The notes beneath the pieces were generated by a model. It saw only the letters and a list, made by a program, of their open reading frames with translations, was not told where the DNA came from and searched no databases. Below are positions 1 to 64,000 of a stretch of 64,000 nt of DNA, piece after piece. Positions within the stretch are counted from its first letter, which is position 1. Each line of letters begins with the position of its first letter. The translations under genes were made by a program, and so were the position numbers. This DNA is from Lysobacter antibioticus (GTDB taxonomy: Bacteria > Pseudomonadota > Gammaproteobacteria > Xanthomonadales > Xanthomonadaceae): NCBI RefSeq assembly GCF_001442535.1, contig NZ_CP013141.1, positions 2,563,528 through 2,627,527 on the forward strand. Reading direction: 5' to 3'.

Positions 1-1197
1 TGATCGCGTCGAACTCAACGCGATTCCCGAACCGCCGCCCATCGCGATATTGCCGGTCAGGGTCAGGGTGCCGCTACCGCGGTTGCGCAGATACGCTGCC
101 TCGCCACTCGGGCCGGCGGGCGGGTCCAACTGCCAATTGCGATTGGAGCTATCGCCGTCGCCCAGGTAATCGAGAACGGCGTTGGTCTGGCCGGAAGAGC
201 CGAGACTGATCGTGCCATTGGCGACGGTGGTGGGCGCACCCAGAGAGCTGGCCACCCCCAGGTCGGCAATGGAGGTGAAGCTGGACGCAGACCCGCCAAA
301 GAAGCTGGTTCTGCCGGTGTAGTTGTTGAGGTTGTTGCTTACCGCCACGCCGTTGAACTGCGGGTTGCCGCTGCCGGTAAAGAAGCCGCTGCCGACACCG
401 GCGCCGAACAGCGAAACACCTCCGGTGAGCGACACCGTCCGCCCCGCCAGACCACCGCCTGTCGAACCGACATCGAGGCGGGTCCCGTTGGCCATATTGA
501 CGGTATTGGCGATATTGCCGAGGGCCGAGTTGCCATTGACGGCCAGCCTGCCGGCGTTGACGTTGACGCTTCCGGTAAACGTGTTAACGCCGTTTAGGAA
601 CAGATTGCCCGTGCCCGCCTTGGTCAACCCCGCCGATCCGGCGATGACCGAGTTGATGGTCGTACTGATGCTGGCGCCGCCGTTGACGGTGACGGTCGGC
701 GTCACGCCGCCGAGAGTCAAAGTGCTGCTATTGAGTATGTAGCCGTTGACGTCGAAAGTGAGGTTGTGGACCGTGATCGGCACGCCCAGAGTCACGGTGC
801 CGGCGGTGCCGCCGAAGAAGGCATCGTCGAGCGCGGCGTTGTTCCATGCGCTGTAAGGCCCGCTGACGCCGTCGCCGTTGGGGCTCCAGAACGCGCTACT
901 GAGGTTCCAGGTGCCGGTGCCGCCGCGGTCGACTGCCGTGCCGTTGGGGTCCCAGAACCGATTCGCGGCCTGCGCTGGCGCGAACAACGACAACAAAGCC
1001 GCGAACACACCCAGCCGCAGCGACCAGGCCGACCACGGCGGAGGCCCTTCGACCTGGCGGCGTTCGAGCGCCAGTGCGGCGACGACGACAGGGCGATCCG
1101 CGCCACCGCCGCTCTTGCCGCGGGAGGTGGCGAGTTCGGAAACGACCACCCAGGCGCCCAGCGCCTTAGACCAAAGGATGCGGAAAATGCGATTCAT
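1..1197 (-). CDS. Autotransporter adhesin, N-terminal 399 residues (runs off the left edge)
   Basis: The gene starts at ATG 1197 and stays open to base 1, so only the N-terminus is present. The first 28 residues (MNRIFRILWSKALGAWVVV then SELATSRGK) match the extended signal peptide region (ESPR) typical of type V autotransporters. A hydrophobic core follows at about residues 60-76, ending APAQA. The passenger then shows repeated beta-strand motifs (LTKAGTGNLFL, GTLTLTGN) of the autotransporter-associated beta-strand repeat type. It should be exported by Sec and displayed through a C-terminal barrel lying outside the window. The start is certain because the ESPR begins exactly there. Substrate or binding partner cannot be told. 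The alternative of a trimeric adhesin is less likely given the GTLTLTG repeats. Confidence 0.85.
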   Translation of the reverse strand, partial: MNRIFRILWSKALGAWVVVSELATSRGKSGGGADRPVVVAALALERRQVEGPPPWSAWSLRLGVFAALLSLFAPAQAANRFWDPNGTAVDRGGTGTWNLSSAFWSPNGDGVSGPYSAWNNAALDDAFFGGTAGTVTLGVPITVHNLTFDVNGYILNSSTLTLGGVTPTVTVNGGASISTTINSVIAGSAGLTKAGTGNLFLNGVNTFTGSVNVNAGRLAVNGNSALGNIANTVNMANGTRLDVGSTGGGLAGRTVSLTGGVSLFGAGVGSGFFTGSGNPQFNGVAVSNNLNNYTGRTSFFGGSASSFTSIADLGVASSLGAPTTVANGTISLGSSGQTNAVLDYLGDGDSSNRNWQLDPPAGPSGEAAYLRNRGSGTLTLTGNIAMGGGSGIALSSTRS

Positions 1198-1819
1198 GGT
1201 GGTCTCCGTGTTTGCCGTGTGTCTATGACGATCGAGGGCGCCTCGGCTACGGCTATGGCGGCCTTCGGTTACGAACGAGGTCGGGTGAGGCCTGAAGCGC
1301 CCTGTCAGCTGGATGGACGCGGCGGTGCGCGCCGGGCTAGATAGGCCGATGGAGTGAAAACCGCATTGGCCAGACCGCCCAGGCACCGAGTGCGCAGGCG
1401 CAGATTCGGACAGGTTTCGCTATTCGATGTCACGACGCTTATCCCTCGGCTGGGTGAGTAAGGCCGCATCCCCTTCGCGATTTTCTACGCCAATGAAATG
1501 TCCGCCGCAAGCACATTCATAAATATCGAACCGCCCCCCGTAACGACCGGCACTTGGCATCGATCATCCAGGGCCTGATCGCGATGCGTGAGCGAAAGTG
1601 AGAAAAGGTTATTTTTTGTGAGTTCCGAAGAACGATCTTCTTCGCCGCTTCGCCACGGCAGCGCGGGTTCGGACAGAACGGCATGCGCCGGGCGAGCGAT
1701 CCGGATGCAAGCTCCGCAGCCTCATGACGATTTCTGGATGGAAGGATCCGCCTAGATCGATGGCTGCCCGCGGCTCAAGCCGAGCGTATGCCGGACACGC
1801 CCCGGATTTCGGATACGCC
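1198..1819. other. Intergenic region without a supported gene
   Basis: About 620 bases separate the autotransporter start from the subtilase terminator. The region should hold the autotransporter promoter on the minus strand. A 70-codon open frame at 1609-1821 has arginine-rich, low-complexity composition and runs into the terminator hairpin, so I do not call it. A small hairpin with 7-bp arms (CGAAGAA/TTCTTCG) lies at 1627-1645 and has no T-run. Confidence 0.5.
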
Positions 1820-1851
1820 AAAAAAAAGTCCCGGCCGAAGCCGGGACTTTC
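1820..1851 (-). terminator. Rho-independent terminator of subtilase 1
   Basis: On the minus strand the stem GTCCCGGC/GCCGGGAC closes a TTCG loop and runs into a tract of T residues (the A-run at 1820-1827 on the plus strand). It lies 37 bases past the stop codon of the subtilase at 1889. Confidence 0.9.
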
Positions 1852-1888
1852 TTGAATCGCCGTACTGGATAGCTCAGCGCGGCTGCGC

Positions 1889-4003
1889 TCAGAACTTGAC
1901 GCTCCAGCTTTCGAGCGTGCCGATGTCGTTGACGTAATTGTCGCGCACTCGCAGCTTCCAGGTACCGTTCAAGGTCTCGGTCGACAGGTTCAGAGCCTGC
2001 GAGAGTCTGACGTCATCGGCACTGTCGCTGGTGTTGTAGTTCTTCACCAAGTAGGTCGTACCGTCCGGCGCGACCAGATCGATGCGCAGATCGCCGCGGT
2101 AGCTGTGATCGATCGCTATCGTCACTGTCGCATTGCTCGGCGCCATGCCGACGCGGCCGGCGACCGCGATCGGGCTTTCCACCGTGGTGTTGTCCTTGAT
2201 CGCGTAGTCGGCGGCATTGCTATAGGTCTGCACGCCGGCTGGCGCGGCCACCGTGACCGAGGCGGTCTTGGTATGGGTAGCCCCGGCGTTGTCGGTGACG
2301 GTCAGACTGACGTTGTAGGTGCCGGCCGCGGCGTAGGTGCGAGTGGGATGGGTGGCGCTCGACAGCGCGCTGCCATCGCCGAAGTTCCAGCTGCGCGCGA
2401 CGATGTTGCCGTCGTTGTCGGTCGAAGCATCGGTGAAGGCGACGGTCAGGCCGTTGACCTGGCTGTTGAAGTTCGCCACCGGGTTGATATTGCCGCCGGC
2501 CGCGCCGCCGATGCGGACCGCCTCGACGACGGCGGCATTGGCGTCGACCAGGCCGGTACCGCAACCGCCCGGGCAGGCCGCCAATGCGATCGCACGACTG
2601 GAATCTTTCAAGGCCTGTTCCACTTGCGCCGGGGTCAGCGGCACGGCCACCGCCGACTGCATCAGCGCGGCGATGCCGGCTACGTGCGGGGCCGCCATCG
2701 AGGTGCCCTGGCTGAACTTATAGCCTGCCGCATCCTGTGCCCGCAGGCCGGTATTGCCGAGCGAGAGCACGCCCTGGGCCTCGTGGTTGACATCGCAATA
2801 CGGCTCCTGCCCCAACGCGAGGAAGCGCAGGTTCGGGCTGCAGGTTTCGCCGCCGGGCGCGGAGACGTCGATGGTGCCGCCGTAGTTCGAATAGAAGGCG
2901 CGATCGCCGTTGCGATCGGTCGCCGCGACGGCGACGACGCCGTTGCAGTTCGCCGGGGTGAAACCGGCCACGTCGATGTTGCTGTTGCCGGCCGCAACCA
3001 CGACCGTGGCCCCAGCGCCGGTAGCCCTGTCGATGGCGGCCTGGTAGGCCGCATCGCATCCGTTCAAGGTCGGGCCGCCCAGGCTCAGGTTGATGATCTC
3101 GGCCGGATTCGGGTTGTCCGGCACCCCATCGACGTGCAAGCCCGCGGCCCAGACGATGGCATCGGCGATGTCGACGGTGGTGCCGCCGCAGCGGCCCAAC
3201 ACGCGGACCGGGACGACGCGCGCGCCGTGCGCCACGCCGGCCACGCCGGCGGCGTTGTTGGTCGCCGCGCCGATGGTGCCGGCGACGTGGCTGCCGTGCC
3301 AGCTGGAGTTCTTCGCTCGCGACAGCGGGCCGCACAGGCGGTCGGCTTCCAGCCAGTCGCCCTCGTCGTTGGGGTTGTTGTCGCGACCGTCGTTGTCGCG
3401 CGAACGTATCGGGTCGGTGATGAAGTCGTAACCGGGCAGCAGATTGTTGGCGGCAGCGAGCTCGGCGTGCGGGGTGATGCCGGTATCGATCACCGCGACG
3501 ACGGTGCCGGCACCGTTCGCGCGATCCCAGGCGGTGTTGATGCGCGCGCCGGCGACGCCGGAGTAATGCCACTGCTCGCCGTAACGGGTGTCGTTCGGTT
3601 CCATCGTGTGGTTCCACACACGGTTGACCTGCACCGACTCGACATTCGGATCGGCGGCCAATTGCCGCATCAGCGTCTCGGCGTCGACCCGGTCGAGCTT
3701 GCCGTCGGCGCGCACCAGGTCGGAACCGATGGCGAGGCGGCGCACGTGCTTCATGGCGATCAGGCGGCCGGCGATCTTGGCGCGCACGGCCTCGCGCAGA
3801 GAGGTCGCCACCTTGGCGCTGTCGCGACGCTGTAGCGAGCCGTTGCGATACTTGACGATGAAGCCGTCGTAGCCTTGCGGCGCCTGCAGGCCGTCCAGGT
3901 TGACCTGACCGGCGAAGGCCGGAGCGGCCAAGGCGGACAGGGCCAATACCGTGGCCGCGGCCAGTACGTTCTTGCGGATGGCGTTGTTCGATGCAGTGGA
4001 CAT
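1889..4003 (-). CDS. Secreted subtilisin-like serine protease with PKD and P domains (copy 1)
   Basis: 704-residue S8 peptidase. A signal peptide (about 1-31, ending APAFA) and a propeptide (about 32-140) come first. The catalytic domain follows with Asp173 (VIDTGI), His236 (WHGSHVAG), oxyanion Asn340 (AAGNSN) and Ser435 (GTSMAAPH). A PKD domain (about 508-586, with the WNFGDGS motif) and a C-terminal P/proprotein-convertase-like domain (about 592-704) complete it. This is the usual layout of secreted Lysobacter and Xanthomonas alkaline proteases, where the C-terminal parts help substrate binding or folding. Six cysteines in the catalytic domain suggest disulfides. The next gene at 4463-6574 is a close paralogue in the same orientation, and each copy has its own leader and terminator. 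Likely role: extracellular protein breakdown. The specific substrate is unknown. Confidence 0.96.
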   Translation of the reverse strand: MSTASNNAIRKNVLAAATVLALSALAAPAFAGQVNLDGLQAPQGYDGFIVKYRNGSLQRRDSAKVATSLREAVRAKIAGRLIAMKHVRRLAIGSDLVRADGKLDRVDAETLMRQLAADPNVESVQVNRVWNHTMEPNDTRYGEQWHYSGVAGARINTAWDRANGAGTVVAVIDTGITPHAELAAANNLLPGYDFITDPIRSRDNDGRDNNPNDEGDWLEADRLCGPLSRAKNSSWHGSHVAGTIGAATNNAAGVAGVAHGARVVPVRVLGRCGGTTVDIADAIVWAAGLHVDGVPDNPNPAEIINLSLGGPTLNGCDAAYQAAIDRATGAGATVVVAAGNSNIDVAGFTPANCNGVVAVAATDRNGDRAFYSNYGGTIDVSAPGGETCSPNLRFLALGQEPYCDVNHEAQGVLSLGNTGLRAQDAAGYKFSQGTSMAAPHVAGIAALMQSAVAVPLTPAQVEQALKDSSRAIALAACPGGCGTGLVDANAAVVEAVRIGGAAGGNINPVANFNSQVNGLTVAFTDASTDNDGNIVARSWNFGDGSALSSATHPTRTYAAAGTYNVSLTVTDNAGATHTKTASVTVAAPAGVQTYSNAADYAIKDNTTVESPIAVAGRVGMAPSNATVTIAIDHSYRGDLRIDLVAPDGTTYLVKNYNTSDSADDVRLSQALNLSTETLNGTWKLRVRDNYVNDIGTLESWSVKF

Positions 4004-4160
4004 CTGGAACCCCTCTGAGCTATCGGAATATCGAGTCCTGGCGGACTCGCTGATGTCCGGTCTTCGTCGGCGGGCGATGCCATGAGACCGGTGTCTCAGA
4101 TGTAGGGGGATCGGGCCTGCATCGGCCTCTAAGGAGATATCTCTTTTTTCTCATTTGTTG
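4004..4160 (-). promoter_or_regulatory. Leader/promoter of subtilase 1, copy A of a duplicated regulatory segment
   Basis: This segment is repeated almost base for base upstream of subtilase 2. Shared elements reading away from the gene are an AGAGGGG ribosome site, a 7-bp hairpin (CGAGTCC/GGACTCG at 4032-4049), CCGGTCTTCGTCGG, a dyad GAGACCGGTGTCTC at 4084-4097 and a TTTTTTCTCATTTG block at 4144-4157. The dyad looks like a protein binding site. The hairpin keeps its stem in both copies while its loop differs in length, which suggests an mRNA structure under selection. Confidence 0.6.
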
Positions 4161-4396
4161 CGGGGCGGTCGCTTTCTTCGGGTGAACGGGCGGGACCGCG
4201 CTGCGGCAACCGCGTGCGGCGGGCGGCGGCGCGGCGCCGGGACGAGGCTTGCGTGCCTTTGCGCGGTTTTGCTGGCGAGAGCAAATCCCCTGCCCCTTTC
4301 AAAGAGAGGAAAGCCGAGGTTGCGACCCGTACCAATGCCAGTGCCTGTACCGGTGCCGCGACCGCGGGCCCTGACCCCGGTCCGTGGCCGCCGGAA

Positions 4397-4431
4397 ACAA
4401 AACAGCCCCGGCCGGGGCCGGGGCTGTTTCG
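4397..4431 (-). terminator. Rho-independent terminator of subtilase 2
   Basis: A long GC-rich stem, with AAACAGCCCCGG at 4400-4411 paired to CCGGGGCTGTTT at 4418-4429, lies 32 bases past the stop codon of the upstream-lying subtilase 2 on the minus strand and runs into TGTTTTGTTT. Confidence 0.85.
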
Positions 4432-4462
4432 TCTTTGCCGACTATCGACGATCAGGCGTCGA

Positions 4463-6574
4463 TCAGAACTTGATGCTCCAGCTGTCGATCTTGCCGGTGT
4501 CGTTGACGTAGTTGTCGCGTGCGCGCAGCTTCCAGGTGCCGTTCAAGGTTTCGGTCGACAGGTTCAGGGTGACGGTGCCGCGGATGTCGTCGGCGCTGTC
4601 GTAGGTGTTGTAGTTCTTCAGCAGGTAGGTCGAACCGTCCGGCGCGACCAGGTCGACGCGCACGTCGCCGCGGAAGCTGTGCACGATCGCCACCGTCACC
4701 GTCGCATTGCTCGGTGCATTGCCGCTGCGGCCGGACACCGTAATCGGGCTTTCCACCGTGCTGTTGTCGTTGATGGTGTAGTCGGTGCCGTTGCTGTAGG
4801 TCTGCACGCCGCCGCCCGGGGCGGTCACCGTGACCGAGGCGGTCTTGGTGTGGGTGCCGCCGGCGTTGTCGGTGACGGTCAGGCTGACGTTGTAGGTACC
4901 GGCCGCCGCATACGTGTGGCTGGGGTTGGTGGCGGTCGAGGCCGCGGTGCCGTCGCCGAAGTTCCAGCTGCGCGAGGCGATGCTGCCGTCGCTGTCGGTC
5001 GAGCTGTCGGTGAAGGTCGCGGTCAGGCCGTTGACGGCGGAACTGAAGTTCGCGACGGGGTTGACGTTGCCGCCGCCACCGCCTGCGACCCGGATCGCCT
5101 CGACGACGGCGGCATTAGCGTCGATCAGGCCGGTACCGCAGCCGCCCGGGCAATTCGCCGCCGCTATCGCACGGCTGGAATCCTTCAAGGCCCGCTCCAC
5201 CTGCGCCGGGGTCAACGGGGCTGCGACGGCCGACTGCATCAGCGCGACCACGCCGGCCACATGCGGGGCCGCCATCGAAGTGCCCTGCATGAAGGTGTAG
5301 TCGGCCGCGGCCTGCACGGTAAGGCCGGTGTTACCGAGCGAGAGCACGCCCTGCTCTTCGTGGTTGACGTCGCAGTACGGCTGCTGTCCGAGCGCCAGGA
5401 AACGGACATTCGGGGTACAGGTCTCGCCGCCCGGAGCGGCAATGTCCATCGTCGCGCCGTAGTTCGAATAGAAGGCGCGATCGCCGTTGCGGTCCGTCGC
5501 GGCGACCGCAACGACGTTGTTGCAGTTGGCCGGCGTGAAACCGGATACGTCCCTGTTGCTGTTGCCGGCGGCGACCACCACCGTCGCGCCGCGCGCGACG
5601 GCCTTGTCGATCGCATCCTGATACGCCGCATCGCATTGCGCGGACGCGCCGCCCAGGCTCAGGTTGATGACCTCGGCCGGGTTGGCGTTGGCGGGCACTC
5701 CGTTGACCGCACCGCCGGCGGCCCAGACGATGCCATCGGCGATATCGGCGGTGCTGCCGCCGCATTTGGCCAGCACGCGGACCGGGACGATGCGAGCGCC
5801 ATGCGCGACGCCCGCCACGCCTGCGGCATTGTTGGTCGCCGCGGCGACGGTGCCGGCGACGTGACTGCCGTGCCAGCTGGAGTCGCGCTTCTGCGAGCCC
5901 AGGCCGCATTCGCCGTTCCCGAACCAGTCGCCTTCGTCGTTGGGATTGTTATCGCGGCCGTTGCCGTCGCGCGCACGCGCGGCATCGCTGACGAAGTCGT
6001 AGCCAGGCAAAAGGTTGTTGTTACCGTTGAGTTCGGCGTGCGGGACGATGCCGGTATCGACGACCGCGACCACGGTGCCGGCGCCGGTCGCGCGATCCCA
6101 GGCGGTGTTGACGCGCGCGCCGTTGACGCCGGAATAGTGCCACTGCTCGCCGTAACGGCTGTCGTTGGGGTCCATCGTGTGGGTCCACAGGCGATTGACC
6201 TGCACCGACTCCACGTTCGGGTCCGCAGCCAGTTGCCGCATCAAGGCCTCGGCATCGACGCGATCGAGCTTGCCGTCGGCCCGCACCAGGTCGGAACCGA
6301 TCGCTAGTCGACGCACGTGCTTCATCGCGATCAGCCGGCCGGCGACCTTGGCGCGCAGGCTCTGGCTGAGGGAGGTCGCCACCTTGGCGCTGTCCTGGCG
6401 CTGGACCGACCCGTTGCGATACTTGACGATGAAGCCGTCGTAGCCTTGCGCGGCTTGCAGGCCGTCCAGGTTGACCTGCCCGGCGAAGGCCGGAGCGGCC
6501 AGTGCGGACAGCGCCAATACCGTGGCGGTGGCCAGTACGTTCTTGCGAATGCCGTTGTTCGATACAGTGGACAT
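4463..6574 (-). CDS. Secreted subtilisin-like serine protease with PKD and P domains (copy 2)
   Basis: 703-residue paralogue of the neighbouring protease, very similar along its whole length. It has the same signal peptide and propeptide, the catalytic triad in VVDTGIVPH, WHGSHVAG and GTSMAAPH, a PKD domain (WNFGDGT) and a C-terminal P domain ending SWSIKF. Differences gather in surface loops between the catalytic Asp and His (the copy 1 segment near residues 195-232 is replaced) and in the linker before the PKD domain, which is glycine-rich here (GGGGGN). That pattern fits a tandem duplication followed by change in substrate-facing loops. Start ATG 6574 is preceded by an AGAGGGG site. The gene is divergent from the CadC-like regulator at 6882, which makes that protein a candidate regulator, though nothing in the sequence proves it. 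Confidence 0.96.
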   Translation of the reverse strand: MSTVSNNGIRKNVLATATVLALSALAAPAFAGQVNLDGLQAAQGYDGFIVKYRNGSVQRQDSAKVATSLSQSLRAKVAGRLIAMKHVRRLAIGSDLVRADGKLDRVDAEALMRQLAADPNVESVQVNRLWTHTMDPNDSRYGEQWHYSGVNGARVNTAWDRATGAGTVVAVVDTGIVPHAELNGNNNLLPGYDFVSDAARARDGNGRDNNPNDEGDWFGNGECGLGSQKRDSSWHGSHVAGTVAAATNNAAGVAGVAHGARIVPVRVLAKCGGSTADIADGIVWAAGGAVNGVPANANPAEVINLSLGGASAQCDAAYQDAIDKAVARGATVVVAAGNSNRDVSGFTPANCNNVVAVAATDRNGDRAFYSNYGATMDIAAPGGETCTPNVRFLALGQQPYCDVNHEEQGVLSLGNTGLTVQAAADYTFMQGTSMAAPHVAGVVALMQSAVAAPLTPAQVERALKDSSRAIAAANCPGGCGTGLIDANAAVVEAIRVAGGGGGNVNPVANFSSAVNGLTATFTDSSTDSDGSIASRSWNFGDGTAASTATNPSHTYAAAGTYNVSLTVTDNAGGTHTKTASVTVTAPGGGVQTYSNGTDYTINDNSTVESPITVSGRSGNAPSNATVTVAIVHSFRGDVRVDLVAPDGSTYLLKNYNTYDSADDIRGTVTLNLSTETLNGTWKLRARDNYVNDTGKIDSWSIKF

Positions 6575-6740
6575 CTAATGAATCCCCTCTGAGCTATCGG
6601 AATATCGAGTCCTGGGAGGGACTCGCGGGCTATCCGGTCTTCGTCGGTGGCGGACGCTGCGAGACCGGTGTCTCAGGTGTAGTGGGCTTCGATGGCCTTC
6701 GACCTCTGACGAGAGATCACTTTTTTCTCATTTGTGCTCT
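6575..6740 (-). promoter_or_regulatory. Leader/promoter of subtilase 2, copy B of the duplicated segment
   Basis: It carries the same series as copy A: ribosome site, CGAGTCC/GGACTCG hairpin (6606-6625, six-base loop here against four in copy A), CCGGTCTTCGTCGG, dyad GAGACCGGTGTCTC at 6661-6674 and the TTTTTTCTCATTTG block at 6721-6734. Conservation outside the coding region over some 150 bases shows that the duplication took the control region with it, or that both are held by a shared regulator. Confidence 0.6.
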
Positions 6741-6881
6741 GAAACGATATTGCTGTCACATTAATAGGGCAGCGCGCCCCCACGCAGGCGTCTGCGACCG
6801 GCGGCAGGCATGCGGCAGGATGTGCGGCCCGGCGATTCAGCGCCGGCCTCGACTCCATACAGCGGCTAAGGCTCCTCCTAG

Positions 6882-9821
6882 ATGACAGACACGCGCACGC
6901 CGCCTTGGCCACCCGATTCGCGCTATCTGCGAACCGGCGACCTCGTGATCGACCTGCGCTATCGCCGGGTCTGTTGCGACGGAGTCGAGGTCGAGCTGCC
7001 GCAGCGTCTGTTCGACTTGCTGGTGCTGCTGATGGCCGAGCCGCACACCCTGCATGGCCGCGCCGAACTGTTCGCACGGCTGTGGCCGGGCTTGGTGGTC
7101 GAAGACGCCAACCTGTCCCAGAACATGTGGCTGCTGCGCAAGGCGCTCGGCGAGCCGCGCAAGGCGTGGATCCGTACCGTCGCCAAAGGCGGTTACGTCT
7201 TCGAGCCTCCCGGTCCGATCGAGTGGTTCGCCGAGCTGCCGGCGCCGGCGGAACCTGCAGCAGCTGTCGCAGCGTCGGCCGATACCGGCGACAGCGTCGA
7301 ACTGCCCGACGCCGTCGAGGCGCGGCCGGCCGAGGAATCGCGCGCACCGACGACGGTCGCCGCGATCGAACCCGGGCCCACCCCGGAATCTGCAATACGC
7401 CGAAGTACGTCGGCGGCGCCACGCTGGAAGCGCTGGGCGCGTCCGCTCGCCTGGGCCGCCGCGGTACTGGCCATCGTCGCCATCGCCGGCTCGCTGCTGT
7501 GGTTGCGCGATCCCACGTCCGCCGACACGTCCGCCGGCGCGCGCCCGTTGACGGTGGCCCTGATCGAAGTGGAAGACCGCGCAAATGCCGCGCGCTGGCC
7601 GGTGAAACTGCTGCGCGAATGGCTGCGTTGGAAGCTGGGCAGCCTGCCGGAAGTGACCCTGCTGACCGAGGCCGACCTCGCCGCCGACGCTGAGACGAGT
7701 TCGCCGACGGTGGTCTTTCTTTCGTCCGGCACCGCGACCGGCGACGCCTCGCAAGTGGTGATACGGGCGCGCTTTCACGAGCGAGGCGAGGAACAGCGCC
7801 TTGAGGTCAAGGGACCGCTCTCGCAGGCACCGGCCTTGGTCGACACGCTGTCGCATCGCGTCATGGCCAAGCTGGTGCCGGCTCGCGCCGACACCTGGCC
7901 TGCGTTGGCGTTGGATGCGGCGGCCGCGCGCCGCTACGCCGATGCGGTCGAAGCCATCGACCGGCGCGACTGGATGGCCGCCGCGGCGATATCCAACGAG
8001 GTGGTGCGCCAGGCGCCGAACTTCGCCCTGGCGCGGATGCAGCTGGCCCGGGCGCGGTCGCGCCTGGCCCAGGCCAGTTCGGCGGTCGAGCAAATGCAGA
8101 TCGCGATCGAGTCGGCCCGGCCGGTGCCGGCCGAGGTCGGCGAATCGATGCGTGCCGAAGCCCTGGCGATGGACCCGCAGCGCCATCAGCAAGCGCGCGA
8201 GGCATACGCGAAACTGGTCGCGCGTTATCCCGAGCAATCCAACTACGCCCTGCAGTACGCCCAGTTGCTGTCGCAGACCGGCGAATTGCAGCAGGCTTTG
8301 AAGCGGCTGTCGGCGCCGGAATGGGAGCGCAAGCCGATGGGCACGCGGGTCACCCGCCTGCTGCTGATCAGCGAGATCCACCAACTGATGGGCGACCCCG
8401 AGCGCATGCGCGAATACGCGCGCCGCGCCGAGCGCATCACCCGCGAAGCCGGCGCCGGCTGGGAACTCGAACACGGCAACGCCCTGCTGATGATCGCGGT
8501 GGCCGACACCATGCAGTACAAGGAACGCGCCGACGTCGGCCAGTACGAACAGGCGGCCAAGCGACTGGAAGCGGCCGGCAACCGCACCCGCGCGCTGTAC
8601 GCGCGCTTCCTCGGCGAGACCACCGCCGCACCCGGCGAAGACTCGGCCGCGCGCATGCAGACCCTGTTGGCGCAGGCCCGCGCAGGCGGCTATCGCCGGC
8701 TCGAGATCGACATCCTCGCGCGCGCTGCCGGCCAGCACTACAACGCCGGCGACTGGCCCGGTTATCGCAAGCTGCTCGAAGAAGCGCTGATGGTCACCCG
8801 CGATTCGGGCGATGTCCTGATCGGCAACCGGCTCGCGATGGCCCTGCTGGTCGAGGACATCGTCGGCGCCCGCCTGGACAGCGCCGACGAACGCTTGCGC
8901 CAGTTGCGCAAGGCCGGCTTGCAGGGGCGCTGGGAAATCGACCTGGCGCATTTCGACGCGGCGCTGAGTTCGATCCACGGCCGCTACGAGTACGCGGTCG
9001 CGGTGTTGGACGGCGCCGAGCGCGCGCTGGCCAAGCTTCCGCCGGGCGACGCCGGCGAATCGCGCGCCCGCATCGGCTGTTTGCGCGCCGAGGCCCGGCT
9101 GCCGCTGGGCGATCTGCAGGGAGCGCGCAGCGACTGGCTGCGTTGCAGCGCCTCCGAGCAGCAGTCCAATCAGGTCTCGCCCCTGGTCGGACGCGCCCGC
9201 ACCGAATGGCTCGGCGGCGACAAGGAAGCCGCGGCGGAGCTGCTGGGACGCGCGCAAACGGTGCTGGCGGGCCTGGGCGACTCGCCGGTGGCCTCGGAGG
9301 CCGCGGTCGAGATAGCCACGTTGTTGACGCGCACCGGCGCCCTCGCCGAATCCGATCGGCTGTACCAGCGCGCCCTGCCCTTGTTGCGCGCGGCGCAGTA
9401 CCAGTGGCTGGTCGCCAGCGCCGAGACCGGCCTGGCCGAAAACGCCGCCGCGCGCGGCGAGTGGGATGCGAGCCGGCGCCTGAGCGCCGACGCCCGCGCC
9501 AAGATACCCGCCGATGCCTGGCCGCTGATCAGCCGTCTGAGTCTGCTCGACATCGTCGCGGCCTTGGCCGCCGACGATCGGCCGCGCGCGGCGGCCTTGG
9601 CCTCCGAGCTGCATGCGAAAGCTCAGCGCAACGGCGATCGCCTGACTCAAATGGAATTGCACAGCCTGATGCCGTATGGCGTGGTTGCCGGCGATTGCAG
9701 CCGCGCCCATCGCGACAGCATGACCGCCAGCACCGGCATGCGCGGCGCGAGCCTGCTTTGGTCGAAGCCGAAATCGCAACAGCTCGCAGCCGAACCGGCG
9801 CTGGATACCCTGTCGCCCTGA
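6882..9821 (+). CDS. CadC-like membrane-bound transcriptional regulator with C-terminal TPR-like region
   Basis: 979 residues. Residues about 15-108 form an OmpR/PhoB-type winged helix (QRLFDLLVLLMAEPH, then NLSQNMWLLRKALGEP, then WIRTVAKGGYVF). A proline/alanine-rich linker follows, then one membrane segment at about 186-208 (RPLAWAAAVLAIVAIAGSLL). The periplasmic or otherwise distal part of more than 700 residues is helical with TPR-like repeats (for example ALARMQLARARSRLAQ, YALQYAQLLSQTGELQQALK). This is the ToxR/CadC plan: DNA binding in the cytoplasm and a sensor across the membrane. It has no phospho-acceptor domain. The gene is divergent from subtilase 2, and its next neighbour is the end of the phenazine operon (convergent). 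The signal is unknown. Control of the proteases is an inference from position only. Confidence 0.88.
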   Translation: MTDTRTPPWPPDSRYLRTGDLVIDLRYRRVCCDGVEVELPQRLFDLLVLLMAEPHTLHGRAELFARLWPGLVVEDANLSQNMWLLRKALGEPRKAWIRTVAKGGYVFEPPGPIEWFAELPAPAEPAAAVAASADTGDSVELPDAVEARPAEESRAPTTVAAIEPGPTPESAIRRSTSAAPRWKRWARPLAWAAAVLAIVAIAGSLLWLRDPTSADTSAGARPLTVALIEVEDRANAARWPVKLLREWLRWKLGSLPEVTLLTEADLAADAETSSPTVVFLSSGTATGDASQVVIRARFHERGEEQRLEVKGPLSQAPALVDTLSHRVMAKLVPARADTWPALALDAAAARRYADAVEAIDRRDWMAAAAISNEVVRQAPNFALARMQLARARSRLAQASSAVEQMQIAIESARPVPAEVGESMRAEALAMDPQRHQQAREAYAKLVARYPEQSNYALQYAQLLSQTGELQQALKRLSAPEWERKPMGTRVTRLLLISEIHQLMGDPERMREYARRAERITREAGAGWELEHGNALLMIAVADTMQYKERADVGQYEQAAKRLEAAGNRTRALYARFLGETTAAPGEDSAARMQTLLAQARAGGYRRLEIDILARAAGQHYNAGDWPGYRKLLEEALMVTRDSGDVLIGNRLAMALLVEDIVGARLDSADERLRQLRKAGLQGRWEIDLAHFDAALSSIHGRYEYAVAVLDGAERALAKLPPGDAGESRARIGCLRAEARLPLGDLQGARSDWLRCSASEQQSNQVSPLVGRARTEWLGGDKEAAAELLGRAQTVLAGLGDSPVASEAAVEIATLLTRTGALAESDRLYQRALPLLRAAQYQWLVASAETGLAENAAARGEWDASRRLSADARAKIPADAWPLISRLSLLDIVAALAADDRPRAAALASELHAKAQRNGDRLTQMELHSLMPYGVVAGDCSRAHRDSMTASTGMRGASLLWSKPKSQQLAAEPALDTLSP

Positions 9822-10114
9822 GCGAGGCGTGTTCGATGGCGCAGTTTTGCGCCGCGCCGGCACAGGCCGGCACGCGGGTCGAGGCAGGAAGGCAAGACTC
9901 GATACCCACCGCCTGTCCCGCTCTCCCCCTTCGAAAAGGGAGGAAAGGGGGATTCGCTTCTCGCCGCAACGACGAAGCGAATCCCCCCGAATAACCGCTC
10001 TCCGACCGCCGTTCACACGGGCATCCGCCCACTTCTTTAACCCGGTCACGGCGACCGCGATGTTGCGTGGTGCTGGGTGTTGCTACGTCGTACGGCGCCC
10101 TGGAACGAACAACC
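9822..10114. repeat. Convergent intergenic region with a 14-bp perfect inverted repeat
   Basis: Between the regulator and phzB a stem of 14 bp (GGGGGATTCGCTTC at 9947-9960 against its complement at 9974-9987) encloses 13 bases. It is preceded by CCCCCTTCGAAAAGGG, a second small dyad. It may act as a bidirectional terminator or be an intergenic repeat of the genome. There is no clear T-run on either side. Confidence 0.5.
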
Positions 10115-10606
10115 TCAAGCCGGAATGCCTTCGCGCTTGATCGCCGGAATCGGAATGCCGAGCGCGCGCATCTGCTGGTAGGGGTTCATGAACTCGCGGT
10201 TCTGCTTGATCTTTCCATTCTCCAGCAGGAAGGAATGGATGAAGTGGTTGCTGTAGTAGCCCGGCGGATAACCGGGGAACAGGATCTGCCCTTCGCCGTC
10301 GCACTCGACCCAGAAGCGGTTCGGGTCCTGGGTCTCGAAGATCTGCACGTTCTTCCATTCCCAATCCGGGAAGCACTTCAGCGACCAAGCGCCGTGCGCC
10401 TTCAAACCTTCGTGGCCGCGCGAGACGATCGGCTCGCCGGTGTCGTTGGTCCACAGGCCGCCGCTGCCGTCGGGCGTGAACAACAGATAGCGGGTCAGCC
10501 GCGTCTCGCCCTTGCGGCTCATATAGTCCTCGACCACCGCCCGGTGCTTGCGACGCAAATCGTCGTCGCTGCTGGCCTCGGGAGTCTTGAATGCATGTTC
10601 AATCAT
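10115..10606 (-). CDS. phzB: Phenazine biosynthesis protein PhzB (PhzA/B family)
   Basis: 163-residue NTF2/ketosteroid-isomerase-fold protein, close in sequence to Pseudomonas PhzB (shared AVVEDYMSRKG-like start, AWSLKCFPDWEW, FWVECDGEG, ILFPGYPPGYY, KREGIP at the end). In the pathway it promotes the condensation of two ketone products of PhzF into the tricyclic skeleton. Only one PhzA/B-type gene is present. Pseudomonas carries two in tandem. Start chosen at ATG 10606 because it has AGAGGA eight bases upstream and gives the family length; an ATG 24 bases further up has no such site. It is the last gene of the leftward phz operon, 69 bases after phzF. Confidence 0.96.
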   Translation of the reverse strand: MIEHAFKTPEASSDDDLRRKHRAVVEDYMSRKGETRLTRYLLFTPDGSGGLWTNDTGEPIVSRGHEGLKAHGAWSLKCFPDWEWKNVQIFETQDPNRFWVECDGEGQILFPGYPPGYYSNHFIHSFLLENGKIKQNREFMNPYQQMRALGIPIPAIKREGIPA

Positions 10607-10675
10607 GATGCCGTCCTCTGTGTAAGGCATGAGTCGATCGGTACAAACTGCTTGCGGACCCCAGGCTGCGGGGCC

Positions 10676-11530
10676 TCAGGCTTTCCAGCGGGTGAGTTCG
10701 CCGCGCGCGACCACGGTCGCGCTGCCGGAGACGCGGATCGGCCCGATCTGCGCCAGCGAACCTTCGACCACCGCATGCATCACCGAGCGGCGGCCCATCT
10801 CGACGCCCTGGCAAATCTCGATCGGCTGGCCGAAACCGAGCTGGCCGTGGCGGATCAGATGCAAGGCCAGCGGCCCGGCCGCCGAACCGGTCGCGGCGTC
10901 CTCGGCCACGCCATAAGCCGGCGAGAACATGCGCATGCGCCATTGCGAGCCCGAGCCGGCAAAGCAGTTCGCGGCCATGTCGGGCAAGGTGGCGAGGATG
11001 CGCAGGTCGGGTTTCACCGCCGACAACGCCGGAATGCTCGGCAGGCCGACGAAGACGTGGCGCGGGCCGTTGCGGTAGATCTCCACCGGTAAGGTCGACG
11101 AAGCCAGGCCCAGGCCTTCGAGCAATACGTCGGCGAGTTCGTACGGTTCCCAGGCCGGAATCGGTTGCTGCATGCTCGCGGTGAGGATGCTGCCGTCGTC
11201 GTTGCGATGGAAGGTGAACGGCACCGTGCCCATCGCGGTTTCCAGGCCGAAGCCGGCGGCATCGCACTGCTCGCCGAGCACGATGGCGGTGCCGAGCGTC
11301 GGGTGACCGGCGAACGGAAGTTCGTTGACCGGGGTGAAGATACGCACGTGGAAATCGCCGTCGGCGCCGGGCGGAAACACGAACGTGGTCTCGGAGAGAT
11401 TCATCTCCCGCGCGATGCGTTGCATGTCCGCCGCTTCCAGGCCGAACGCGTTGGTGAACACCGCGACCGGGTTGCCTTCCAGCGGCCGGTCGGTGAATAC
11501 ATCGGCCACTACATACTTGCCTGCCGTCAT
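10676..11530 (-). CDS. phzF: PhzF isomerase (trans-2,3-dihydro-3-hydroxyanthranilate isomerase)
   Basis: 284 residues with the diaminopimelate-epimerase-like fold. It converts DHHA made by PhzD into the reactive ketone that pairs to form phenazine. Family signatures are visible: FTDRPLEGNPVAVF at the N-terminus, catalytic Glu47 in NLSETTFVF, NELPFAGHPTLG, and EDAATGSAAGPLA in the second lobe. Length agrees with Pseudomonas PhzF (278). It follows phzG by 13 bases. Confidence 0.97.
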   Translation of the reverse strand: MTAGKYVVADVFTDRPLEGNPVAVFTNAFGLEAADMQRIAREMNLSETTFVFPPGADGDFHVRIFTPVNELPFAGHPTLGTAIVLGEQCDAAGFGLETAMGTVPFTFHRNDDGSILTASMQQPIPAWEPYELADVLLEGLGLASSTLPVEIYRNGPRHVFVGLPSIPALSAVKPDLRILATLPDMAANCFAGSGSQWRMRMFSPAYGVAEDAATGSAAGPLALHLIRHGQLGFGQPIEICQGVEMGRRSVMHAVVEGSLAQIGPIRVSGSATVVARGELTRWKA

Positions 11531-11543
11531 GATCAGCACATCC

Positions 11544-12173
11544 TTATGGTTGAAGCCTGCGATGGGTCCAGCCCGACGGCGCGGCGTCGTAGCGCAAACG
11601 GCTGTGCAGCCGGTCGTCGGAGGCTTGCCAGAACTCGACGATGGTCGGGCGCAGGGCATAGCCGTGCCAGCCTTCCGGCCGCACCAGCGGAATCGCCGAG
11701 CGGGTCAGGCGCTGCGCCTGCAGACGCAGCGCCTTCTCGTCTTCCAGCAAGGCGCTCTGGCGCGACACGGTCGACATGGAATTGGCCTCGGGCGGCCGCT
11801 TGGTCCAAAGCAGGTCCGACTCCGCGGCCGACAACGGCCCGATCGGGCCGGACAACACGATCTGCTGTTTCGTCTCGCGCCAATACAACACGCCCGAGGC
11901 CCAACCGTTGAAGGCGATTTCGCGGCCTTTCTGGCTTTTCGCATGGGTAGTGAACACCAGCGAATCGCCGGTAATCTCGAGCAGATGGACCATGCGGTTG
12001 GAGGCGCGGCCGTCGATGCCGGTGGTCGCCAGGGCCAGCGTGCCGGGATCGCGCACGCGATTGTCGATAGCCTGGTTGAACCATTCGCGTAGCAGCGGAA
12101 TCGGTAGCTCGGGGGGAACGTCGAAGATGGAAATCTCCATCGCCTGGGCTTGCGTGTTGTTGAATTGACTCAT
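11544..12173 (-). CDS. phzG: PhzG FMN-dependent oxidase (pyridoxamine 5'-phosphate oxidase family)
   Basis: 209 residues, PNPOx-like. PhzG oxidises the unstable reduced phenazine precursors toward aromatic phenazine. Visible family features are NRMVHLLEITGDSLVFTTHA (flavin-binding strand), SQKGREIAFN, YWRETKQQIVLSG and the C-terminal RPEGWHGYALRPTIVEFWQ block. The start ATG 12173 gives the usual length. A 253-base spacer separates it from the preceding operon gene at 12427-12765; I see no gene there. In Pseudomonas phzG follows phzF, so the order is reversed here. Confidence 0.96.
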   Translation of the reverse strand: MSQFNNTQAQAMEISIFDVPPELPIPLLREWFNQAIDNRVRDPGTLALATTGIDGRASNRMVHLLEITGDSLVFTTHAKSQKGREIAFNGWASGVLYWRETKQQIVLSGPIGPLSAAESDLLWTKRPPEANSMSTVSRQSALLEDEKALRLQAQRLTRSAIPLVRPEGWHGYALRPTIVEFWQASDDRLHSRLRYDAAPSGWTHRRLQP

Positions 12174-12426
12174 GTCGGTTCGTCCGTTGAATGGGGGCTT
12201 GCGTGCTCGCATCGACGCTCGCATCGCTGATCGCTCTGACGATGGCCGTCGATGCCCGCGCCGAACGCCAGGCGCGGCGATTGCTCGTGTTGCTGCCGGC
12301 GCGCTCGGCGCCGGTTCCGGCGCAGCCGGGCGCGCGTACCGGTCCGTCGCCTGCACCGACGAACCCTGCGCGCTGCCCGGCTGCGCCGGTGGCCGAACGC
12401 TCGGCCATGCGCTTTGAAGCGGCGTT

Positions 12427-12765
12427 TCAGGCGTGCTCTTCCTCGAGCGCGTCGCCGACCAGCCACGGGCCGGCGCGGCCGTTCTCGATCAACACCTCCA
12501 TGTCGAAGGTCGTGCGCATGCTCGGCGGATAGCCGATCAGCTCGGTCGCGCGGTTCGGCGGCAGCGGCTGGCTCATCGCATCGCTCGATTCCCATACCAC
12601 CACCGCGCCCCACAGGTTGTTGGCCGGGTCGGATATCCAGAACTTGGAATGCATGCCGCGCACGTCTTCCCAGGGCGCAACGCCCTCTTCGCGCAGGTAG
12701 TCGCGCATCGACTCTATGGTCTGGCTCGATTTGTCCAGGTTCCACCAACTGATCGTCGTTTTCAT
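12427..12765 (-). CDS. Small YdhR/ABM-like protein embedded in the phenazine operon, function unknown
   Basis: 112 residues starting at ATG 12765, which overlaps the phzE stop (ATGA), so it is translationally coupled to phzE. The middle (SKFWISDPANNLWGAVVVWE then SSDAMSQ) resembles the dimeric alpha/beta-barrel fold of YdhR-type putative monooxygenases, where a short hairpin GGxxxF/W is followed by a helix. Similarity is weak and I base it on pattern only. The standard core operons of Pseudomonas have no gene at this place. Its position inside the core rather than with the tailoring genes suggests a role in handling an early unstable intermediate or in late oxidation. It could also be a non-enzymatic accessory protein. 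Confidence 0.75.
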   Translation of the reverse strand: MKTTISWWNLDKSSQTIESMRDYLREEGVAPWEDVRGMHSKFWISDPANNLWGAVVVWESSDAMSQPLPPNRATELIGYPPSMRTTFDMEVLIENGRAGPWLVGDALEEEHA

Positions 12766-14633
12766 GTGGTCAACACTCTCTTTACGCTCGAAGCGATGAT
12801 GTCCACGCCGCGGTGGGTCAGCAGCGACTCGGCATGGAACTGGATCGAGGCGAAGCTGGCGCCGCGCAGCGCGTGCACTTCGTTCGACTCGGCATCGCGG
12901 CTGACCTCGATCAGGCTGTGGTCGCCGCGAGCGAACTGGCTGCTGTCGCACTTGGCGACATAGGTGTTGTAGAAACCGACCAGCTCGGGGCTGCCGAAGA
13001 AATCGATCTCGCGCTGCACGCCCTGGTTCGGCGAGGCGCGCTGGATCAGCTCCAGGCCCAGTTCCAGGCACAGGATCTGGTGGCTCAGGCACACCGCCAG
13101 GAACGATTTCTTCTCGGCGAGCAGATGATTCATCGCCCGGCGGATGCTGGCGATGCGCGGGTCGTCCATATTGCGCGGGTCGCCCGGGCCGGGGCCCATC
13201 ACCGCCAGGTCCCAGTCGCCCTTGAACAGCGCCGGCTCGTCGAAGCGGCACATGGTGACGTCCAGGCCGATCGACTTGAGCTGCTGCGCCAGCATCGCGG
13301 TGAACGCGTCCTCGGCGTCGACCATCAGCACCTTGCGTCCGCTCAGCGCCGGGTCGATGCGGATGCGGTCGTCGGCATCGGACAGCCAGAAATCGGCGAT
13401 GCCGCCGTTGCGCTGCTTCAACGCCGCCTGCACGTCCGGGTCGAGCCCGAAGCTGGACTTGCGGCCGTGGCCGAGCGCGGCCAGCAAGGCCTTGGCCTTG
13501 GCGCGGGTTTCCGCGGCCTCCGAAGCCGGGTCGGAATGGCGCACGATGGTCGCGCCGACGCCGATGCGCATGCGCCCGCCGGCATCGATGTCGGCGGTGC
13601 GGATCAGGATCGCCGAATCCATCATCGCCTGGCCGTTCGCATCGCGGCCGATCAGGGCCGCCACGCCGCCGTAGTAGCCGCGGCCTTCCGGCTCGTGGCG
13701 GGCGATGATCCGGCAGGCATTCTCGATCGGGCTGCCGGTGACGGTCGGCGCGAGCAAGGTATGGCGCAAGATGGTGCGCGGGTCGCTGGTCGTACGCCCT
13801 TCGATGAAGTACTCGGTGTGGGCGAGCCGCGACATTTCCTTCAGATAAGGGCCGACCACCTTGCCGCCCTGCGGGCAGAAGTGGGCCATCATCTTCAGCT
13901 CCTCGTCGACCACCATGTACAGCTCGTCTTTCTCCTTGGCGTCGGCGAGGAAACCCATCACCCCCGACAGCGACGGGCCCGACGGCGGATAACGATAGGT
14001 ACCGCTGATCGGGTTCATCGTCGCCACGCCGTCGCGCAGGCTGACCTGGCGTTCGGGGCTGGCGCCGATGAAGGTGCGCTCGCCGGTGTGGACGATGAAG
14101 GTCCAGTAGGCGCCGACTTCCTCCTGCACCAGGCGGCGGAACGCGGCCAGCGCGACCCGCAGCGAGTAGCCGCTGATGTCGGCGATGAAGGTCCGCTTGA
14201 GCACGAAATTGGAGCCCTCGCCGCGGCCGATCTCGTCGGCGACGATCCGCCGCACCTTGTCGGCATAGGCCTCGTCGTCGATGTCGAACTCGCCGCCGGC
14301 CAGCTCGATCGGGGCCGCGGCGATGGTCTTCAGGGCCTCTTCGACGGAAACGCGCTCACGCTGATGGATCGTCATGACTTGCAGACGCTGGCCATCGTCG
14401 ACGGACGCGAAACCGCGCTCGCGCAATTGTCCGTAGGGAATCAGTACCAACACTTCCTCGCCGACGGTTCCCGTCTCGGCGAGCGGAATCGATTCGAGCG
14501 TATCGAACTGGCCCATCTCGCCGGCGAACACGTCCAGCATGTCCTGGACGTCCGACTGCGGACGGAATAACAACGCGAACGCGCCTTTGCCGGTATTACC
14601 CGCGACGATGTCGCGCAGCAATGGAGTAGTCAT
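12762..14633 (-). CDS. phzE: PhzE, 2-amino-2-desoxyisochorismate (ADIC) synthase
   Basis: 623 residues, anthranilate-synthase-like fusion. The N-terminal chorismate-binding part (about 1-410) has [40 protein letters not shown] and RGYYGG. The C-terminal glutamine amidotransferase (about 430-620) has the nucleophile in [10 protein letters not shown] and the His-Glu pair in [10 protein letters not shown]. PhzE converts chorismate and glutamine to ADIC, the committed step. Length is near Pseudomonas PhzE (627). ATGA overlaps link it to phzD upstream and the small gene downstream. Confidence 0.97.
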
Positions 14634-15256
14634 GCGGCCACCTGTTCCGAGGTCACCACGACGGCGCAGCAGCGCGCGGCGTACTCGAGCGCCATCAGGT
14701 GACGTTCCAGGGAGAAATCGGCGACGGCGTCGCCGACCACGAAGGTTTCGATATCGTTGGAGAACGCTTCGACCGCGGTCATCAGCACGCCGATGTGGGC
14801 GTAGACGCCGCAGATGATCAGTTGGTCGCGGCCGGCTTCGCGCATGCGCTTGAGCAGGTCCGACTTCCAGAACGCGCTGTAGCGCCACTTGGTCAGCGAC
14901 CAGTCGCCCTCGATCGGGCTGAGTTCGTCGACGACGTTGCGGTCGACCGGATCGACCTGCATGCCGCTGCCCCAAAAATCCTTGAGCAGGCCGCGCTCCT
15001 CGGCCGTCATTCCGCCGGGTTGCGCGGTGTAGGCCACCGGGATGCCAAGCGCCTGGCAGCGCCGGCGGATAGAAGCGGCGTTCTTGACCAACACCGAGCC
15101 CAGGCCTTCGGACGGGATCGGACGCAGGAAATAGCGTTGCATGTCGTGCACCAGCAGCACCGCGCGATCGGGATCGATCTTCCAGCTCGCGATGTTGGCG
15201 GGAAGCTGGGCGGAGGTCGGCATCGCATAAGGCTGGATCTTGGGAATACCGGTCAT
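14630..15256 (-). CDS. phzD: PhzD isochorismatase-type hydrolase
   Basis: 208 residues, isochorismatase family. It hydrolyses the vinyl ether of ADIC to DHHA. Near-identical blocks to Pseudomonas PhzD are visible: [18 protein letters not shown] (catalytic Asp in VHDMQ), [28 protein letters not shown] (catalytic Lys) and [12 protein letters not shown]. Start at ATG 15256 is preferred over the ATG 12 bases upstream because GGAAG lies at the right distance and the family begins MxGIP. The gene overlaps phzE by four bases. Confidence 0.97.
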
Positions 15257-15475
15257 GGTTGCTTCCATCGTCTCGGGTGTAACACCCTTCGTGGCGGTTG
15301 CCGCGGCGGAGCGAGCGCTGCCGCGACTGGGGATTCGAAGCCCGCGCGCGGCCGCCGCCGGCGGCGAGCGGGCGCGGCACGCGAGGACACGGCGGTCGTT
15401 CGCGGCGTTCGGGTTGGCGCAGCGCCTGCTATCTGTTGCGCAGGGCGGTCGCGGGGACGCGACCGCCCTGCGCCC

Positions 15476-16894
15476 TCACAGCGAACCGCCCATCGCCTGC
15501 AAGCGCGGCGCGATCGGACGCGCCGACGGCGTGGCGCGGCTGGCGGAAACGATCAGCATCGATAGCTCCAGGGACTGTTCGTAGTTCAGGCGTGGATCGA
15601 CCGCGGTCTTGTAGGCGCGGCTGAGGTCGGCCTCGGCCAGATCGCGAGCACCGCCGAGGCACTCGGTGACATCCTCGCCGGTCAGCTCCAGATGCACGCC
15701 GCCCAGGCGCGTGCCTTCGGCGGCATGAATGTCGAAAGCCAGGTCCAGCTCGCCGCGGATGTTGTCGAAGCGACGGGTCTTGTAGCCGTTGCCCGCACTC
15801 TCGGTGTTGCCGTGCATCGGGTCGGCGACCCACAGCACCCGCCGCCCGGCCTGCCGCACCGCCTTGAGCAGGCCCGGCAGGGCTTCGGCGATGCGGCTCT
15901 TGCCCATGCGCGTGATCAGGGTCAATCGACCCGGCTCTTCGTAGGGGTTGAGCACATCGATCAGGCGCAGCAACTCGTCGGGCTTGGTGGTCGGGCCGAC
16001 TTTCACCGCGATCGGGTTGCCGATGCCGCGGAACAGCTCGACGTGGGCGCCGTCCAGCGCGGCGGTGCGCATGCCGATCCAGGGCAAATGCGTCGACAGA
16101 TTGAACCAACCGCCGCGTTGCGGCACGCGCCGGGTCAAGGCCGCCTCGTAGTGCAGCAGCAAGGCTTCGTGCGAGGTGTAGAAGCCGGTATGCATGCGGC
16201 TGTCGACGAACTGCCCGCCGACCGTCTTCATGAAGCGCAGCGAGTCGGCGATTTCCTCGACCACGCGCTTGTATTCGATGGCGCGCGGCGAGTGCTCTAC
16301 CCAATCGAGTTTCCAGTACTCCGGATGATGGATGTCGCCGAAGCCGCCATCGACCATAGCGCGGGTGAAGTTCAAGGTCAGCGCCGAGTGGGCATAGGCC
16401 TCGAACATGCGGTTCGGGTCGGGGCGGCGCGAGGCCTCGTCGAAATCGGCGCCGTTGACGATGTCGCCGCGGAAGCTCGGCAGCGACACGCCGTCGCGCG
16501 CTTCCTCGTCGCTGGATCGCGGCTTGGCGTACTGGCCGGCGAAACGGCCGACCCGGATCACCGGCTGCTTCAGGCCGTGCGCCAGGACGATGCTCATCTG
16601 CAACAACACCTTGAGGCGGTTGGCGATGATCTCGCTGGTGCAATCGACGAAGCTCTCGGCGCAATCGCCGCCGTGCAGCAGAAAGCGGCGTCCTTCCTGC
16701 GCTTCGGCCAGCGCCCGTTTCAGTTTCAGCACCTCCAGCGAGGTCACCAACGGCGGCAATCGCGCCAGCCGGTCGGTCGCCTTCGCCAGTTCCCCATCCG
16801 CCGCGTATCGGGGCTGCTGTTGCGCCGGACGCTGTTGCCACGTCTGCGGCGACCAATCGTCCTCGTTTCTGACTACGCTCAACGGTCGAAACAT
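15476..16894 (-). CDS. phzC: PhzC, type II DAHP synthase
   Basis: 472-residue class II 3-deoxy-D-arabino-heptulosonate 7-phosphate synthase. It condenses PEP and erythrose 4-phosphate to feed chorismate into the operon. Seen: LLHGGDCAESF, RVGRFAGQYAKPRS, SHEALLLHYE, GNPIAVKVGPT, WVADPMHGNT and GGVHLELTGEDVTEC, all metal- or PEP-binding blocks of this class. It is longer than Pseudomonas PhzC (about 405) and is full length for the plant-like class. First gene of the leftward operon. 219 bases separate it from phzD with no gene between. Confidence 0.96.
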   Translation of the reverse strand: MFRPLSVVRNEDDWSPQTWQQRPAQQQPRYAADGELAKATDRLARLPPLVTSLEVLKLKRALAEAQEGRRFLLHGGDCAESFVDCTSEIIANRLKVLLQMSIVLAHGLKQPVIRVGRFAGQYAKPRSSDEEARDGVSLPSFRGDIVNGADFDEASRRPDPNRMFEAYAHSALTLNFTRAMVDGGFGDIHHPEYWKLDWVEHSPRAIEYKRVVEEIADSLRFMKTVGGQFVDSRMHTGFYTSHEALLLHYEAALTRRVPQRGGWFNLSTHLPWIGMRTAALDGAHVELFRGIGNPIAVKVGPTTKPDELLRLIDVLNPYEEPGRLTLITRMGKSRIAEALPGLLKAVRQAGRRVLWVADPMHGNTESAGNGYKTRRFDNIRGELDLAFDIHAAEGTRLGGVHLELTGEDVTECLGGARDLAEADLSRAYKTAVDPRLNYEQSLELSMLIVSASRATPSARPIAPRLQAMGGSL

Positions 16895-17516
16895 GGATTC
16901 GTCTCCCCACTAGGTTTGAGTGCCGGCACGCGATCAATTCGCGTCGATCTGCGCATGCGAGCTTCTGTATCCGGCGCTGCACGCCGCGGCGCCGATTGCG
17001 ACGCGCCGTATATCGAGTGCGTGCCGCGTCCGCCGCCCCATCCGTGCCGATGGAATGCCACAAACCCCGCTGCTCGAACCGCGTCTTTCCTCGCTCGAAT
17101 ACAGCTCGCGACTTCCGGCAGTGAGAGCAAATTATCAGATGAAAAATGAGGGTTTAACCGTAGAAAGTACGTAACCTACGCCGATGCGATCGATGTAGAT
17201 TTGCAGCCGCCGAGCAGACTTATCGCGCGGTATATCCGGAATTTCATCGCAGTTTCCGGCTTAGTGTGAGCGTTATCGTTTTTTATTTTGATCAGCGCAC
17301 CGACGTTGTCCGGACCGCGCCTTGAAAGCGCCCGCGAAGTATCAAAACGAATCCGATGTGCACAGGGGCGGTCATACATCGGACTTGTTGCGGCGTTTCA
17401 ATCAACGGCTGAGCGGCTCTGCGCGCGTCGCATCGACTATCCCATCCCGGTTGGGCGATTCGCCCTTCGCCAGTGCCATCCGCGCTTGTTTGCGCATAAC
17501 CACTCCAGGAGTGCAT
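16895..17516. promoter_or_regulatory. Divergent control region between phzC and phzM
   Basis: About 620 bases between the two arms of the phenazine cluster. On the minus strand a plausible sigma-70 promoter for phzC reads GTTAAA (17153-17158) and GATAAT (17131-17136) with 16 bases between, which leaves a leader of about 230 bases. Next to the -35 element lies a dyad CGTAG-12-CTACG at 17159-17180. The part at 17100-17290 is clearly less GC-rich than its surroundings. No lux-box-like palindrome was recognised. Confidence 0.4.
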
Positions 17517-18542
17517 ATGACTGAGAATATCCGTGCCGGCGCCGTACCCTTGTCGTCGATCCTGCTGCAGATGATCACCGGCTATTGGGTGACTCAATCG
17601 CTCTACGTCGCCGCCAAGCTCGGCATCGCCGACCTGGTCGCCGACGCGCCGAAGCCGATCGAAGAGCTGGCGGCGAAGACCGGCGCCAAGGCGCCGTTGC
17701 TCAAGCGCGTACTGCGCACCATCGCCAGCATCGGCGTGTTCACCGAAACCGAGCCGGGCATCTTCGGCATCACCCCGCTGGCGGCGTTGCTGCGCAGCGG
17801 CACCCCGGACTCGATGCGCCCGCAGGCGATCATGCACGGCGAAGAGCAGTACCGCGCCTGGGCCGACGTGCTGCACAACGTGCAGACCGGCGAGACCGCG
17901 TTCGAGAAGGAGTTCGGCACCAGCTACTTCGGCTATCTGGCCAAGCACCCGGAGGCCGACCGCGTCTTCAACGAGGCCCAGGCCGGCTACACCAAGCAGG
18001 TCGCCCATGCCGTGGTCGACGCTTACGACTTCTCGCCGTTCAAGACCGTCATCGACATCGGCGCCGGTTACGGCCCGCTGCTGTCGGCGATCCTGCGCAG
18101 CCAGCCCGAGGCCCGCGGCATCCTGTTCGATCAACCGCACGTGGCCCAAGCCGCCGGCAAGCGCCTCGCCGAAGCCGGCGTCGGCGATCGTTGCGGCACG
18201 GTCGGCGGCGACTTCTTCGTCGAAGTGCCCGCCGACGGCGACGTCTACATCCTGTCGCTGCTGCTGCACGATTGGGACGACCAGCGCAGCATCGAGATTC
18301 TGCGCAATTGCCGGCGCGCGATGCCGGCGCACGGCAAGCTGCTGATCGTCGAGCTGGTGCTGCCCGAAGGCGAGGAACCCTTCTTCGGCAAGTGGCTCGA
18401 CCTGCACATGCTGGTCCTGCTCGGCGCCCAGGAACGCACCGCCGACGAGTTCAAGACGCTGTTCGCCGCATCGGGCTTCGCCCTGGAGCGCGTCCTTCCG
18501 ACCGCATCCGGCTTGAGCATCGTCGAAGCGCGTCCCATCTGA
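17517..18542 (+). CDS. phzM: Phenazine O-methyltransferase (LaPhzM-like)
   Basis: 341-residue SAM-dependent class I methyltransferase with the plant/bacterial O-MT plan. A winged-helix dimerisation region (about 15-100) is followed by the SAM site VIDIGAGYGPLL, then DFFVEVP and the catalytic-His motif LLLHDWDDQRS. In Lysobacter antibioticus the homologue methylates a phenolic oxygen of iodinin-type 1,6-dihydroxyphenazine N-oxides to give myxin. Pseudomonas PhzM is an N-methyltransferase, so the exact acceptor is inferred from the other cluster genes. Start ATG 17517 has CAGGAG at 17506-17511. It heads the rightward tailoring arm. Confidence 0.9.
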   Translation: MTENIRAGAVPLSSILLQMITGYWVTQSLYVAAKLGIADLVADAPKPIEELAAKTGAKAPLLKRVLRTIASIGVFTETEPGIFGITPLAALLRSGTPDSMRPQAIMHGEEQYRAWADVLHNVQTGETAFEKEFGTSYFGYLAKHPEADRVFNEAQAGYTKQVAHAVVDAYDFSPFKTVIDIGAGYGPLLSAILRSQPEARGILFDQPHVAQAAGKRLAEAGVGDRCGTVGGDFFVEVPADGDVYILSLLLHDWDDQRSIEILRNCRRAMPAHGKLLIVELVLPEGEEPFFGKWLDLHMLVLLGAQERTADEFKTLFAASGFALERVLPTASGLSIVEARPI

Positions 18543-18576
18543 TCGCATCGTCCGGCCCGGCACCGGGCCATCATCA

Positions 18577-18615
18577 TGCAGCCGGTCGCGCGAGCGGCCG
18601 GCTGCACGTCTTCTC
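18577..18615 (+). terminator. Hairpin after phzM, probable terminator
   Basis: A 13-bp stem with one mismatch (18577-18589 against 18594-18606) and a GCGA loop lies 35 bases after phzM and runs into TCTTCTC. The T-run is poor, so termination may be partial. Confidence 0.55.
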
Positions 18616-19319
18616 AGTCTCAGCTTCAAAGCGGCGGCCGTGCTCCGTCCTCGACGACGCGGCCGACGCTCGGCCTGCGACCCCCGCGATGCCCGCATCG
18701 ATCCGCGCAGGCCCGCCGTTTTCTTTATCCGCTTCGAACGCCACCGCAGGCTCATGGCCGTGGCGCTGCGCGCGCATCGCGCGCCCCTACCCCCATATCG
18801 CTGCGCTCTCAATCATCGGTCGCGGTCTTAAGCGAGCCTGTCACCGATGCGTCATCGCTGCTTCACTCGTTCTTAAGCGACTACCGCGTGCCGCTCATAA
18901 CTGCGGCTCGACAGGTCATGACGATATTCTCTTCGTTTATATGACAGATAACACTTGCATCGATTACCGGCCGATTTCCGTTTATCTATTGCATCATCGA
19001 ATACCGCTGTTTTAAAGGCTGTTCTGAGCGATACGAGAATTCGGATTATTCGGCACATTCACCACGACGTCGCATTTCTGAGCGAATGTCATGGCCGCTT
19101 CAATGCCGAAATTCGTTCGCCGCGATTCGCTATCCGTAGAAAATACAGATGTGCCGGTGATGGGCTCTCATTACTTTATCGGTCGAAGCCCGGTTGCGAG
19201 TTTCACTCGCGACAAGCGGACACAGGGTCTTCGATATGCACGGCAACGCTCCCTGGCGAGTCTGCCGTGACCCCACCGACCGGCGTAGTCCACGCCGGAA
19301 TAAAGACGAGAATCACATC
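18616..19319. other. Long spacer upstream of phzX, probably holding its promoter
   Basis: About 700 bases with no credible gene. The second half (18890-19200) is markedly AT-richer than neighbouring DNA, with segments such as TCGTTTATATGACAGATAAC near 18937-18956. This fits a separate promoter for phzX-phzS-phzNO1. A 128-codon open frame from 18955 ends out of frame inside phzX and has no family features. Confidence 0.45.
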
Positions 19320-19646
19320 ATGGCCAAGAACGAACAGGTAATCCGCGCCGACGACACGGTGACCTTCATCAACGTTTTCGACGTCGAGCCCTCCAAGCAG
19401 CAGGAGCTGGTCAACCTTCTCAACGAAGGCGCCGACAAGGTGATCCGCCATCGCCCCGGCTTCATCTCGGTGAGCATCCTCGCCAGCAAGGATGGCAGCC
19501 GCGTCGTCAACTACGCTCAGTGGCGCAGCGCCGAAGACATCAAGGCCACCCGCGAAGACCCCGCCGCGCAGGACTACGGCAAGCGCAGCGCCGAACTGGC
19601 GCGCGCCACCCCGCACGTCTACTCGGTGGCTTCGGTCCATCGTTGA
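19320..19646 (+). CDS. phzX: Small antibiotic-biosynthesis monooxygenase (ABM) domain protein of the phenazine tailoring arm
   Basis: 108 residues forming one ferredoxin-like ABM domain: TFINVFDVEPSKQQELVNLL, then the hairpin RPGFISVSILASKDGSRVVNYAQW, then a final strand HVYSVASV. Such domains act as dimers in cofactor-independent oxidation of aromatic polyketides, or as non-catalytic barrels. A gene of this kind, named LaPhzX, is to my knowledge part of the Lysobacter antibioticus myxin cluster. I know of no firmly set reaction. Start ATG 19320 is chosen from the family start and the GACGAG element. It precedes phzS by 249 bases. Confidence 0.85.
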   Translation: MAKNEQVIRADDTVTFINVFDVEPSKQQELVNLLNEGADKVIRHRPGFISVSILASKDGSRVVNYAQWRSAEDIKATREDPAAQDYGKRSAELARATPHVYSVASVHR

Positions 19647-19820
19647 TGTGCGCCGCTCGTCGCGGCGGCCTGGCGCACGACCCGCTGTCGTGAGCCCGGC
19701 ACCGCCGCCGACGGGTTGAAGGTGACGAGGGGTCGGGACGCTCTCGCGGGCGGCTCGGCCCCTCTGCTCGGTAGGTCTGCAGTCCAGCACCCGCTCGCCG
19801 TCGCCGACACCGTTGCATGA

Positions 19821-21119
<1,299 letters not shown>

Positions 21120-21199
21120 AAACGTGGTTTCCCGAAACTACTCCGACGCCAGGCCTTCCGACTGATCGGGGACGCTGAGGAGCACCAAGGAGTCAATCC

Positions 21200-22825
21200 G
21201 TGATCGACAATGACAAGACCCACTTCGATGCGATCGTAATCGGCACCGGATTCGCAGGCATCTATATGCTGCACAAGCTGCGCAACGAGCTAGGCCTCAA
21301 GGTCCGCGCCTTCGACAAGGCCAGCGGCGTCGGCGGCACCTGGTACTGGAACAAGTACCCGGGCGCGCGCGCCGACACCGAAAGCTTCGTCTACCGTTAT
21401 TCCTTCGACAAGGAAACCTCGGAAGGCTGGGACTGGCGCAACCGCTATGTCGACCAGCCCGAGATGCTCGGCTACCTGCAGGCGGTCGTCGACCGCCACG
21501 GCCTGGCCAAGGACATCCAGTTGAAGACCGGCATCGATAGCGCCGTGTTCGACGAAGTCCGCCATGTCTGGACCCTGACCACCAGCACCGGCGAGCTGTT
21601 CACGACCCGCTATCTGGTCAACGCGGTCGGCGTGCTGTCGAAGATCGTGATCCCGCAAATCCCGGGGCGCGACAAGTTCCAGGGCCAGATCGTGCACACC
21701 GGCGCGTGGCCGGCGGACCTGTCGCTGGAAGGCAAGCGGGTCGGCGTGATCGGCACCGGCTCGACCGGCGTGCAGTTCATCTGCGCCGCCTCCAAGCTCG
21801 CCCGGCACTTGACCGTGTTCCAGCGTTCGGCGCAGTTCTGCGTGCCCGCCGGCAGCCGCCAGGTCAGCGAGGCCTACGTCGCCGAGTACAAGAACAACTT
21901 CGAGCAGATCTGGGACGGCATCCGCAACTCGCGCATCGCCTGCGGCTTCGAGGAAAGCGGCGTGTCGGCGATGAGCGTGTCGGAAGAAGAACGCCAGAAG
22001 GTGTTCGAACACCACTGGGAAATCGGCAACGGCTTCCGCTTCATGTTCGGCACCTTCTCCGACATCGCCGTCGACCCGGCCGCCAACCAGGCGGCCTCTG
22101 ACTTCATCCGCGCCAAGATCCGCCAGATCGTCAAGGACCCGGACACCGCCCGCAAGCTGTGTCCGACCGACCTATACGCCAAGCGCCCGGTCTGCACCAA
22201 CGACTACTACGAGACCTACAACCTGCCGAACGTGAGCCTGGTCAGCCTGCCGGAGAATCCGATCAAGGAACTCACCGCGAACGGCGTGCTGACCGAGGAC
22301 GGCGTCGAGCACAAGCTCGACCTGCTGGTGTTCGCGACCGGTTTCGAAACGGTCGAAGGCAGCTATAACCAGATGGAGATCCGCGGCCGCGGCGGCGAAA
22401 CCCTGCAGCACCACTGGAAGGACGCGCCGAGCAGCTACCTGGGCGTCGCCACCGCGGGCTTCCCGAACATGTTCATGGTGTTAGGCCCCAACAGCGCCTT
22501 CAGCAACCTGCCGCCGAGCATCGAGAGCCAGGTCGAGTGGATCGGCGAGCTGATCGGCTGGGCCGAAGGCGAGTCCACGCCGGTCATCGAGACCACCCGC
22601 GAGGCCGAGGAAGCCTGGACCGCCACCTGCAAGGAGATCGCCGCCTACACCTTGTTCCCGAAGGTCAAGTCGTGGATCTTCGGCGAGAACATCGCCGGCA
22701 AGAGCAGCCGCGTGCTGTTCTACTTCGGCGGCCTCGCCGGCTATCGCGCCAAGCTGCGCGAAGTGGCCGACGCCGACTACGAGGGCTTCATCCTGCACAG
22801 CGATCCCTCGTCGATGGTCGCCTGA
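21200..22825 (+). CDS. phzNO1: Phenazine N-oxygenase, Baeyer-Villiger-type flavin monooxygenase (LaPhzNO1-like)
   Basis: 541 residues starting with GTG 21200 (AAGGAG ten bases upstream). It has two Rossmann motifs, GTGFAG near residue 15 for FAD and GTGSTG (VIGTGSTGVQF) for NADPH. The stretches GVGGTWYWNKYPGARADTES and FQRSAQF are typical of cyclohexanone-monooxygenase-like enzymes. In Lysobacter antibioticus the homologue oxidises ring nitrogens of 1,6-dihydroxyphenazine to N-oxides, the defining step of iodinin and myxin. A few BVMO-like enzymes are known to act on aromatic N in this way. It ends the rightward arm and is followed by a strong terminator. Confidence 0.92.
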   Translation: MIDNDKTHFDAIVIGTGFAGIYMLHKLRNELGLKVRAFDKASGVGGTWYWNKYPGARADTESFVYRYSFDKETSEGWDWRNRYVDQPEMLGYLQAVVDRHGLAKDIQLKTGIDSAVFDEVRHVWTLTTSTGELFTTRYLVNAVGVLSKIVIPQIPGRDKFQGQIVHTGAWPADLSLEGKRVGVIGTGSTGVQFICAASKLARHLTVFQRSAQFCVPAGSRQVSEAYVAEYKNNFEQIWDGIRNSRIACGFEESGVSAMSVSEEERQKVFEHHWEIGNGFRFMFGTFSDIAVDPAANQAASDFIRAKIRQIVKDPDTARKLCPTDLYAKRPVCTNDYYETYNLPNVSLVSLPENPIKELTANGVLTEDGVEHKLDLLVFATGFETVEGSYNQMEIRGRGGETLQHHWKDAPSSYLGVATAGFPNMFMVLGPNSAFSNLPPSIESQVEWIGELIGWAEGESTPVIETTREAEEAWTATCKEIAAYTLFPKVKSWIFGENIAGKSSRVLFYFGGLAGYRAKLREVADADYEGFILHSDPSSMVA

Positions 22826-22875
22826 CGCGGCTACGAATGCCGCGCGGCATACGCGTATCCATCGTTCGATCCAAG

Positions 22876-22910
22876 GCCGGCCCCACCGTTCGCGGTGGGG
22901 CCGGCTTCGT
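22876..22910 (+). terminator. Rho-independent terminator of the tailoring genes
   Basis: A perfect 12-bp stem GCCGGCCCCACC/GGTGGGGCCGGC (22876-22887, 22894-22905) with a GTTCGC loop follows phzNO1 by 50 bases and runs into TTCGTTATG. Confidence 0.85.
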
Positions 22911-24046
22911 TATGAAGACTTATTCTTTTCCGATTTACTTTTTACCAAGTTATTCCTCATGCGTTCCTGCCGCACAGGTATCGGCCGCGTCGACCCGATG
23001 CGTGTCGTAGCGACTTGCGCGCATGCCCAACGCGATGCCGGGCGCGCAGGCTCACACCGGCGCGGCGCGATCGCCCGCCAGCACGCAGCGCAGCTGCACG
23101 GCCGCCAGCGCGCCCAACGGCTTGGCGCCGCCGATGCCACCGATGTCATGCAAGAACGGCGCGACGGCGAAGCGAATGAACATGCTGAATCGATCGGCGA
23201 CATCGGAAAGCGGCTTTCAAACTTTCCACAAAACTATCGATGCAGACGATGAAACTCGTTCGCCGAAACCGATCGAGTTCACGCTCTTCTACTTTGTGTC
23301 ATTTGTCACTAGCCGAGCGAATCCGATTGCTGTCGAGATTTCCATCTGCGATGCAATTACCCTTGTTTCAAGGGATATTTATCGTCTTCACGCGATCGTT
23401 CATTCGATTCTGAAAGCGTCATTGCGATCACAGACCGGTAACGAAACAGATTGATACTCAGCTTGCCCTGCACGATTCCCAATGCTTATCACACAATAAA
23501 TCCATGCATCAGGCTTAAATAGGTCGGCACGATTCCGAAGCAGCCACACCCTCGGAAGATGCGCAGTAGTCAGCCTGAAGTCCGGCTCACGATGTGCAAG
23601 CCTGTCTCTCGATGTTCGCTTGAACCAAAGCTCGCGGACAGGGTCGATTCCTTGCGGCGACTCGCAAGGAACCGCGCCCGGCAGATTGCACGAACGAGCG
23701 GGAACTCAACCTGGATCACGCCGGTCCCGCATTGCGGGCAGGCCGCGCCCATCACTCGACCCATAAAAACCAGTGGGCGCGCGGATGGTGATCGGCAGGG
23801 AGCGTAGCGGCTGGCGTTACGGACGCGTCGACGGCATGACGGACCACAGGACATACGCCGAAGTCGCCCAGCAGTGACCTGCCTCGGCCCCGCTGCGTTA
23901 CGGCGGACCGAGGCTGCGAACGGCCCGATCCTGGCAACGAGGGTCTCCTTGCTGCCTGGAACCCTGCGAACCGCATTATCGAGGAAGTCCAACCTATTCG
24001 TTCCGGAAAGATTCGGAATTGCTGCCCTTCTACAAGGATGTCCCCC
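22911..24046. other. AT-richer 1.1-kb spacer before the PAS-LuxR gene
   Basis: No open frame here has family features or a ribosome site. The stretch 23200-23540 is much lower in GC than the rest of the window. It may hold the regulator promoter and upstream control sequence, or be decayed or transferred DNA. I see no transposase remnant, terminal repeat or tRNA. Confidence 0.4.
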
Positions 24047-24829
24047 ATGGCAATCGCAATCAGTTCGGCGCTTTCTTCCATGATCGAGCAAATGCCCGGA
24101 CCTTGCGCCTGCAAGGACCAGGATTCGAAATTCCTCTACGCCAACACCGAGTTCAAAGCCCTGGTCGGCCTGGAACCCGACGAGGACGTGGACGGGCTTT
24201 CGGATTTCGACCTGCCCTGCGAAGTCGCTTCGCACGTCAAGACCTTTCGCGAACAGGACAAGTACGTGATGGAGCGGCAGATCTCCATCACCACCTTGAA
24301 CGTGCACCGCTTCAAGTGCGCGAAATGGCGAGCGTTCTTGATCGTCAAGAAGCCCTTCTTCGATCAGGAGACCAACATCCGCGGCGTGCTGTTCCACGGT
24401 ACCGACATCACCGCGATCAACGCCGGCGCGCTCGGCTCCTATTTCGGCAACATCGGTCCGCACCAGGCCTCGATCAGCAACCTGCCGCAATCGGGGCAGG
24501 CCCATGCCGATTCGGACGCCGACATCGACATGACCCGCCGCGAGTACGAAGTGTTGTTCTTCCTGCTGCGCGGCGGCACCTCCAAGCGCATCGCCGAGTT
24601 GCTGTCGATCTCCTCGCGCACGGTCGAGCAATACATCGACGTGCTGAAGGACAAGTTCGAGGTACTGACCAAGCCCGACCTGATCGAAAAAGCCATCTGC
24701 AAGGGCTATCTGTACGTCGTCCCCGACACTTTGTTCATGAAGTGCTCGTCGAAGATCATCTTCCAGGGCACGCCGCCGCTGTCGCTGATGCAGCCTTCTA
24801 ACGCTCCGTCTTACTTGCCCACGAACTGA
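24047..24829 (+). CDS. PAS domain LuxR-family transcriptional regulator
   Basis: 260 residues. A PAS-type sensor at about 10-125 (MPGPCACKDQDSKFLYANTEF at the start, GVLFHGTDITAIN at the end) precedes a LuxR/GerE helix-turn-helix at about 160-215 (MTRREYEVLFFLLRGGTSKR, then IAELLSISSRTVEQYIDVLK). It lacks the acyl-homoserine-lactone domain and has no receiver domain, so it probably senses a small molecule, redox state or partner directly. Start ATG 24047 is preferred over ATG 24038 because the latter overlaps the AAGGA ribosome site. It lies right after the phenazine tailoring genes and ahead of the CHAT operon, so it could control either. The nearest product cluster is the phenazine one. Confidence 0.88.
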   Translation: MAIAISSALSSMIEQMPGPCACKDQDSKFLYANTEFKALVGLEPDEDVDGLSDFDLPCEVASHVKTFREQDKYVMERQISITTLNVHRFKCAKWRAFLIVKKPFFDQETNIRGVLFHGTDITAINAGALGSYFGNIGPHQASISNLPQSGQAHADSDADIDMTRREYEVLFFLLRGGTSKRIAELLSISSRTVEQYIDVLKDKFEVLTKPDLIEKAICKGYLYVVPDTLFMKCSSKIIFQGTPPLSLMQPSNAPSYLPTN

Positions 24830-24834
24830 GATCC

Positions 24835-24870
24835 GCGGGCCGCCGGCACCCGGGTGCGCCGGCGGCCCGC
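24835..24870 (+). terminator. Strong GC hairpin after the PAS-LuxR gene
   Basis: Arms of about 17 bases (24835-24851, 24852-24870 with a two-base bulge) form a very stable hairpin directly after the stop codon. There is no T-run, so it is only a possible terminator or mRNA 3' stabiliser. Confidence 0.45.
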
Positions 24871-25216
24871 GCCGCGGCCGGAACCGGTTCGACTGGAGCC
24901 CCGTAAGCGACGCGCCTACTTGGCCATGCCGGAGTTCTGCATCGGACCGTGGCTCGACAGCGAGGCCAGCGCGGTGGGCCGGCTCCGAACGAATCCCCGC
25001 CCTTCGCCAGCGTGCAGCGGCTGCCGAGGCATGCCCTGCACGGCATCGACATGCCGCCCCCTTGCACCCCCGCCGACCACCGAAGCGGCGCCCGCGGCAA
25101 GGCCTGCCGCCCCATCCGCAATGGCCGCCCCGCAAGGCTTATGCCGTTTCTTTGATCAGGCTAGGGAGTCAGCCCGGCGCCGTCGGCGCCGCTCCCTTCG
25201 AGAAGGGGGACTCGGA
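24871..25216 (+). promoter_or_regulatory. Upstream region and structured leader of the CHAT-protease operon
   Basis: No gene is supported between the PAS-LuxR hairpin and the first operon gene. About 20 bases ahead of the start codon lies a two-part hairpin: CGGCGCC/GGCGCCG (25175-25181, 25185-25191) inside GGGAG/CTCCC (25164-25168, 25192-25196). The ribosome site AAGGGGGA (25203-25210) follows at once. Promoter elements were not recognised with confidence. Confidence 0.4.
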
Positions 25217-26536
25217 ATGCCATCGTTGATACCGGTTGGACCGTACAAGCAATTCACCACCGCCGAAGGCACGGTGTTTCCTTACTACATCGTGCCGTTC
25301 GACAAGAACGGCACCTGCGAAGGGCCGCTGACGCGTCAGCATGTGCTCGACCATCTGGATGGGCACAGCGACATCTTCCTGTTCTCACACGGCTGGAACA
25401 ACGACTGGAAAGCCGCCAGCGAACGCTATGCGAGCTTCGTCAACGGCTATATCGAACAGCGCCGGCAACTCGGCCTGCCCGCTCCGGCCGGCTACCGGCC
25501 GCTGTTGATCGGCATCTTCTGGCCCAGCCAGGCCTTGTCGTGGTTCGACAGCGAAACCGGGCCTGGCTTCGCCGGCGCCGGCGACGATGTCGAAAGCGGC
25601 CGTCAACAGATGGCCGACATCGCCGCGATGCTGGCGCCCGAACAGCGCGAACGCTTCCACGCGCTCAGCCAGACTCCGGGCTTGTCCGAAGCGCAATCGC
25701 GCGAACTCGCCGATCTGCTGGCAAGCGTGCTGTCGCCCGACGACGAGGACCACGATGCCGCACCCGCCTCCGCCGACGACCTGCTCGCTGCAGCCGCCTC
25801 CTTGACCGAGGCGCCGCCGGATTTCGACGACGTCGGCGCCGTGGCGACGCCGGGCGCCGGCGGCCCGGCCGCCGCCGGCGGCATCGGCGATGCGCTGAAG
25901 AAACTCGACCCGCGCAACCTGATCAAGCCGTTCACGGTCTGGCAGATGAAGGACCGCTCCGGCAAGGTCGGCAGCCGCGGCGTATCGCAACTGCTGGCCG
26001 AGTTGCTGCGTCGTTCGCAGGCGCGCATCCACCTGCTCGGGCATTCCTTCGGTTGCAAGGTGGTGATGTCGGCCACCGCGTCGCTGCCGGACGGTCTGCG
26101 CAAGGTGCATTCGGCCCTGCTGTTGCAGCCGGCGATGTCGCAGTACGCCTTCGCCGCGCAGGTGCCGGAAACCGGCCGCACCGGCGGCTACCACCGCAAC
26201 CTGCAGCGCATCGAACGGCCGGTGGTCGCGACCTTCAGCGGACGCGACATCGCCCTGACCAAGACCTTCCACCTGGCCTTGCGGCGCGACCACGACCTCG
26301 GCGAGCAGCCGCTCGCGGCCGGCGACTCGCCGAGCAAGTACGCGGCCCTGGGCGGCTACGGCCCGCAGGATTCGGAGCAGACCCTGGTCGACATCAAGGA
26401 CCCGGCGAGCGCCTACGATTTCGGCCCCGGCGGCCGCATCGTCGGCGTACGCGGCACCCGCACCATCGGCGGCCACGGCGATATCAGCAACGCTTCGACC
26501 TGGTGGCTGGCGCACAACCTCGCCTCCAGCCGCTGA
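25217..26536 (+). CDS. Alpha/beta hydrolase of a CHAT-protease operon
   Basis: 439 residues. The alpha/beta hydrolase core is split. The first strand and oxyanion region read FLFSHGWNNDW (about 54-64), and the nucleophile elbow is LLGHSFGCK with Ser277. The segment between (about 112-235) is an insertion rich in Ala, Asp and Gly, probably flexible. The family resembles uncharacterised serine esterases of the DUF900 kind. There is no signal peptide, so it should act in the cytoplasm. A late His in GGHGDISN is the likely catalytic base. It is the first of four genes: 16 bases to the next, then two overlaps. Possible roles are lipase/esterase effector or processing of a small molecule. Nothing in the sequence decides. 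Confidence 0.82.
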   Translation: MPSLIPVGPYKQFTTAEGTVFPYYIVPFDKNGTCEGPLTRQHVLDHLDGHSDIFLFSHGWNNDWKAASERYASFVNGYIEQRRQLGLPAPAGYRPLLIGIFWPSQALSWFDSETGPGFAGAGDDVESGRQQMADIAAMLAPEQRERFHALSQTPGLSEAQSRELADLLASVLSPDDEDHDAAPASADDLLAAAASLTEAPPDFDDVGAVATPGAGGPAAAGGIGDALKKLDPRNLIKPFTVWQMKDRSGKVGSRGVSQLLAELLRRSQARIHLLGHSFGCKVVMSATASLPDGLRKVHSALLLQPAMSQYAFAAQVPETGRTGGYHRNLQRIERPVVATFSGRDIALTKTFHLALRRDHDLGEQPLAAGDSPSKYAALGGYGPQDSEQTLVDIKDPASAYDFGPGGRIVGVRGTRTIGGHGDISNASTWWLAHNLASSR

Positions 26537-26552
26537 GCGCCGGCACCGCACC

Positions 26553-28340
26553 ATGGCCGAACTGCTGAAGCGCGAGAACGATATCGTCACCCTGAAAATG
26601 GAGCTGACGAGGCCGCAACACGCACGCGCCACCCTGCAGTTCCAGGCCGGCGGCAGGCTGCAGAGCCTGCCGCTGTGGGAGGGCGGCATCAACGAATGGG
26701 GGCTGGCGCCGTCGATCGCCTCGGACCTGCGCACGCGGCCGGACGAATCGCAGTTCCATATTGCGCCACGCCTGCTGCCGAGCCTGCACACGGCCTGGCT
26801 GCAGCACGCCGAGCCCGGCCGCCCGCTGTGGATTCACCTGGCCAAGCCTTACGGCGCGCTGCGCTACCTGCCGTGGGAACGCCTGCTGCTCGACGCCTTG
26901 CAGACGCCGGTGCTGATGCTGCCGGATTTCATTTTCCCGCCGCCGCGCGAAAGCGCGACCATGCTGGATATCGCCGTCTGCGCCAGCGCTCCGCTCAACT
27001 GCGAGCACGCCCATATCCGCGACGGTCTGGTCGATGCGATCCAGGCGATCGTGTCCGGCATCGACCGGCCTGTGCGCCTGCACGTGTTCGCCGACGCCGA
27101 AATGGGCGAACCGGTGCGGCACCTGTCTCCGGGCTCGGCCGAGCTGATTCTGCACTCGCCCGCCGATGCCGAACGCTTCGTCGTCGAGGACCCGTCCTCG
27201 CGCCTGCTCGACAGCAGCGGCACCCTGCGCTCGCCCTGGCTGCTGTGGATGCGCCAGGCGCTCAAGCCCTACAGCACCGATGCGGTGCACTTCGTCTGTC
27301 ACGGCCATCTGTCCGGCACGTCCGGGGCGATGTTGCTGGCGCAGTCGCCGCTGGGCCGCACCGAGAATTATCTGGCCGGCCCGGTCGGCGCCTGCGAGCT
27401 CACCAGCTTCCTGACCCAGGTCGGCGCCTGGGCGACCGCGTTCTCGGCCTCGCGCGACAACCACAACCCAGTCGGCCTGCGCGCACTGGCCGACGAGATC
27501 GCGCAATCGCTGCCGGGGCCGATGCTGTTGTTCAATGCGGCCTACGATGCGCCGGCGGCATTGGCGCAGAGCTATCGCTTCATCCACGCGCAGTCGGCGC
27601 AACCGCCGCCGCGCTCGCGCGCCGTTTATCTGTATTGCCAGCCCTATCTGGTCTCGCCCACGCGCGGCGCCTCCGACGGCGGCGAATTGTCCGAGCAAGT
27701 GCGCAGCCATATCGAACTGTATTCGCGCAACGACACCCAGCGCGACTCGGCCTTGAAGTCGCTGCCGCTGTCGGCCGCCGCGTCCGCGACGCGCAGCCCC
27801 TCCTTCGTCCAGGCCGCCAGCAAAAGCATCTCCGCGGTCACCGCCGCGACCGAGCGCCTGGCCGAACAAGTGCAAGTGCAATACCAGCAGGCGATGCGCG
27901 ACGAAGTCCTTCCCGAAGCCATCGTCCAGCGCGATCTGGACACGGCCATGGACACGATCGACCTGCTGCGCCAGGCGGTCGGGGATATCGAGCGGCGCCG
28001 CATCCACGGCGAGATCGAGCAGCGCCTGGTCGAGATCGAGCAGGATGCGCCGCCCACCGTCGAGGCCTTGGTCGAAGCGCCCATCGAAGGGCCGGCTGAC
28101 GCCGCTGTCGAACACCGTTTCGTTATCGGCTCCGATGTAACTGATTCCACGGAACAGGCACTGCTGCAGGCCCAGATCGAACGCATGGACCAGATCGCGG
28201 ACTACCGACTGCAGGTCGAACAATTGCCCGGCGAAGCGACCGAATCGCCATTGGATCGACGCATCCTCAAGGCCAAACTCGATCTCGAGCAGCGCAAGCT
28301 GCAATTGTCGGATTCCGACGAACTCGAGGATGCGCCATGA
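26553..28340 (+). CDS. CHAT-fold protein with catalytic Cys replaced (pseudoprotease)
   Basis: 595 residues. It has the CHAT landmarks LRYLPWERLLLD (about 103-114) and VHFVCHGHLSG (His250). Where CHAT proteases have the nucleophile (LSACxTG type), this protein reads TAFSASRDN, so the Cys position is Ser300. Alignment with its neighbour at 28337 supports this: NHNPVGLRALADE here lines up with GQGGNGLQSMANQ there. The C-terminal third (about 395-595) is charged, helical and likely coiled coil. The call is an inactive or altered CHAT partner, perhaps a scaffold or sensor. A serine nucleophile cannot be ruled out. No repeat sensor such as TPR is attached. Confidence 0.75.
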   Translation: MAELLKRENDIVTLKMELTRPQHARATLQFQAGGRLQSLPLWEGGINEWGLAPSIASDLRTRPDESQFHIAPRLLPSLHTAWLQHAEPGRPLWIHLAKPYGALRYLPWERLLLDALQTPVLMLPDFIFPPPRESATMLDIAVCASAPLNCEHAHIRDGLVDAIQAIVSGIDRPVRLHVFADAEMGEPVRHLSPGSAELILHSPADAERFVVEDPSSRLLDSSGTLRSPWLLWMRQALKPYSTDAVHFVCHGHLSGTSGAMLLAQSPLGRTENYLAGPVGACELTSFLTQVGAWATAFSASRDNHNPVGLRALADEIAQSLPGPMLLFNAAYDAPAALAQSYRFIHAQSAQPPPRSRAVYLYCQPYLVSPTRGASDGGELSEQVRSHIELYSRNDTQRDSALKSLPLSAAASATRSPSFVQAASKSISAVTAATERLAEQVQVQYQQAMRDEVLPEAIVQRDLDTAMDTIDLLRQAVGDIERRRIHGEIEQRLVEIEQDAPPTVEALVEAPIEGPADAAVEHRFVIGSDVTDSTEQALLQAQIERMDQIADYRLQVEQLPGEATESPLDRRILKAKLDLEQRKLQLSDSDELEDAP

Positions 28341-29743
28341 ACGAGCGCACCATCCTCTCGGTCGATATCCTCGACGACGACCTGATCGCCAGCGTGGTGC
28401 GCGCACCGTTCCCGGTCCACGGCGGCCGCGCCCTGGGCCGGGTGAAACTGCGCGCCGACCAGTTGCCGGGCCTGGACACGCAGACCGCGGTGCTTGCGCG
28501 CGGGCGCATGGTCCGCGATGCCCTGCGTCAGCACCAGGGCATCTCCGGCGTGCTCGACAGCCTCAGCCAGACCTTGCCGACCCAGGTCCGGCCCTTGTTC
28601 GTCATGCTCAATCCGTCCGAGGCCGAGCTGATCAACTGGGAGATGCTGTGCGACAGCAACGAGCAGTTCGTGGCCCTCGACCCGCGCTGGCCGATCGCCC
28701 GCATCATCGATCCGATCAACGCACCGAGCCGCCTGCCCGGCGAACTGACTACGCCGGTGCGGCTGATGGCGGTGATCTCCGCGCTCGGCATCGCCGATCA
28801 GCGCAAGGAGTGGGAACTGCTGCGCGATGCGGTGCTGGCGGCGCGCCAAACCGGCCTGCCGGTGCTGCTGAAGCTGTTGGTCGGCGACTCCGCCCTGCAC
28901 ACACGCATCCGCGACGAAATACAGCAGGACCCGGCAGGCCTGGCCGACATCGAAGTGGCGGCGATCGACGAGACTGCGGCGCGGCTGACCCAACGCATCC
29001 GCCAGTGGTCGCCGAACATCCTGCATTTCTTCTGCCACGGCCACGCCGGCAGCGCCGGGCAGTGGCTGGAACTGGCCACCGCCAACGATCACGTGCAATT
29101 CGCCGCGCACGACCCCGGCACCCTCGCCGGCTCGATCAACCTGCCCTCGCAGGACCTGGTGACCCTCGGCGCGTCGCTCGGCAATCCCTGGCTGATGGTG
29201 CTGAACTGCTGCTCCAGCGGACAAGGCGGCAACGGCCTGCAGTCGATGGCCAACCAGGTCGTGTCGGCCGGCTTTCCGGCGGTGGTCGCGATGATGGAAC
29301 CGGTCGAGGCCAACGACGCCTACGAGTTCACCCGCGCCTTCTATCCCGAGGCCCTAGCCGCGCTGCTGCGCGCGCGCGATGAACTCAAGCAGCGCGCCAG
29401 CACCACCCTGGAATGGACGCCGATCATGTTCCATGCGCGCAGCGCCATCTCTCAGCTCGGCAACCGCGACGCGCAGGCCTCGCCGGAGTGGTCGTTGCCG
29501 GTGCTGTACGTGCGCGGCGTCGAGGCCCAGGTCTTCATCCGTCCGCTCGGCATCGAGCAGGCCAAGTCCGACGAGTTCCGCATCCGCGCCGAAACCACGG
29601 CCTGGTGGCTGCGCACCGCCGGCCAACAGTTCAGCGAAGCCGAACGCATCGAAGCGCTGGAACGCACCCTGGCGGAAAAAGGCGTGCCCCGGGCGCTGTG
29701 GCCCTCCGCCGACGGGAGCTTCGAGCATGTCGGCGGACAATGA
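28337..29743 (+). CDS. CHAT-domain cysteine protease, catalytic pair intact
   Basis: 468 residues. The CHAT fold has INWEMLCD (about 99-106), His234 in ILHFFCHGHAGS and Cys292 in MVLNCCSSGQGG, the caspase-like His-Cys pair. The following SMANQVVSAGFPAVVAMMEPV is the usual strand-helix after the nucleophile. CHAT proteases of bacteria cleave partner proteins in immune and cell-death pathways. No sensor domain is fused here, so activation must come through partners. It overlaps the previous gene by four bases (ATGA) and the next by 17, so stoichiometric production is likely. Confidence 0.85.
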   Translation: MNERTILSVDILDDDLIASVVRAPFPVHGGRALGRVKLRADQLPGLDTQTAVLARGRMVRDALRQHQGISGVLDSLSQTLPTQVRPLFVMLNPSEAELINWEMLCDSNEQFVALDPRWPIARIIDPINAPSRLPGELTTPVRLMAVISALGIADQRKEWELLRDAVLAARQTGLPVLLKLLVGDSALHTRIRDEIQQDPAGLADIEVAAIDETAARLTQRIRQWSPNILHFFCHGHAGSAGQWLELATANDHVQFAAHDPGTLAGSINLPSQDLVTLGASLGNPWLMVLNCCSSGQGGNGLQSMANQVVSAGFPAVVAMMEPVEANDAYEFTRAFYPEALAALLRARDELKQRASTTLEWTPIMFHARSAISQLGNRDAQASPEWSLPVLYVRGVEAQVFIRPLGIEQAKSDEFRIRAETTAWWLRTAGQQFSEAERIEALERTLAEKGVPRALWPSADGSFEHVGGQ

Positions 29744-31124
29744 GCTGGCGTCGCTGCTGAGCAATGCCTGGTGCGGCGATGCCGTCGCCAGCGGCGTCTG
29801 CTCCGAACACGCGACGGCCTGGGCCTTGCGCGGCGCCATGTCGTCGCCGCGTCAACTCAGCGGCGCGGCGCAGGCGCTCGACCTGGCGCAATGGCAAGAC
29901 CCGCGCGTCGGCTGGGGCGTGGTCCTGCCCGATCGCGACGGCCTCGGCGATGCCGACAAGGCCGTCGCCGCCGACGCGCCCGCGGCGATACGCAGGCTGA
30001 TCGCCGCGCGCGGCAACGCACCGGTGTTCCGCTATCGCCCCGAGATCGCCAAGGACGGCCGACTGCAGCGCTATTACCCGCATCGCGGGCCGGCCAGCCT
30101 CCGCCTGTCCGGCACCCGCGGCACGGTCGGCGACGCCGCGGTGCCGCGTTATCTGTTGATCGTCGGCTCGCCCGAACAAATTCCCTGGCGCTTCCAGTAC
30201 CGCTTGCAGACCGACGCCTACGTCGGCCGTCTCGACCTCGACGAGGCCGGCCTGGAGCGCTACGTCGATGCGCTGCTCAACGATTGGCCGGGCCATCAGC
30301 GCGACGTCGACGCGCCGTTGTTGTGGGCGGTGGATCACGGCCACCCCGACATCACCTTCCTGATGCGCAAGACCATCGCCGAAACCCTGTTCAAGGCCTT
30401 CGATGCCGACGGTTTCCATCCGCTGCTGCTGACCGGGGCGCAAGGGCGCCTGGAGGATTTCTACGCCGGCCTCAAGCAACGCCAGCCGGCCTTCGTGCTG
30501 AGCTCCAGCCACGGCGCCACGTTTCCGTTGCACGACCTCATACAGCTCAAGGCGCAGTTGGGTGCGATGCTCGACGTCGACCACGCTTTGCTCGACATCG
30601 GCGCGCTGTTGCGGGCCTGGAACCCGACCGGCGCGATCTGGTACGCGCATGCCTGCTGCTCGGCCGGCGCCGACCGGCCTTCGACCTTCCAGGGCCTGGT
30701 CGACGAACAATCCAGCCTCGGCCGCATGCTCGCCGCGGTGGCCGGGATCGGCCCGTGCACCGCGCCGTTGCCGCGCGCCCTGCTCGGCAGCGAACGCCCG
30801 TTGGCGGCCTTCGTCGGCCATGTCGAGCCGACCTTCGACTGGACCTTGCGCGATCCCGACACCGGCCAGCGCATGACCGACGCGCTGATCGTCGACACCT
30901 TGTACACCGCCCTGCATTCGGCGCAGCGTCCGCCGATCGGCCTGGCCATGGACGGCTATTACGATGCCGTCGCCGGCCTGCTGCTCGACCACATCGAGGC
31001 CATCGAGGCCTTCAACAACCACGAACACGATGCCGAAACGCGGGCGCGCAAGGCCAAGTTGCTGGCGATGGATCGTCTTGCGATGGTGGTGCTGGGCGAC
31101 CCGACGGTGCGCTTGCCGGTCTGA
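29727..31124 (+). CDS. C25/gingipain-like caspase-fold protein
   Basis: 465 residues. RYLLIVGSPEQIPWRFQYRL and DAYVGRLD match the N-terminal strand pattern of C25-like peptidases. A His in FVLSSSHGAT (His262) and Cys in IWYAHACCSAGAD (Cys310 or Cys311) make a likely catalytic pair. The end MVVLGDPTVRLPV is a common C25/CHAT closing motif. No signal peptide is seen, unlike secreted gingipains, which points to an intracellular role. Start ATG 29727 lies inside the previous gene, with GGGAG upstream. Two further Cys near the N-terminus (16, 25) are notable. It could be a second protease or a substrate-binding partner of the CHAT pair. Confidence 0.75.
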   Translation: MSADNELASLLSNAWCGDAVASGVCSEHATAWALRGAMSSPRQLSGAAQALDLAQWQDPRVGWGVVLPDRDGLGDADKAVAADAPAAIRRLIAARGNAPVFRYRPEIAKDGRLQRYYPHRGPASLRLSGTRGTVGDAAVPRYLLIVGSPEQIPWRFQYRLQTDAYVGRLDLDEAGLERYVDALLNDWPGHQRDVDAPLLWAVDHGHPDITFLMRKTIAETLFKAFDADGFHPLLLTGAQGRLEDFYAGLKQRQPAFVLSSSHGATFPLHDLIQLKAQLGAMLDVDHALLDIGALLRAWNPTGAIWYAHACCSAGADRPSTFQGLVDEQSSLGRMLAAVAGIGPCTAPLPRALLGSERPLAAFVGHVEPTFDWTLRDPDTGQRMTDALIVDTLYTALHSAQRPPIGLAMDGYYDAVAGLLLDHIEAIEAFNNHEHDAETRARKAKLLAMDRLAMVVLGDPTVRLPV

Positions 31125-31151
31125 GGCGCAGGCGCCTGGCCCGGCCGTCGA

Positions 31152-31988
31152 TCACTCCTTCGCAGCCGGCTTCGCCGCGCGGCGCGCATCGCCGAGCGTC
31201 GCATAGGCCTTGCCGTCGCTGGACGTCCACCCGCTCAGCGACAGCGAATCCGGCAAGGCCTGCGTCGGCGTTTGCACGCCGATGATGGCGGTGAAGCCCG
31301 AGCCGACCGGCGCCAACTCGGCCAAGCGCGCGGCGCGGTCCTCGGCGGTACTGAAGACGAAGGGCTGCTCGCAGCGCCCCGCCTCGGCCTCGGCATCGCT
31401 GCACTCGCCGGCCTGCGCTGCCGGTTCGGGCGGCGCTTCGCCGCCGGTGGTGGCGGTCTTGGCGACGTCGATGCGATAACGCCCCTCGCCCAGTGCCTTG
31501 ACCTGCACCCGGTATTTTTCCACGCCGTAGGCCCAGCTGTTTTCACCGACGGCGTCGATGTCGTGCCCGGGCAAGGGCAATTCGAAGTGCTCGCCGAGCA
31601 GCAGACCAAGCCACATCACCGGAGTGCTGGCGAGCAAGGCGCCGAGTTCGGTGGGGTTGGGCCCGGCTTGCGAGTCGTCGCTGGCTTTCGAGAAATGACG
31701 ACCGTTGCTCAACACGATCGATTCGAGGTGCTGGCGACCGCGTTGCACCGAAGCCTCGCTTTCGTTGCCCGGGTAACGCCGCCACCGGCCGCGATAGGCC
31801 TCATCCGGCGGCGAGTTCGAGCTCATCTCGACCGAAGCCAGGCACTGCGCCAACTGCAACAGGCGCCGGCAGTCGGCCTGCGCTTGCGCCGGCGACGCCT
31901 GCTTCGCGGCGACAGCCTCGGCCGCGTCGCTGCGCAGCGGCGCGAGCGCAAGCAGGCCGGCGAAGACGGTGATACGAATTGCACTCAT
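31152..31988 (-). CDS. Secreted protein of unknown function
   Basis: 278 residues. A signal peptide at about 1-22 (ITVFAGLLALAPLRSDA) is followed by a mature part with paired Cys in ADCRRLLQLAQCL and in ECSDAEAEAGRCEQ. There is a central hydrophobic stretch PVMWLGLLLGEHF. No family was recognised. It is convergent with the CHAT operon (27 bases apart) and divergent from the cardiolipin synthase. The convergent layout argues against membership in the CHAT operon. I considered a gasdermin, because those lie beside caspase-like proteases, but the export signal and motifs do not fit. Confidence 0.75.
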   Translation of the reverse strand: MSAIRITVFAGLLALAPLRSDAAEAVAAKQASPAQAQADCRRLLQLAQCLASVEMSSNSPPDEAYRGRWRRYPGNESEASVQRGRQHLESIVLSNGRHFSKASDDSQAGPNPTELGALLASTPVMWLGLLLGEHFELPLPGHDIDAVGENSWAYGVEKYRVQVKALGEGRYRIDVAKTATTGGEAPPEPAAQAGECSDAEAEAGRCEQPFVFSTAEDRAARLAELAPVGSGFTAIIGVQTPTQALPDSLSLSGWTSSDGKAYATLGDARRAAKPAAKE

Positions 31989-32383
31989 GCGGTCGGTCCC
32001 TGATCGTTGATGGCTTCATGCCCGATGCCGCGCGTCCCGCAGCGGCCTGGCACCGAACAGGACGGCGCTCGCCGATCGGCCGGAGCGCGATTGTGCTGCG
32101 TCGCCGCATGATTTTCCAGCCGCTTCGCCTCGCCGGGTCTGCGGCGGCAACGGCCTCGCAATGCCTGCTCGTCGTTCAGCGCGCACCGCTCGTCACGCGA
32201 CGCGACGCCCTCGGTCGGAACTTCGCACCGGCTCCACAGCGCGCGGCCGATGCTCGGACAGTGCGCAAGCGCCATTGCACTCGATGCCGGCCCCGCGCCG
32301 CGCAAGCGACACCACGCCCGCACGCGCTGCACCCGCGACACCGCAGCGCCGTCTCCGCCGCTCGCCCTTCACGGTCGCTACTC
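31989..32383. other. Divergent intergenic region
   Basis: It should hold promoters for the secreted protein and for the cardiolipin synthase. An open frame joins it in phase with the synthase, but the translation is Arg/Ala/Pro-rich without structure, and the family start at 32384 is clear. Nothing else is seen. Confidence 0.45.
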
Positions 32384-33676
32384 ATGTCTGAACGCTGGAC
32401 TCGAAAGCAAGTCGTCTCGGCGATCGTCGCGACCGTTTTGATCACGGTCCTGCTGGGTTGGCTGGCGGTCAATCTGGCCGGGCCGGAAAAACGCCTTCAG
32501 CGCAAGCCCGAGCACCGCTACGCCGTGACCGACCCGCAGTTCCGCCGGGAGATGGGGGTGATGCTCGGGCCGGCGCTGCTGTCCGGCAACCATGTGGTCG
32601 ATTTGCAGAACGGCGACGAGATCTTTCCGGCGATGCTGAAATCGATCGGCACGGCGCAACGCACGATCACCTTCGAAACCTACATCTATTGGTCCGGAGA
32701 GATCGGCAAACAGTTCAGCGCCGCGCTGTCGGAACGCGCACGCGCCGGCGTCCGCGTGCACGTCACCATCGACTGGCTCGGCAGCAGCAAGATGGACTCC
32801 GCCCTGCTCGCACAGATGCAACAGGCCGGCGTACGCGTGCAACGCTATCGGCCGATCGCCTGGCACAGCCTGGACCGCATCAACAACCGCACCCACCGCA
32901 AGATCCTGGTCGTGGACGGGGCGACCGCGTTCACCGGCGGCGTCGGCGTGGCCGATCAATGGCTCGGCCACGCGCAAGACCCCGAGCATTGGCGCGAAAG
33001 CCATTTCATGGTCCGCGGACCGGTGGCCGCGCAGATGCAGGCGGCCTTCAGCGACAACTGGATCAAGACCACCGGGCAGGTGCTGAACGGCGCAGCGTAT
33101 TACCCGCCGCTGCGTCCGGTCGGCAACATGGATGCGCAGATGTTTCTCAGCTCGCCGGCCGGCGGCAGCGACAGCATGCACCTGATGTACCTCATGGCGA
33201 TCGCCGCCGCCTCGCAGTCGATCGATCTGGCCGCGGCGTATTTCGTTCCAGACGAGCTGATCCTCCAGGCCTTGATGACGGCGCGCCATCGCGGGGTACG
33301 CATCCGCATTCTCGTCCCGGGCAAACACACCGACTCCGATGCCGTGCGCCTGGCGTCCAAGGCCGGCTGGGAGCCGTTGCTTCTCTCCGGAGTCGAGTTC
33401 TACGAGTACGAGCCGACGATGATGCACGTCAAGGCGCTGATCGTGGATCGGCACCTGGTGTCGGTCGGGTCGACGAATTTCGACATGCGCTCGCTGCGCC
33501 TGAACGACGAAGCCAGCCTCAACATCTTCGACAGCGGGTTCGCCGAACGGATGACCACCGTCTTCGAGGCCGATCTGACCCAGGCCACACCGTACACGCT
33601 CGCACATTGGCAGGATCGCCCGTGGACCGAGCGCTTCGCGGAAAAATTCATCCTGCCCCTGAAAAGCCAGCTGTGA
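32384..33676 (+). CDS. Cardiolipin synthase / phospholipase D family protein
   Basis: 430 residues. A membrane anchor at about 9-30 (VVSAIVATVLITVLLGWLAV) precedes two PLD repeats with HKD motifs: THRKILVVDG at about 170-179 and MHVKALIVDRHL at about 347-358. TFETYIYW and GSTNFDMRSL are also typical of bacterial cardiolipin synthases of the ClsB/ClsC kind. It likely joins two phosphatidylglycerols, or PG and PE, into cardiolipin at the inner membrane. Start ATG 32384 is taken because the membrane segment follows at once. It is a single gene with its own upstream region. Any link to the CHAT operon is unproven. Confidence 0.9.
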   Translation: MSERWTRKQVVSAIVATVLITVLLGWLAVNLAGPEKRLQRKPEHRYAVTDPQFRREMGVMLGPALLSGNHVVDLQNGDEIFPAMLKSIGTAQRTITFETYIYWSGEIGKQFSAALSERARAGVRVHVTIDWLGSSKMDSALLAQMQQAGVRVQRYRPIAWHSLDRINNRTHRKILVVDGATAFTGGVGVADQWLGHAQDPEHWRESHFMVRGPVAAQMQAAFSDNWIKTTGQVLNGAAYYPPLRPVGNMDAQMFLSSPAGGSDSMHLMYLMAIAAASQSIDLAAAYFVPDELILQALMTARHRGVRIRILVPGKHTDSDAVRLASKAGWEPLLLSGVEFYEYEPTMMHVKALIVDRHLVSVGSTNFDMRSLRLNDEASLNIFDSGFAERMTTVFEADLTQATPYTLAHWQDRPWTERFAEKFILPLKSQL

Positions 33677-33911
33677 CGTACGTCGGCTCAGCTATCGCAA
33701 CAGCGATCGTCGCCGCCATGACGCGATGAACGCGCGCGATGCCACACGGCCTTAACTTTCGCGAGCGCAGGATCGGGTGTCGCCCGCACGTCGGCGCCCC
33801 TTTCCTTCAGGAGCAGCTCCATGGCCACGAACAAGGCTTCCGGCACGCCCTCGCTGGCGTTCGACGCGGTCGCTCTGGTGCTGTCGGGCCTCGAACCCAC
33901 GCTGCGGACGC

Positions 33912-35195
33912 TTGCCTGACCTCGACCCGCATCGCGCAGCGCGCCTGCGCTGCATTGCCGCGGTGGCGATGGGGCTCGCCCACGCCGCGACCGCCACGGC
34001 ATGGGCGGCGCCACCGCACTGCAAGACGCGCCTGCTCCAGGAGCTGGGCTGGCGCTTCGTTCCGGTCGCTGCGTCGAAGATCGAGGCTTCAACGATAGAA
34101 ATCCACCCGGGCGCTCCCTGCGACCGTGCCGATTTGAACGAGGCCCAGGCGGCCGGCGATCTGGTGGTCAAGATTCCCAGCGGGCTCGACGGCCGCGCGC
34201 GCGATCGCCTCGACGACGCATTGCTGGCGCATCCGGCCACCGTTTGCGCCTACGACTTCCGGCTCGGTGAGGCGACGCGGCGCGCGGTCGACCGACTGGT
34301 GGTCAACCGCGGCTTTCGCTTCTCCGCGGTGCAAGTGGGTTGGATCGGCTTCGGACCCACCGGCTCGGCGCGGGACGGCTGGAGGCCCATCGCCTGGTTC
34401 GGCCGCGGCTACCGCCCCAGCGGCGCCAATTCGCGGGCGATCGAGACGTTTTACAGCGGACAAGTACGCGGCGAATGCGGGCTCGGGCGGCAGATCGCGC
34501 AATACGCCACCCAGGCCGAGCTGTACGGCATGAACGGGTTCGACACCGAATTCGATGCCGATGAGATCATCATCGGCACCTTCAACCGTCTGCACTCCAC
34601 CCGCAGCATCCTGCTCGGCAGCTCGGCGGGCCGCTTCGCACACGACGGTCGCGCCGTCGCCGCAGCGCGACAGGGCCGCCAGGCCTTCATGGGGCGGCCG
34701 GGCTTCGTGTTCCATGTGTTCGACCGCAACAGTCTGGACGATCTCAACAACCAGGCCGAGAACTTCGTCGTCTACGACGTCAGCGCGCAAGCCGCGGCTG
34801 CGTTGCGGCGCCATGGCGGTTTCGAGTTCTACAACCGGCGCAATCGCGAGATATGGCAACTCGCGCGCCCCCTGCAGCCGTACCGTTCGAAGCGCTTCTT
34901 CGAACGGCTGCTGCATGAGCGCGACCCGGCGCTGCGCGCCGGTCTGCCCGCGGATGCGCAGCGGACGCTCGCCCGGCTCGACGCCGAACTGGCCGACCCG
35001 TTCTATCGCGGCTTCGAAATCTACGTGCACAAGCAAGGCGTCAAGCCGGTCGGCTTCCATATCGTCCGCCTGCTCGACCGCAATCCGCGCACGCCGTTCC
35101 GCATCGAGTTGGCGTTGCACAATTTGGAAACCACCCTGCTGCAACGTTACTTCAACCACCGGCTGAAAGCGTGCGAACGCAGGCGCGGCCCATGA
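33912..35195 (+). CDS. Secreted protein of unknown function, start uncertain
   Basis: Up to 427 residues. TTG 33912 gives a normal signal peptide with a positive n-region (HRAARLRCIAAVAMGLAHAA, cleavage after TAWA). ATG 33969 would leave a signal without charge. The mature part is well conserved in character, with Trp- and Tyr-rich blocks (WIGFGPTGSARDGW, FYSGQVRGECGLGRQIAQYA, NGFDTEFDADEIIIGTFNRL, FHIVRLLDRNPRTPF). No known motif was recognised. It follows the cardiolipin synthase by 235 bases on the same strand and could be cotranscribed. Exported to the periplasm or beyond. Confidence 0.7.
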   Translation: MPDLDPHRAARLRCIAAVAMGLAHAATATAWAAPPHCKTRLLQELGWRFVPVAASKIEASTIEIHPGAPCDRADLNEAQAAGDLVVKIPSGLDGRARDRLDDALLAHPATVCAYDFRLGEATRRAVDRLVVNRGFRFSAVQVGWIGFGPTGSARDGWRPIAWFGRGYRPSGANSRAIETFYSGQVRGECGLGRQIAQYATQAELYGMNGFDTEFDADEIIIGTFNRLHSTRSILLGSSAGRFAHDGRAVAAARQGRQAFMGRPGFVFHVFDRNSLDDLNNQAENFVVYDVSAQAAAALRRHGGFEFYNRRNREIWQLARPLQPYRSKRFFERLLHERDPALRAGLPADAQRTLARLDAELADPFYRGFEIYVHKQGVKPVGFHIVRLLDRNPRTPFRIELALHNLETTLLQRYFNHRLKACERRRGP

Positions 35196-35462
35196 CGGGC
35201 CGAAGGCCCGGCCGCTCGTCCCGGTGTGTCGCCATCCGCATCGGGCTCGATCGCATCGAGACCGATCAGGCATGAACAATTCAGCTTCGAACATGAGCCG
35301 GACGTTGCGACTTCCAGCCCCGTCGATCGCGGCGTGGATGCAGCGTGAAGGATGCTGCGGCTTTGTTTCGATGCGGTGAACCGGCGCGCGTCGCCGCGCG
35401 ACCGGCCATTAACACGCTATGGCTCAGTGTCGGTATCAACCGCCATCGTGAGGAGACATGAA

Positions 35463-35627
35463 ATGCTCAGCTACGCCGTAGTCTTCCTGGTCATCGCCCT
35501 GGTCGCGGCCGTCCTCGGCTTCACCGGCATCGCCGGCGCCGCCAGCAACATCGCCTGGATCCTGTTCGTCGTGTTCCTGATCCTGGCGGCGGTTTCGTTC
35601 TTCCGCGGCCGCGGCCCGGCAGCCTAG
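35463..35627 (+). CDS. DUF1328 small membrane protein
   Basis: 54 residues with two hydrophobic spans ([19 protein letters not shown] and [19 protein letters not shown]) and a short basic tail FRGRGPAA. This is the typical DUF1328/YtjA-like small inner-membrane protein of proteobacteria, often linked to stress. Start ATG 35463 is preceded by GAGGAG. Stands alone between convergent neighbours. Function unknown. Confidence 0.9.
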
Positions 35628-35748
35628 CGCTTGCACGGCAGCCCCGCACCGGCGTCAGCAATGCGCCGATCGCCTGCGCCGACAGCAACGGTCGTCGCTG
35701 TCGTCGTGGCTGAAGCAGCCTCGAGCGAATGGCGTTCGCCGAAATCGA

Positions 35749-37428
35749 TCAAGACCGCGTGCCGCGCTCTTCGCGCGGCCGCGGTTTCTTGTCGTTGCGC
35801 AAGGCGCTGACCACGATCGCCAGCCCCAGTCCGACCGCGACCACAAACAGCAGCAGCGCGAAGGCCGGATAGCCGAACAGAAACGGCCCAACCCCGGAGC
35901 GCAGCAACAGCGCGCTTGAGATCAGCAGCGCCGCGACGACGATGCCGGCGGCGATACGGTTTGCGATCTTCTGCAGGTTCTCCATGATCGCCGAGTCCTG
36001 CCAGCCGGTGATCCGCATCTGCAGGCGGTTCTCGGCCAGCAGCGATAACACGGTGCCGACTTTGCGCGGCGCATCCTGCAGCAGCGATTGCAACTCGATC
36101 GCTTCGCTGGCCAGATTAGCCGGCGACAAGGTTTGCAGCAGCCGGTCGCGCAACAGGCCTTGCAGATGATCCTCGACCGTCGCCTTCAGACTGAGCTCGG
36201 GGTCCAGGGCGATGCATACGGTTTCCAGGTTGAGCAGGGTCTTGGCCAGCAGATTGAACTCGGGCGGGGTGCGCAAGCCGCACAAGGCGCTGAGGCGGCT
36301 CAGGTGCAGGAACAGGCGCCCTTCCGACCAGTCCTGCGAATGGCCGTGCGCCGCATAGCGCGCCACGTGCTGCCCGACCTCGCGCACGAAGCGGCCTTCG
36401 TCGAAATCGTGCAGGCGCACGCCCAGGGCGATCAGCTCGTCGGCGACCGCTTCGCCGCGCCCGTCGACCGCCGAGAACACCAGCTTCAGCAGGCGCCCGC
36501 GCATCTTGGGAGGGATGTGCGCGACCATGCCCAGGTCGAAAATCGCCAGCCGGTGATCGGGCGTGATCAGCAGGTTGCCCGGATGCGGATCGGCGTGCAT
36601 CTCGCCGTGCACGAACATCTGGTCGAGGTAGCCGCGCAGCAGATCGACCACCAGCGGCCGCATCGAATGCTCGGTGCGGCGCAGCCCGAGCGGTTCGGTG
36701 ACCTTGCTGCCGGTCACCAGTTCCATGGTCAGCACGCGTGCGCCGGACAGGTCGCGCAGAGGCTGCGGCACGACCAGCATCGGGTACTTCGCCAAGTGTT
36801 CGCCGAAACGCTCCAGGTGATCGGCTTCGAGCCGATAGTCCAGCTCGTCCATGACGGTCTTGCGGAATTCCTGCACCCAGTCGGCAAAATGCAGGCGCCT
36901 GCCGACCTGGGTGTTGTGGTCGGCTTTCGAGGCCAGCATCTGCAAGGTGTCCAGGTCGCTGCGGATGACCTGCGCGACGTTCGGCCGCTGCACCTTGACC
37001 GCCACCTCGCGGCCGTCGCGCAAGGTGGCGCGATGCACTTGCGCCAGCGACGCGCAGCCGAGCGGCTTGGCGTCGAACTGCGGAAAGATGCTGTGCAGCC
37101 GCACGCCGAGTTCCGCCTCGACCACCGCCTCGATGGTCGCCGCATCCAATGCATTGACGTCGTCCTGCATTTTCTCCAGCGCCGCCAGATACGCCGGCGG
37201 CACCATGTCCGGCCGCGTCGACAAGGCCTGGCCGATCTTGATGAAAGTCGGCCCGAGCGCTTCGAGATCGCGCACGAAATCCGCCGGTCGCCCCTCTTCG
37301 GGCACCTCCACGTCCAGGTCGGTCGCGGCATCCCAATCCACGCCGGTGAACACGCCCGAGTTGCGGTACTTGAGCAGGAAGCCGACCAGTTGCGCAGTGC
37401 GGGTCAAGGTGCTCGGGGTGGCGCTCAT
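35749..37428 (-). CDS. ABC1/UbiB-family atypical kinase
   Basis: 559 residues. UbiB family motifs are in order: the KxGQ motif in PTFIKIGQALSTRP, the Ala-rich loop in CASLAQVHRATLRDG followed by AVKVQRP, EMHADPHPGNLL (catalytic loop) and IFDLGMVAHI (the DFG-like metal site). Two membrane spans close the protein (about 497-545: IAAGIVVAALLISSALLL and FALLLFVVAVGLGLAIVV). UbiB proteins support ubiquinone synthesis, probably as ATPases that extract lipid intermediates. This gene is alone, without ubiE or ubiJ, so it may be a second paralogue with a different lipid task. Start ATG 37428 has AAGGAG. Confidence 0.92.
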   Translation of the reverse strand: MSATPSTLTRTAQLVGFLLKYRNSGVFTGVDWDAATDLDVEVPEEGRPADFVRDLEALGPTFIKIGQALSTRPDMVPPAYLAALEKMQDDVNALDAATIEAVVEAELGVRLHSIFPQFDAKPLGCASLAQVHRATLRDGREVAVKVQRPNVAQVIRSDLDTLQMLASKADHNTQVGRRLHFADWVQEFRKTVMDELDYRLEADHLERFGEHLAKYPMLVVPQPLRDLSGARVLTMELVTGSKVTEPLGLRRTEHSMRPLVVDLLRGYLDQMFVHGEMHADPHPGNLLITPDHRLAIFDLGMVAHIPPKMRGRLLKLVFSAVDGRGEAVADELIALGVRLHDFDEGRFVREVGQHVARYAAHGHSQDWSEGRLFLHLSRLSALCGLRTPPEFNLLAKTLLNLETVCIALDPELSLKATVEDHLQGLLRDRLLQTLSPANLASEAIELQSLLQDAPRKVGTVLSLLAENRLQMRITGWQDSAIMENLQKIANRIAAGIVVAALLISSALLLRSGVGPFLFGYPAFALLLFVVAVGLGLAIVVSALRNDKKPRPREERGTRS

Positions 37429-37624
37429 TGCGGCGACTCCTTGGCGGTGGTCGAACCACGACGCAGAACGGACAGCCGGACTATTCCGCAGGCCTCGGCA
37501 ACGGCTCGTGAGGGCCTCACGGGGCATCCGGAGAGTCGGCGAGGACGCTCGTTCATGCGATACGCGGCTGCGAGCGCTTGCGCCGAGCTCGCGACCATGC
37601 GCCGCAGCGTTGCCTGACGCGGAA

Positions 37625-38704
37625 CTAGCCTCTTGGCCCCCCCATGACCGGCAGGATCACGCCGTTGACGTACGAGGCGCAGATCGGCGCGGCGAGGAAC
37701 ACGTACGCGGGCGAGATTTCTTCCGGCTGCGCCGGTCGCCCCATGTCGCTGTCCTGTCCGAATTTCGCGACCGCATCGGCGGGTTTGTCGGCCGGATTCA
37801 ACGGCGTCCAGACCGGGCCGGGCGCGACCGCATTGACCCGGATCCCTCTCGGCAGCAGTTGGCTGGCCAGGGACTTGGTGAACGCATGGATCGCACCCTT
37901 GGTCGCCGAATAATCCAACAGATGCTTGCTGCCGAAGATACCGGTCTCCGAACCGGTATTGATGATCGATGCGCCCTGGCCCAGATGCGGCAAGGCCGCG
38001 CGCGCCATATGGAAATAGCCGGCGATGTTGGTCTGCAGGGTTTCCTGCAGATGCGCGTCGCTCAGTTCTTCCAGCGACTGCGCATGCAATTGGAAGGCGG
38101 CGTTGTTGACCAGCACGTCGAGGCGCCCGAACTGGGCGACGGTCTGGGCGACCGCCGCTTCGCAAAATTTGGGGTCGCGCACGTCGCCGGCGATCGCCAG
38201 GGCGCGGCGCCCTTCCTGTTCGACGTACCGACAGGTGTCCAGGGCGTCTTCGTGCTCGTTCAAGTACAACACCGCGACGTCCGCGCCTTCGCGAGCGAAC
38301 AGCACCGCCACCGCACGCCCGATGCCGGAGTCGCCGCCGGTCACGATCGCGACCATGCCGTCCAGCTTGGCGCTGCCCAGGTAGCCTTCGGCGGCGAACT
38401 TCGGACGCGGCTTCAGATCGCTCTCGCGGCCGGGCTTGAGCAAATGCTGTTTCGGCAACGGATTCTCGGGCTGACCGTGCGGCCCGGCCTGCACGGCGGT
38501 TTTCCCGGCGGTTTTCTTGGCCGCCTTGTTCGACGCCGGCGCGTCCTGGTTCGCATCGATGCCCTTCTGGATGACGCGCTGCCGTGCCGCCGTGCGTTCG
38601 GCCGCAGCCGATCCCATCGACGCGGTGGAGGCAGGACGACCCGAGCGCTTCGTGGAGCGGTCGGCGGATTTTGTCGGCGACTTGGATGCCTTCTTGACGG
38701 TCAT
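37625..38704 (-). CDS. Short-chain dehydrogenase with a lysine-rich N-terminal extension
   Basis: 359 residues. The SDR core starts near residue 113: TGGDSGIGRA (NAD(P) site), LVNNAAF, active-site Ser in INTGSE and Tyr-Lys in YSATKGA. It matches the YghA/YhdF-like branch, often called glucose/general stress SDR (GxxxGIGRA with PGPVWTPLNP). About 100 residues before the core are basic and low-complexity (MTVKKASKSPTKSADRSTKR at the start). Related proteins usually have about 285-330 residues, so the extension is long. Substrate unknown. It sits among stress-type genes (CBS protein, DUF1328). Confidence 0.9.
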   Translation of the reverse strand: MTVKKASKSPTKSADRSTKRSGRPASTASMGSAAAERTAARQRVIQKGIDANQDAPASNKAAKKTAGKTAVQAGPHGQPENPLPKQHLLKPGRESDLKPRPKFAAEGYLGSAKLDGMVAIVTGGDSGIGRAVAVLFAREGADVAVLYLNEHEDALDTCRYVEQEGRRALAIAGDVRDPKFCEAAVAQTVAQFGRLDVLVNNAAFQLHAQSLEELSDAHLQETLQTNIAGYFHMARAALPHLGQGASIINTGSETGIFGSKHLLDYSATKGAIHAFTKSLASQLLPRGIRVNAVAPGPVWTPLNPADKPADAVAKFGQDSDMGRPAQPEEISPAYVFLAAPICASYVNGVILPVMGGPRG

Positions 38705-38832
38705 GACATCACCTCGACAGAGGAACAGGCCCCGACCATAGAATCGGCTTCATTCGGTGGACGTGAACGGCCGGTGGACGTGAACGAGCGACCGAGGCGA
38801 ACAAAGCCGGCCGATCCCATCGGGCGACAGCG

Positions 38833-39132
38833 CTATGTCTGCGCAGCCCGGATCGCCGCGGGCAGACGGTTGTGCAAGTGCGTGGCCGCGATCGCGGCCT
38901 GCCCGACGGCGACGGATATCTGGTTGAGACCGCTGACCACGTCGCCGATCGCATACAAGCCCGCGACCCGGGTCATCTGATGCGCGTCGACGAGGATTTC
39001 GCCGGTTGCGCTCAGCTCGGCGCCGACCGCCGCGGCCAACGGCGCATTGGTGACGCAGCCCATCGCATCGAACTCGTCATCGCCTGTCTGGTTCATCCCC
39101 TGCCTGGGCCGAAGCGCGAAGCCGACGCGCAT
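38833..39132 (-). pseudogene. C-terminal remnant of a thioredoxin-reductase-like flavoprotein
   Basis: The about 75 C-terminal residues carry ILVDAHQMTRVAGLYAIGDV followed by SGLNQISVAVGQAAIAATHLHN, the FAD-binding GD motif and last helix of thioredoxin-reductase-like NAD(P)/FAD oxidoreductases of about 300 residues. The FAD GxGxxG, NADPH and CxxC regions are absent upstream, where the CBS gene lies only about 110 bases away. The 5' part has been lost. The first 25 residues of the open frame do not look homologous. Confidence 0.8.
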
Positions 39133-39243
39133 GCGCGCGCCGGCTCATGCGCCGGTACAAACCTTGGCTCCGCCGTGCGCTGGCTCATGCACAAACAAGC
39201 TCGACCCGATGCCCGTCCGCTGCGCATGGCCGATGCGGACCGC

Positions 39244-39672
39244 CTAGTGCGCAGCGGCGGGCGTGGAGACTTCCTTGACCACCGCCGCCGTGGCCCGGCT
39301 CTGGCCGGCCAGCGCGATATCCGCCAAGGACACGATGCCGACGAGTTCGCCGGTGGCATTGACTACCGGCACCCTGCGCACCTGCGCGGTTTCCATCAGG
39401 GCGACGCAAGCTTGCAGATCGCTGTCTTCGCCCACCGTCTTGACCGGCGAGGTCATCGCCTCGCCGGCAGTGGCGGTGCCGTCGCCGCCGGTGGCGACGA
39501 TACGGATCGCGATGTCGCGATCCGTCACCACGCCGAGCGGCCTTCTTCGCTCGTCCAGCACCGGAATCTCGCCGCAGTCGTTGTCGAGCATCAGGCGAGC
39601 GATCTCCCGCACCGGCGTGCCGATGAAACAGGTCGCCGGATCCGGGGTCATCAGGGTTTTCGCAGTGATCAC
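39244..39672 (-). CDS. Two-CBS-domain protein
   Basis: 142 residues made of two CBS motifs: MTPDPATCFIGTPVREIARL through GVVTDRDIAIR, and MTSPVKTVGEDSDLQACVAL through GIVSLADIAL. Stand-alone CBS pairs bind adenine nucleotides and act in stress sensing or as regulators of partner enzymes. The partner is not evident from neighbours. A truncated flavoprotein lies directly downstream. Confidence 0.92.
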   Translation of the reverse strand: MITAKTLMTPDPATCFIGTPVREIARLMLDNDCGEIPVLDERRRPLGVVTDRDIAIRIVATGGDGTATAGEAMTSPVKTVGEDSDLQACVALMETAQVRRVPVVNATGELVGIVSLADIALAGQSRATAAVVKEVSTPAAAH

Positions 39673-39924
39673 GATGCTCCTCCGCAGTGAGTGAAGATGC
39701 AGTGCAACCGGATTGTCGTCCGCGTTTCGTTCGATCGCCGTGAACCGCGGCGATGGCGGGCTTCACGTTGCGGCAATGCCGTTCGCAGCGCGCTCACCGC
39801 AATGAATGCCCGCCAGCGCGCAACCGTTATTTTTCGGGGCGCCGCGCACGCATGGCGACGCTTGCATTACGCCGCCCACGCACTGCCATCGGCGGCACCG
39901 GTGCGGCGATTCGCCGGCCGGGAC

Positions 39925-40161
39925 CTAGCGCTTCGGGGCCGTATCCTGCGCGTCTTCGCCGGGCAAAGGTTGATGCCCCTCGCCTGGCGGCAAATCGGCG
40001 TTCTGGACTTTCCGCTTCTTGTGCTCGCCTTCCTACGGAGGATTCTCGCCGGGCAAGGGTTGGTGGCCCTGGCCGTGCGGAGGCCGGCCTTGCGAAGAGC
40101 GCATGTCGCGCCCCTCCTGCTGCCCGCCTTCGCGTGGGTTGCCGTTGCTGTTGTTGCCCAT
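39925..40161 (-). pseudogene. Small hydrophilic protein gene split by an in-frame TAG
   Basis: From ATG 40161 (GAGGTG upstream) 42 codons read MGNNSNGNPREGGQQEGRDM and on to GHQPLPGENPP, then TAG at 40033-40035. The same frame continues for 35 codons (EGEHKKRKVQNADLPPGEGH, then QPLPGEDAQDTAPKR) to TAG at 39925-39927. The motif GHQPLPGE appears on both sides of the inner stop, and composition is the same, so the two halves belong together. Either this is a nonsense mutation or the stop is read through. The protein would be small, disordered and Gln/Gly/Pro-rich, like stress-related KGG-type proteins. Not in a clear operon. Confidence 0.6.
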
Positions 40162-40316
40162 GTCCGTCACCTCGTCGCCGCCGGATTCGGGGCGACCCTC
40201 GGACGACGGTGGCCCCCGCCAGGTTAAGCAGGAGTCGTGCCCGACCGCCAAGGCGTTCACGAACGCCCAACAACCGCTGTTGCCTTGGCGCTGAGGCGGT
40301 GCCCGCCGGGTGCGCC

Positions 40317-42317
40317 TCAGCGCTGCCGCGTCGCCGGAATATCGACGCGTTGGCTGCGCCGCACGCCGACCTCGATCGACTGCAGGCCGCGGTCGTCGCG
40401 CACCGCCCACGGCAGCGGCAGGTTGTCGGGAATCACCGCGATCGTGTGCTTGCCGACCGACACGCGCGGGAACGAGAACTGGCCGTTGCTGTCGGTGCGC
40501 ACCGCATAACGGCCGTCGAGCACCACCGTAACGTTCGGCGCGGCCTGTTCGGACGCGGCGCGCACGCCGTCGTCGTTATCGTCGAGGAACAGCGAGCCGT
40601 CGATGCTGCCGACCGCCGAGCCCGGGGCACCGCCGATCACCGGCAGCGCGCGGCCGGCTTGACGCTCGTAGCGCAAGGTCAGGAACGCCGAGCGTTCGCG
40701 CGGCAACGACAGGAACGGCGAATCGACGATCAACGGGTCGAGCGCGAACGGCGAACGTTGCGAACCCTGGCTCTGATACAGCGCGGCGGTCAGCGACCAA
40801 CGCGGCGCGATGCGCCAGTTGACGCCGAGGTTCAAGTCGACACCGCGCATCGCCGCCGGGCCTTCGCCGTGGGTCCAGCGCGCGGTGCCGTCGACGGACA
40901 CGCGGTCGCCGAGTTCCACGCCGCCGTACATCGAAAAGGTCGTGGTGCGGGTGGTGGTGCGGATCGCGACCTCGGTCGAGGTTTCGTTGCGCTCGCCCCA
41001 TTCGCCGTAACCGAGCGACACCGACAAACGCCGGCCTTCGCGCAAGGGCAAGGCCTGGTCGATGCTGGCCTGCCAGCTGCGCCCGACCCCGCCGTCGCCG
41101 CCGGCGTGATCGAACTGGAAGCGGGTCTGGCCCCAATCGCCGCGGCGGTCGGCGAACAACTGCGCCGCGTAGGTGTCGTCGTCGGCGTGGCGCAGGCTCA
41201 GGCTGGCGCCGTAACCGAACACGCTGCTGGCCTGGTAACGCGCGAACGCAGTGGCGTACTGGCCGTCGAAGCCGGCGCCGCTGATCGAACGGATGTCGTC
41301 GATGCCGGTGTTCCAGCTCCAGCGGCCGTACTGATAGGCCAGCCGGTAATAGCCGCCGCGCACGTCCTGGTTGATCGGAGACGAGCCCCAGGTCAGGCCC
41401 GGGTCGAGCGAGAACAGACCGTAGTGATGGCGATAACGGCCGCGTCGCGCACTCGCGTCGATCCAGGCGCCGGTGGCGTTGCCGCCGCCGTCGTGACTGC
41501 CGAGCAGGTTCAGTTGCACCGCGTCGCGATCGGACTGCCATGCGCTCGCCCAATGCGCGGCCTGGCTGGGCCGGTCGATCAGGCCCGCCTCGCCGACATC
41601 GTCGGGCACGATGCGTCCGTCGGTGCTCAGCGCCGAGACCGCGTGGGTCCAACCGGATGCGCCCTGCCATTGCGCGCCGAACGCGCCGACGTGGCCGTCG
41701 GCGACGTCGAAACCGACCACGCGGGTGCCGTTGTAGAGCCCGGCGCGACCGACCGCGCCGTACACGCTCAGGCCGCTCGCATCGCGGGTCCATTGCGTGC
41801 TCAGGCCGGCCATCGCCACGCTCGGCAGGAAGAAACGGTATTGGTTGCGCTGCAACTGCGAGGACGGCGTGTTGATCACGCCCAGACCGTTATCGAGGCG
41901 CCAACCGCCGTCGACGAACAGGTTGCGCTGCCATAAGGTCGCCGCCCCGCCCCAACCGCTGTCGTCGGCGAAGCGGTCGCGGTCGCTGTGGAAGACGGTC
42001 GCGTCGAGCGACAGGCTGCCCCAGTTCGCGGTTTCCCAGAATCCGCCGGCGGCCAGGCCTTGCTCGCCGAAGTGCTCGTCGCCACGCTCGGTATAGGCGG
42101 CGTTGAGCTCGAGCCGGAACGAACGCGGCAAGCCGTCGCCGTCGACGACCTCGTCTTCGTCGGGCGGCAGCGGCGCCAACGCCTGCGCGGCGATGATGCG
42201 ATCGCGGTAGACCGGCGCCGAGGCGTCGGCCGCCGACGCCGCAGGCGCGGCCGACGCAAGCGTACAGGCGACGCAGATCGCCAGTCTGCGCCGGGCGAGC
42301 CGTCGGGCGGGCCTCAT
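40317..42317 (-). CDS. Usher-like outer-membrane beta-barrel with C-terminal SdrD-B-like domain
   Basis: 666 residues. A signal peptide at about 1-30 (ends ASAAPAASAA) is followed by some 500 residues of alternating beta strands of porin/usher character (GWTHAVSALSTDGR, YRLAYQYGRWSWNTG, TTTFSMYGGVELGDRV). The C-terminal part, about 575-666, has SIDGSLFLDDNDDGVRAASE, VTVVLDGRYAVRTDSNGQFSF, a carboxypeptidase-like/SdrD-B fold with Asp-rich turns. Its place after a chaperone-like gene and two fibre subunits suggests it is the assembly pore. It is short for a FimD usher (about 800) and I see no clear plug domain, so it may be a divergent usher. Overlaps the chaperone gene by four bases. Confidence 0.75.
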   Translation of the reverse strand: MRPARRLARRRLAICVACTLASAAPAASAADASAPVYRDRIIAAQALAPLPPDEDEVVDGDGLPRSFRLELNAAYTERGDEHFGEQGLAAGGFWETANWGSLSLDATVFHSDRDRFADDSGWGGAATLWQRNLFVDGGWRLDNGLGVINTPSSQLQRNQYRFFLPSVAMAGLSTQWTRDASGLSVYGAVGRAGLYNGTRVVGFDVADGHVGAFGAQWQGASGWTHAVSALSTDGRIVPDDVGEAGLIDRPSQAAHWASAWQSDRDAVQLNLLGSHDGGGNATGAWIDASARRGRYRHHYGLFSLDPGLTWGSSPINQDVRGGYYRLAYQYGRWSWNTGIDDIRSISGAGFDGQYATAFARYQASSVFGYGASLSLRHADDDTYAAQLFADRRGDWGQTRFQFDHAGGDGGVGRSWQASIDQALPLREGRRLSVSLGYGEWGERNETSTEVAIRTTTRTTTFSMYGGVELGDRVSVDGTARWTHGEGPAAMRGVDLNLGVNWRIAPRWSLTAALYQSQGSQRSPFALDPLIVDSPFLSLPRERSAFLTLRYERQAGRALPVIGGAPGSAVGSIDGSLFLDDNDDGVRAASEQAAPNVTVVLDGRYAVRTDSNGQFSFPRVSVGKHTIAVIPDNLPLPWAVRDDRGLQSIEVGVRRSQRVDIPATRQR

Positions 42318-43126
42318 TTATCGATGCGTACGTCGAGTTCGAGGCGCTGGCGGCCCCATTCCAGTGCGCCCTTCAGGCTCAGCGGATAAACGATCGGCGG
42401 CGCCGGCGTGGCCGGGTCGTCGCCTTCCGGCACCAAGGCGATCGAACGCGTTTCGCCGGGAAGAATCGGCAGACTGGACGGTGCGAGCGCGAACTTGCGG
42501 CCGCTCGCGTCGACGCCGTTGACCAACCCTTCAAGACGAGTGTGGGCCTTGCCGGTGTTGCGGATGTCGAGCACCGGCAGTCGCCGGCCGTCGACCTCGC
42601 GCACCTGGCTCGCCACGTGCTGCAACTGCGCCGCGACATCGCCGATGCCCAGGTAGACGATGATGCCGATGCGTCCGGACACGGGCACGGTGAGCTGATC
42701 GCCGACCATCTCCGGTGCGCCTTCGAGCAGGATCGCGAATCGGCATTCGGTGGGCGCTGCTTGTTCCGGCACGACCACCTCGAAACGATAACGGCGCTTG
42801 CCGTTCGGCGCGATCTCGATCTGCGCCGCTTCCAGCCCGACCCAGGGCCGGCAACTGTCGGCCGCCAAGGCGTCGTCGAATACCGCCGCGCCCTGCGCAT
42901 CCAGATGCCAGTCGGCGGTCTTCAGGGTGTAGCGGCCGACCGCATTGGAAATGTTGGAGATCTCGACCACGTTGCGATACGTAGTGCCCGGCTTGACCGT
43001 GTCTTCGAAGCGCGGCGGCGACACCAGGGCGGAGAAGCCCTGGGCGAAGCTCGGGGCGGCGATCGACGACAGCGCAAGCGCGAGCACCGCGAACGTCAGG
43101 GCATGGCGCAGGACAGCGGTACGCAT
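42314..43126 (-). CDS. Periplasmic chaperone-like protein of a fimbrial operon
   Basis: 270 residues. A signal peptide (about 1-28, ending APSFA) precedes an Ig-like first domain (FSALVSPPRFEDTVKPGTTY, then RNVVEISNIS, with the hydrophobic-charged strand pattern of PapD-type chaperones). The second domain ends with strands LSLKGALEWGRQRLELDVRI. It should hold unfolded fibre subunits and hand them to the usher-like barrel. Two Cys (SCRPWVG, TECRFAI) are uncommon in FGS-type chaperones. Start TGATG overlaps the stop of the preceding gene by one base. Confidence 0.75.
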   Translation of the reverse strand: MRTAVLRHALTFAVLALALSSIAAPSFAQGFSALVSPPRFEDTVKPGTTYRNVVEISNISNAVGRYTLKTADWHLDAQGAAVFDDALAADSCRPWVGLEAAQIEIAPNGKRRYRFEVVVPEQAAPTECRFAILLEGAPEMVGDQLTVPVSGRIGIIVYLGIGDVAAQLQHVASQVREVDGRRLPVLDIRNTGKAHTRLEGLVNGVDASGRKFALAPSSLPILPGETRSIALVPEGDDPATPAPPIVYPLSLKGALEWGRQRLELDVRIDK

Positions 43127-43584
43127 CAGAGGTCTTCCACGTCGATTTCGAAGGAGAAATTGAGTTGTTCGGTACGCACCAGCTTCTGTCCGTCGGCCTG
43201 GATGGTCAGGCGGATGGTGTCTTCGAGCAGGCCGGCCGGCATGGCTCCGCTGTAGACCAGGGTGCGTTCGCCGGCGCGCAGGCTGCCCGGCAACAGCCGG
43301 CCCTGGGTGGTCCAGGTGGCGGTAATCGGTCCGCTCGCCTGCACCGGCAGGGTCATGTAGACGCGGCCGTTGCGGCCTTGCCACGGCGCCAGGTTCAAGC
43401 GCACCCGCACGGTCAGCGCGCCGGACACCGTGGGCCGTTCGCCGCTGCGCGGCGCGACCGAGTCCCACTGCATGCGCAGGGTGTTGGCGGTGACCTGGCT
43501 GGCGCTGTCGTCGACGCGGTGAGTACCCGCCAGCGACAGCGCGCTCGCGCAGAACAGGATGCAGGCGGCGATGACGCGCTTCAT
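43126..43584 (-). CDS. Small exported fimbrial-operon protein
   Basis: 152 residues. The signal peptide MKRVIAACILFCASALSLAG is followed by all-beta sequence (ALTVRVRLNLAPWQGRNGRV, TIRLTIQADGQKL, LNFSFEIDVEDL). It has no recognised family. Position between the minor subunit and the chaperone, with overlaps on both sides (ATGA upstream, TGATG downstream), makes it part of the fibre system. It could be a minor subunit, an adaptor or a second small chaperone. Confidence 0.75.
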   Translation of the reverse strand: MKRVIAACILFCASALSLAGTHRVDDSASQVTANTLRMQWDSVAPRSGERPTVSGALTVRVRLNLAPWQGRNGRVYMTLPVQASGPITATWTTQGRLLPGSLRAGERTLVYSGAMPAGLLEDTIRLTIQADGQKLVRTEQLNFSFEIDVEDL

Positions 43585-44213
43585 GGCGCGCTCAAGGTGT
43601 AGACCACCTGGCCGGTGTAGGTACCGGAGGCGACGACGGCGTCGTTGGCATAGCGGAAGGTGTGGCAGCTTTCGCGCCAGGTGTTGACCGGAAAACTCGC
43701 CAGGGTCTGCGGGCCGCCGGTGAAGGTGCCGGCCAGGATCGGCTGCGCGCCGGTGTCGTTATTGCCGCTGCTGGTCCAGCTGATCTGCGAAAACGGAATG
43801 GTGCTGCCGGCGCCGTTGCTGAGGCCCGCCGCCGGCGCGGTCGCGGTGAGGGTCGCGGTGCCGGTGCTGCCGGGCAGACGATAGAAACCGCCGACGTAGA
43901 TCTGCGCCGGGACGTTGCAGAAGGCGAAGCCGTCGTAAGAGCTGTTGGCCTGAGTGGCGTCGGTGGTCATGACCTGGTCGGCGCCGTTGCCGAGCACCGC
44001 CGCGGGCACCGTCACCGAGACTTTGTTGATCGCCCCGCCTCGTCCGGGCGTGCCGCCGCTGGAATAGTTGCCGGTGAACACGCCGTTGCCGACCCGCAGG
44101 TAGACCATGCGCGCGCCCGGGGAGATCGTGACCACGAAGGCCTGGGCGGTGTCGAACCAGCCCAGCGCAAGCAGGAGCAGCACCCAGCACGCTGGGCGTA
44201 AGGGCAAAACCAT
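43581..44213 (-). CDS. Fimbrial-type subunit (minor or tip)
   Basis: 210 residues. A signal peptide (about 1-25, LLLLALGWFDTAQA) precedes beta-rich sequence. The end TFRYANDAVVASGTYTGQVV then YTLSAP matches the end of the main subunit at 44377 (TYKYKNAAVVAPGVYGG then RVTYTASMP), so both share a fold and probably a chaperone-recognised last strand. Two Cys (FCNVPA, SCHTF) may form a disulfide that the other subunit lacks. An in-frame extension upstream of ATG 44213 is a 10-residue repeat of Arg/Pro, judged non-coding. Confidence 0.75.
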   Translation of the reverse strand: MVLPLRPACWVLLLLALGWFDTAQAFVVTISPGARMVYLRVGNGVFTGNYSSGGTPGRGGAINKVSVTVPAAVLGNGADQVMTTDATQANSSYDGFAFCNVPAQIYVGGFYRLPGSTGTATLTATAPAAGLSNGAGSTIPFSQISWTSSGNNDTGAQPILAGTFTGGPQTLASFPVNTWRESCHTFRYANDAVVASGTYTGQVVYTLSAP

Positions 44214-44228
44214 GTCGGGCCTCTGAAG

Positions 44229-44348
44229 TCGGAGCCGTTGCCGCGGGTGCGGGTCGAGCCGGGGCCGCTCCCGCGGGTGCGGGGCGGTCCGGAGCCTTTC
44301 CCGCGGCTGCGGATCAAGCCGGAGCCGTTCCCGCAACGCGGGAACGGA
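44229..44348. repeat. Four imperfect 30-bp tandem repeats
   Basis: Units start at 44229, 44259, 44289 and 44319 with the pattern CCGGAGCCGTTCCCGCGGCT then GCGGATCAAG; they differ at several places. They fill the space between the two subunit genes and could form alternating GC hairpins that reduce read-through, which would set a high ratio of the first subunit to the rest. That role is inference. Confidence 0.75.
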
Positions 44349-44376
44349 ATCTCGCAAGGGACGTCCGGCTTGCGGC

Positions 44377-45006
44377 TTACGGCATCGATGCGGTGTAGGT
44401 CACGCGGCTGTTGTTGGCGTTGACACCACCGTAGACGCCAGGGGCGACGACGGCGGCGTTTTTGTATTTGTAGGTCCAGACCGCATCGCGGTTGACCAAC
44501 TTGCCGGTGCCCGGAGCCACGGTCGACGTGGTGGTCGCGCCATCGGCGAGAGTCGGATGCGCCAACGCCGTCCCCGAGGACAGGACGGACTCGGTGGTTT
44601 CGATCTGGCTATAGGAGATGGTGTCGCCGGCGACGCCGTTGCTGAGCGCGCCCAGGGTGGTCGAGGTCAGGGTGATGGTGCCGTTGTTGCCGACCAGCTT
44701 GGCGGTGACTTTGCCGTCGTTGAGGTCGCCGGAGGCGGCGGTAGCGGCGATGCCCAGGCCACCGGTACCGACTTGGTTGGCCGGTACGACGAACGCGATC
44801 TGGTTTACCACGGTGTTGGTCGTGTAGTCCGCACCGCTGCCGACGCGCAGGAACAGGATCTTGGGAATCGTGATCTGGAAGTCCAGCTTGGCGCTGGCGG
44901 TGATCGGGGTACCGGTGCCGGTGGTGTACTGCGACTCGGCTTGGGCGAGCATGGGTACGGCGGCGAGCAGCGAAAGGGCCAAAAGGGACTTCGTGAGCGT
45001 TCGCAT
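44377..45006 (-). CDS. Probable major fimbrial subunit
   Basis: 209 residues. The signal peptide MRTLTKSLLALSLLAAVPML ends AQA. The mature chain is Thr/Val/Ala-rich and all-beta with no Cys (for example FQITIPKILFLRVGSGADYT, AKLVGNNGTITLTSTTLGAL), typical of self-assembling fibre subunits. First gene of the leftward operon, separated from the others by 163 bases with tandem repeats, an arrangement expected for an abundant structural protein. An AGGGAG-like site precedes ATG 45006. Family assignment is by pattern; the subunit is not a close match to type 1 pilins. Confidence 0.8.
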   Translation of the reverse strand: MRTLTKSLLALSLLAAVPMLAQAESQYTTGTGTPITASAKLDFQITIPKILFLRVGSGADYTTNTVVNQIAFVVPANQVGTGGLGIAATAASGDLNDGKVTAKLVGNNGTITLTSTTLGALSNGVAGDTISYSQIETTESVLSSGTALAHPTLADGATTTSTVAPGTGKLVNRDAVWTYKYKNAAVVAPGVYGGVNANNSRVTYTASMP

Positions 45007-45469
45007 TATTGAGTTCCAGGGAGGGTCGATAGCGTGCCGGGGCTCCGGGCGCAGGCCATAAAAACGCACAAAGTATGCCAAGGAGTGACATTCGGCATAT
45101 TGCTTGTTAAGTATACGTAAACAGCATGCGACTGATGTCACACTACTGACGTTCTTCGTCACACCTCGCCCTGCCCGGTCAATCCCGGTCACGCTCTGTA
45201 CAGGTCGCCGCTTCCGTAGCCGGCTACCGGACGCGGCCGGCTCGAACGCGCACCGCCGCGCCCCGCCGTCGCCCGCCCTGCTATGGATTCGATTGCGTAT
45301 GGACCCGCCCCACTCCCGACTGGCGTGTTCCGCTTCGTGGCGACGCAGGCTGCCGGCTGGGCGAACGCAGTCGCCTTCGCGCCACCCGCCCTAGGGTCAG
45401 CCCGACTGCTGCGGCCCGATCCGGCTGACTAGACTCGTACCGCGACCTCCCGCGCACTGGAGCAGAGCC
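45007..45469. promoter_or_regulatory. Divergent region between the fimbrial operon and the Vps62-like gene
   Basis: The 100 bases ahead of the subunit gene (45060-45150) are AT-richer, with TTAACAAGCAATATGCCGAA on the minus strand near 45090-45110, and are the likely promoter site. The rest is GC-rich without a gene. Confidence 0.4.
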
Positions 45470-46417
45470 ATGTATCCCTCCGATATTTCCGGCCCCTCCC
45501 GTCAATGCCTGCCGCCGGCCGAGCCGGTCACCCCGGCGCCGCTCACTCCCGTGCAGCAGCAGGAACTCGCTCAGCGCTACGCCCCGATCCTCTACTTCCA
45601 TCCCCAGGAAGAAAATTTCCTGCAGGACCCGAACACCTATATCGAGCAATCGACGCTGCGCCAGGAACGCGACTTCTGGGGCGACAAAGAACTGCATGGA
45701 CTGGGCGAGGTGCCGGCGCGGGAGCTGGCCGACATCGGGCCCGACAACAAGGACGCCGACAGCCAGTTGTTCCTCGACCATCAGAACGAAGAACTCGGCG
45801 ACGGCGTCCGCGACGGCGACCTCGCCAACAGCAAAAACCTCTATCAGTACGATCCCGAAAGCAACACCATCACCTACCACCTGTTCTATTCCTACAACGA
45901 CGGCCCGCCCGGCCTCGGCGACGTGCAGAACCACGAAGGCGACTGGGAAAAGATCACTGTGCAGCTCGACGATCAATATCAGCCGACCGCGGTGCGCTAC
46001 AGCGCCCACGGCGGCCTGAACGCCGAGCGTTCATGGGCGGACACGCCGAAGGAAGACGGCCGCCCGGTGTCCTACGTCGGCCAGGGCTCGCATGCGAATT
46101 TCCCCGAGACCGGCTCCTGGGAAACCAAGGCACCCGGCATCGACGACTCGGCCAAGAGCGGCGGCGTACGCTTCGACCTGGCCGGCCAGCCGGCGGTCGA
46201 TGTGACCACGCAGGAATGGTATGGCGGCCACGTGCTGTGGGGCGAACGCGGCAGCGGCCAGGAACTGGGCATCGCCGAGACCACCGGCCCGACCGGACCG
46301 TCAGCGGACAAGGGACCGATCGTGGCCGGCGACGCCGATCCGTCGCTGCAGCCCAACGACGAGACACCGGGCTTCCCGTTCTATGGGCCTTATCCGCCGT
46401 TCGTGTTTCCGCCCTGA
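45470..46417 (+). CDS. Vps62-related protein
   Basis: 315 residues. The core YAPILYFHPQEENFL, ITYHLFYSYNDGP and QNHEGDWEKITVQLDD, then VSYVGQGSHANFPE, are signatures of the Vps62/DUF946 family, known mainly from fungi and plants and scattered in bacteria. The conserved His, Glu, Asp and the late GSHANF block suggest a metal or carbohydrate site. No signal peptide is visible. The last 60 residues are Pro/Gly-rich. Single gene, start ATG 45470. Function unknown in bacteria. Confidence 0.8.
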   Translation: MYPSDISGPSRQCLPPAEPVTPAPLTPVQQQELAQRYAPILYFHPQEENFLQDPNTYIEQSTLRQERDFWGDKELHGLGEVPARELADIGPDNKDADSQLFLDHQNEELGDGVRDGDLANSKNLYQYDPESNTITYHLFYSYNDGPPGLGDVQNHEGDWEKITVQLDDQYQPTAVRYSAHGGLNAERSWADTPKEDGRPVSYVGQGSHANFPETGSWETKAPGIDDSAKSGGVRFDLAGQPAVDVTTQEWYGGHVLWGERGSGQELGIAETTGPTGPSADKGPIVAGDADPSLQPNDETPGFPFYGPYPPFVFPP

Positions 46418-46480
46418 GCGTGGTGATGGCAGGAGCGACATGATCTGCAGGCTGAAGCAATGCAGTGCCGCGCCCTCCAT

Positions 46481-46503
46481 GTAGGAGCGGCGCGAGCCGC
46501 GAC
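46481..46503 (+). repeat. GTAG-type REP sequence, left copy
   Basis: 23 bases beginning GTAGGAGCGGC with a hairpin GCGGC-GCGA-GCCGC. This is the pattern of GTAG REP elements known from Xanthomonadaceae (SMAG-like) and mobilised by RAYT transposases. A perfect inverted copy lies at 47306-47328. Confidence 0.8.
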
Positions 46504-46540
46504 TGCGTCGCTTCGGTTTCGCAGCGCATCGCTCAAGCAA

Positions 46541-46570
46541 GATCCAGATCCAGATCCAGATCCAGATCAA
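46541..46570. repeat. Hexanucleotide tandem repeat (GATCCA)
   Basis: Four perfect and one imperfect unit of GATCCA stand just inside the left REP. It is non-coding and likely variable in copy number between strains. Confidence 0.85.
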
Positions 46571-46574
46571 ACGC

Positions 46575-47135
46575 TAAGAGCTTCCGCCACTAAAGCGGCG
46601 GGTTACTTTCTTTTGTCATAAGCAACAAAAGAAAGCTAACCAAAGAAAAATGCTTTCTTTTGAATCACAAGCCCGCACGAGCGATGCCAACGCAGGGCTT
46701 TTTCATACGGGACATCCCTGTCCCGATGAAAAACGGCGCGCATCCCTGCGCGCCGCCCTCCGGGTCTTCTATGACCGTCGCGAGGTCGAGACGACGCACA
46801 GCGACGGCGACGACAATGGCAAAGGCAAAGGCAAAGGCAACGGAAGTTTTTCGTTGCCTTTGCCTTTGCCTTTGCCGTGAAAGCTTGGCGCAGTACCGAA
46901 CTTGCGAGAACACCAGGAGACCCGGAGGGCGCCGCACAGGACGTGCGGCGTTTTCCGATAAGACAAGGATGTCTTATCGGAAAATCCCGGCGCGCGCATC
47001 GAACTCGCAGGGGAGCTTCGTCAAGGAAAGCCCTTTTCTTTGGTTATCTTTGACCGAAGGGAATCCAGACGGACTTTTGGGCTTAGCAAAAGAAAGTAAC
47101 CCGGCCGCGTCAGCGGACGGAAGCTCTGTTCTTGC
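46575..47135. repeat. Composite non-coding element of nested inverted repeats
   Basis: Outer arms of about 70-90 bases (from 46577 and back from 47127) are imperfect inverted copies: AGAGCTTCCGCC and CGGGTTACTTTCTTTTG recur in complement. Between them lie five hairpins: 46698-46733 (14 bp, one bulge), 46734-46755 (8 bp), 46818-46876 (25 bp perfect, made of GGCAAA units), 46931-46949 (7 bp) and 46951-46984 (14 bp perfect). No open frame inside shows family features. The outer REP pair encloses the whole. It looks like a mobile or regulatory repeat of the genome. Confidence 0.75.
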
Positions 47136-47305
47136 TGTTTTAGGTGCAATTGCTTCACCGTCTTTCGGCCACAGACGCCGCAGCGGAATAAAACACGGTC
47201 GCGGCTTGCAACCGAAGAAAATCCCTGTGGCCGCCGCCCCTACTCTCGCGAAACCACACCGCTTCGATAGACGACACCGACGTTGCGATGACTGCGCATC
47301 CCGCG

Positions 47306-47328
47306 GTCGCGGCTCGCGCCGCTCCTAC
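47306..47328 (-). repeat. GTAG-type REP sequence, right copy (inverted)
   Basis: Exact reverse complement of the REP at 46481-46503. The two copies face each other across about 800 bases, the arrangement seen for paired REP units. Confidence 0.8.
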
Positions 47329-47388
47329 CCTGAGGGCACCCGGCGCGATGACGCGGGCACCAACCAACCCGTGCCACCGACAGCCCCC

Positions 47389-47637
47389 TCAACGACGTAT
47401 CTCGAACCCCGGATTCTCATTGAGCGACCCGTCCGCCTCCAGCACCGCGTAGCGCTCGCCATCGGGATGAAACACCACCGGAATCGGCTCCAGGAACAGC
47501 GGCCGCCGAACGAAACGCAGTTCCCAACGAAAGTGCTCCAAGGTCGTCAACGCGTCCAGTTGCTCGCGGGTCAGCCCTGCGCGCAAGGCCACGGCGCTGG
47601 CCTGCTCGGTTCCGTTGCGTCGTTCGCGTGTGGTCAT
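47389..47637 (-). CDS. Small conserved hypothetical protein
   Basis: 82 residues. The block LTREQLDALTTLEHFRWELR then FVRRPLFLEPIPVVF and YAVLEADGSLNENPGFEIR looks like a short protein family that I recall from Xanthomonadaceae genomes. It is soluble, without signal or membrane segment. Function unknown. It stands alone between the repeat element and the riboswitch region. Confidence 0.7.
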   Translation of the reverse strand: MTTRERRNGTEQASAVALRAGLTREQLDALTTLEHFRWELRFVRRPLFLEPIPVVFHPDGERYAVLEADGSLNENPGFEIRR

Positions 47638-48159
47638 CGGGTACCGCTCCTTCGAGAATGCCGCGTTGCGCTCTCGCCATGATCTTGCAACGGCATGCGA
47701 ATGTCACCCGAGCGGCCACGGCCCGCGGGATTCTTCAGTGCCGACGCTCGACGACGAACCGATCCACCGCCGCCGATGCTCCCCATCGCGGCGGCACGCC
47801 CATGCCGATCCGTATGCCCCTATCCGCAGCCGTCCCCGCCGCACCAGCCATTTCGCCTGCATCGTTTCCAGGAATACACGCCGCCCATCACAATATCGAG
47901 CGATGCCCGGCATTTCGCCCGAACCCCGCACAGGCAAACGCGGTCGACATCGCGAGCGCTCCCGCAACCGACATGCGGCGCATTCCTCGCCATGCATTCC
48001 ATTCGCCGCGGTGCGGTGCCGCGCCGAGTCGTCACACATGCGCGCAGCAACAAGATGAATGCGGCGTCCGAAGCCATCCGACCACGCCGTCGTGCGAACG
48101 AGCGCGCAGCTTTGCGCAATGCAGCTTGTTCGCTTTCGATCCGACGCCTACACTCCGCC
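47638..48159. other. Intergenic region before the riboswitch
   Basis: No gene is supported. It should contain the promoter of the valine operon and that of the small gene at 47389. AT content rises slightly near 48040-48070. Confidence 0.4.
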
Positions 48160-48400
48160 GGCCACAGGTGTCCTGCCGCCGTACCGGCGAGCAGGGTGAA
48201 ACGGGAAGCCGGTGCGAGTCGACAGACTCCATTCCGGCGCTGCCCCCGCAACGGTAGGCGAGAACACCCGACTCAATACCACTGCGATTTCGCGGGAAGG
48301 TGTCGGGGTGATGCGGATCGCTCCGCATCGCTCGCAAGCCCGGAGACCGGCCAGTGGCGGGCATCGCATGCGATGCCGTCCTCGGGTGTTGCGGTGGGCA
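48160..48400 (+). promoter_or_regulatory. Cobalamin (B12) riboswitch upstream of the valine catabolic operon
   Basis: Consensus parts are in order: ACAGGTGTCCTGCCG (48165-48179), GGGAAGCCGGTGCGAGTC (48203-48220), the core GGCGCTGCCCCCGCAACGGTA (48236-48256) and the B12 box AAGCCCGGAGACCGGCC (48336-48352). Spacing and order match class I cobalamin riboswitches. No B12 transport or synthesis gene follows; the first gene is mmsA, about 100 bases on. Most such riboswitches switch expression off when B12 binds. The limits given are approximate. Confidence 0.93.
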
Positions 48401-48453
48401 ACCGGACGGGCTGGCTCGACGCGGATGTCCGTTGCGTGGAACCGACTTGTCTT

Positions 48454-48492
48454 GCTCCGCAATCCCCGTCACGCGGGTGAGCGACACGGAGC
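48454..48492 (+). promoter_or_regulatory. Possible Shine-Dalgarno-sequestering hairpin of mmsA
   Basis: GCTCCG at 48454-48459 can pair with CGGAGC at 48487-48492, which contains the GGAG ribosome site of mmsA (ATG 48500). Inside, CCCCG and GCGGG may extend the stem. Together with the absence of a T-run this fits a riboswitch that acts on translation start. It is a prediction from base pairing only. Confidence 0.45.
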
Positions 48493-48499
48493 CGAAACA

Positions 48500-50023
48500 A
48501 TGAACGATATGAATCGCGTCGCGACCGAAGTCGCGACGGTCAAGCTGCTGATCGACGGTACCTTCGTCGAATCCCGATCCGAACAATGGCGCGATGTCGT
48601 CAACCCCGCTACGCAGACAGTGCTGGCGCGGGTGCCGTTCGCCACCGCCGACGAAGTCGACGCCGCGGTGCGTTCGGCGCAACAGGCCTTCAAGAGCTGG
48701 CGCAAGACCCCGATCGGCGCGCGCGCGCGCATCTTCCTCAAATACCAGCAACTGATCCGCGAGCACATGGGCGAGCTCGCCGCGATCCTCACCGCCGAAC
48801 AAGGCAAGACCCTGGCCGATGCCGAAGGCGACGTCTTCCGCGGCCTGGAAGTGGTCGAGCACGCCGCGGCGATCGGCAACCTGCAACTCGGCGAGTTAGC
48901 CAACAACGTCGCCGGCGGCGTCGACACCTACACCCTGCTGCAGCCGCTCGGCGTGTGCGCCGGCATCACCCCGTTCAACTTCCCGGCGATGATTCCCCTG
49001 TGGATGTTCCCGATGGCCATCGCCACCGGCAACACCTTCGTGCTCAAGCCGTCGGAACAAGATCCGCTGGTGACGATGCGCCTGGTCGAACTGGCGCTGC
49101 AAGCCGGAGTGCCCAAGGGCGTGCTCAACGTCGTGCACGGCGGCGAAGACGTGGTCAATGCGATCTGCGACCACCCGGACATCAAGGCCGTGTCCTTCGT
49201 CGGTTCGACCAAGGTCGGCACCCATGTCTACCACCGCGCTTCGCTGGCGGGCAAGCGCGTGCAGTGCATGATGGGCGCGAAGAACCATGCGGTGGTGCTG
49301 CCCGACGCCAACAAGGAGCAAACCCTCAACGCCCTCGCCGGCGCCGCATTCGGCGCCGCCGGGCAACGCTGCATGGCCGCCTCCACCGCGGTGCTGGTCG
49401 GCGAAGCGCAAGCCTGGATTCCGGAACTGGTCGCCAAGGCGCGCACGCTCAAGGTCAATGCCGGCACCGAGCCCGGCACCGACGTCGGCCCGGTGATTTC
49501 CTGCGCCGCGCGCGAACGCGTCGAAAGCCTGATCGCCGCCGGCGTCGAGCAAGGCGCAAGGCTCGAACTCGACGGCCGCAAGCCCTCCGTGCCGGGCTTC
49601 GAGCGCGGCAACTTCGTCGGCCCGACGATCTTCTCCGGAGTCGAGCCCGGCATGCGCATCTACGACGAGGAAATCTTCGGCCCGGTGCTGATCGTGCTCG
49701 CCGCCGACACCCTGGAGGCCGCGATCGAACTGATCAACGCCAACCCCAACGGCAACGGCACCGCGCTGTTCACCCAGTCCGGCGCCGCCGCACGCCGCTT
49801 CCAGGAAGACATCGACGTCGGCCAGGTCGGCATCAACGTGCCGATCCCGGTGCCGGTGCCGTTGTTCTCGTTCACCGGCTCGCGCGCGTCCAAGCTCGGC
49901 GACCTCGGCCCTTACGGCAAGCAAGTGGTGATGTTCTACACCCAGACCAAGACGGTCACCGCGCGTTGGTTCGACGACGACACGCTCGGCCACGGCGTCA
50001 ACACCACGATCAGTCTAAAGTGA
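48500..50023 (+). CDS. mmsA: Methylmalonate-semialdehyde dehydrogenase (CoA-acylating)
   Basis: 507 residues, aldehyde dehydrogenase superfamily. It converts methylmalonate semialdehyde, the end product of valine breakdown, to propionyl-CoA with NAD and CoA. Family signs: [36 protein letters not shown], the catalytic Cys in [10 protein letters not shown], and [15 protein letters not shown] near the end, which is specific to the MmsA branch. First gene of a five-gene operon with the complete isobutyryl-CoA to propionyl-CoA route. Its start codon is downstream of the B12 riboswitch. Branched-chain transaminase and keto-acid dehydrogenase are not in the window. Confidence 0.96.
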
Positions 50024-51213
50024 TGGCCGCCGTCATGAACCTGCAGGCGGTCAATCCACCGCCATCGCAGCTCGGCGAAGACCAGCTCGCCTTCCGCGAG
50101 GCCGCGCGCGATTTCGCCCTGGCCGAACTGGCGCCGCATGCGGCGCACTGGGACGCGCAAGGCATCTTCCCGCGCGAGGCCATCGGCAAAGCCGGCGAAC
50201 TCGGTTTCTGCGGCTTGTACGTGGACGACGCCGCCGGCGGCTCGGGTCTGACCCGGCTCGATGCGGTGGTCGTGTTCGAGGAGCTGGCCGCGCTCGATCC
50301 GTCCACGGCGGCGTTCATCAGCATCCACAACATGGCGACCTGGATGTTGACCGCGCACGCCTCGCCGGCCGTACGCGACCTCTGGGGGCCTCGGCTCGCT
50401 TCCGGCGAATGCCTGGCCTCGTACTGCCTGACCGAACCCGGCGCCGGTTCCGATGCCGCCTCCCTGCGCACCCGCGCCGAACGCGATGGCGATCATTACC
50501 TGATCAACGGCGCCAAGGCCTTCATTTCAGGGGCCGGCGCCACCGACATGCTGGTGGTGATGGCGCGCACCGGCGGCGACGGCGCACGCGGCATCAGCGC
50601 CTTCGCGGTGCCCGCCGACAGCGCCGGCATCGCCTATGGGCGCAAGGAAGAAAAGCTCGGCTGGAACAGCCAGCCCACGCGCGCGGTGGTGTTCGACAAC
50701 GTGCGCGTGCCGGCGGCGCACCTGCTCGCCGGCGAAGGCGATGGCTTCAAGATCGCCATGAAGGGCCTGGACGGCGGCCGCCTCAACATCGCTGCCTGCT
50801 CGCTCGGAGCGGCCCAGGGCGCACTCGACGCCGCACGTCGTTACCTGGGCGAACGGCGCCAGTTCGGCAAACCGCTCGCCGAGTTCCAGGCGTTGCAGTT
50901 CAAGCTCGCCGACATGGCCACGCAACTGGTCGCGGCGCGGCAGATGGTGCACACCGCGGCGCGCAAGCTCGATGCCGGCAGCGCCGACGCCATCGTCTGG
51001 TGCGCGATGGCCAAGCGCTTCGCCACCGATGCCGGCTTCGCGATCTGCAACGAGGCCCTGCAGATCCACGGCGGCTACGGCTACATGCGCGAATACCCGA
51101 TCGAGCGCCTGCTGCGCGACTGCCGCGTGCACCAGATCCTGGAAGGCACCAACGAAATCATGCGCGTGATCATCGCGCGCCATCTGTTGAACACCGAAGA
51201 GGAATTGCGATGA
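50023..51213 (+). CDS. Acyl-CoA dehydrogenase, probably isobutyryl-CoA dehydrogenase
   Basis: 396 residues, acyl-CoA dehydrogenase family. Flavin and substrate blocks: SYCLTEPGAGSDAASLRTRA, GAKAFISGAGATDMLVVMAR, and the C-terminal QIHGGYGYMREYPIERLLRD with RVHQILEGTNEIMR. The catalytic Glu of this family lies in EGTNE. By operon context it oxidises isobutyryl-CoA to methacrylyl-CoA. Start ATG 50023 overlaps the mmsA stop by one base; ATG 50035 is an alternative. Electron transfer would go to ETF. Confidence 0.92.
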   Translation: MAAVMNLQAVNPPPSQLGEDQLAFREAARDFALAELAPHAAHWDAQGIFPREAIGKAGELGFCGLYVDDAAGGSGLTRLDAVVVFEELAALDPSTAAFISIHNMATWMLTAHASPAVRDLWGPRLASGECLASYCLTEPGAGSDAASLRTRAERDGDHYLINGAKAFISGAGATDMLVVMARTGGDGARGISAFAVPADSAGIAYGRKEEKLGWNSQPTRAVVFDNVRVPAAHLLAGEGDGFKIAMKGLDGGRLNIAACSLGAAQGALDAARRYLGERRQFGKPLAEFQALQFKLADMATQLVAARQMVHTAARKLDAGSADAIVWCAMAKRFATDAGFAICNEALQIHGGYGYMREYPIERLLRDCRVHQILEGTNEIMRVIIARHLLNTEEELR

Positions 51214-52019
51214 GTCGCGCCGACAAGCAGCACACCGGAAAGGTCTATGACGGACTGAAGCTGGACATCGACGGCCACACCGCCGTCGTCACCCTGAGCA
51301 ACCCGCCCGCCAACACCTGGACCCGCGACAGCCTGGCCGCCTTGCGCGAGTTGGTGCGCGACCTCGACGCCGACCGCGAGGTCTACGCCCTGGTCGTCAC
51401 CGGCGAAGGCGAGAAATTCTTCTCCGCCGGCGCCGACCTCAAGCAATTTGCCGAGGGCGACAAGGCGCTCGCACGCGAGGCCGCGCGTCGTTTCGGCGAA
51501 GCCTTCGAGACCCTCAGTGCGTTCCGCGGCGTGTCGATCGCCGCGATCAACGGCTATGCCATGGGCGGCGGACTGGAATGCGCGCTGGCCTGCGATCTGC
51601 GCATCGTCGAGGAACAGGCCCAGCTCGCCCTGCCCGAAGCCACCGTCGGCCTGCTGCCCTGCGCCGGCGGCACCCAGCACCTGCCGCGCCTGGTCGGCGA
51701 GGGCTGGGCCAAGCGGATGATGCTGCTCGGCGAACGCGTCGATGCCGCGACCGCCCTGCGCATCGGCCTGGTCGAGGAAGTGGTCGGCAAGGGCGAGGCC
51801 AAGGCGCGCGCACTGCAGTGGGCCAAGCAGGCCGAGAAGCAGAGCCCCACCAGCGTCGCCGCCTGCAAGGCTTTGATCCAGGCCACCCGCAGCCAGAGCC
51901 ACGACACCGCCCTGGTGCGCGAGCGCGAGGCCTTCGTCGATCTGTTCGACAGCGCCGACCAGACCGAGGGCGTGCTCGCCTTCCTGGAAAAGCGCGCCCC
52001 GCAATGGAAGAACGCATGA
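51210..52019 (+). CDS. Enoyl-CoA hydratase (methacrylyl-CoA hydration)
   Basis: 269 residues, crotonase fold. The oxyanion-hole residues are in SAGADLKQF and NGYAMGGGLECALACD. The glutamates of the active site fall in LPEATVGLLPCAGGTQHLPR. It should hydrate methacrylyl-CoA to 3-hydroxyisobutyryl-CoA. ATGA overlaps join it to both neighbours. Confidence 0.92.
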   Translation: MSRADKQHTGKVYDGLKLDIDGHTAVVTLSNPPANTWTRDSLAALRELVRDLDADREVYALVVTGEGEKFFSAGADLKQFAEGDKALAREAARRFGEAFETLSAFRGVSIAAINGYAMGGGLECALACDLRIVEEQAQLALPEATVGLLPCAGGTQHLPRLVGEGWAKRMMLLGERVDAATALRIGLVEEVVGKGEAKARALQWAKQAEKQSPTSVAACKALIQATRSQSHDTALVREREAFVDLFDSADQTEGVLAFLEKRAPQWKNA

Positions 52020-53188
52020 ACGCCGTGCTCGAGAACGAAGCCGTCGTCGCCCCGGTCCTGTTCGAGGAACGCGGCACCGCCAACGGGCGTCGCATCGGCT
52101 TCGCCACCTTGAACGCGGCAGCTACCTTGAACGGCCTGTCGCTGAGCATGGCCGGGCTGCTCGACGCGCAGCTGCTGGCCTGGGCCCAGGACGAAGCCGT
52201 CGCCGTCGTCGTGCTGCAAGGCGCGGGCGAGAAAGCCTTCTGCGCCGGCGGCGACCTGCACGGGCTGTATCGCGGCATGCTGGAGCATCGCGCCAGCGGC
52301 AGCCGCGACATTCGCGACAACGTCCACGCACGCGAGTTCTTCGAGACCGAGTACCGGCTCGACCACCGCATCCACACCTACCCCAAGCCGCTGTTGTGCT
52401 GGGGCCATGGCATCGTCATGGGCGGCGGCATCGGCCTGATGGCCGGCGCCAGCCACCGCGTGGTCAGCGAGCGCTCGAAGCTGGCGTTTCCGGAAATCAC
52501 CGTCGGCCTGTACCCGGACGTCGGCGGCAGTTGGTTGTTGAACCGGGTGCCGCAACGCGCGGGCTTGTTCCTGGCCTTGACCGGCGCCGCGCTCAACGCC
52601 GGCGACGCGATCCATGCCGGTCTCGCCGATCACTACCTGGCGGAAGCGCAACGCGAAACGTTGTACGCCGCTCTCGCCGCGGTGAACTGGACCGACGACG
52701 GCGACGATGCGCGCCGGCTCAGCGCTGTACTGAAAGGTTGCGCCGAACCCGCCCCACCCGGCCCCTTGCAACAACACGCCGCGGCGATCGCCGCGGCCTG
52801 CGCGCACGACGATCTGTCCGCGGTAGTCGAAGCCATCGCCGCGCTCGACAGCGACGACGCCTGGCTGCAGAACGCGCGCAAGACCCTCGCCGCCGGGTCG
52901 CCCGGCTCGGCCCGGCTCGGTTACGAGTTGCAGCGCCGCGCCGCCGGGTTATCGCTCGCCGACACTTTCCGCCTCGAATACACCGCGTCTTTGCATTGCG
53001 CCGCGCACGGCGATTTCGCCGAGGGCATACGCGCTCTGTTGATCGACAAGGACCGCACGCCGCGTTGGAACCCCGCCCGCCTGGCCGAGGCCACGCCGGC
53101 CTGGGCCGAAACCTTCTTCAGCGCCCCCTGGCCGACGCAGGCGCACCCGCTCGCCGACCTGGGCGCCACCACGGAGACCGCCGCATGA
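52016..53188 (+). CDS. 3-hydroxyisobutyryl-CoA hydrolase
   Basis: 390 residues, the long crotonase-family branch (HIBCH type). Seen: FCAGGDLHGLYRG, GHGIVMGGGIGLMAGASHRV, FPEITVGLYPDVGGSWLLNR and the C-terminal extension with LIDKDRTPRWNP, which marks HIBCH and not simple hydratases. It releases CoA to give free 3-hydroxyisobutyrate, so the toxic methacrylyl-CoA level stays low. Overlaps both neighbours by ATGA. Confidence 0.93.
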   Translation: MNAVLENEAVVAPVLFEERGTANGRRIGFATLNAAATLNGLSLSMAGLLDAQLLAWAQDEAVAVVVLQGAGEKAFCAGGDLHGLYRGMLEHRASGSRDIRDNVHAREFFETEYRLDHRIHTYPKPLLCWGHGIVMGGGIGLMAGASHRVVSERSKLAFPEITVGLYPDVGGSWLLNRVPQRAGLFLALTGAALNAGDAIHAGLADHYLAEAQRETLYAALAAVNWTDDGDDARRLSAVLKGCAEPAPPGPLQQHAAAIAAACAHDDLSAVVEAIAALDSDDAWLQNARKTLAAGSPGSARLGYELQRRAAGLSLADTFRLEYTASLHCAAHGDFAEGIRALLIDKDRTPRWNPARLAEATPAWAETFFSAPWPTQAHPLADLGATTETAA

Positions 53189-54075
53189 GCCGCATCGCTT
53201 TCATCGGCCTGGGCAACATGGGCGGGCCGATGGCCGCCAACCTGCTCAAGGCCGGCCACAGCCTGCGCGTGTTCGATCTCGCGCCGGCCCTCGTCGCCGG
53301 CGCGGTCGTGGCCGGCGCCCATGCCGCCATCGACGCGGCCGATGCCGTGGTCGATGCCGAGGTGGTGATCTCGATGCTGCCGGCCAGCCGCCACGTCGAA
53401 GGCCTCTACCTCGGCGATGCCGGCCTGCTCGCGCAGATGCCGGCGGGCGCGTTGGTGATCGATTGCAGCACCATCGCCCCGGCCTCGGCGCAGAAAGTCG
53501 CCGCGGCCGCGACGGCGCGCGGCCTGCAGATGATCGATGCGCCGGTGTCCGGCGGCACCGCCGGCGCCGCCGCCGGCACTCTGACCTTCATCGTCGGCGG
53601 CGAAGCCTCGGCGCTGGAACGCGCACGCCCGCTGTTGCAGGCCATGGGCAAGAACATCTTCCACGTCGGCGCCAGCGGCGCCGGTCAGGTCGCCAAGCTG
53701 TGCAATAACATGGCGCTCGGCGTGATCATGGCCGCGACCGGCGAAGCCCTGGCGCTCGGCAGTGCGCACGGGCTCGACCCGAAAGTGCTGTCGCAGATGA
53801 TGGCGGTCAGCACCAGCCGCAGTTGGGCCACAGAAGTCTGCAATCCGTGGCCGGGGGTGCTGGAAAATGCGCCGGCCTCGCGCGGCTACAGCGGCGGCTT
53901 CGGCAACGACCTGATGCTCAAGGACCTCGGCCTGGCCGCGGAAGCGGCGATGAGCACCGGCGCCTCGATCCCGCTCGGCGAACTCGCGCGCAATCTGTAC
54001 GCGATGAACAGCCGCGCCGGCCACGGCGGCCTGGACTTCTCCAGCGTGGTCAAGCTGGTGGCGAAAGACCTGTGA
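53185..54075 (+). CDS. mmsB: 3-hydroxyisobutyrate dehydrogenase
   Basis: 296 residues, beta-hydroxyacid dehydrogenase family. The NAD site IAFIGLGNMGGPMAANLLKA opens the protein, the substrate block DAPVSGGTAGAAAGTLTFIV is typical, and the catalytic Lys lies in GAGQVAKLCNNMALG. It oxidises 3-hydroxyisobutyrate to methylmalonate semialdehyde, the substrate of MmsA. Last gene of the operon; no clear T-run terminator follows. It is convergent with the YjbH-like gene. Confidence 0.95.
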   Translation: MSRIAFIGLGNMGGPMAANLLKAGHSLRVFDLAPALVAGAVVAGAHAAIDAADAVVDAEVVISMLPASRHVEGLYLGDAGLLAQMPAGALVIDCSTIAPASAQKVAAAATARGLQMIDAPVSGGTAGAAAGTLTFIVGGEASALERARPLLQAMGKNIFHVGASGAGQVAKLCNNMALGVIMAATGEALALGSAHGLDPKVLSQMMAVSTSRSWATEVCNPWPGVLENAPASRGYSGGFGNDLMLKDLGLAAEAAMSTGASIPLGELARNLYAMNSRAGHGGLDFSSVVKLVAKDL

Positions 54076-54156
54076 ACGCGGGGCGGGTCGGCGGCGGCGA
54101 TGGAGATTGCGCCGCCGCGCCGTAGCCGGACCCGGTTTACTGACCGCCCGTAGCGG

Positions 54157-56493
54157 TTACTCGACGATCCGCTGCAGGTTGCCGGAGAAGCTGGCGCGGT
54201 CTCGGTCCTCGGTCAGCGAGTACAGGCCGTAGCGCTTGTTCAAGCGCGCGCCGTTGTCGCGGATGCCCGGCGACCAGGCGAAATCGGCGCGGCTGCGGCT
54301 GGAACGCTGCCGCGCCAGGTCGAACGGAACCGACAGATACAGGCCACGGTCGAAACCGCCGTCGCCGGGCTGGCGCGGCGAATACTCGGTGAAGGTCACA
54401 TAGGCGCCCATGCGCACGCCGTTGTTGAACTGGCGCGAGACGTCGACGGTCGCGCCCCAGTCGCGCGCCAGATACCGCCCGGCGCTGACCTTCAGGCTGA
54501 TGTCCTTGTATCCGGTATCGACATAGGCGCTGAGGTGGCCGGTGACGGTGTGATAGCGGCGGAACGAGAAATCCTGGTCGAAGCTGCGCTGGCGCACCCA
54601 GTTGACGTCGGCGCCGATTGCCCAGCGCTGGCCGAACGGCCGATACAACGTCTCGACGCCGGCGCCGCCGTACATGCTTTCGAGCATGCCGACATACGCC
54701 ATGCCATACCAGTCGGCGCCCAGCGAGCCGGCCGCGGTCAACTGCAGTTGCGGCATGGTCACCCGCGAGGACGTCACGTACTCGCGCACGTCGCTGCGCA
54801 CACGCGGCAGGATCGTGACCGGGCCGCCGTCGTAGCGGTCGTAGTTGTCGGCGATCAGGGCCTCGATGCGGCCGCTCAACCACAGGTTCGACGCGAACCG
54901 GTAGTCGGCGTCGTAAGCCATGCCGATCTTGTACAAGGCGGCGGTGTCGGGCGCGCCGAGTTCGTGACCGATGCTGAGGCCGAATCCGCCGTCGTAACGG
55001 TCCAGCGGCGCCCGATACAACAACTCTTCGCGACGCGCCGGCGGGCGGTTGCGTTCGACCCCGAGGCGGAAGGTCTTGAGGTCGGCCTCGCCATCGAGCA
55101 GTTCGCCGAAGCGTTTGCGCTGCACGCTGGTTTCGACCACTTCCATGCCGGCGCGGGTCGAGACCAGGGTGTACCAGTCGACCGAGGCATCGACTTGGTT
55201 ATCGAGAATGCGCGCGGTGCGGCCTAACCCCTTCGCCGAATGCCGATAGCGGGTCTGCTCGCCGGTGACGAACAATTCGCTGCCGCGGCGAGAGATCTTG
55301 CTGACCCTCACGCCGGCATTGTCGTACAGCTCGCGGCTGACCTGCTCCCAGTCGACCTGCTCGGGCGCGGTCGGCTCGGGCCACGTCTGGGTCGTTGAAG
55401 TCTGTGTCGTCGTGGTCTGCGGCAAGCCGGCTTGCGGCGTTGCCTTGGATTCGTCCTTCGCCGCCAGCAGCGCAAGACCCGTGGGCCGCGTCGATGGCGG
55501 CGACGGAGCGGTACCCGCCGCCACGACCGCCCCCGAAGCCAGCGCAGTCGTAGCCCCCTGCCCCGCGGAAGCCACTGCCGATGCTACCGGCGCGACCAGA
55601 TCCGGCGCCGCCACCATCGTCGGAATCGCCGGCGCATCGTCGTATCGACGCGCCACCGGCGGCGGGTCCTTGGCCTTGATCGGTTCGGCGAGACGGGCGG
55701 CGTTGGTGTGCAGGGTCAGGGCGAACGAGGCGGTATTGCCGCGCTGCAGGCCCAGGCTCAGGTCGAGATGGCGATTCGGTCGATAGACCACGCCGACGTT
55801 GAACGGCGAGCTCTGCTTGATGCGGCGCGCCCCGGGCTCATGCCGGTAGTCGTTGCCGTCGTACTCGAGCTTCACTTCCCAGGGCTTGCCGGCCGGGCGA
55901 TAGGCCACGCCGCCGAACACCGCCGCACGGCCGTGGAAGTAACGCGGCCGGTCGAACTGATAGCGGGCGTCGGAAAAACCGCTGCGCGACGGGCGCAGAT
56001 CGAAGCGATCGTCGAGCGCCGACAAGGGATTGGCCAGGTTGCCGCGCGCGCCCAGATTGCCCCAGGCGACGCCGAGGCTGGCGTCGACCGGTCCGAAGCG
56101 CTTGTTGGCGACCACATACTCGCTGGAAAAATAGCGCTTGCCGGCGATGTCGCGCGCACCGACCGCCACCTCCGGCAGGTACCGGCTCTCGCGGCTCAGA
56201 CGGATCTTGGCGTCGAAGGCCTTGGCCGAGTTCGAACGGCCGCCGTCCGCGACCGGCGCGGCGTCGTTGTCGAAACGGGTGTAGCGGAAGGTACCTTCCA
56301 GCCACGACAAGGGCTGGGCGGTGAAGTTGTAGCGCGCATACGGCTCGACCCGGCTCACCGAGAGCGCGAGTTCGCCTTCGTCGGCCATGCGCGCGGTCGG
56401 CGTCTGCCACAGGCCGGCGCCGCCGAAGTCGCCCTGGGTCGGCGCCTGATCGCCGGCATGGGCGAAGCGCGCGGCCAGCGTGGCGACGACCAA
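54157..56493 (-). CDS. YjbH/GfcD-like outer-membrane protein of a capsule or exopolysaccharide locus
   Basis: About 778 residues from TTG 56493. A more upstream non-ATG start such as CTG 56538 would add a positive n-region (RPPPRHSQIALL) ahead of the signal core. Mature start GDFGGAGLWQTPTARMADEG then ELALSVSRVEPYARYN is the hallmark of the YjbH family. Two beta-barrel regions are separated by a Thr/Pro/Ala-rich linker at about 275-390. YjbH/GfcD proteins work with GfcB/GfcC in export of group 4 capsule or related polymers. The gene follows the GfcC-like gene by about 40 bases. Confidence 0.85.
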   Translation of the reverse strand: MVVATLAARFAHAGDQAPTQGDFGGAGLWQTPTARMADEGELALSVSRVEPYARYNFTAQPLSWLEGTFRYTRFDNDAAPVADGGRSNSAKAFDAKIRLSRESRYLPEVAVGARDIAGKRYFSSEYVVANKRFGPVDASLGVAWGNLGARGNLANPLSALDDRFDLRPSRSGFSDARYQFDRPRYFHGRAAVFGGVAYRPAGKPWEVKLEYDGNDYRHEPGARRIKQSSPFNVGVVYRPNRHLDLSLGLQRGNTASFALTLHTNAARLAEPIKAKDPPPVARRYDDAPAIPTMVAAPDLVAPVASAVASAGQGATTALASGAVVAAGTAPSPPSTRPTGLALLAAKDESKATPQAGLPQTTTTQTSTTQTWPEPTAPEQVDWEQVSRELYDNAGVRVSKISRRGSELFVTGEQTRYRHSAKGLGRTARILDNQVDASVDWYTLVSTRAGMEVVETSVQRKRFGELLDGEADLKTFRLGVERNRPPARREELLYRAPLDRYDGGFGLSIGHELGAPDTAALYKIGMAYDADYRFASNLWLSGRIEALIADNYDRYDGGPVTILPRVRSDVREYVTSSRVTMPQLQLTAAGSLGADWYGMAYVGMLESMYGGAGVETLYRPFGQRWAIGADVNWVRQRSFDQDFSFRRYHTVTGHLSAYVDTGYKDISLKVSAGRYLARDWGATVDVSRQFNNGVRMGAYVTFTEYSPRQPGDGGFDRGLYLSVPFDLARQRSSRSRADFAWSPGIRDNGARLNKRYGLYSLTEDRDRASFSGNLQRIVE

Positions 56494-56534
56494 CAGCGCG
56501 ATCTGGCTGTGGCGCGGAGGCGGTCGGCCGGTAT

Positions 56535-57467
56535 TCAGAACGGCCTCGCATCGCGAGCGACGTCGTCGGCGGCCACCGCGTCGGACTTGGCCTCGGCCTT
56601 GAGCGCGGCGGCGTCCGCTTCGGGCAAGGGTTGAGTGGCCAGGAATTCGGCGTATTCGCGATTGAGGTCGGGCGCGATCCGTCGCACACGCCGGTCATCG
56701 ATCGGCACGTAGATCGTCGTGCCCGGCGCCAGGCGCAGGGGCTCGCCGCGATTCCACAGGGCGATGCCATACTCGCTCACCCGTCCGCCGGCTTGAACCA
56801 GATAAACCCGATCGCGGTCGGCTTCGGCCGCCGCCGGGCAATCGCCGAGATAGTCGCGGACACCGCGCCAACTCGCATACGGCAGCACGCAATCCTTGCC
56901 GACCGCGCCGACGATGCGAACGTCTTTCGGCAACTCCGGATAATGCAGGCGGTCGCCGTCGGCGAGCGGCGCATTGTTCGCGCGATCTTTTTCCAGCGCC
57001 TTCAATTCGAGCGAGACGATGCGACGTCCGGTCGCCGGCATCGCCCGCACGCCGGCGGTCATGCGTTCGGCGAGCGCCAGCAGCCCCTCGTCATTGCGCG
57101 CGCTCGCCTCGGCGATCACTTGCGACAGATCGAACACGATGCCGGTCTTGAAACGGCGCTGCGCTTCGACCAAGCCCGGACGCAGCCAGGCCGCGCCGGC
57201 CACATAGGCCTGCGGCCGTACCCCCGCCGCGAGTACCGCATCGCGCAAACGCGCCCGGCCCGGGTACACCTGCCCGCCGGGACGCTCGACCGCACCGCTC
57301 ACCGCGACCCGCGTCTGCGCGACGGCCGAAGCGCTGCACAGCCCGATCGACAACAGCGCCGCCAGCGCGAGTCGGGCAGCGTGAGCGCCGGCAAACGCGC
57401 GGGCGAGCATGGGCGTCCGAAGGAATCGGCCGCCCACGAGCGCTGCATTGGTGCTGCGATTACCCAT
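56535..57467 (-). CDS. GfcC-like capsule biosynthesis protein
   Basis: 310 residues. A signal peptide with a hydrophobic core at about 32-50 (ALAALLSIGLCSASAVAQ) is preceded by a long n-region; a start at ATG 57410 would give a standard signal. The mature part has SLBB-like beta-grasp segments (VAVSGAVERPGGQVYPGRAR, VRIVGAVGKDCVLPYASWRG) and the closing helix DLNREYAEFLATQPLP, as in GfcC/YjbG. GfcC is periplasmic and thought to help the Wza exporter. It lies 34 bases after wza. Confidence 0.85.
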   Translation of the reverse strand: MGNRSTNAALVGGRFLRTPMLARAFAGAHAARLALAALLSIGLCSASAVAQTRVAVSGAVERPGGQVYPGRARLRDAVLAAGVRPQAYVAGAAWLRPGLVEAQRRFKTGIVFDLSQVIAEASARNDEGLLALAERMTAGVRAMPATGRRIVSLELKALEKDRANNAPLADGDRLHYPELPKDVRIVGAVGKDCVLPYASWRGVRDYLGDCPAAAEADRDRVYLVQAGGRVSEYGIALWNRGEPLRLAPGTTIYVPIDDRRVRRIAPDLNREYAEFLATQPLPEADAAALKAEAKSDAVAADDVARDARPF

Positions 57468-57501
57468 CCGCTCGATCGCCTTGCTGCTCAGACCTGCCGG
57501 C

Positions 57502-58608
57502 TCAGCGCTCGAGCAGGTCCTGCGTGTTCGCGGAGTTGTTGAGGATGTTGGAGAACGGCAACAACTGGTTGACGAAGCGGTTCCAACGCGTCACCCCGGC
57601 CGGCCCGACGAACACCACGTCGCCGGCCCGCACCGTGAACTGGCTGGCCAAGGCGTACGACGCCGGCGACTTGGCGCTGAGGTGATAGATCTTGGCCGGC
57701 TGCTTCTGCATGTCCTCGACGCCGCGGATGACGTAGACCGCATCGCCCTTGGCGGTCAACGGATTGAGGCCGCCGGTGCGCCCGAGCGCCTGCGACAGGG
57801 TCATGTCGCTGGTCTTGAAGTTGATCGCCATCGGCCGGATCACTTCGCCGACCACATAGACTTCCTTGCGGTCGTTGTACGGCAGATAGATGTGGTCGCC
57901 GGCCCTCAGATAAATGTCGGGCGCGATCTGCTTGCCGCGATTGAGCGCGTCCAGATCGATCCGGTAGTGCTGGCCCGCGCGCGTCAGCACCAGGCCGGAC
58001 AGGTCCGCGCGCAAGGGGTCGATGGTGGCGCTGCCGATCGCCTGCGACAGGGTCAGCGGCGTGGCGGTGATCGACTGGCGCTCGGTCTTCACGAACGCGC
58101 CCTGCAGGGTCACGCGTTGGCTGCCGTAATCGATGATGCTGACGTCGACCTGCGGGCTTTCGATCACCTGGGCGATCTTCGCGGTGATCAAGGTGCGCAG
58201 TTCGTCGATGGTCTTGCCCTGCGCCTGCAGGGAGCCGATGTAGGGATAGAACAGGGTGCCGTCGGGCCCGACCATGCGGCCATTGGCGGCAGTCTGCTGC
58301 TGAGTGCCGGCCGGCGAGGTCAGTTCGGGGTGGTCCCAGATGGTGATGTACAGCGTGTCGCCGGCACCGATGCGGTAGGGCTCGGGCTTGTAGCCCAGCA
58401 ACTCCGCCGGCACTTCCGCGGCCGGCGCGTCGGCCTTGTCCATCGCCAGCAGCTTCGGCGTGATCGGCACGATCTCGACGTGGTCCTCGTCGATGGACGC
58501 GTCGCTCACGAACTGCTTCGGGCTCATGTGTTGGCCCGGGGCCCACATGCAGCCGTTGAGTCCGACGACGGCGGCGGCGATCGCCACCCAGCCAGAAAGC
58601 TTTCTCAT
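57502..58608 (-). CDS. wza: Wza-like polysaccharide export lipoprotein
   Basis: 368 residues. The signal peptide ends in a lipobox (VVGLNGC, Cys20). The Poly_export domain YRIGAGDTLYITIWDHPEL is followed by SLBB repeats (RVTLQGAFVKTERQSITATP, VYVVGEVIRPMAINFKTSDM). It forms the octameric outer-membrane channel for capsule or exopolysaccharide. GfcC and YjbH-like genes follow on the same strand; the phosphatase/kinase pair is divergent. Start ATG 58608 fits the signal peptide. Confidence 0.94.
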   Translation of the reverse strand: MRKLSGWVAIAAAVVGLNGCMWAPGQHMSPKQFVSDASIDEDHVEIVPITPKLLAMDKADAPAAEVPAELLGYKPEPYRIGAGDTLYITIWDHPELTSPAGTQQQTAANGRMVGPDGTLFYPYIGSLQAQGKTIDELRTLITAKIAQVIESPQVDVSIIDYGSQRVTLQGAFVKTERQSITATPLTLSQAIGSATIDPLRADLSGLVLTRAGQHYRIDLDALNRGKQIAPDIYLRAGDHIYLPYNDRKEVYVVGEVIRPMAINFKTSDMTLSQALGRTGGLNPLTAKGDAVYVIRGVEDMQKQPAKIYHLSAKSPASYALASQFTVRAGDVVFVGPAGVTRWNRFVNQLLPFSNILNNSANTQDLLER

Positions 58609-59675
58609 ATGCGATTCAGTCTCTCGATGTCGCGAGCGCGGATACCGCGCCGGACGGGTTCGTACATCGGCCTGTCGATGGACGGCCGACTTCATGGATG
58701 TCGATGGGTCGTTGAGTCGGCCGGTGCCGACGTGGCCGCGTCAGAGAACCTTGCCGGCTCGATTAACGCGATGGCCGCCGGCACGCGCACCCGGTTCGGG
58801 TTGCGGCGCTGCGACGGACGGAGGGCCCGGGCGATCCGGCGCGGCCCAATGCGTTGCGGAAGGCGAAGCCAGGGGCGCGGTCCGGTGGATCGGCGCGGTG
58901 GCCTGCGGCAACAAGGGCGAGGTACTTCATGAGACGTGGGCTCCTAGCGGATACGATCGTTAGCAGTGCAGTCCCCTGTCCGAAGTATAGCGACAGCGCG
59001 CGGCGATTGGCCCCTCGCCGTTCACGCGCATTCGGGCAAACGGTACCTGATCACGTTTTTCGCGAGCGCGCGATACGGCGCGAAGCGGCCGCAACGCTTG
59101 CAGCAAGGCCTTGCGAGCCTTGCGCATACGCCATATCGCAGCGGCCATGTTCAGCGAAGGCTTAAGTTTCGCGTTGCGATACGTGACCGCATCGCCGATC
59201 CTCCATCGCCGATGCGGTGCCCGTTGCATAGGCATGACATCGCCGAAGAGCGGCTTCGCATGCAAGCGCCGTCGACCGATTCGTCGTCGACGATGGCGTA
59301 TCGACGGCAACGCAATGCAGATAACGCAATGCGGATAAATCCAAATTCGTCAAAATATTTCGTTAAAACACCGTATCGCGAAGCGAATCCGTTGCGGGCG
59401 TGCGCAATCGCCAAGTGACTCGCGTCACGTCTTTGAAGTCGCGGGCTTGCTTCGTGTTGACCCTGCAAGAATCAGCTCTTACATTCCGCACCGTCACTTT
59501 CGGCGCACTGCAACATGTTGCGTGTGCCGAGTCGCCGACGGCACGGAGCCGGACGAAAGGCCCGAACGACCGCATCATCGGGCCTGTTGATTCTGCAGCC
59601 GCCGGCATCGCGCACGCGAGGTCGAAAACTTTCCCGGGCCGTTCCGATGCCCATCCAAGGTGAGACCTACAGCAC
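58609..59675. promoter_or_regulatory. Divergent control region of the polysaccharide locus
   Basis: About 1.07 kb between wza and the phosphatase gene with no credible gene. The segment 59330-59400 is AT-rich (AAATCCAAATTCGTCAAAAT then ATTTCGTTAAAAC) and is the best place for promoters. I did not recognise a JUMPstart element or an operator. Confidence 0.4.
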
Positions 59676-60110
59676 GTGTTCAACCGGGTTTTGATGGTCT
59701 GCATCGGCAACATCTGCCGAAGTCCGACCGCTGAAGTACTACTGCGGCACCGCCTGCAAGGCAAGAACATCGTCGTCGAGTCGGCGGGCCTGGCCGCGGT
59801 GGTCGGCCATCCGATCGACGCCACCGCGCAAGTCCTGCTCAACGAGCACGGCTTGAACGGCGAGTCGCACGTGGCGCGGCAGATCGATCGCGCCATGATC
59901 GATTCGGCCGACCTGATCCTGGCGATGGAGCGCAAACACCTAAACGCGCTGCTGCAGTTGGCGCCGCACGCACGTGGCAAGACCTACCTGCTGGGCAAAT
60001 GGCAGGACGACACCGCGGTTCCGGACCCGTACCGGCAACCGCGCAGCGCTTTCGAACAGGCCTATCAGCTGATCAACTCAGGGGTGAGTAGCTGGGCGGC
60101 CCATCTTTGA
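59676..60110 (+). CDS. wzb: Low-molecular-weight protein tyrosine phosphatase (Wzb-like)
   Basis: 144 residues, starting with GTG 59676. The P-loop CIGNICRSPT (Cys9, Arg15) and the acid loop VPDPYRQ are intact. Wzb-type phosphatases remove phosphate from the Tyr cluster of Wzc, so that kinase and phosphatase cycle during polymer export. The wzc-like gene begins 36 bases downstream, clearly cotranscribed. Confidence 0.94.
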   Translation: MFNRVLMVCIGNICRSPTAEVLLRHRLQGKNIVVESAGLAAVVGHPIDATAQVLLNEHGLNGESHVARQIDRAMIDSADLILAMERKHLNALLQLAPHARGKTYLLGKWQDDTAVPDPYRQPRSAFEQAYQLINSGVSSWAAHL

Positions 60111-60146
60111 CATAACACGATCCACTCTTCAGCAGGTCTCACCCCA

Positions 60147-62372
60147 ATGTCGAAAACATCCGCGGCTCCTGGTCCGTCTCAGGACGATAACGATGAGATC
60201 GATCTGGCCGCGCTACTCGGCACGCTAATCGACCACAAGTGGCTGATCGCCACCGTCACCGCGGCCGGTTTCGCCCTCAGCGTCGCCTATGCCCTGCTCG
60301 CCGCGCCTGTGTACCAGGCCAACGCGATGATCCAGGTCGAATCCAATACCCCGACCCTGCCCGGCCTCAATGCGGTCTCGCAGGTGCTGACCGACTCGGC
60401 GCCGCAGGCGGTCACCGAGATCGCGCTGCTGACTTCGCGCGCGGTGGTCGGCAAGGCGGTCGAAGACCTCAAGCTCGACGTGCAGGTCGAGCCCAGGCAG
60501 TTTCCGCTGATCGGCGGCGTGCTTGCGCGCCGCTTCATCCCGTCCGCGCCCGGCGAAGTCGCTTCGCCCTGGTTCGGCCTGAGCAGCTACGGCTGGGGCG
60601 GCGAGCGCCTCGACGTGTTCCAGTTCGAGGTCTCCAACGAGTTGCTCGGCCTGCCGCTGACCCTGGTCGCCGACAACGCCGGCGCGTACCGCTTGTACGA
60701 CGAAGACGACACCCTGTTGCTGACCGGCAAGGTCGGCGAGCCCGCCGCCGGCGGCGGCGTCAAGCTGCAGATCAAGGAGATGGCGGCCAACCCGGGCATG
60801 CGTTTCGACCTGGTCAAGCTGCCGAGCCTGGCGATCATCACCGCCCTGCAGAAGAACCTGACCGCGACCGAGCGCGCCAAGGACTCGGGCATCATCCAGC
60901 TGAGCTACCTGCTCGGCGATCCGGGCCAGGCCGCCGCGACCCTCGACGCCATCACCCGCCAATACACGCGCCAGAACGTCGAGCGCAATTCCGCCGAAGC
61001 CGCCAACAGCCTGGAATTCGTCAAGGGCCAGTTGCCGAACGTGCGCCGCGACCTGGAAAAGGCCGAGCAGGCGCTCAACGCCTATCAATCGCAAGCGCAT
61101 ACCGTCGACATCACGGTCGAGACCAAATCCTATCTCGACCAGATCGTCGCCCTCGACAACAGCCTCTCGCAGCTGAAGATGCAGCAGGCCGAAGTCAGCC
61201 GCCGCTACACCCCCAAGCATCCGGCCTACCGGGCCCTGCTGGAGCAGCTCGGCGAGATCGAAGCGCGCAAGAAGGAGCTGAGCGACCGCATCAGCGCCCT
61301 GCCCGAAACCCAGCAGGAAGTACTGCGCCTGACCCGCGACATGCAGGTCAGCACCCTCACCTATACCAACCTGCTCAACCAGGCGCAGCAGCTCGACATC
61401 GCGCGCGCCGGCACGGTCGGCAACGCCCGCGTCATCGACCCTTCGGTGGTCGACGTCAACGAGCCGGTCAAGCCCAAGCGCCTGCAGTTGGTGCTGATCG
61501 GCACCTTCCTCGGCGCATTCGCGGCGATCGGCTGGGTGCTGGTGCGGCAGATGCTCAACCGCGGCGTCGAGGATGCCAAGGAAATCGAACAGCTGGGCCT
61601 GCCGGTCTACGCCGCGATTCCGATGAGCCAGTACCAGCGCGACCACGAAAGCCTCGGCAAGCAGTTGCGCAGCAACGGCAAGCGCCACGACAAGCCGCAC
61701 CTGTTGTCGCTGGACGCGCCCAACGACCTGGCGATCGAAGCCATGCGCAGCCTGCGCACCGGCCTGCACTTCGCCATGATGGAGGCCAAGAACAACATCC
61801 TGATGATCTGCGGTTCGGGACCGAGCGCCGGCAAGACCTTCGTCTCGACCAACCTGGCCACCGTCATCAGCCAGGGCGGCCAGCGCGTGTTGCTGATCGA
61901 CGCCGACCTGCGCCGCGGCACCCTGCATCGGGTCATGGGCCACACCAACCAGAACGGCCTGTCCGATCTGCTGGTCGGCCGCGTCGACGTCGCCGGCGCG
62001 ACGCGCCATTCGACCATCCCCGGCCTGGACTTCATTCCGCGCGGACAGGTGCCTCCGAATCCGTCCGAACTGTTGATGCACCCGAACTTCGCCACCCTGT
62101 TGAAGACGGTGTCGCAGCGCTACGACCTGGTGGTCATCGACACCCCGCCGATCCTGGCGGTGACCGACGCGGCGATCATCGGCCGCTACGCCGGCACCAG
62201 CCTGCTGGTCGCGCGTTTCGGCTTCAACTCCGCCAAGGAACTGGCGCTCGCCAAGCAGCGCTTCGAGCAGAACGGTATCGAGCTCAGAGGCGCCATTCTC
62301 AATGCGGTCGAGAAGCGCCATGACAGCACCTACGCCTACGGTTACGAATACCAGCCGATACCGGAACGCTGA
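60147..62372 (+). CDS. wzc: Wzc-like polysaccharide copolymerase and tyrosine autokinase
   Basis: 741 residues. Wzz domain with membrane segments at about 32-54 and 447-468 around a periplasmic region that includes coiled coil (about 280-400). The cytoplasmic BY-kinase has Walker A GSGPSAGKT (about 557-565), Walker A' VLLIDADLRRG (about 580) and Walker B LVVIDTPPI (about 660). The C-terminus YAYGYEYQP holds four tyrosines within seven residues for autophosphorylation. It controls polymer length and export together with Wza and is dephosphorylated by the preceding phosphatase. Confidence 0.95.
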   Translation: MSKTSAAPGPSQDDNDEIDLAALLGTLIDHKWLIATVTAAGFALSVAYALLAAPVYQANAMIQVESNTPTLPGLNAVSQVLTDSAPQAVTEIALLTSRAVVGKAVEDLKLDVQVEPRQFPLIGGVLARRFIPSAPGEVASPWFGLSSYGWGGERLDVFQFEVSNELLGLPLTLVADNAGAYRLYDEDDTLLLTGKVGEPAAGGGVKLQIKEMAANPGMRFDLVKLPSLAIITALQKNLTATERAKDSGIIQLSYLLGDPGQAAATLDAITRQYTRQNVERNSAEAANSLEFVKGQLPNVRRDLEKAEQALNAYQSQAHTVDITVETKSYLDQIVALDNSLSQLKMQQAEVSRRYTPKHPAYRALLEQLGEIEARKKELSDRISALPETQQEVLRLTRDMQVSTLTYTNLLNQAQQLDIARAGTVGNARVIDPSVVDVNEPVKPKRLQLVLIGTFLGAFAAIGWVLVRQMLNRGVEDAKEIEQLGLPVYAAIPMSQYQRDHESLGKQLRSNGKRHDKPHLLSLDAPNDLAIEAMRSLRTGLHFAMMEAKNNILMICGSGPSAGKTFVSTNLATVISQGGQRVLLIDADLRRGTLHRVMGHTNQNGLSDLLVGRVDVAGATRHSTIPGLDFIPRGQVPPNPSELLMHPNFATLLKTVSQRYDLVVIDTPPILAVTDAAIIGRYAGTSLLVARFGFNSAKELALAKQRFEQNGIELRGAILNAVEKRHDSTYAYGYEYQPIPER

Positions 62373-63417
62373 TCGGCGGCCCGCTGCGCAAGGTTCGCCC
62401 CGGCGCAGCGAAAGCCGAAGATGCGCCGCTCCGCGCTCGCTGCGACCGGATCTTGCGAATGCCATCGGTTTCGCGAATGCCATCGCAGGCGCGATGCGAT
62501 CCGGATCAAGCACGGCATTCGATCGCCGTACATATGCACGGCGCGCTTTCGCTTATGCCCAAGCGCTATTTGGATCCACCGACCACTGCGGCACAGTCGC
62601 AATGTCGGCGCAGTTCGATGCATGGCGAACGTTTCCGCTCATTCGCCGCAGCGATGACATTGCAGCGTCATGCAAGCGGAGCAGCCTGTCGGCGCTGCGG
62701 GATCGCCGCACGAATCCGTACCGCGGCTCGCGCACGGAGCGCATGCGGACAGCCGACCGACCGCGGCGATGGAACATCGGAGCCGGCGCGGCCCGCCACC
62801 GCGAAACCCAGTTGCCGGATCCGAAAAAAGCGCTTTTCCCGAGGAAAACGACGATACGAAAAGCGACGGCAACGCATGGACACTTTTTGGCCATTGGATA
62901 TTTTTACGCAAGACATAAGCAATGCGTAACCGCGCATCGCAGTTCGCATGCGAAGCACGACCCAGAACGGAATCACGCTCGCTCACTCGCCGCGAATGCG
63001 AACGACAAATGAACGAAACATGAGATTCGCTCGCGACGGGACCACGTCACCGTGAAAGCCCTTACAGATTCACAGTATTTCCTGAACTCGAGATGGCAAC
63101 CTAGGCGCACGTATGCAGCTCACCGTGTAGTACACAGGCAAGCAGTCGCGCACGAGCACGCATGCAACCGGACGCCGCCGCAGGCAGGCGATCCCAGCGA
63201 CATGCGATGCACAGCGCATCTGCACCCACGGCCGCCGGACATGTCGATCAGTCATTCCATTTTTGTTTTTGAAAACCATTATTCGAATCGACCGGCATCG
63301 ACCGGTCGCGGCATCGCGAACAACCGCAAGAACAACTAGAAACGCCAAAGGGACGATCACCGTGGGGGGCGGCGATTGTCGGCCAGGTCAACGAAGACTA
63401 CCCCCGGACTCATCGTC
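62373..63417. promoter_or_regulatory. 1-kb spacer between wzc and the wecA-like gene
   Basis: No gene is supported. The direct repeat GCGAATGCCATCG occurs twice near 62455-62487. Segments at 62820-62900 and 63245-63300 are AT-richer. The size suggests a separate promoter for the downstream glycan genes. Confidence 0.4.
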
Positions 63418-64000
63418 ATGCTGGATGAAAAATTTGCGATAGCGTGCGCCCTCGCGCTATTCGTCACCTGTATCGCGATGTACGCGATGCATCCCTTGGC
63501 CGAACACATCGGCCTGGTCGACCGGCCCAATGCGCGCAAGCGGCATCAGGGGCATATCCCGGTCATCGGCGGCCTGTGTTTCTTCGCCGGCCTGCTCGCC
63601 GGCGCGGTCTATCTCGGTCTGGCCGATCGCTATGCGCTCTCGCTGCTCGGCAGCGCCGCGCTGATCGTGGTGGTCGGCGCGATCGACGACGCCAAGGACC
63701 TCAGCGTTCGCTCGCGCCTGTTCGTGCAGGTTCTGGCGACCGGCCTGATGATCACCGGCAGCGGCCTCTACCTCAACGACGTCGGCAACGTCTTCGGCAC
63801 CGGTCCGATCCGCCTCGGTCTCCTCGGCATTCCGCTGACCGTGATCGGCGTAGTCGGCTTGATCAATGCCTTCAACATGCTCGACGGCATCGACGGCCTG
63901 GCCGGCAGTCTGGCCCTGGTCAGCATCGCCGCGATCCTGCTGTTCGATCGCGCCGGCCTACTCTCGCAAGGCGCCCTGCCTTTGCTGCCGGTGCTGTTCG
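63418..64000 (+). CDS. WecA/MraY-family undecaprenyl-phosphate sugar-1-phosphate transferase (runs off the right edge)
   Basis: The first 194 residues are present, from ATG 63418. Several membrane spans are seen (for example IACALALFVTCIAMYAM, GLCFFAGLLAGAVYLGL). The catalytic Asp pair lies in VGAIDDAKDL and the metal/nucleotide motif in NAFNMLDGIDGLAG. The loop RPNARKRHQGHIPVIGG is typical of the WecA branch. It should load the first sugar phosphate on the lipid carrier for the polymer exported by Wza-Wzc. Confidence 0.92.
   Translation, partial: MLDEKFAIACALALFVTCIAMYAMHPLAEHIGLVDRPNARKRHQGHIPVIGGLCFFAGLLAGAVYLGLADRYALSLLGSAALIVVVGAIDDAKDLSVRSRLFVQVLATGLMITGSGLYLNDVGNVFGTGPIRLGLLGIPLTVIGVVGLINAFNMLDGIDGLAGSLALVSIAAILLFDRAGLLSQGALPLLPVLF

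Follow-up and report, generated by a model that had tools for sequence, protein, structure and literature searches.

The 64,000-nucleotide stretch of Lysobacter antibioticus DNA analysed here (the window) contains a compact 5.9-kb operon that encodes an alpha/beta hydrolase, two CHAT-related proteins and a C25-like protease. Because sensor genes of the immune type share operons with some relatives of these genes, this cassette probably represents a self-destruct or defence module that has not been described before. Its kind is already known, namely conflict modules that combine a caspase-superfamily protease with an alpha/beta hydrolase, and the cassette is a variant new to that kind.

Organization and distribution of the cassette

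Rechecking of the open reading frames and their translations confirmed that the four genes are co-oriented on the plus strand (25217–31124), with a 16-base gap between the first two and overlaps of 4 and 17 bases between the others. Each of genes 2, 3 and 4 has more than 100 database homologues, and the same gene order is found in several phyla; the cassette is therefore not a product of chance. A recent foreign origin was considered on the basis of composition and rejected (GC of 0.683 for the cassette compared with a mean of 0.667 and s.d. of 0.015 for 5.9-kb segments).

The cassette is rare but strictly conserved. The original prediction treated the four genes as one set, and their linkage proved to be far beyond chance: the CHAT profile identified 18 loci, of which 14 contain the full set in the same order, three hold all that cut contigs allow and one consists of the CHAT gene alone. 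All four genes are present in each of the three plasmid loci that we viewed. A C25 search over 394 genomes of one actinomycete family returned seven full-length homologues, four already known and three newly found, and all seven lie inside the cassette. Across 16 genomes, 15 of which gave a match, gene 2 turned up only at the cassette. Pairwise distances among the four genes correlate with r values of 0.92–0.95 over 16 loci, a correlation that shared descent would also yield. There is no fifth shared gene, the most widespread other flanking groups being found at three loci. The hosts are mostly free-living bacteria of soil and water; the cassette occurs in two of the 20 genomes of the genus, and some copies are plasmid-borne.

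Features of the four proteins

The product of gene 1 (25217–26536, plus strand; 439 residues) contains the predicted GHSFG motif and exceeds the Pfam cut-offs for both DUF900 (PF05990, 24.9 bits against 20.5) and PF06821 (23.2 bits against 22). The features of an alpha/beta hydrolase are all conserved in it: the nucleophile Ser277 in its elbow, the acid Asp344 and the histidine His420 are invariant in 19/19 cassette orthologues, as are His58 and Trp60 of an HGW motif (residues 58–60). A variable, low-complexity insert (residues 113–230; 25553–25906, plus strand) separates the WPS strand from the GHSFG elbow and has a D/N-P-R motif (231–233) at its end. The insert measures 121–187 residues across all 19 orthologues, each of which retains the Pro-Arg, and its mean column conservation is 0.47, compared with 0.56 for the part that precedes it and 0.63 for the part that follows. 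Judged from these sequence features, the insert is a candidate gating loop or lid. Because the gene 1 profile had no significant match in the PDB (the best was triacylglycerol lipase 3tgl, E 0.089), a lipid substrate is a guess.

Gene 3 (28337–29743, plus strand; 468 residues) belongs to the CHAT peptidases (PF12770, E 7e-12). It was predicted to be of the active type, and both catalytic residues, His234 and Cys292, are where they were expected and are invariant in 46/46 and 15/15 rows of the alignments made. A PADLOC match to SAVED_CHAT (E 4.3e-8) spans residues 212–370, the CHAT part only. Against the PDB, the CHAT profile yielded nothing useful (best 8tl0, E 0.18), and a weak match of gene 3 to encapsulated ferritins (E 0.0036) was judged to be due to chance.

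Gene 2 (26553–28340, plus strand; 595 residues, with a variable C-terminal extension) has no match in Pfam, PADLOC or NCBIfam. Profile–profile alignment nevertheless relates it to gene 3 (hhalign probability 96.4, E 1.3e-9), in agreement with the predicted CHAT fold without a cysteine. The catalytic cysteine column holds Pro in 22 rows, Leu in 15, Val in 11, Ser in two and Ala in one, with Cys in 0/51, and the histidine is retained in 42/51 rows. Gene 2 is thus a homologue of gene 3 that fails as an active CHAT peptidase, and its sequence points to a catalytically dead paralogue, or pseudo-CHAT. That it gates the active CHAT protein is plausible.

Gene 4 (29727–31124, plus strand; 465 residues) has no direct Pfam match at E 0.1, so PF01364 was not hit directly. 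Five relatives recognised by the gene 4 profile (A6) match PF01364 (Peptidase_C25) above its cut-off, and through these intermediates gene 4 joins peptidase family C25. The anticipated catalytic residues, His262 and the Cys310–Cys311 pair, are present and invariant in 56/56 rows. The C25 profile matched no PDB sequence, and a match of gene 4 to Cas3 (E 0.014) was attributed to chance. We also rejected a recent paralogous relationship between the C25 and CHAT proteins, whose profiles do not match each other. Because no homologue of gene 4 was found in phage or viral contigs, a link to phage is without direct support.

Recurrence of the hydrolase–protease pair and relation to known systems

The hydrolase/C25 pair is also found alongside other switches, among them CHAT-nSTAND1, with or without WD40, and CHAT-SIR2 together with nSTAND1. 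A plasmid of Sinorhizobium terangae carries the pair, a Nostoc MS1 plasmid carries it with two CHAT-nSTAND1 genes, and on a Planktothrix plasmid it accompanies CHAT-nSTAND1 and WD40, which an IS splits. In the actinomycete G645, the hydrolase, C25, CHAT-SIR2_2 and nSTAND1 genes form one operon, and a planctomycete encodes C25, Trypsin_2 and hydrolase domains fused in a single open reading frame. Because the pair recurs with such partners, an immune or cell-death role is better supported than it was by motif reading. Other loci show different pairings. An S8 peptidase gene lies immediately upstream of a gene-1-type hydrolase at four loci viewed. In genome G256, a C25 protein of the gene 4 family (42% identity to gene 4) adjoins a different alpha/beta hydrolase, which the gene 1 profile does not recognise, at a locus that also encodes a caspase-VMAP-C protein and an AAA ATPase. 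Some gene-1-type hydrolases have no recognised protease alongside or have neighbours that were not inspected.

The original prediction that the cassette fits no named system stands: no PADLOC family names the set, the only match being SAVED_CHAT for gene 3. It also held that sensor repeats and gasdermins are lacking, and Pfam indeed gave no NTPase or repeat match for genes 1–4, nor did Pfam or PADLOC match any of the four proteins to a gasdermin, and no fifth gene recurs. We found no description of the cassette in the open-access literature, subscription papers and supplements being outside the scope of that search. Cyanobacterial CHAT-nSTAND1-WD40 (NLR-like) operons, represented by those of Nostoc MS1 and Planktothrix, share the gene-1-type hydrolase, C25 and CHAT proteins with the cassette. 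They fuse CHAT to a STAND NTPase, whereas the CHAT protein in the window is free-standing and accompanied by a Cys-less CHAT paralogue. In both cyanobacteria the CHAT/STAND genes are adjacent to the pair, which they may likewise activate.

A CHAT-to-caspase cascade acts downstream of type III CRISPR. The SAVED-CHAT/CalpL proteins of these systems, as presented in partial text of PMC11417357, have a CHAT-family protease in common with gene 3. Their SAVED domain is not in the cassette, where the match to gene 3 is confined to its CHAT part and no second significant Pfam domain is found; no CRISPR genes were noticed nearby.

In the VMAP (MoxR-vWA) ternary systems, according to excerpts of Kaur et al. 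2020 (PMC7159879), the caspase domain always has a neighbouring alpha/beta-hydrolase gene, so that these systems, like the cassette, place a caspase-superfamily protease beside such a hydrolase. The gene 4-like C25 of G256, in its caspase-VMAP-C/AAA ATPase locus, is a further link. Unlike those systems, the cassette contains no VMAP-C, MoxR or vWA gene, and its proteases are CHAT and C25. No VMAP-C protein is encoded anywhere in the genome that contains the window, and six of the 16 genomes searched carry one elsewhere; in none of the four proteins did Pfam detect a MoxR ATPase or vWA domain, and the cassette has no further conserved neighbour that could supply one.

Excerpts of Tuck et al. 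2025 (PMC12799240) describe proteases that activate partner pro-nucleases by cutting out gating insertions. As far as these excerpts go, such nuclease–protease and caspase–nuclease (canu) pairs resemble the cassette in two respects: a mobile enzyme–protease partnership is taken up by different immune systems, and the partner enzyme has a variable insert, as gene 1 does here. Their partner is an MBL-fold nuclease, whereas that of the cassette is an alpha/beta hydrolase, which proteolysis may activate.

Proposed function and alternatives

With confidence about evenly divided, we favour a reading in which the four genes form one functional module of the conflict or programmed-death type, the CHAT/pseudo-CHAT pair replacing a STAND switch and triggering the C25/hydrolase pair. 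We infer who would cut whom, and in what order, as follows. Gene 3, with its intact His/Cys, would be the protease that initiates the process, and gene 2 would hold it or act as its scaffold, filling the position that related operons give to a STAND NTPase (often one with WD40 repeats). Upon a trigger, possibly phage, the CHAT protein would act on the C25-like protease, the hydrolase or both. The latter two would work as a pair, with the hydrolase most likely a lipase-like effector that is inactive before proteolysis and that may then act on lipid and harm the cell.

The initiator and executioner caspases of animals are accompanied by a regulatory pseudo-caspase. It is possible, if doubtful, that the cassette parallels them as an apoptosome that lacks an ATPase: a minimal caspase-superfamily cascade of two tiers, where the pseudo-protease of gene 2, rather than a STAND NTPase, would hold a CHAT initiator that acts on a C25 executioner and a pro-lipase. 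If the module interpretation is true, an alpha/beta-hydrolase/protease effector pair used by several sensor types joins the known nuclease/protease pairs, and it does so in a stand-alone form where a dead protease copy may stand in for an NTPase switch. How relatives of caspases are triggered in prokaryotes, a long-standing question, would then become directly testable in a 5.9-kb operon.

The genes could instead serve regulated proteolysis outside immunity, such as stress-controlled turnover of protein and lipid, or development, in soil bacteria. Free-living hosts suit this explanation, as do the flanks: 85 flanking genes matched six PADLOC families, whereas 85 control genes drawn from these genomes matched 59. 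Because of this lack of enrichment, defence islands, a setting that the original prediction had proposed to check, are rejected as the general context, although the copy on a Bradyrhizobium plasmid has DUF499/DUF1156/helicase genes and a PAD1/patatin pair nearby. The non-immune explanation is further favoured by a PAS-LuxR regulator gene near the window copy, whose orthologue within the genus is present only in the two cassette-bearing genomes. We tried this gene as a component and set it aside, since tblastn did not reveal it in loci from other genera and, within the genus, those two genomes alone have its orthologue. Patchy presence within the genus, plasmid carriage and the nSTAND1, WD40, SIR2 and VMAP-C partners of relatives are, however, typical of conflict systems, and we consider a non-immune role rather unlikely.

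Still immune in type, the proteases might act in parallel, with C25 activating the hydrolase and the CHAT/pseudo-CHAT proteins forming a separate effector or sensor with other targets. C25 and the hydrolase stay together from one context to the next, S8 seems to activate the hydrolase in two-gene pairs, and neither those loci nor the C25–trypsin–hydrolase fusion has an adjoining CHAT gene. Both CHAT genes of the cassette nonetheless equal the C25/hydrolase pair in conservation and linkage, and those of Nostoc and G645 share an operon with it, which makes this arrangement unlikely.

Lysobacters are predators and gingipains make up the C25 family, so exported degradative enzymes for feeding or antagonism, a gingipain-like protease with a lipase, would fit digestion, but we regard this as highly improbable, since the four proteins have neither a strongly hydrophobic stretch (maximum 19-residue hydropathy of 0.95–1.36) nor, among these maxima, a start-proximal signal-like segment, and the dead CHAT would be left unexplained.

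Gene families and active sites of the cassette

The four cassette genes lie on the plus strand at 25217–26536, 26553–28340, 28337–29743 and 29727–31124 (genes 1–4), with a 16-base gap followed by overlaps of 4 and 17 bases, exactly the layout originally described. Their GC content is ordinary. The window belongs to a 5.77-Mb, single-contig genome, and the gene 3 product shares 99% identity with its counterpart in Lysobacter antibioticus 13-6. Gene 1 encodes an alpha/beta hydrolase whose match to DUF900 exceeds the Pfam cut-off, and gene 3 encodes a CHAT protein (PF12770, E 7e-12); a Pfam search returned no match for genes 2 and 4. Profile comparison with gene 3 identifies gene 2 as a CHAT paralogue (probability 96.4, E 1.3e-9). 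We class gene 4 as C25-like because its profile recognizes intermediates with above-cut-off matches to PF01364 in Sinorhizobium, Planktothrix, Nostoc, one planctomycete and one actinomycete.

The presumptive catalytic residues are invariant in three of the families: Ser277/Asp344/His420 of gene 1 (19/19 aligned rows), His234/Cys292 of gene 3 (46/46 rows, and 15/15 of a wider set) and His262/Cys310/Cys311 of gene 4 (56/56 aligned rows). In gene 2, the column matching Cys292 holds Pro in 22 of 51 rows, Leu in 15, Val in 11, Ser in 2, Ala in 1 and Cys in none, and the His is retained in 42 of 51. The set thus comprises three enzymes whose active sites are intact and a protease copy that is dead throughout, in keeping with the prediction of a Cys-less CHAT protein beside an active one.

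Upstream of the cassette, a PAS-LuxR-type regulator (24038–24829, plus strand) has a GC content of 0.588 (0.665 for the window) and a strong orthologue only in the genus's other cassette-bearing genome. Just downstream lies a convergent gene without a Pfam match (31152–31988, minus strand); within the genus, 5 of 20 genomes have relatives. The window genome also encodes a second, distant CHAT-domain protein at ~649 kb (locus L002, 19–2214; 731 aa, PF12770 E 1.3e-5), with no other cassette genes adjoining as far as seen.

Linkage and distribution of the four genes

A scan of 84,980 species, each represented by a single genome, with the CHAT alignment yielded 18 confirmed loci, 14 of which carry all four genes in the same order and on the same strand (L003, L004, L005, L007, L008, L010 and L012–L019). 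Two of these look damaged or misassembled: gene 4 of L004 has an in-frame stop, and in L019 gene 2 is split and gene 3 lies in two frames. L006, L009 and L011 hold as many cassette genes as their contigs allow (L006 and L009 being two contigs from one assembly), and L020 encodes a distant CHAT protein (28%) with the other three genes absent nearby. The C25 profile matched 9 of 394 genomes in the actinomycete family of G444; all seven full-length matches fall within the cassette (four known, three new), and the remaining two are a related operon (G645) and a fragment (G658). The expectation that the genes stay together thus held from both directions, and the four form a real, strictly linked module.

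Gene 2 was present in 15 of 16 genomes searched, solely at the cassette. Gene 4 homologues were likewise single and at the cassette, except in G446, which has a broken second copy, and G451, which holds gene 4 relatives without a cassette; G440, G444, G448 and G450 encode an extra, distant gene-1-type hydrolase elsewhere. Pairwise distances for each of the four genes correlate across 16 loci (r 0.92–0.95), as shared descent alone could produce. No fifth gene is common to the loci, other flanking groups occurring in at most three.

The cassette is rare and patchy. It spans Pseudomonadota, Actinomycetota, Gemmatimonadota and Chloroflexota, is complete on each of three plasmids viewed (Bradyrhizobium, Gemmobacter and Embleya) and, within the genus, occurs in 2 of 20 genomes. 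Among 398 phylum-wide genomes, the gene 4 profile matched at least two, one of which (G256) lacks the cassette, and the hydrolase profile at least one; these counts are lower bounds because few candidates were scored per genome. Gene 4 was not found in phage records or viral contigs, and a search for near-identical DNA in E. coli gave no match. As to residence in defense islands, the flanks yielded 6 PADLOC families among 85 genes versus 59 among 85 control genes, a set that included a type I restriction locus; such islands are therefore not the rule. The Bradyrhizobium plasmid copy does lie close to other defense-like genes (L058, 18401–42001: DUF499, DUF1156, helicase and WYL genes and a PAD1/patatin pair). 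The patchy pattern of the cassette fits conflict systems but other accessory functions as well.

A possible proteolytic cascade

The four genes form one conserved module in which three active sites are intact and one CHAT copy is dead. Within it, gene 2 may gate or scaffold gene 3, whose CHAT protease would set off the C25-like protein, the hydrolase or both, with the hydrolase as the harmful end point. Kaur et al. 2021 (PMC8195603) place alpha/beta hydrolases with the lipid-directed effectors of such conflict systems, and Tuck et al. 2025 (PMC12799240) show that partner pro-nucleases become active when proteases remove gating insertions. Residues 113–230 of gene 1 form a variable insert rich in Ala, Gly, Ser, Pro, Asp and Glu, possibly the hallmark of a gated enzyme, which terminates at a Pro-Arg kept in 19/19 rows. 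Because C25 gingipains cleave after Arg or Lys, we regard this Pro-Arg as a testable candidate site, no more. That the two proteases act in parallel, rather than in sequence, is a serious rival to the cascade.

Relatives pairing a hydrolase with a protease

Comparison with related loci shows the hydrolase and a protease as a recurrent pair that appears alongside immune-type switches. A Nostoc MS1 plasmid encodes the hydrolase, C25, and then CHAT-nSTAND1-WD40 and CHAT-nSTAND1 genes (as far as read), and a Sinorhizobium terangae plasmid encodes the hydrolase and C25 adjoining divergent CHAT-AAA_16 and AAA_16 genes. In the actinomycete G645 (L093, 5608–12030, minus strand), CHAT-SIR2_2, nSTAND1, C25 and hydrolase genes form a single-strand operon, and G256 combines a close C25 with a different adjoining alpha/beta hydrolase, a caspase-VMAP-C protein and an AAA ATPase. 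A planctomycete ORF of 1435 aa (L053, 4251–8558, minus strand) joins C25, Trypsin_2 and hydrolase in that order; the fusion is provisional, since the sequence becomes ambiguous at the C-terminal hydrolase end and comes from a metagenome bin. A Planktothrix plasmid carries the hydrolase, CHAT-nSTAND1, an IS1634 copy, a WD40 gene, an unknown gene and C25; the IS1634 copy (L071, 6679–8322) separates the CHAT-nSTAND1 and WD40 genes, perhaps the halves of a single gene.

In the available text of Kaur et al. 2020 (PMC7159879) on VMAP systems, a caspase domain always has an alpha/beta-hydrolase gene as its neighbor, and CHAT and C25 go unmentioned; PMC10907252 describes putative sensors of multicellular bacteria with CHAT and nSTAND1. 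We found no description of the four-gene cassette in the open-access literature; the module, apparently undescribed so far, is a novel form among protease/alpha-beta-hydrolase conflict modules, not a wholly new one.

Among gene-1-type hydrolases, which include three Streptomyces paralogues, an S8 peptidase lies directly upstream in Azohydromonas, Rhizobium leguminosarum, Rhodococcus oxybenzonivorans and Sinorhizobium medicae (the last assigned from annotation), and the corresponding upstream gene in Rhodococcus rhodochrous has no family match. The S8–hydrolase two-gene pairs (L073, L087, L088 and L056, in rhizobia, Rhodococcus and Azohydromonas) are a candidate separate protease–hydrolase system.
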